Shown here piece after piece: positions 1 to 13,198 of a DNA stretch of 13,198 nt. Position 1 is the stretch's first letter. Each line of letters begins with the position of its first letter. Below the pieces are notes generated by a model. It had not been told where the DNA came from and did no database searches. It saw only the letters and a list, made by a program, of their open reading frames with translations. Origin of the DNA: Synergistaceae bacterium (lineage in GTDB: Bacteria; Synergistota; Synergistia; Synergistales; Aminobacteriaceae). Made by a program: the position numbers and the translations under genes. The stretch covers positions 1-13,198 of the forward strand of contig JAFTBT010000174.1 of the NCBI GenBank assembly GCA_017455085.1, given 5' to 3'.

Positions 1-399
1 CTCTTTCTTCGTGAACTCCTCCCAAGTGCCTTCTTCGTCATACTTTCTGAGTTCGAGCATTCTGGAGATTCTGCGCCTGATTGTGGGGAAGTTGGTCATG
101 AGTCCGCCGAGCCAACGCTGGTTGATGTAGAACTGTCCGCAGCGTGTGGCTTCGTCCCTGATGGTCTCCTGAGCCTGCCGCTTTGTGCCGACAAAGAGTA
201 TATGTCCGCCGGAAGCTGCTGTTTCGCGGATGAAGTCATAGGCTTTTTCGAGGCCGCGAACGGTTTTCTGGAGGTCGATGATGTAGACTCCATTGCGTTC
301 GGTGAAGATATAGGGTTTCATTTTGGGATTCCAGCGGCGGGTCTGATGTCCGAAGTGGACTCCGCATTCGAGCAACTGCTTCATACTTGCTACTGCCAT
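1..399 (-). CDS. rpsB: 30S ribosomal protein S2, 5' part (3' end outside window)
   Basis: The product is small-subunit ribosomal protein S2, which binds 16S rRNA late in 30S assembly. The visible 133 residues match the family N-terminus closely: a GVHFGHQ segment (residues 13-19), RWNPKM (22-27), YIF.ERNG (30-37), an IDLQKT stretch, FVGTKRQAQ (69-77) and [10 protein letters not shown] (95-104). The family is usually about 230-260 residues, so roughly half the gene lies left of the window; nothing suggests it is broken. The ATG at 397-399 is chosen because AGGAGG (411-416) sits 11 nt upstream and the [11 protein letters not shown] start is typical; the internal Met at residue 6 is a less likely start. 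A long non-coding leader separates it from the methyltransferase gene at 747. In most bacteria tsf follows rpsB, which would fall outside this window. Identification is near certain. Confidence 0.97.
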
Positions 400-680
400 A
401 AAGAATAATACCTCCTAAAGGTTAATGTATGCGTTCACTCATAATCCCGTGAAAAAACTGCGGGACACCTTTGACGTGAAATGAACGCTGAAAATTTGTG
501 TTGTGGTGTATTGTTGGCATACCCCCAACGACTACAAGCACGTGGGATTTTGGTATCATCAACACTGCCTGATACAGGTCTTATTGTGTCTCCTCCAATG
601 GCTGATGCCACAACCATGTTTTATTGTTTAGTTGATACTACTAATACAGAATTGTAGATTTTACCCTTACTTATTCTGTG
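400..680 (-). promoter_or_regulatory. Long, probably structured rpsB leader
   Basis: There is no credible gene between rpsB and the terminator near 700. If transcription starts just downstream of the extended -10 at 686-691, the 5' UTR is about 280 nt, unusually long. Read on the minus strand it has several self-complementary blocks. GCGTTCATTT (488-479) pairs with GAGTGAACGC (440-431) over 10 positions, including two G-U pairs, and encloses TCCCG/CGGGA (465-461 with 449-445). GTATCA/TGATAC (575-570 with 558-553) and GTTGG/CCAAC (529-525 with 517-513) form further hairpins. A 7-bp pairing of 614-608 with 506-500 would close a larger domain. Known ribosomal protein operons, including rpsB in enterobacteria, are often autoregulated through such leaders. 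The sequence is not one I can assign to a named RNA family. Pairings were found by eye, and short stems occur by chance. Confidence 0.35.
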
Positions 681-685
681 AGGTA

Positions 686-691
686 AGTATA
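686..691 (-). promoter_or_regulatory. Extended -10 element, probable rpsB promoter
   Basis: The minus strand reads TGATATACT, a TGn extension followed by TATACT, a close match to an extended sigma-70 -10 box. No good -35 hexamer lies at 17 bp because the T-tract of the preceding terminator occupies that position, but extended -10 promoters can work without one. The same GTGATA-type core occurs at 1894 and 7876. A second weaker option, TTACCT with a 17-bp spacer to TAAAAT, lies just downstream. Confidence 0.42.
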
Positions 692-693
692 TC

Positions 694-729
694 ACAAAAA
701 AAACAAAGCCCCTTGCAATTTCGGGAGGC
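694..729 (-). terminator. Intrinsic terminator after methyltransferase gene 1
   Basis: On the minus strand a short stem (GCCTC at 729-725 with GGGGC at 712-708, one G-U pair) is followed by CTTTG and a run of eight T. It begins about 18 bp past the stop codon at 747-749. The stem is weak, but the T-tract and position are convincing, and the sequence resembles the terminator after the sister gene. Confidence 0.6.
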
Positions 730-746
730 AGTAATATACCGGCAAG

Positions 747-1700
747 CTATAGTGCTTTCACGTGAACAGTAACTTTTTCGCCGAACTGTGCGTATTCATT
801 CCATCGGCCAAGTATGATTTCAGGCAATGATGGGACATTCACATCGTCAATGCTTAATGGCAGGTTAACATCATAATCGTCAATAAAGCTGTATTTACTG
901 CGCAGGACATACGTAAACTCAAACAGGTCACAAAATTTCTTGTGTCCGAACGAAATATAATGACCGTTGTTGTTCGCGTGAATGTGTACAAGCTGGTGTG
1001 TCCGGTTGAGCTTCCTGAATACCTCAAGCACAAGTTCAGGGTTTGTGTGGCCTGGTATTCCGTGAAACTCGAACGTCATTTGTCCGAACTGCGAAAGAGT
1101 CTCGGAGCTTACTTGCGATAAGAATCCCCATTCCGCGCCCTCAACATCCATCTTGAGAATCATGTTGCGTGTATTCTCGTGGTGATTAGCATGTATCAGC
1201 TCATCAAGAGTCTTTAGCCTGTTGTCCTGCGTTACTCCGTCAGATATGCCGAATCTGCTCCAGTGAAAGTGGGAATTTTCTTCAGGCAGTCCGTTAATCG
1301 TATGATCATACATGAAAATATCATACCCTCTTGAAACCATATCCTTATCCCACGAAACATCACTGCTGATACCGAAAGAGTAAGCTATGCCACCATCGTG
1401 AAAGTCATCAAGTAGAATATATCCGCCGTCATGTTTTTTGCCTGTCCTGACGACTTCAAAGCCATCAACCTTTGCGATATGCAGAAGTTTTTGAAGTTCC
1501 TCGTAATACTCCCTTGTGGTTATAATATCGAAGTGCTTCACAAAATCATCAGGTTTTACTAAATTCTTCATGGGTAACATCCACAGCATAAGAGCTGCCG
1601 CCTTGAAGTAGTTACCTTGAATGTACTGCGTATAAACTAGATTATGCAACAAAGGACTGCGGCCGATGATTTTCTTAGTCAGAGTTGTAATAATGCTCAT
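747..1700 (-). CDS. FkbM-type SAM-dependent methyltransferase, paralogue 1
   Basis: Predicted S-adenosylmethionine-dependent methyltransferase of the FkbM/Methyltransf_21-like group, 317 residues. Members of this group often O-methylate sugars of surface glycans or secondary metabolites; the substrate here is unknown. Visible signs are GGYILLDDF (residues 92-100), AYSFGISSDVSWD (106-118) in the place of the SAM-binding glycine-rich motif, an acidic strand end at MYDHT (130-134), and KMDVEGAEW (183-191), the FkbM hallmark. A conserved HANNNG follows at 241-246. The first 50 residues are not shared with the sister protein and contain a mildly hydrophobic stretch (YFKAAALMLWMLPM, 31-44), perhaps a membrane or partner contact. 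The ATG at 1698-1700 has GGGAG about 9 nt upstream. From the ITTxEYY motif to the C-terminus it aligns without gaps to the product of 2011-2865, so the two are tandem duplicates. Family is secure, function inferred. Confidence 0.82.
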   Translation of the reverse strand: MSIITTLTKKIIGRSPLLHNLVYTQYIQGNYFKAAALMLWMLPMKNLVKPDDFVKHFDIITTREYYEELQKLLHIAKVDGFEVVRTGKKHDGGYILLDDFHDGGIAYSFGISSDVSWDKDMVSRGYDIFMYDHTINGLPEENSHFHWSRFGISDGVTQDNRLKTLDELIHANHHENTRNMILKMDVEGAEWGFLSQVSSETLSQFGQMTFEFHGIPGHTNPELVLEVFRKLNRTHQLVHIHANNNGHYISFGHKKFCDLFEFTYVLRSKYSFIDDYDVNLPLSIDDVNVPSLPEIILGRWNEYAQFGEKVTVHVKAL

Positions 1701-1730
1701 GACTCAGCTCTCCCATGAACAGGCACACAC

Positions 1731-1764
1731 AAAAAATGCCCCGCAAGTTTTTCCCTGCAGGACA
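1731..1764 (-). terminator. Terminator-like hairpin in front of methyltransferase gene 1
   Basis: The minus strand has TGTCCTGC (1764-1757) pairing with GCGGGGCA (1744-1737), 8 positions including two G-U pairs, with a 12-nt loop and then six T. It has the form of an intrinsic terminator but sits 31 bp before the start at 1700, downstream of the likely promoter at 1894. It shares a GGAAAAACT loop segment and T-tract with the terminator at 1963-1995. It may act as an attenuator, or be a relic left when the neighbouring genes were duplicated. Confidence 0.5.
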
Positions 1765-1808
1765 TGGTATAATTCACGTAATTGTGTGATGTTATGGACA
1801 GACTATAG

Positions 1809-1843
1809 GCGTGATGCGTGATGCGTGATGCGTGATGCGTGAT
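1809..1843 (+). repeat. Heptanucleotide tandem repeat (GCGTGAT x5)
   Basis: Five exact, head-to-tail copies of GCGTGAT fill these 35 bases (ATCACGC on the minus strand, the transcribed sense of the flanking genes). The array lies in the 5' untranslated region expected for the gene at 747-1700. Copy number of such arrays can change by strand slippage. Five copies of one short unit do not make a CRISPR. Confidence 0.95.
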
Positions 1844-1893
1844 CGTAGCAACGTTATGCATTCTTGTCTACACCTTTCGTGAAATTTTGCGAA

Positions 1894-1899
1894 ATTATA
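1894..1899 (-). promoter_or_regulatory. Extended -10 element, probable promoter for methyltransferase gene 1
   Basis: The minus strand reads TGATATAAT, a perfect TATAAT with a TGn extension. No clear -35 is present at 17-18 bp. A transcript from here would start near 1887 and run through the heptanucleotide array and the terminator-like hairpin before reaching the start codon at 1700, giving a leader of about 190 nt. Confidence 0.42.
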
Positions 1900-1962
1900 T
1901 CACATAACTTTAACATGACATAATTGATGGCAATTTCCGTTTCGTGTTCGGCAAGTGTATCG

Positions 1963-1995
1963 CAAAAACAAAGCCCCCCAGTTTTTCCGGGAAGC
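1963..1995 (-). terminator. Intrinsic terminator after methyltransferase gene 2
   Basis: On the minus strand GCTTCCC (1995-1989) pairs with GGGGGGC (1979-1973), 7 positions including two G-U pairs, with a 9-nt loop, then TTTGTTTTTG. It starts about 15 bp beyond the stop codon at 2011-2013 and should end the transcript of the gene at 2011-2865. Confidence 0.72.
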
Positions 1996-2010
1996 ATGAG
2001 ATAATCAAAA

Positions 2011-2865
2011 CTAGAACGCTTTCAAGCTAACAGTCAGCCTTTCACCAATCTGTGCATCATCATTCCACCGGCCCAACTCAACTTCCGGCAATGATGGGAA
2101 ATTAGCATCATCTATACTCAGTGGCAGATTCACATCATACTTCTCATTCAAGTTGTATTTACTGCGCAACACATACGACAATTCCGGAGAATCACTGAAA
2201 ATCTTATCCCCAAAAGAAATATACGCACCGTTGTTATTCGCGTGCATGTGTATAAGCTGGTGAGTCTGGTTGAGCTTCCTGAATACCGACAGCACTAGTT
2301 CAGGGTTCGGATGGCTTAAGAGTGTATGAAACTCAAACGTCATCTGCGAAAACTGCGAAAGTGTCTCTGAACTTACCTGCTCAAAAAATCCCCATTCCGC
2401 TCCCTCAACATCCATCTTCAGAATCATGTTCTGCTTGGCCTCGTGGTGATTAGCCCTGATAAGTTCGTCAAGAGTCTTCAGCCTGTCGTCCTGAGTTACT
2501 CCGTCAGCAATACCCAGTTTTTCCCAGTGGAAATGTGAATTTTCTTCGGGCAGTTTGTCAATCGTGTGGTCATACATGAAGACATCATAACCGCGTAAAG
2601 CCATATCCTTATCCCACGAAACATCATCACATATCCCGAATGAATATGCTACATCTCCGGCGTGAAAGTCATCCAGCATGATATACCCACCGTCATAGCG
2701 TTTGCCTGTTCGGATAAGGTCAAAGCCCTCAACTTTAGCGATATGCAGCAAGCTATGAAGTTCCCTGTAATATTCCGGAGTAGTGATGATCTCCTGAGTT
2801 CTGACCGGATGATTCATGAGCTTACGCAAGAAATCTCCAGCAATATCCTTTAGAGTGCTAGGCAT
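2011..2865 (-). CDS. FkbM-type SAM-dependent methyltransferase, paralogue 2
   Basis: Second copy of the FkbM-type methyltransferase, 284 residues. It shows the same landmarks: GGYIMLDDF (residues 59-67), AYSFGICDDVSWD (73-85), MYDHT (97-101), KMDVEGAEW (150-158) and HANNNG. Its N-terminus is about 33 residues shorter than the sister protein and lacks the hydrophobic stretch. By eye about two thirds or more of positions agree across the common part, with no gaps, so the two arose by tandem duplication and then diverged. Differences cluster in HTLLSH versus HGIPGH after EFH and in the FSDSPELS region, which could change acceptor choice. The ATG at 2863-2865 has GGAGGG (2873-2878) 7 nt upstream. 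It has its own consensus-like promoter and terminator, so it is a single-gene unit although it follows the sugar dehydrogenase. A role in glycan methylation is inferred from family and neighbour. Confidence 0.82.
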   Translation of the reverse strand: MPSTLKDIAGDFLRKLMNHPVRTQEIITTPEYYRELHSLLHIAKVEGFDLIRTGKRYDGGYIMLDDFHAGDVAYSFGICDDVSWDKDMALRGYDVFMYDHTIDKLPEENSHFHWEKLGIADGVTQDDRLKTLDELIRANHHEAKQNMILKMDVEGAEWGFFEQVSSETLSQFSQMTFEFHTLLSHPNPELVLSVFRKLNQTHQLIHMHANNNGAYISFGDKIFSDSPELSYVLRSKYNLNEKYDVNLPLSIDDANFPSLPEVELGRWNDDAQIGERLTVSLKAF

Positions 2866-2924
2866 TATTCAGCCCTCCAATCTATGTTTACCATTTGCAA
2901 TGTTAATTTGCTTAGGATGTCGAT

Positions 2925-2953
2925 ATTCTAGACGAGCAAAAGAAAAATGTAAA
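2925..2953 (-). promoter_or_regulatory. Sigma-70-type promoter for methyltransferase gene 2
   Basis: The minus strand holds TTTACA (2953-2948), a 17-bp spacer, then TAGAAT (2930-2925). Each hexamer is one base from consensus at ideal spacing, the best promoter match in the window. The start of transcription would be near 2918, giving a leader of about 50 nt. It lies within 30 bp of the end of the sugar dehydrogenase gene. Confidence 0.65.
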
Positions 2954-2979
2954 CTTAACACGTAATGCTCAAACATACG

Positions 2980-4308
2980 TCACAAAACCTCTATGTTGTG
3001 TCTGGGTGCAATATCCTTCATCACGTTCTTGAGGTCAAATACTGTCTTAGCGTTCGCCTGTACCATCCCGTAATCTACATCATGGTGAGCCGCCGTAATC
3101 ATCACCAAGTCATAGCTGCCTACAACTTCAGGATTAAGCTCCGGAATACTCTTCCCCTCCATCCCGAAAACATTCCTGAACTCCGGCACAAACGAGTCGT
3201 AATACTCAACCTCTGCCCCTACCGCTCGAAGCTCCTTCATCACACGTATAGCCGGACTCTCCCGATAGTCAGCTACGTCATTCTTGTACGCTATCCCAAG
3301 CTGAAGAATCCTCGCACCGTTGATGGCCTTCTTCTGCCTGTTCAGGATATGCATAGCCCTGTCCACACAGTACTCCGGCTGTGAGTCATTGATCACCATG
3401 CTGTTCTCGATGAGCGTCGTGTGAAAACCGAACTCCCTCGCCTTCCACGTCAGGTAATACGGGTCTAACGGTATGCAGTGTCCTCCGAGTCCAGGCCCGG
3501 GATAAAATGCCTGAAAACCATACGGCTTAGTCCTCGCGGCTTCGATCACTTCCCAAATAGATATACCCATCTTGTGGCAGAGTCTGGCAAGCTCATTCAC
3601 GAGGCCGATATTAATATTCCTGTATGTGTTCTCCAGAATCTTCTCCATCTCCGCAACAGCAGGACTCGACACCGTATATATCTCCCCATCAAGTACTGCA
3701 CTGTACATCGCGGAAATCACTTCTGCTGCGTCTTGGCCTATAGCTCCGACAACTTTCGGGGTATTTCTGGTGTTATAGAGCTTATTTCCCGGGTCTACCC
3801 TTTCCGGACTGAAGCCCAAGTAAAAATCTTCACCGCACTTGAGTCCGCTGATGCCCTCGATCAACGGCCGCAAAAGCTCTTCTGTCGTGCCGGGATATGT
3901 CGTAGATTCCAGTACTACCATTGTGCGGGGCTTGAGGTACTTCGCCACAGACTCGGCTGACTCTTTCACGTAGGTAATATCTGGTTCTTGGTGAACGTCC
4001 AGCGGAGTTGGGACACATATCGCTACAAAATCTACTTCACTGATTCTGCTGAAGTCCGTTGTAGCAGATAGTGCCCCCCCCCCAGTACGTACTATTGCGG
4101 ATAACTCAGCATCCACTACATCGCCTATATAGTTATGCCCGGCGTTCACACTGTCAACTTTCCACTTCCTGATGTCAAAGCCGATAGTCCTGAATCCAGC
4201 TTTTGCCTTCTCCACAGCAAGAGGCAGTCCCACATATCCCAAACCTACGACTCCAGCAACTAGAGTCTTATCGTGAATCTTGCGCAGTAATTCTTCCTTC
4301 ATGTTCAT
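2980..4308 (-). CDS. UDP-N-acetylhexosamine 6-dehydrogenase (WecC/WbpA type)
   Basis: NAD-dependent nucleotide-sugar dehydrogenase that oxidises C6 of a UDP-sugar to a uronic acid, supplying surface polysaccharide or glycan synthesis. Numbered from a GTG at 4315-4317, it shows the NAD-binding GVVGLGYVGLPLA (residues 22-34), CVPTPLD (96-102), ESTTYPGTTEELL, GFSPERVDPGN, NTYRNINI and the catalytic-cysteine motif GLGGHCIPLDPYYL. These fit the UDP-GlcNAc/UDP-ManNAc dehydrogenase branch better than the UDP-glucose branch; the exact substrate is not certain. That GTG lies inside the AGGAG (4317-4321), so the ATG at 4306-4308, 8 nt past it, is preferred; the ATG at 4300-4302 is also possible. The gene starts 12 bp after the upstream stop codon, so it is probably co-transcribed with it. 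A ten-G run (4083-4074) encodes Gly-Gly-Gly at residues 79-81. The frame is intact as read, but a one-base change either way would hit a stop within about 20 codons. Confidence 0.9.
   Translation of the reverse strand: MNMKEELLRKIHDKTLVAGVVGLGYVGLPLAVEKAKAGFRTIGFDIRKWKVDSVNAGHNYIGDVVDAELSAIVRTGGGALSATTDFSRISEVDFVAICVPTPLDVHQEPDITYVKESAESVAKYLKPRTMVVLESTTYPGTTEELLRPLIEGISGLKCGEDFYLGFSPERVDPGNKLYNTRNTPKVVGAIGQDAAEVISAMYSAVLDGEIYTVSSPAVAEMEKILENTYRNINIGLVNELARLCHKMGISIWEVIEAARTKPYGFQAFYPGPGLGGHCIPLDPYYLTWKAREFGFHTTLIENSMVINDSQPEYCVDRAMHILNRQKKAINGARILQLGIAYKNDVADYRESPAIRVMKELRAVGAEVEYYDSFVPEFRNVFGMEGKSIPELNPEVVGSYDLVMITAAHHDVDYGMVQANAKTVFDLKNVMKDIAPRHNIEVL
4074..4083 (+). repeat. Homopolymer C10 (G10 in the coding strand)
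   Basis: Ten consecutive C on the plus strand read as ten G in the dehydrogenase gene. With ten, the frame continues into ALSATTDF, the segment expected from the family. With nine, a TAG at 4034-4032 would end translation. With eleven, a TGA at 4039-4037 would. Poly-G/C tracts of this length in surface-glycan genes are classic slipped-strand phase-variation sites. They are also a common place for sequencing errors. Confidence 0.97.
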
Positions 4309-4320
4309 GAAAATCACTCC

Positions 4321-4740
4321 TCATTTCATTTCCAGAGACTCCAGAATCTCACCCAATACTTCACCGTTATGTTCGACTCCTGTCCCGATTATCAGCAAAT
4401 ACATCTCTTCATCGCCGTCTATCACAGCGTAACTCACCCCGTTGTTGAACTCAAAGCTATATGCCCCTCCGTCTTCCGCTTCGTCCTTCACCGGAGCAGT
4501 ACCCTTCAGGTTCGCAGAGTACTCTTCCGCAAGTTCGGCTATACTCTTTCCGTGAGGGTCATCCGCAGTAATCGAGAGAGACGCAGATTTGTCCGGAGCT
4601 GTTACGGTTACAGCAATGCCATCTTCATTGACGCTCCAATCTTCCGGAACATCCAGCGAAAAATACCGGAACTCCTGTATGTCCGCACACGCAGGTAATG
4701 ACGCTAGCAACATCATAACCAAAACAGCAAACCCCTTCAT
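4321..4740 (-). CDS. Small exported protein, possible lipoprotein (DcrB/PsbP-like)
   Basis: 139 residues with a short N-terminal signal: a lysine at position 2, a hydrophobic core ([12 protein letters not shown], 4-15) and LPACAD at 15-20. It could be cut after ACA by signal peptidase I, or Cys18 could be a lipid-modified cysteine, though Pro at -2 is unusual for a lipobox. The mature part opens with [11 protein letters not shown] (27-37), [15 protein letters not shown] (44-58), and ends [11 protein letters not shown]. This resembles the DUF1795/DcrB and PsbP-like folds of about 130-170 residues; function in these is mostly unknown. The ATG overlaps the stop of the copper ATPase (ATGA, 4 bp), and a strong GGAGGTG (4757-4751) lies inside the ATPase gene, so translation is coupled. 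Its place directly behind a copper exporter could mean an envelope metal-handling role, but it has no His/Met-rich metal motif, so this is weak inference. Confidence 0.75.
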
Positions 4741-6992
4741 GATTTTGCAGCACCTCCGTTTTTGCCGCGTATGTTCACAAGATTCAGCCTCAACGCATTA
4801 GTCACCACACAGAAGCTCGACAGACTCATAGCCGCCGCTCCGAACATCGGGTCAAGTTTCCAGCCCCACAGCCCAGCCGCTAACGGTATCCCTATAACGT
4901 TGTACACAAACGCCCAGAAAAGATTCTCCCGTATGTTCCTGAGGGTCGCCCTGCTGAGTCTCACTGCCGCAGGTACATCAAGCAAGCTGCTCTTCATCAG
5001 CACAATATCCGCCGCATCTATCGCTATGTCCGTCCCTGCACCTATCGCTACGCCAATATCCGCCCTCGTCAGCGCAGGAGCATCGTTTATCCCGTCACCG
5101 ACCATCGCCACACGTCCGGAAGCCTGAAGCTCACGAATCACGCTCTCTTTTCCGTCAGGCAGCACCCCAGCAATCACGTAATCTACTCCTGCTTGTGTCC
5201 CAATAGCTTTTGCAGTTCTCTCGTTGTCTCCGGTGAGCATCACTACTTTCACGCCAAGCTCCCGAAGCTCCTTCACGGCCTGCTGACTGTCGGGCTTGAT
5301 CGTATCAGCAACAGCAATAATCCCCAGCAGTTCATCATCACGCGCAAACATCAGCGGAGTCTTCCCTTCCTCTGCGAATCTCTGTGCCTCACGTGAATAT
5401 CTCTCCTCCACAGAAATCTTCTCCCCGATAAATTTCACACTGCCTCCAGTGAGTACAGAGTCGTTGCCGAGTTTTGCAGTGAGTCCATTTCCGGGAAGTG
5501 CCTGAAAATCCTTCACGTCATGCGCCGAAATCTTCTGCTCCTGTGCATATCCGGCTATAGCTTTTGCTAATGGATGCTCGCTCTTGGCCTCCAGTGAGTA
5601 CGCAAACGAAATCAGCTCATCCTCCATCACGTCCCCAGCAGTGAGGATGTCCGTAACCTTAGGCTCTCCGCTGGTGATAGTTCCTGTTTTGTCGAGGGCA
5701 GCTATCGTGATTTTCCCTGCCTGTTCGAGCGATGAGGCTGTCTTGAAGAGTATTCCGTTCTTCGCGCCGACACCATTACCGACCATAATTGCAACAGGTG
5801 TAGCCAGTCCCAAAGCACACGGGCAGCTTATCACTAACACCGCTATTCCGTACGAGAGTGCTTCACCGAAGGGCTTACCCGCAAAAATCATCCAGCCTGC
5901 AACCACAAGCACAGCTATTCCGATCACAGCAGGCACAAATACTCCGCAGACCTTATCAGCAATATTCGCAATGGGAGCTTTCGTAGCGGCTGCATCACTG
6001 ACCATCCGGATAATCTGTGAAAGTGTGGTATCTTGGCCGACACGTACAGCCTCGCACTTGATGTACCCCGACTGATTCACCGTAGCTGCCGAGACGGAAT
6101 CCCCTGCGATTTTGTCGACAGGTATGCTCTCTCCGGTGAGGGCTGACTCGTTTACTGCGGTACTGCCCTCAAGAATCACGCCGTCAACAGGAATATTTTC
6201 GCCCGGCCTCACGACAAAAACACTGCCTCGCTGTACCTGCTCGATAGGCACAGTAACTTCTTGGCCGTTGCGGAGAATAGTTGCGGTCTTTGGCGATAAC
6301 TTCATGAGGGATTTCAGCGCGTCAGTGGTGCGGCCTTTTGAGCGGGCTTCGAGCATTTTTCCGATAGTTATCAGCGTGAGAATCATACCTGCCGACTCAA
6401 AATAGAAGTCGTGAACTGTGAATGCATTTGTTGGGGTGGTCATCACGAACAACACGAATACACTCCATGCGAACGAGGAGAATGACCCCATAGCTACAAG
6501 AGTGTCCATGTTAGGCGCGAGGTGCATTAGTGATGTGAAGCCGGACACGAAAAATTTCTGGTTGATGATCATGATGATTCCGGCAAAGAGTAATTGTGCT
6601 ATGCCCTGAGCTACTGGGTTGTGTGCAAAGAATGCAGGCAATGGCAGACTCAGCATATGCCCCATAGAGAAGTACATTAGTGCGAGTAGAAAGACTATTG
6701 ACGTGAGGAGCCTGCGCTTGAGGCGTGGGGTTTCGTGGTCGGTGAGGGAGTCTGCTTCCTGTGAGTGTGTGGCAGAAATTACGGGTTCGGGAGTCTTGAG
6801 GGATGCACCGTAGCCGGCCTTCTCGACTGCAGCGATGATGTCCGAGACCTTTGCGGTGCCTTCGACGCTCATGGAGTTAGTGAGGAGACTGACTGCGCAG
6901 GAGGTGACTCCCGGAAGTTTTTTGACGACACGTTCGACTCTCGCTGAACATGCCGCACAGCTCATACCTGTAACGTTGTATATATCCGGCAT
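4737..6992 (-). CDS. copA: Cu(I)-exporting P1B-type ATPase
   Basis: Heavy-metal P-type ATPase that pumps Cu(I) out of the cytoplasm, 751 residues, full length for the family. It has one N-terminal heavy-metal-associated domain with GMSCAAC (residues 9-15). TGES of the actuator domain is at 286-289, and the CPC metal site in transmembrane segment 6 at 390-392. The phosphorylated aspartate is D434 in DKTGT, HP is at 473-474, TGDN at 587-590 and GDGINDAP at 632-639. The last two membrane segments carry YN (697-698) and MSLSS (722-726), residues that accompany CPC in the Cu(I) subgroup. About eight membrane segments are visible. The ATG at 6990-6992 has AAAAGGAG (7008-7001) 8 nt upstream. A TATAAT at 7040-7035 just upstream could serve as -10, but no good -35 or CueR/CsoR/CopY operator is recognisable. 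It appears to head a unit with the small exported protein and the sugar dehydrogenase. Silver export is possible too. Confidence 0.95.
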
Positions 6993-7034
6993 AAAGATTA
7001 CTCCTTTTGTGAGAATGATGGATTTATGCCAACA

Positions 7035-7040
7035 ATTATA
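7035..7040 (-). promoter_or_regulatory. Possible -10 box for the copper ATPase unit
   Basis: TATAAT on the minus strand, 43 bp before the ATPase start and 6 bp past the DUF554 stop codon. A -35 hexamer is not evident at normal spacing. A weak TTCACG lies about 20 bp away, a spacing seen with MerR-family activators, but without their dyad. This is only a candidate; read-through from the DUF554 gene is equally possible, as no terminator is visible between the two. Confidence 0.2.
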
Positions 7041-7045
7041 TATTC

Positions 7046-7750
7046 TCAGGCAAACAGTTTCGTGAAAAATATCACGTATACCAATCCCGGAAGCATATCC
7101 CCTAATTTCAGGCTGGTAATCTTCAGGAAGTTCAACCCTATTCCAAGAATCATAAGCCCGCCAATCCCTGAGATGTTCGCGTACATTTCCGCAGTGATGA
7201 ACGGTTCAGCCCACACCGCCAAAAACGTCAAACCCGCCTGATAGATGAACATAGGAAACACAGAAAACACTACTCCTAATCCCATAGACCCAGCAAAAAG
7301 AACTGAGCTTATCCCGTCCATGATGCCCTTCGTGATGAGAAGCTCCGGATCGTGTCGCAAGCCGTCATTGAACGCCCCGATTATGGCCATTGAGCCCATG
7401 CAGAACACTAGAGTCGCGCTCACGAAGCCCTGAGTGAATCCGAAGTCTGATGCATGAAATTTTGCCTTGAGGGTGTCGCCGAGAGAGTTCAATTTTTCTT
7501 CGAGGCCCAAGAGATCACCGGTAATTGCTCCGAGTACCAGACTCAGCAACACAGCTATAGAGTGTTTAGTGCTGAGGGACATACTGATACCGACATACAG
7601 AATGAACAGCCCCATAGCGTTGAAGATAGTGGTCTGGAGTTTTTGGGGAATGAACTTGCCGATGAACAGCCCCAGCGAGCTGCCAATAAGTACTGTTATG
7701 CAGTTGAAGACTGTGCCGCCTGCGGGAATGTGTGTGAATATCTCCAGCAT
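7046..7750 (-). CDS. DUF554 family membrane protein
   Basis: Integral membrane protein of the DUF554 (YdfK-like) family, 234 residues, normal length for the group. Physiological function is not established for this family. Recognisable segments are [21 protein letters not shown] (11-31), [14 protein letters not shown] (44-57), [19 protein letters not shown] (69-87), [27 protein letters not shown] (104-130), [20 protein letters not shown] (141-160) and [18 protein letters not shown] (192-209). Six to seven glycine-rich hydrophobic helices are visible, with a charged linker at 83-103. The ATG at 7748-7750 has GGGAG about 12 nt upstream, a slightly long spacing. It is divergent from ybaB across a 170-bp region and only 53 bp upstream of the copper ATPase on the same strand. 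No functional link to copper is implied by the family. Confidence 0.88.
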
Positions 7751-7782
7751 GTGAGAATTTTGCTCCCTTACTTTTTCGGGTA

Positions 7783-7788
7783 ATTATA
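7783..7788 (-). promoter_or_regulatory. -10 box, probable promoter of the DUF554 gene
   Basis: TATAAT on the minus strand in the context CGTATAATTA, about 33 bp before the DUF554 start codon. No convincing -35 was found at 16-18 bp. Its upstream side is the duplicated block shared with the ybaB promoter. Confidence 0.33.
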
Positions 7789-7805
7789 CGTGAGAAAACT
7801 TCAGT

Positions 7806-7838
7806 GTGTATGTGTTTTCTTGTGAATGTACGTGATAG
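7806..7838 (+). repeat. Promoter-region direct repeat, copy 1
   Basis: Copy of a 31-33 bp unit reading GTGTATG, a T-rich stretch, then GTGAATGTACGTGATAG. It differs from the second copy by a 2-base TG insertion and one substitution. Its GTGATAGGTT end is a degraded form of the -10 found in copy 2. Confidence 0.9.
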
Positions 7839-7847
7839 GTTTTCGGG

Positions 7848-7878
7848 GTGTATGTTTTCTGGTGAATGTACGTGATAG
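7848..7878 (+). repeat. Promoter-region direct repeat, copy 2
   Basis: Second copy, 9 bp after the first. It ends in GTGATAGAAT, which forms the likely -10 of the ybaB operon. The pair lies between divergent genes, so it may hold a duplicated operator or simply a duplicated promoter. Confidence 0.9.
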
Positions 7879-7881
7879 AAT
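7876..7881 (+). promoter_or_regulatory. Extended -10 element, probable ybaB-recR operon promoter
   Basis: TGATAGAAT, that is TAGAAT with a TGn extension, on the plus strand. Transcription would begin near 7888, giving a 33-nt leader with AGGAG before the GTG start at 7921. No clear -35 is present. Confidence 0.42.
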
Positions 7882-7920
7882 TTATGCATCCCAAAATAAT
7901 TTTTCAGGAGTGTATTTACC

Positions 7921-8232
7921 GTGAAACTTAACAATATTATGAAGCAAGCCCGCCAAATGCAGACTCAGATGATGCAGATTCAGGAAAAACTTGCCTCCGA
8001 AACTGTCGAAGCATCCGTAGGCGGTGGAATGGTTACAGCATCTTTCACAGGACAGGGAGACCTCATCAGCATAAAAATCGATCCCGAAGTCATCAACCCT
8101 GACGATAAAGATATGCTCGAAGACCTCGTAACCTCCGCAGTCAATGAAGGCCTCCGCAAAAGCCGCGAACTCATGACCGAAAAAATGGGAGGCATAACCG
8201 GTGCACTCGGAGCTATGGGTATGGGCATGTAG
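7921..8232 (+). CDS. ybaB: YbaB/EbfC family nucleoid-associated protein
   Basis: Small DNA-binding protein of the YbaB/EbfC family, 103 residues, standard length. Family members form dimers with a tweezer-like shape and coat the nucleoid. Visible are the N-terminal helix with MKQARQMQTQMMQIQEKL (7-24), the beta-sheet segment GGGMVTASFTGQGDLISIKIDPEVI (34-58) and the C-terminal helix LEDLVTSAVNEGLRKS, followed by a Gly/Met-rich tail (GGITGALGAMGMGM). The start is GTG at 7921, supported by AGGAG 10 nt upstream and by the family N-terminus. recR follows 11 bp later; the ybaB-recR pair is widely conserved, often after dnaX, which is absent here: the upstream neighbour is divergent. Confidence 0.95.
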   Translation: MKLNNIMKQARQMQTQMMQIQEKLASETVEASVGGGMVTASFTGQGDLISIKIDPEVINPDDKDMLEDLVTSAVNEGLRKSRELMTEKMGGITGALGAMGMGM

Positions 8233-8243
8233 CAGGTGAAAAC

Positions 8244-8831
8244 TTGGAAACACTCAACGAACTCATCAATTACCTGAAGAAATTTCCAGGCATCGGCAAA
8301 AAAGGAGCTAAACGCATAGCTTTCTACCTCATAAAACAGGACAGAAAATATCTCTCACAGTTAGGGACTCTCATCTCCGGCCTGAGAGATAACATGTTCA
8401 CTTGCCAGCAGTGCGGAAATATCTCCTCAACAAATCCGTGCAGCATTTGCAGAGATCCACTACGAGACCACAAGACTCTCTGCATAGTTGAGGACATCGA
8501 GGCCATTGCTGTGCTGGAGGAGGCAGGAGTCTACAACGGACTGTATCACGTACTCGGAAAGTTATCCCCTATCGAGAATCTTGACTCTGAAGATGAAGCT
8601 CTTGCGTTCCTGACCGAACACATAAACGCTCTCAATGCTGAAGAAGTCATAGTAGCTGCTACTCCGCGAGTCGAGGGAGATTTGACGTACTACGCGCTGA
8701 TAGATTTCCTGAAGCATTCCGGCGTGAAGAGAGTTACCCGTATAGCTTTCGGCCTGCCTGTAGGGACAGCGATAGAGTTCGCAGACAGAACAACCCTCAA
8801 CACAGCACTCGAGGACAGAAAGGACGTGTAG
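8244..8831 (+). CDS. recR: Recombination mediator protein RecR
   Basis: RecR acts with RecF/RecO to load RecA on gapped DNA. 195 residues, close to the usual 198-200. The order is standard: N-terminal helix-hairpin-helix with KFPGIGKKGAKRIAFYL (13-29), a four-cysteine zinc finger C54-X2-C57-X8-C66-X2-C69, then a Toprim domain starting LCIVEDIEAIAVLE (79-92), and the conserved tail segment GLPVGTAIEFADRTTL. The tail has VGTAIEF where VGGDLEYAD is common, a mild divergence. The start codon is TTG at 8244, preceded by AGGTGA within the usual range; an ATG alternative in frame would cut into the helix-hairpin-helix domain. Gaps of 11 bp to ybaB and 3 bp to ispDF indicate one operon. Confidence 0.97.
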   Translation: METLNELINYLKKFPGIGKKGAKRIAFYLIKQDRKYLSQLGTLISGLRDNMFTCQQCGNISSTNPCSICRDPLRDHKTLCIVEDIEAIAVLEEAGVYNGLYHVLGKLSPIENLDSEDEALAFLTEHINALNAEEVIVAATPRVEGDLTYYALIDFLKHSGVKRVTRIAFGLPVGTAIEFADRTTLNTALEDRKDV

Positions 8832-8834
8832 CCT

Positions 8835-9941
8835 GTGCGAGATTTTTCGTTCGTGATAGCAGCAGGAGGCAGCGGCTCAAGAATGGGGAATATCCGCAAG
8901 CAGTTCATGCCTCTCGGCGGCAAACCTGTATGGCTGTGGAGTGCGGAGAAGGCGGCCAAGATTCCCGAAGTCCGAGAAATAGTGCTGATAGTTCCTGCTG
9001 ACCATGACGGCAGAATCGACTCACCCTTCCCCGTGAAAATAGCTCATGGCGGAAGTGAGAGGGCTGTGTCAGTGCTGAACGGCTTACGTGCGGCGAAGTG
9101 CGATTATGTTTTTGTGCATGACGCTGCGAGACCTTTCGGGAGCGGTGAACTTTTCAGGAGGCTCATGGAGAACACGGATGCAGACTCCGGAGTCGTGCCT
9201 GTGCTGCCGGTGAGCGATGCCCTCAAACGCATAGACTCTGACGGAGAAATTTCGTGCGTTGACCGTGAAGGGCTGTACATCACGCAGACTCCGCAGTGTT
9301 TCCCCAGAGAGAAGCTGATTGACGCGGTGAAGGAATACCCTCACGCAAAAGATGAGGCCGAAGCGTGGCAGAGCAGCGGGCATGTTTTGAGGTACGTTGA
9401 TGGCGAAAGAATGAACTACAAGATTACGCAGAGAGAGGACATGATGATCGCAAAGGCTCTGACTGAACAGGGAATAACCCGCACAGGACTCGGCTATGAC
9501 GTTCACAGGCTAGTCCCCGAACGCAGGCTTGTACTCGGCGGCGTAGAGATAGCTGACTCACCGCTGGGGCTGCTGGGACATTCTGACGCGGATTTGCTGA
9601 CTCATGCAGTAATGGATGCGGTTTTAGGGGCTGCCGGGCTTAAAGACATAGGCAATATTTTCCCGGCCAGTGATGAGAGATTCAGGGACATTGACAGCAT
9701 GGAGCTCTTGGCCGAAGTGATGAGATTGGTTGAGGCTGAGGGGTGGAGTGTTGAGTTTGTGGATGCAGTAGTTCAGGCGCAAGTGCCTAGACTCAACAAA
9801 TACTTGGACTCCGTGCGTGAGAGCTTGGGGAGATTCTTTGCGGTCAACGTGAAATTCAAGTCCGCAGAGACTCTCGATGATGCCGGTGCTGGGCTGAGTA
9901 TGACGTGCTGGGCCTGCGCGACATTGAGGAAGGTGATGTGA
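8835..9941 (+). CDS. ispDF: Bifunctional IspD-IspF, MEP-pathway isoprenoid enzyme
   Basis: Fusion of two enzymes of the methylerythritol-phosphate pathway. IspD (residues 1 to about 210) transfers CMP from CTP to methylerythritol 4-phosphate; IspF (about 217-368) makes the 2,4-cyclodiphosphate. IspD signs are AAGGSGSRMG (9-18), RKQF (21-24), HDAARPF (95-101), TQTPQCF (150-156) and N-YKIT (194-198). IspF signs are GLGYDVHRL (218-226) with metal ligands D222 and H224, GHSDADLLTHA (248-258) with H257, and DIGNIFPASD (271-280). The end, SAETLDDAGAG (343-353), replaces the more usual T-T-E-x-L-G-F-x-G pattern, and NIFP replaces H-FPP, so the IspF half is somewhat divergent. The IspE step between the two is encoded elsewhere. 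Start is GTG at 8835, 3 bp after recR. Fused IspDF is known in alpha- and epsilon-proteobacteria and a few other phyla. Confidence 0.95.
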   Translation: MRDFSFVIAAGGSGSRMGNIRKQFMPLGGKPVWLWSAEKAAKIPEVREIVLIVPADHDGRIDSPFPVKIAHGGSERAVSVLNGLRAAKCDYVFVHDAARPFGSGELFRRLMENTDADSGVVPVLPVSDALKRIDSDGEISCVDREGLYITQTPQCFPREKLIDAVKEYPHAKDEAEAWQSSGHVLRYVDGERMNYKITQREDMMIAKALTEQGITRTGLGYDVHRLVPERRLVLGGVEIADSPLGLLGHSDADLLTHAVMDAVLGAAGLKDIGNIFPASDERFRDIDSMELLAEVMRLVEAEGWSVEFVDAVVQAQVPRLNKYLDSVRESLGRFFAVNVKFKSAETLDDAGAGLSMTCWACATLRKVM

Positions 9942-9942
9942 A

Positions 9943-10158
9943 GTGTCAGAGACAGTGACGGAGAAAGTACCTGCGTCTTGTGTGTTGAGTCATAACCATG
10001 ACTGCGATGCTAAATTGTGGTTTGGGGAGCTTGCGCTGGACGGGTTTGAGCAGTTTGTGTTCAACGATGAGATCATGATTCCGACTCTGTTTAACGCGTA
10101 CGATGACTTCATAAATCACGGGTGGCCTGAATTTGTGGAGGATAATTCATACAGTTAG
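9943..10158 (+). CDS. Small conserved-context protein of unknown function (71 aa)
   Basis: I do not recognise this protein. It begins with GTG at 9943, one base after the ispDF stop, with AGGTGA about 7 nt upstream, and ends 2 bp before the tsaD ATG, so it is embedded in the operon. The 71 residues are acidic and soluble-looking, without signal peptide or membrane helix. The N-terminal third has C13-x3-H17-x-H19-x-C21, a possible metal site. The rest is rich in aromatics and acids (LWFGELALDGFEQFVF, 25-40; AYDDFINHGWPEF, 52-64). The tight spacing, and the fact that tsaD has no close ribosome binding site of its own, suggest it is translated and coupled to tsaD. It could be a small regulator or partner of either neighbour; that is a guess. 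Confidence 0.65.
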   Translation: MSETVTEKVPASCVLSHNHDCDAKLWFGELALDGFEQFVFNDEIMIPTLFNAYDDFINHGWPEFVEDNSYS

Positions 10159-10160
10159 AC

Positions 10161-11159
10161 ATGCTTACGTTAGGAATCGAGACCAGCTGCGACGATACGG
10201 GTGTTGCAGTGCTGAAGGATGAACGTACTGTGTTGTGCGAATACCTGTCGAGCCAGATCAAGGATCATTCACGTTTTGGCGGAGTGATTCCGGAGTTTGC
10301 TGCGCGTAAACATCTGGAGAACCTTTTGCCGCTGGTTGATGCTGCGTTGAGTGAGTGCGGTATTTCGGGAAGAGATATAGACTTGATAGCTGTAACTCGA
10401 GGTCCGGGACTGATGGGGTCTCTGATTGTGGGAGTGATGACAGCTCGCGCATTGTCTCAGGCATGGGGAGTGCCGTTGATAGGTGTGAATCACTTGGAGG
10501 GTCATTTGTTCGCGCCGCTTGTTGACGCAGAGGATCTGACTCCGCCGTTTTTGTCGCTGATAGTTTCGGGAGGCCATACGGAGATAGTGAGCGTTGACGA
10601 TTTTGGGAAGTATGAGCTTTTGGGACAGACTCGGGATGACGCAGCAGGAGAAGCCTACGACAAAGCAGCGAGAATCTTGGGGCTGAAGTATCCGGGCGGA
10701 CCAGAAATAGACAGGCTCGCAAAAAGTGGAGACCCTCACGCGTTCGAGTTCCCTGTGCCGTTGAAGAATACCGGAAAAATTGAGTTCAGCTTCAGCGGAC
10801 TGAAGACAGCATTATTGTGGCAGGTGAAGAAGTTTCAGGAGGACGGCCAAGAGATTCCTGTGGAGGATCTGTGTGCGGCATTTCAGCGTTCGGTTGTTGA
10901 CGCGCTGGTGAGCAAGGTGCTGTTGGCGGCGAGGCTTACGGGACGGAAGAGAGTTTCTGTGTCGGGTGGAGTGTCTGCGAACAGTGGGCTGCGTGAGGCG
11001 TTGAGCAGGCGGGAGGAGATTCGTGTGTGGCTTCCGAGACTGAGCAGGTGTACCGATAACGCTGTGATGATTGCGATGGCTGGGAGGAATGCATTCATTC
11101 GCGGAGGTCGAGTCAGTGATGAGGGAGTTGTGCCGGATCCTTCACTGCATAGAATTTAG
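10161..11159 (+). CDS. tsaD: tRNA N6-threonylcarbamoyladenosine transferase TsaD
   Basis: TsaD, with TsaB, TsaC and TsaE, installs the t6A modification at A37 of tRNAs reading ANN codons; it transfers the threonylcarbamoyl group. 332 residues, full length. Features of the ASKHA-fold family: GIETSCDDTGVAV (5-17), SRFGGVIPEFAARKH (37-51), GPGLMGSLIVG (81-91), the metal-binding HLEGH (111-115), SGGHTE (136-141), GEAYDKAARILGLKYPGGPEID (163-184), FSFSGLKTA (209-217), VSGGVSANSGLRE (267-279) and CTDNAVMIA (297-305) with the metal-ligand D299. The ATG at 10161 is fixed by the MLTLGIETS start. No Shine-Dalgarno lies at normal distance (GGAGG is 20 nt away), so re-initiation after the small upstream gene is likely. 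Downstream, a 43-bp convergent gap shows no obvious terminator hairpin. Confidence 0.97.
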   Translation: MLTLGIETSCDDTGVAVLKDERTVLCEYLSSQIKDHSRFGGVIPEFAARKHLENLLPLVDAALSECGISGRDIDLIAVTRGPGLMGSLIVGVMTARALSQAWGVPLIGVNHLEGHLFAPLVDAEDLTPPFLSLIVSGGHTEIVSVDDFGKYELLGQTRDDAAGEAYDKAARILGLKYPGGPEIDRLAKSGDPHAFEFPVPLKNTGKIEFSFSGLKTALLWQVKKFQEDGQEIPVEDLCAAFQRSVVDALVSKVLLAARLTGRKRVSVSGGVSANSGLREALSRREEIRVWLPRLSRCTDNAVMIAMAGRNAFIRGGRVSDEGVVPDPSLHRI

Positions 11160-11202
11160 CGGCGAACACTTACACAAAACTTCACAGCCTTCACGCTCAC
11201 TC

Positions 11203-12897
11203 TTAGAACTCGGAGAAATATACCATACACTTATCATTCAGAGCACGATATATATTCATCACGGCTTCCACACTGAGGCAGGTATCTTCAGTAATCTCGT
11301 GTACCTGTCTCTTCCCGTCAGCAAGCAGCAATAGTTCAGCGTCCACTCCCGAAACTCTGCATATCCCTTCGCTCACACTATCACCGTCAATCACGTACTC
11401 GCTCATAGTCCGAACCGGGTAGCTCCATAAATTACACTCCTGCTCTTCGGGCTTCAGGTGCCTCATGAACTCCATAATATACGGGTAATTTCTCCATGCG
11501 TTCAGCCAGCTGTGATTCACTATCCGGCCTGATGCAATATGCTCTGCGTTCCTGAGCAGTTCGTCCTTCGTGGTGTATGCTGCCTCGTGAATATAGTGCT
11601 GCCTAAGTTCCGCGTCAAATCTCCGCTTGGCCGAGACTATATCGTTTGCGGTGAGGGCTTCCGTCTGAATCACTGCCTCCCGCATCGTGATCACCGAGTG
11701 CTGCAATCTCCTGCGGTCTATACACATCCCGTAGCGTTCCGGTGCGTGAGTTATGGGTGTCCCGTGATATGGCGCAAAGAATACCGTGTTGAGCTCGACT
11801 ATTCCGCGTCCTGCTGTGATTAATTTTTTTGCATGGGCTATGCTCTCGGATAGTGTCTCCTCGCTCTCGAAAGCTCCGCCGATAATGTAGTTCCCCTCCA
11901 CTCGGTGAAGTCCCGCAGATTTGCACTCACTCACCACGTCAACAATCATCTCCGGAGTTATGCGCTTGTTGTAGGCCTCTAGGACTCTCCGGCTTCCGCT
12001 CTCTATGCCTAACTGCACAGCAATCAGCCCAGAATCCGCCATGACGTGAAGCATTTCGGGATTGTCCCACAACGTCAGTACATGAGCCTCACATGTCCAC
12101 AGCAGACCCGAATCCTTCATGTACACGCAAAATTCTCGCACCCTCTCAGCACTCAGCGTAAATGTGTCGTCATAAATATTCACGTACTTCAACGAATGAT
12201 TCTCTGCTCTGACGCTCTCGATCTCGGCTATGACGTTCGCAATGCTCCGGAGACGCACGGACTTTGACGCAGCCCCCTCAAAACAGAAAGCGCAGTGATA
12301 CGGGCAGCCCCTGCCTGTGAGGATACCTATTGCCTCAGTTGAGCGGAAATCTTTGCTGAGGCTGTTAGCTTTGTCCGGAAAAGGTATAGAGTCCAAATCG
12401 TGAATCAGTGGCGCAGGAGGTGTTACCCTGAATTTTCCTGAAGAGTCTACGTACTTGATAGCGGTAATATTTTCTTGTGTGCCTATGCCGTCAACGATTA
12501 AGCGCAAGAGTCCCAGCACTGCCGATTCTCCCTCACCGTAGACCACGTAATCACACCCCGACTCACGCAAAAACTCCTCACCGAGTGAATACGCTTCAGG
12601 CCCTCCGACAATAACAGCAACGTCCGGCCAAGCAGCTTTTACCCAGCGGATAATATGCCCGGTAGTTACGCGGGTATCTGCTCCAACGTAGAAGCCAACG
12701 ACTCTCACGCCGTGATTCACGATTTCGCCGGAGATTATGCGTTTGGTGTCGAGTACGTCGCACGAGTAGACTTTTGCGCGAAAATCATACTTTGAGACAT
12801 ACGACGCTATTATGTGGCCGCCTAAGTATTCACGGAAAGAGCTGCTGATTTCTGATGAGCCGCGTGCTGCGTTCAGGAGGAGTAACTCATACTGCAT
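11203..12897 (-). CDS. Cobalamin-binding radical SAM protein with PqqD-like C-terminal tail
   Basis: 564-residue radical SAM enzyme of the B12-binding class. Residues 1 to about 150 form a Rossmann-type cobalamin-binding domain ending in VIVGGPEAYSLGEEFLR (95-111) and YVVYGEGESA (117-126). The lower-ligand DxHxxG motif is not seen, so cobalamin, if bound, would lack it, as in many members. The radical SAM core follows: RGCPYHCAFC (196-205) with cluster cysteines C198, C202 and C205, YDDTF (242-246), QLGIESGS (295-302) and NYIIGGAFESEET (336-348). After about 370 the sequence is family-specific. The last about 60 residues (SVSEGICRVSGVDAELLLLADG then HEITEDTCLSVEAVMNIYRALNDKCMVYF) resemble the winged-helix fold of PqqD-like peptide-binding domains. 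The ATG at 12895-12897 lies inside the preceding gene (11-bp overlap). Substrate unknown. Core identification is firm, the tail assignment tentative. Confidence 0.88.
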   Translation of the reverse strand: MQYELLLLNAARGSSEISSSFREYLGGHIIASYVSKYDFRAKVYSCDVLDTKRIISGEIVNHGVRVVGFYVGADTRVTTGHIIRWVKAAWPDVAVIVGGPEAYSLGEEFLRESGCDYVVYGEGESAVLGLLRLIVDGIGTQENITAIKYVDSSGKFRVTPPAPLIHDLDSIPFPDKANSLSKDFRSTEAIGILTGRGCPYHCAFCFEGAASKSVRLRSIANVIAEIESVRAENHSLKYVNIYDDTFTLSAERVREFCVYMKDSGLLWTCEAHVLTLWDNPEMLHVMADSGLIAVQLGIESGSRRVLEAYNKRITPEMIVDVVSECKSAGLHRVEGNYIIGGAFESEETLSESIAHAKKLITAGRGIVELNTVFFAPYHGTPITHAPERYGMCIDRRRLQHSVITMREAVIQTEALTANDIVSAKRRFDAELRQHYIHEAAYTTKDELLRNAEHIASGRIVNHSWLNAWRNYPYIMEFMRHLKPEEQECNLWSYPVRTMSEYVIDGDSVSEGICRVSGVDAELLLLADGKRQVHEITEDTCLSVEAVMNIYRALNDKCMVYFSEF

Positions 12898-13198
12898 TAT
12901 CGAGTCTCCGAAGAATCTCCCCGCGTTTCCTGAGTAAGTATGCTTTGTATTTCTTGATGCCGTCTTCGCAAAGGTAGTCCATGAACTTCACGAAGTCATA
13001 ACACATTAGGCCGTTGTGAGCGATACAGCCGCCGTTGCAGAAAGTCAGGTACTTGCAGCGTGTACACTCCTCACGAAGATTCTCGCTCCGTGAAGCAGCG
13101 AGTCTCTCCAGAATCCCGCGCCCCGAGTCCGTGATGCCTCCTGTGTGGACGTTGCCGAGAAGGTGAGTCTTGTCGTCCGCGAATCTTCCGCAGGGGTA
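12887..13198 (-). CDS. Radical SAM/SPASM protein, C-terminal part (5' end outside window)
   Basis: Only the last 103 residues are present; the reading frame is open to the right edge. They form a SPASM/twitch-type auxiliary iron-sulfur domain. A first cysteine, C3, is followed by LGNVHTGG (14-21), then CTRCKYLTFCNGGC (45-58), which is exactly the C-x2-C-x5-C-x3-C SPASM signature, with further cysteines at C66 and C77. SPASM radical SAM enzymes modify ribosomal peptides (PqqE-like, sactipeptide and related maturases), mature sulfatases, or act on small molecules. The radical SAM CxxxCxxC core must lie outside the window. The stop at 12889-12887 is inside the next gene, so the two radical SAM proteins are translationally coupled and probably work in one pathway. 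Confidence 0.88.
   Translation of the reverse strand, partial: YPCGRFADDKTHLLGNVHTGGITDSGRGILERLAASRSENLREECTRCKYLTFCNGGCIAHNGLMCYDFVKFMDYLCEDGIKKYKAYLLRKRGEILRRLDNAV

Follow-up and report, generated by a model that had tools for sequence, protein, structure and literature searches.

A candidate slipped-strand poly-G switch in a nucleotide-sugar dehydrogenase gene of a Synergistaceae-like bacterium

The type 3 capsule of Streptococcus pneumoniae undergoes phase variation by tandem duplications in cap3A. As in the locus presented here, the gene switched in that system is a nucleotide-sugar dehydrogenase, with tandem duplications in cap3A against a homopolymer in the 13,198-base stretch of DNA analysed (hereafter the window). 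Intragenic poly-G contingency loci are described in Campylobacter and Neisseria, for example C. jejuni cgtB and meningococcal hmbR (PMC6437147, PMC3786947). As far as the accessible parts of these papers go, the window locus resembles them in having a G run inside an ORF, in the truncation of the product when the run changes length, and in its presumed surface-glycan or surface function. It differs in its target, an enzyme of precursor-sugar synthesis instead of a transferase or a receptor, and in its host, an uncultured Synergistaceae-like bacterium in which the putative switch was read from sequence alone. For Akkermansia muciniphila, the available text of one paper reports long G or C runs in capsule and polysaccharide genes and suggests phase variation (PMC3048395). 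The window tract is likewise a long homopolymer in a glycan gene of a gut-type bacterium. The phylum and the genes are different, and out-of-frame sister alleles, which we describe below for the window gene, do not appear in that part of the Akkermansia paper. The slipped-strand kind of switch is well known. Among the matches listed from the open-licence PMC literature, we found no report of the locus, of the lineage or of such a switch in this host or at the nucleotide-sugar dehydrogenase step, and a search of that literature for phase variation together with Synergistaceae gave no paper.

The tract, its gene and the stop codons reached after a change in length were located as follows:

2980..4308, minus strand: nucleotide-sugar dehydrogenase gene, 442 aa, ON as read, with TIGR03026 and Pfam domains
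4074..4083, minus strand: G10 tract (C10 on the plus strand), spanning three GGG codons and the initial G of a GCA codon; the proposed slipped-strand switch
4032..4034, minus strand: stop codon for G9 (product of 91 aa), from the computed frame
4037..4039, minus strand: stop codon for G11 (product of 90 aa, ending in NGLQQNQ, an ending common to the natural proteins P0241 and P0242)

The original prediction had placed an uninterrupted ten-G run about 80 codons into an otherwise intact dehydrogenase gene. The window sequence confirmed its exact position. Counted from the ATG at 4306-4308, the run fills codons 76-78 and extends one base into codon 79; the stop codon of the gene is at 2980-2982, and an alternative GTG start is present at 4315-4317. 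The gene is indeed open over its full length. In the profile search its product scored 404 bits against TIGR03026 (cut-off 189.8), which makes it a member of this family, and PF03721, PF00984 and PF03720 were each above cut-off, in the three-domain layout of the family. The frame across the run reads V-R-T-G-G-G-A-L-S-A-T-T-D-F. From the tract lengths 4-14 that we computed, 4, 7, 10 and 13 were in frame. Loss or gain of one G cuts the 442-aa protein to 91 or 90 aa, and the recomputed stops fell where predicted. G10 is an uninterrupted long repeat within an ORF, as in simple-sequence-repeat phase-variable genes, and it is the sole run of at least nine bases in the window; the next longest were an A8 and a T7, and other G/C runs did not exceed six.

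Markov models of orders 1-3, built on the window without the run, expected 0.0027-0.0067 G10 tracts per window. The order-4 window model, resting on few counts, gave 7e-6, and models of orders 1-5 from the loci of 80 relatives gave 0.003-0.022 per window length. G10 is unusual, yet luck would produce such runs across a scan of many windows. The argument from length was dropped as too weak at expectations of 0.0027-0.022 per window. Because length is not compelling in a multi-window scan, the real evidence is the comparison with relatives.

A dehydrogenase relative was encoded on 239 stretches of the genome collection, and the best 80 of these were used. All 80 had a net two residues fewer at the tract site in the alignment, where their longest G run was three. 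The search of a protein database with the dehydrogenase scored 7996 proteins. Among the best 120 listed, the 119 besides the window's own all had 17 residues where the window has 19; they were 78-81% identical to the window protein, with the exception of P0036 (listed at 59%). The solved structures closest in sequence to the ON protein, the UDP-N-acetylmannosaminuronate-type dehydrogenases 4r16 and Cap5O (3ojl), were also a net two residues shorter in this stretch, as was 3g79. The repeat is therefore unexplained by conserved protein sequence, since two of its three glycines are missing in the relatives (80/80 loci, 119/119 proteins). According to the original prediction, a switch would be refuted if relatives used mixed codons for the same glycines; in the relatives the two extra glycines were absent altogether. 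The ancestral form was likely T-G-A, hence with at most GGGG. From the two residues fewer in all relatives we infer that the window gene gained about six G's and that the run is an expansion.

The structure was predicted from a 36-row alignment, with a mean pLDDT of 75.3. In the model, the extra glycines are part of the turn that links helix 66-74 to strand 80-83, and the local pLDDT was 74 for residues 61-70, 83 for residues 71-80 and 96 for residues 81-90. Judging from this model, the turn should tolerate the extra glycines of the ON form.

The 91-aa product predicted for G9 served as query in a search of 5.8 billion proteins, and the best 120 matches were listed. The best two were P0241 and P0242, each of 93 aa. 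Both stand for clusters known from their representatives, with 8 member sequences and a longest contig of 2591 bases for P0241, and 7 and 2819 bases for P0242. The first 78 residues of the window protein were 96% and 94% identical to them, respectively. After residue 78 they read GPLSNNGLQQNQ, followed by a stop, with the end AIVRKGGGGPLSNNGLQQNQ; in the window, the +1 frame terminates with YNGLQQNQ and a stop. Their tail codons were compatible with the family motif ALSATTDFSRIS in one of the 14 placements and shifts tried, and in a codon-by-codon check none of 20,000 shuffled tails could fit it. Because the tail decodes to this motif and the shuffles do not, P0241 and P0242 appear to derive from this same gene through a +1 shift at the run, with the family motif preserved in the frame that follows. 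Given an ON frame of ALSAT, the codons of the sisters can only be GCC CTC TCA GCA ACA, and four of these five differ from the window codons (GCA CTA TCT GCT ACA). The residue before the run is K in the sisters and T in the window. The glycine stretch appears to have been kept while both flanks changed. The sisters are known from protein, which does not reveal the third base of each glycine codon; the simplest reading is that they have G11 against the G10 of the window, or G12 if the preceding Lys is AAG. Different tract lengths between close strains had been named as a sign of switching in the original prediction, and the OFF-frame forms in sister lineages would amount to such a difference, at the protein level only and in a database where broken fragments are common.

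A third short protein, P0243 (81 aa), was set aside as a further OFF allele. Its LSLIHI end recurs elsewhere among the listed proteins, and we take it to resemble a sequencing adapter. P0243 is a ~90% relative ending near the tract position; contigs may break at the run, or this is a coincidence. The cluster of the window's own protein, P0001, is listed with 8 member sequences and 3 contigs and carries no information on stability.

We consider the tract to be probably a slipped-strand ON/OFF contingency locus of the Synergistaceae-like lineage. Polymerase slippage on the G run would add or remove single G's. Lengths of 7, 10 and 13 would give the full dehydrogenase (ON), and other lengths a stub of ~90 aa with only part of the NAD-binding domain (OFF). 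Because the extra glycines would sit in a tolerant turn, even a core enzyme gene could accommodate growth of the run. Without the enzyme, the cell would lack one uronic-type nucleotide sugar and every glycan using it would be altered, and the population would then hold mixed surface types. This reading takes P0241 and P0242 as presumably reversible slippage alleles and the sugar as presumably destined for the cell surface, and phage, host or protozoa may select for the switching.

The same tract and sisters could result from decay of a dispensable dehydrogenase gene, in which neutral slippage lengthened the run and the +1 alleles of the sisters are ordinary pseudogenes, fixed with no return. 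The OFF products do represent their clusters, and among the 120 listed proteins there was no full-length protein at 81%-100% identity to the window; the 8-member P0001 cluster could, however, hide full-length sister forms. Decay is unlikely, considering that the window gene has an open frame of 442 aa, shares 67-82% identity with 35 aligned relatives and retains C278, K223 and N227 of the invariant columns of that alignment, residues which we take to be catalytic. In the sisters, too, the sequence after the shift decodes to a conserved motif, over a short stretch of 12 residues.

Another explanation concerns the assemblies. Homopolymers are a weak point of assembly, and the tract may be real but of wrong assembled length in the window or in P0241 and P0242, in which case contigs cannot tell ON from OFF. 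Among the 120 listed short proteins, 58 ended in a stretch of more than 4 non-homologous residues; the breaks were scattered over many positions and lineages, and some tails were adapter-like. Because such frame-broken or adapter-ended fragments are common in the database, the OFF alleles P0241 and P0242 could be assembly errors. An assembly error is made less likely by the two clusters, one with 8 members and one with 7, since the representative of each is broken at the very residue of the run. Given also the frame of the window, open for 442 aa at G10, and the two extra glycines, which a wrong length leaves unexplained, we judge this account even less probable than decay. Finally, the tract could set a level of expression, if slippage of RNA polymerase or of the ribosome yielded some full-length enzyme from out-of-frame alleles. 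Transcript slippage is conceivable on 10-11 consecutive G's; no result of this analysis favours such level-setting, and we regard it as very improbable.

The switch proposed above, from ON to OFF by slippage, stands among genes of which four are relevant here:

4321..4740, minus strand: gene for a 139-aa protein, directly upstream of the dehydrogenase, with no Pfam or NCBIfam match
4737..6992, minus strand: copA-like P-type ATPase gene, upstream of the tract, with a 4-base overlap with the 139-aa gene
2011..2865, minus strand: FkbM-type methyltransferase gene, 114 bases downstream of the dehydrogenase (PF05050 above cut-off, TIGR01444 below)
747..1700, minus strand: second FkbM-type methyltransferase gene, a tandem paralogue (profile search and pairwise comparison)

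The stop of the 139-aa gene is 12 bases ahead of the dehydrogenase ATG, and the two genes are probably co-transcribed. The name copA-like is our assumption from the motifs of the protein; the gene order of the window presumably includes rpsB, copA, ybaB, recR, ispDF and tsaD types. The two FkbM-type paralogues, located between the dehydrogenase and rpsB, shared 73% identity over 264 aa.

The on/off reading of the original prediction emerged from the analysis strengthened. The accompanying claim, that the dehydrogenase is the last gene of its unit, is unsupported: between 2980 and 2865 the scan found no minus-strand terminator-like site, and this stretch folded no better than shuffles (z +1.46). 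Two minus-strand promoter-like sites were found in the gap between dehydrogenase and methyltransferase; in the whole scanned region such sites were no commoner than in shuffles (10 vs 10.6). It is possible that the dehydrogenase is last in its unit. With no terminator found in the gap, the downstream methyltransferase could be affected by switching. A polar effect on copA was never at issue, since copA is upstream of the tract.

The dehydrogenase stayed below the cut-offs of the UDP-N-acetylmannosamine dehydrogenase equivalogs (NF040825, 276.6/750 bits; NF008286, 231.5/459 bits). A UDP-GlcNAc 2-epimerase homologue was present in 24 of the 80 relatives' loci, in 19 of these 24 directly downstream of the dehydrogenase. 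These neighbours are a hint toward a UDP-ManNAc dehydrogenase, against the equivalog scores. No UDP-GlcNAc 2-epimerase was found beside the window dehydrogenase. The window copA, 139-aa and FkbM genes had matches in 0/80 relatives' loci, showing that the setting of the window dehydrogenase is its own.

Judging by record titles, the near relatives of the dehydrogenase were mostly from gut Clostridia. The TsaD of the window was compared with the genomes of 35 of the 80 loci; it was found in 34 of these 35 genomes with a dehydrogenase relative, the best long matches being 42-51%. For the 564-aa radical SAM protein at 11203-12897, the nearest organism-named relative was from a Synergistaceae bacterium (60%), with seven proteins lacking an organism name ranking closer; we refer to the host as Synergistaceae-like, a tentative placement. 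The mostly clostridial relatives, unlike the Synergistaceae-like host, suggest that the dehydrogenase was acquired by horizontal transfer. No dehydrogenase relative was confirmed in viral contigs. The radical SAM protein is of the B12-binding type, and there is an overlap between its start and the end of a second ORF (12887-13198). This ORF is cut by the window edge and has a Cys-rich C-terminal motif (CKYLTFCNGGC); perhaps the two form a peptide-modification pair.

In the 80 relatives' loci (556 kb), we counted 11 G/C runs of length 7, one of length 8 and ten of length 9-10. Four of these ten were C10 runs of two loci (L030, 1342-1351 and 6603-6612; L072, 2356-2365 and 6566-6575), which were set aside. 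They were rejected as switches, as their positions are close to the 3' ends of stop-to-stop ORFs and three of the four are followed by GCG. The sequences after them were GCGGACA (twice), GCGAACT and ACGGACA, perhaps pointing to a dispersed repeat element.

A Lachnospiraceae MAG (L011) had a G9 at 4564-4572 of its locus (1501-1509 of L108), in the UDP-GlcNAc 2-epimerase gene that immediately follows the dehydrogenase relative. The epimerase frame is broken exactly at this G9, and the partner gene looks OFF in this MAG. A second G9 was in frame within a gene for an AMP-binding enzyme. For the wecB-type tract of L011, no orthologue emerged among congeners: six genomes were covered, L011's own (G036) included, two of them had matches, and the one besides G036 was G061, at only 32-37% identity.

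Five whole genomes were picked for a run of 9 in their locus. Matches to nine G's (overlapping, both strands) numbered 29 for L011, 22 for L016, 47 for L067, 341 for L077 and 17 for L037. In the genomes of 45 other loci, L030 and L072 included, the number ranged from 0 to 149, with at least one match in 28/45; these genome counts cover 50 of the 80 loci. Many matches were found for L077 (G034, 341), L025 (G014, 149) and L020 (G010, 108), vs none in 17 of the 45 genomes, and these three are candidate multi-locus poly-G genomes.

Tracts of the five genomes were inspected in 30 loci (L081-L110), which after removal of seven shifted repeats gave 23 loci with 24 tracts; these came from the top of the listing for each genome and do not form a random sample. 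Pfam naming was done on 20 fragments, one per tract; L106, L107 (at 1501), L085 and L110 had no convincing gene across the tract. Thirteen of the 24 tracts were in or at typical glycan genes (Pfam above cut-off), as a raw count, and none of the sites showed variation in length. They comprised GT2, GT4, FkbM and hexapeptide transferase genes (two each), and one each of Bac_transf, epimerase, cytidylyltransferase, acyltransferase and FdtA. Without the four tracts used for selection (L103, L108, L099 and L105), the count was 10/20. Hexapeptide matches in L098 and L102 were below cut-off, and the remaining tracts were in AMP-binding, FrhB or unnamed genes, or had no convincing gene. The frame was kept across six of the 13 glycan-gene tracts and lost across seven. 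Several tracts were close to gene ends, either 3' (L087, L096, L097, L099, L105) or 5' (L089, L093), positions at which a frameshift might have less effect. Several gut genomes thus carry G9-G10 tracts in or beside surface-glycan genes, and these tracts, in frame or out of it, speak for the switch reading of the window tract.

Tentatively, and with somewhat less than even confidence, we propose that poly-G contingency loci are general in uncultured gut anaerobes beyond the classical pathogens (Clostridia, Gastranaerophilales and Synergistaceae-like bacteria), where they would diversify surface glycans through many switched genes per genome, the window switch acting at the precursor-sugar step. 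This wider poly-G pattern of gut genomes bears on a passage of a 2025 review, as far as its accessible text goes (PMC11868660). The expanded G run, the out-of-frame sisters and the many nine-G matches in some gut genomes with a related dehydrogenase, a good share of the sampled ones in or at glycan genes, make the proposal testable with existing metagenome reads. Such genes get split in metagenome protein catalogues, where OFF products appear as separate 93-aa proteins. If the proposal is true, one slippage event in the window lineage would change every glycan using that sugar.
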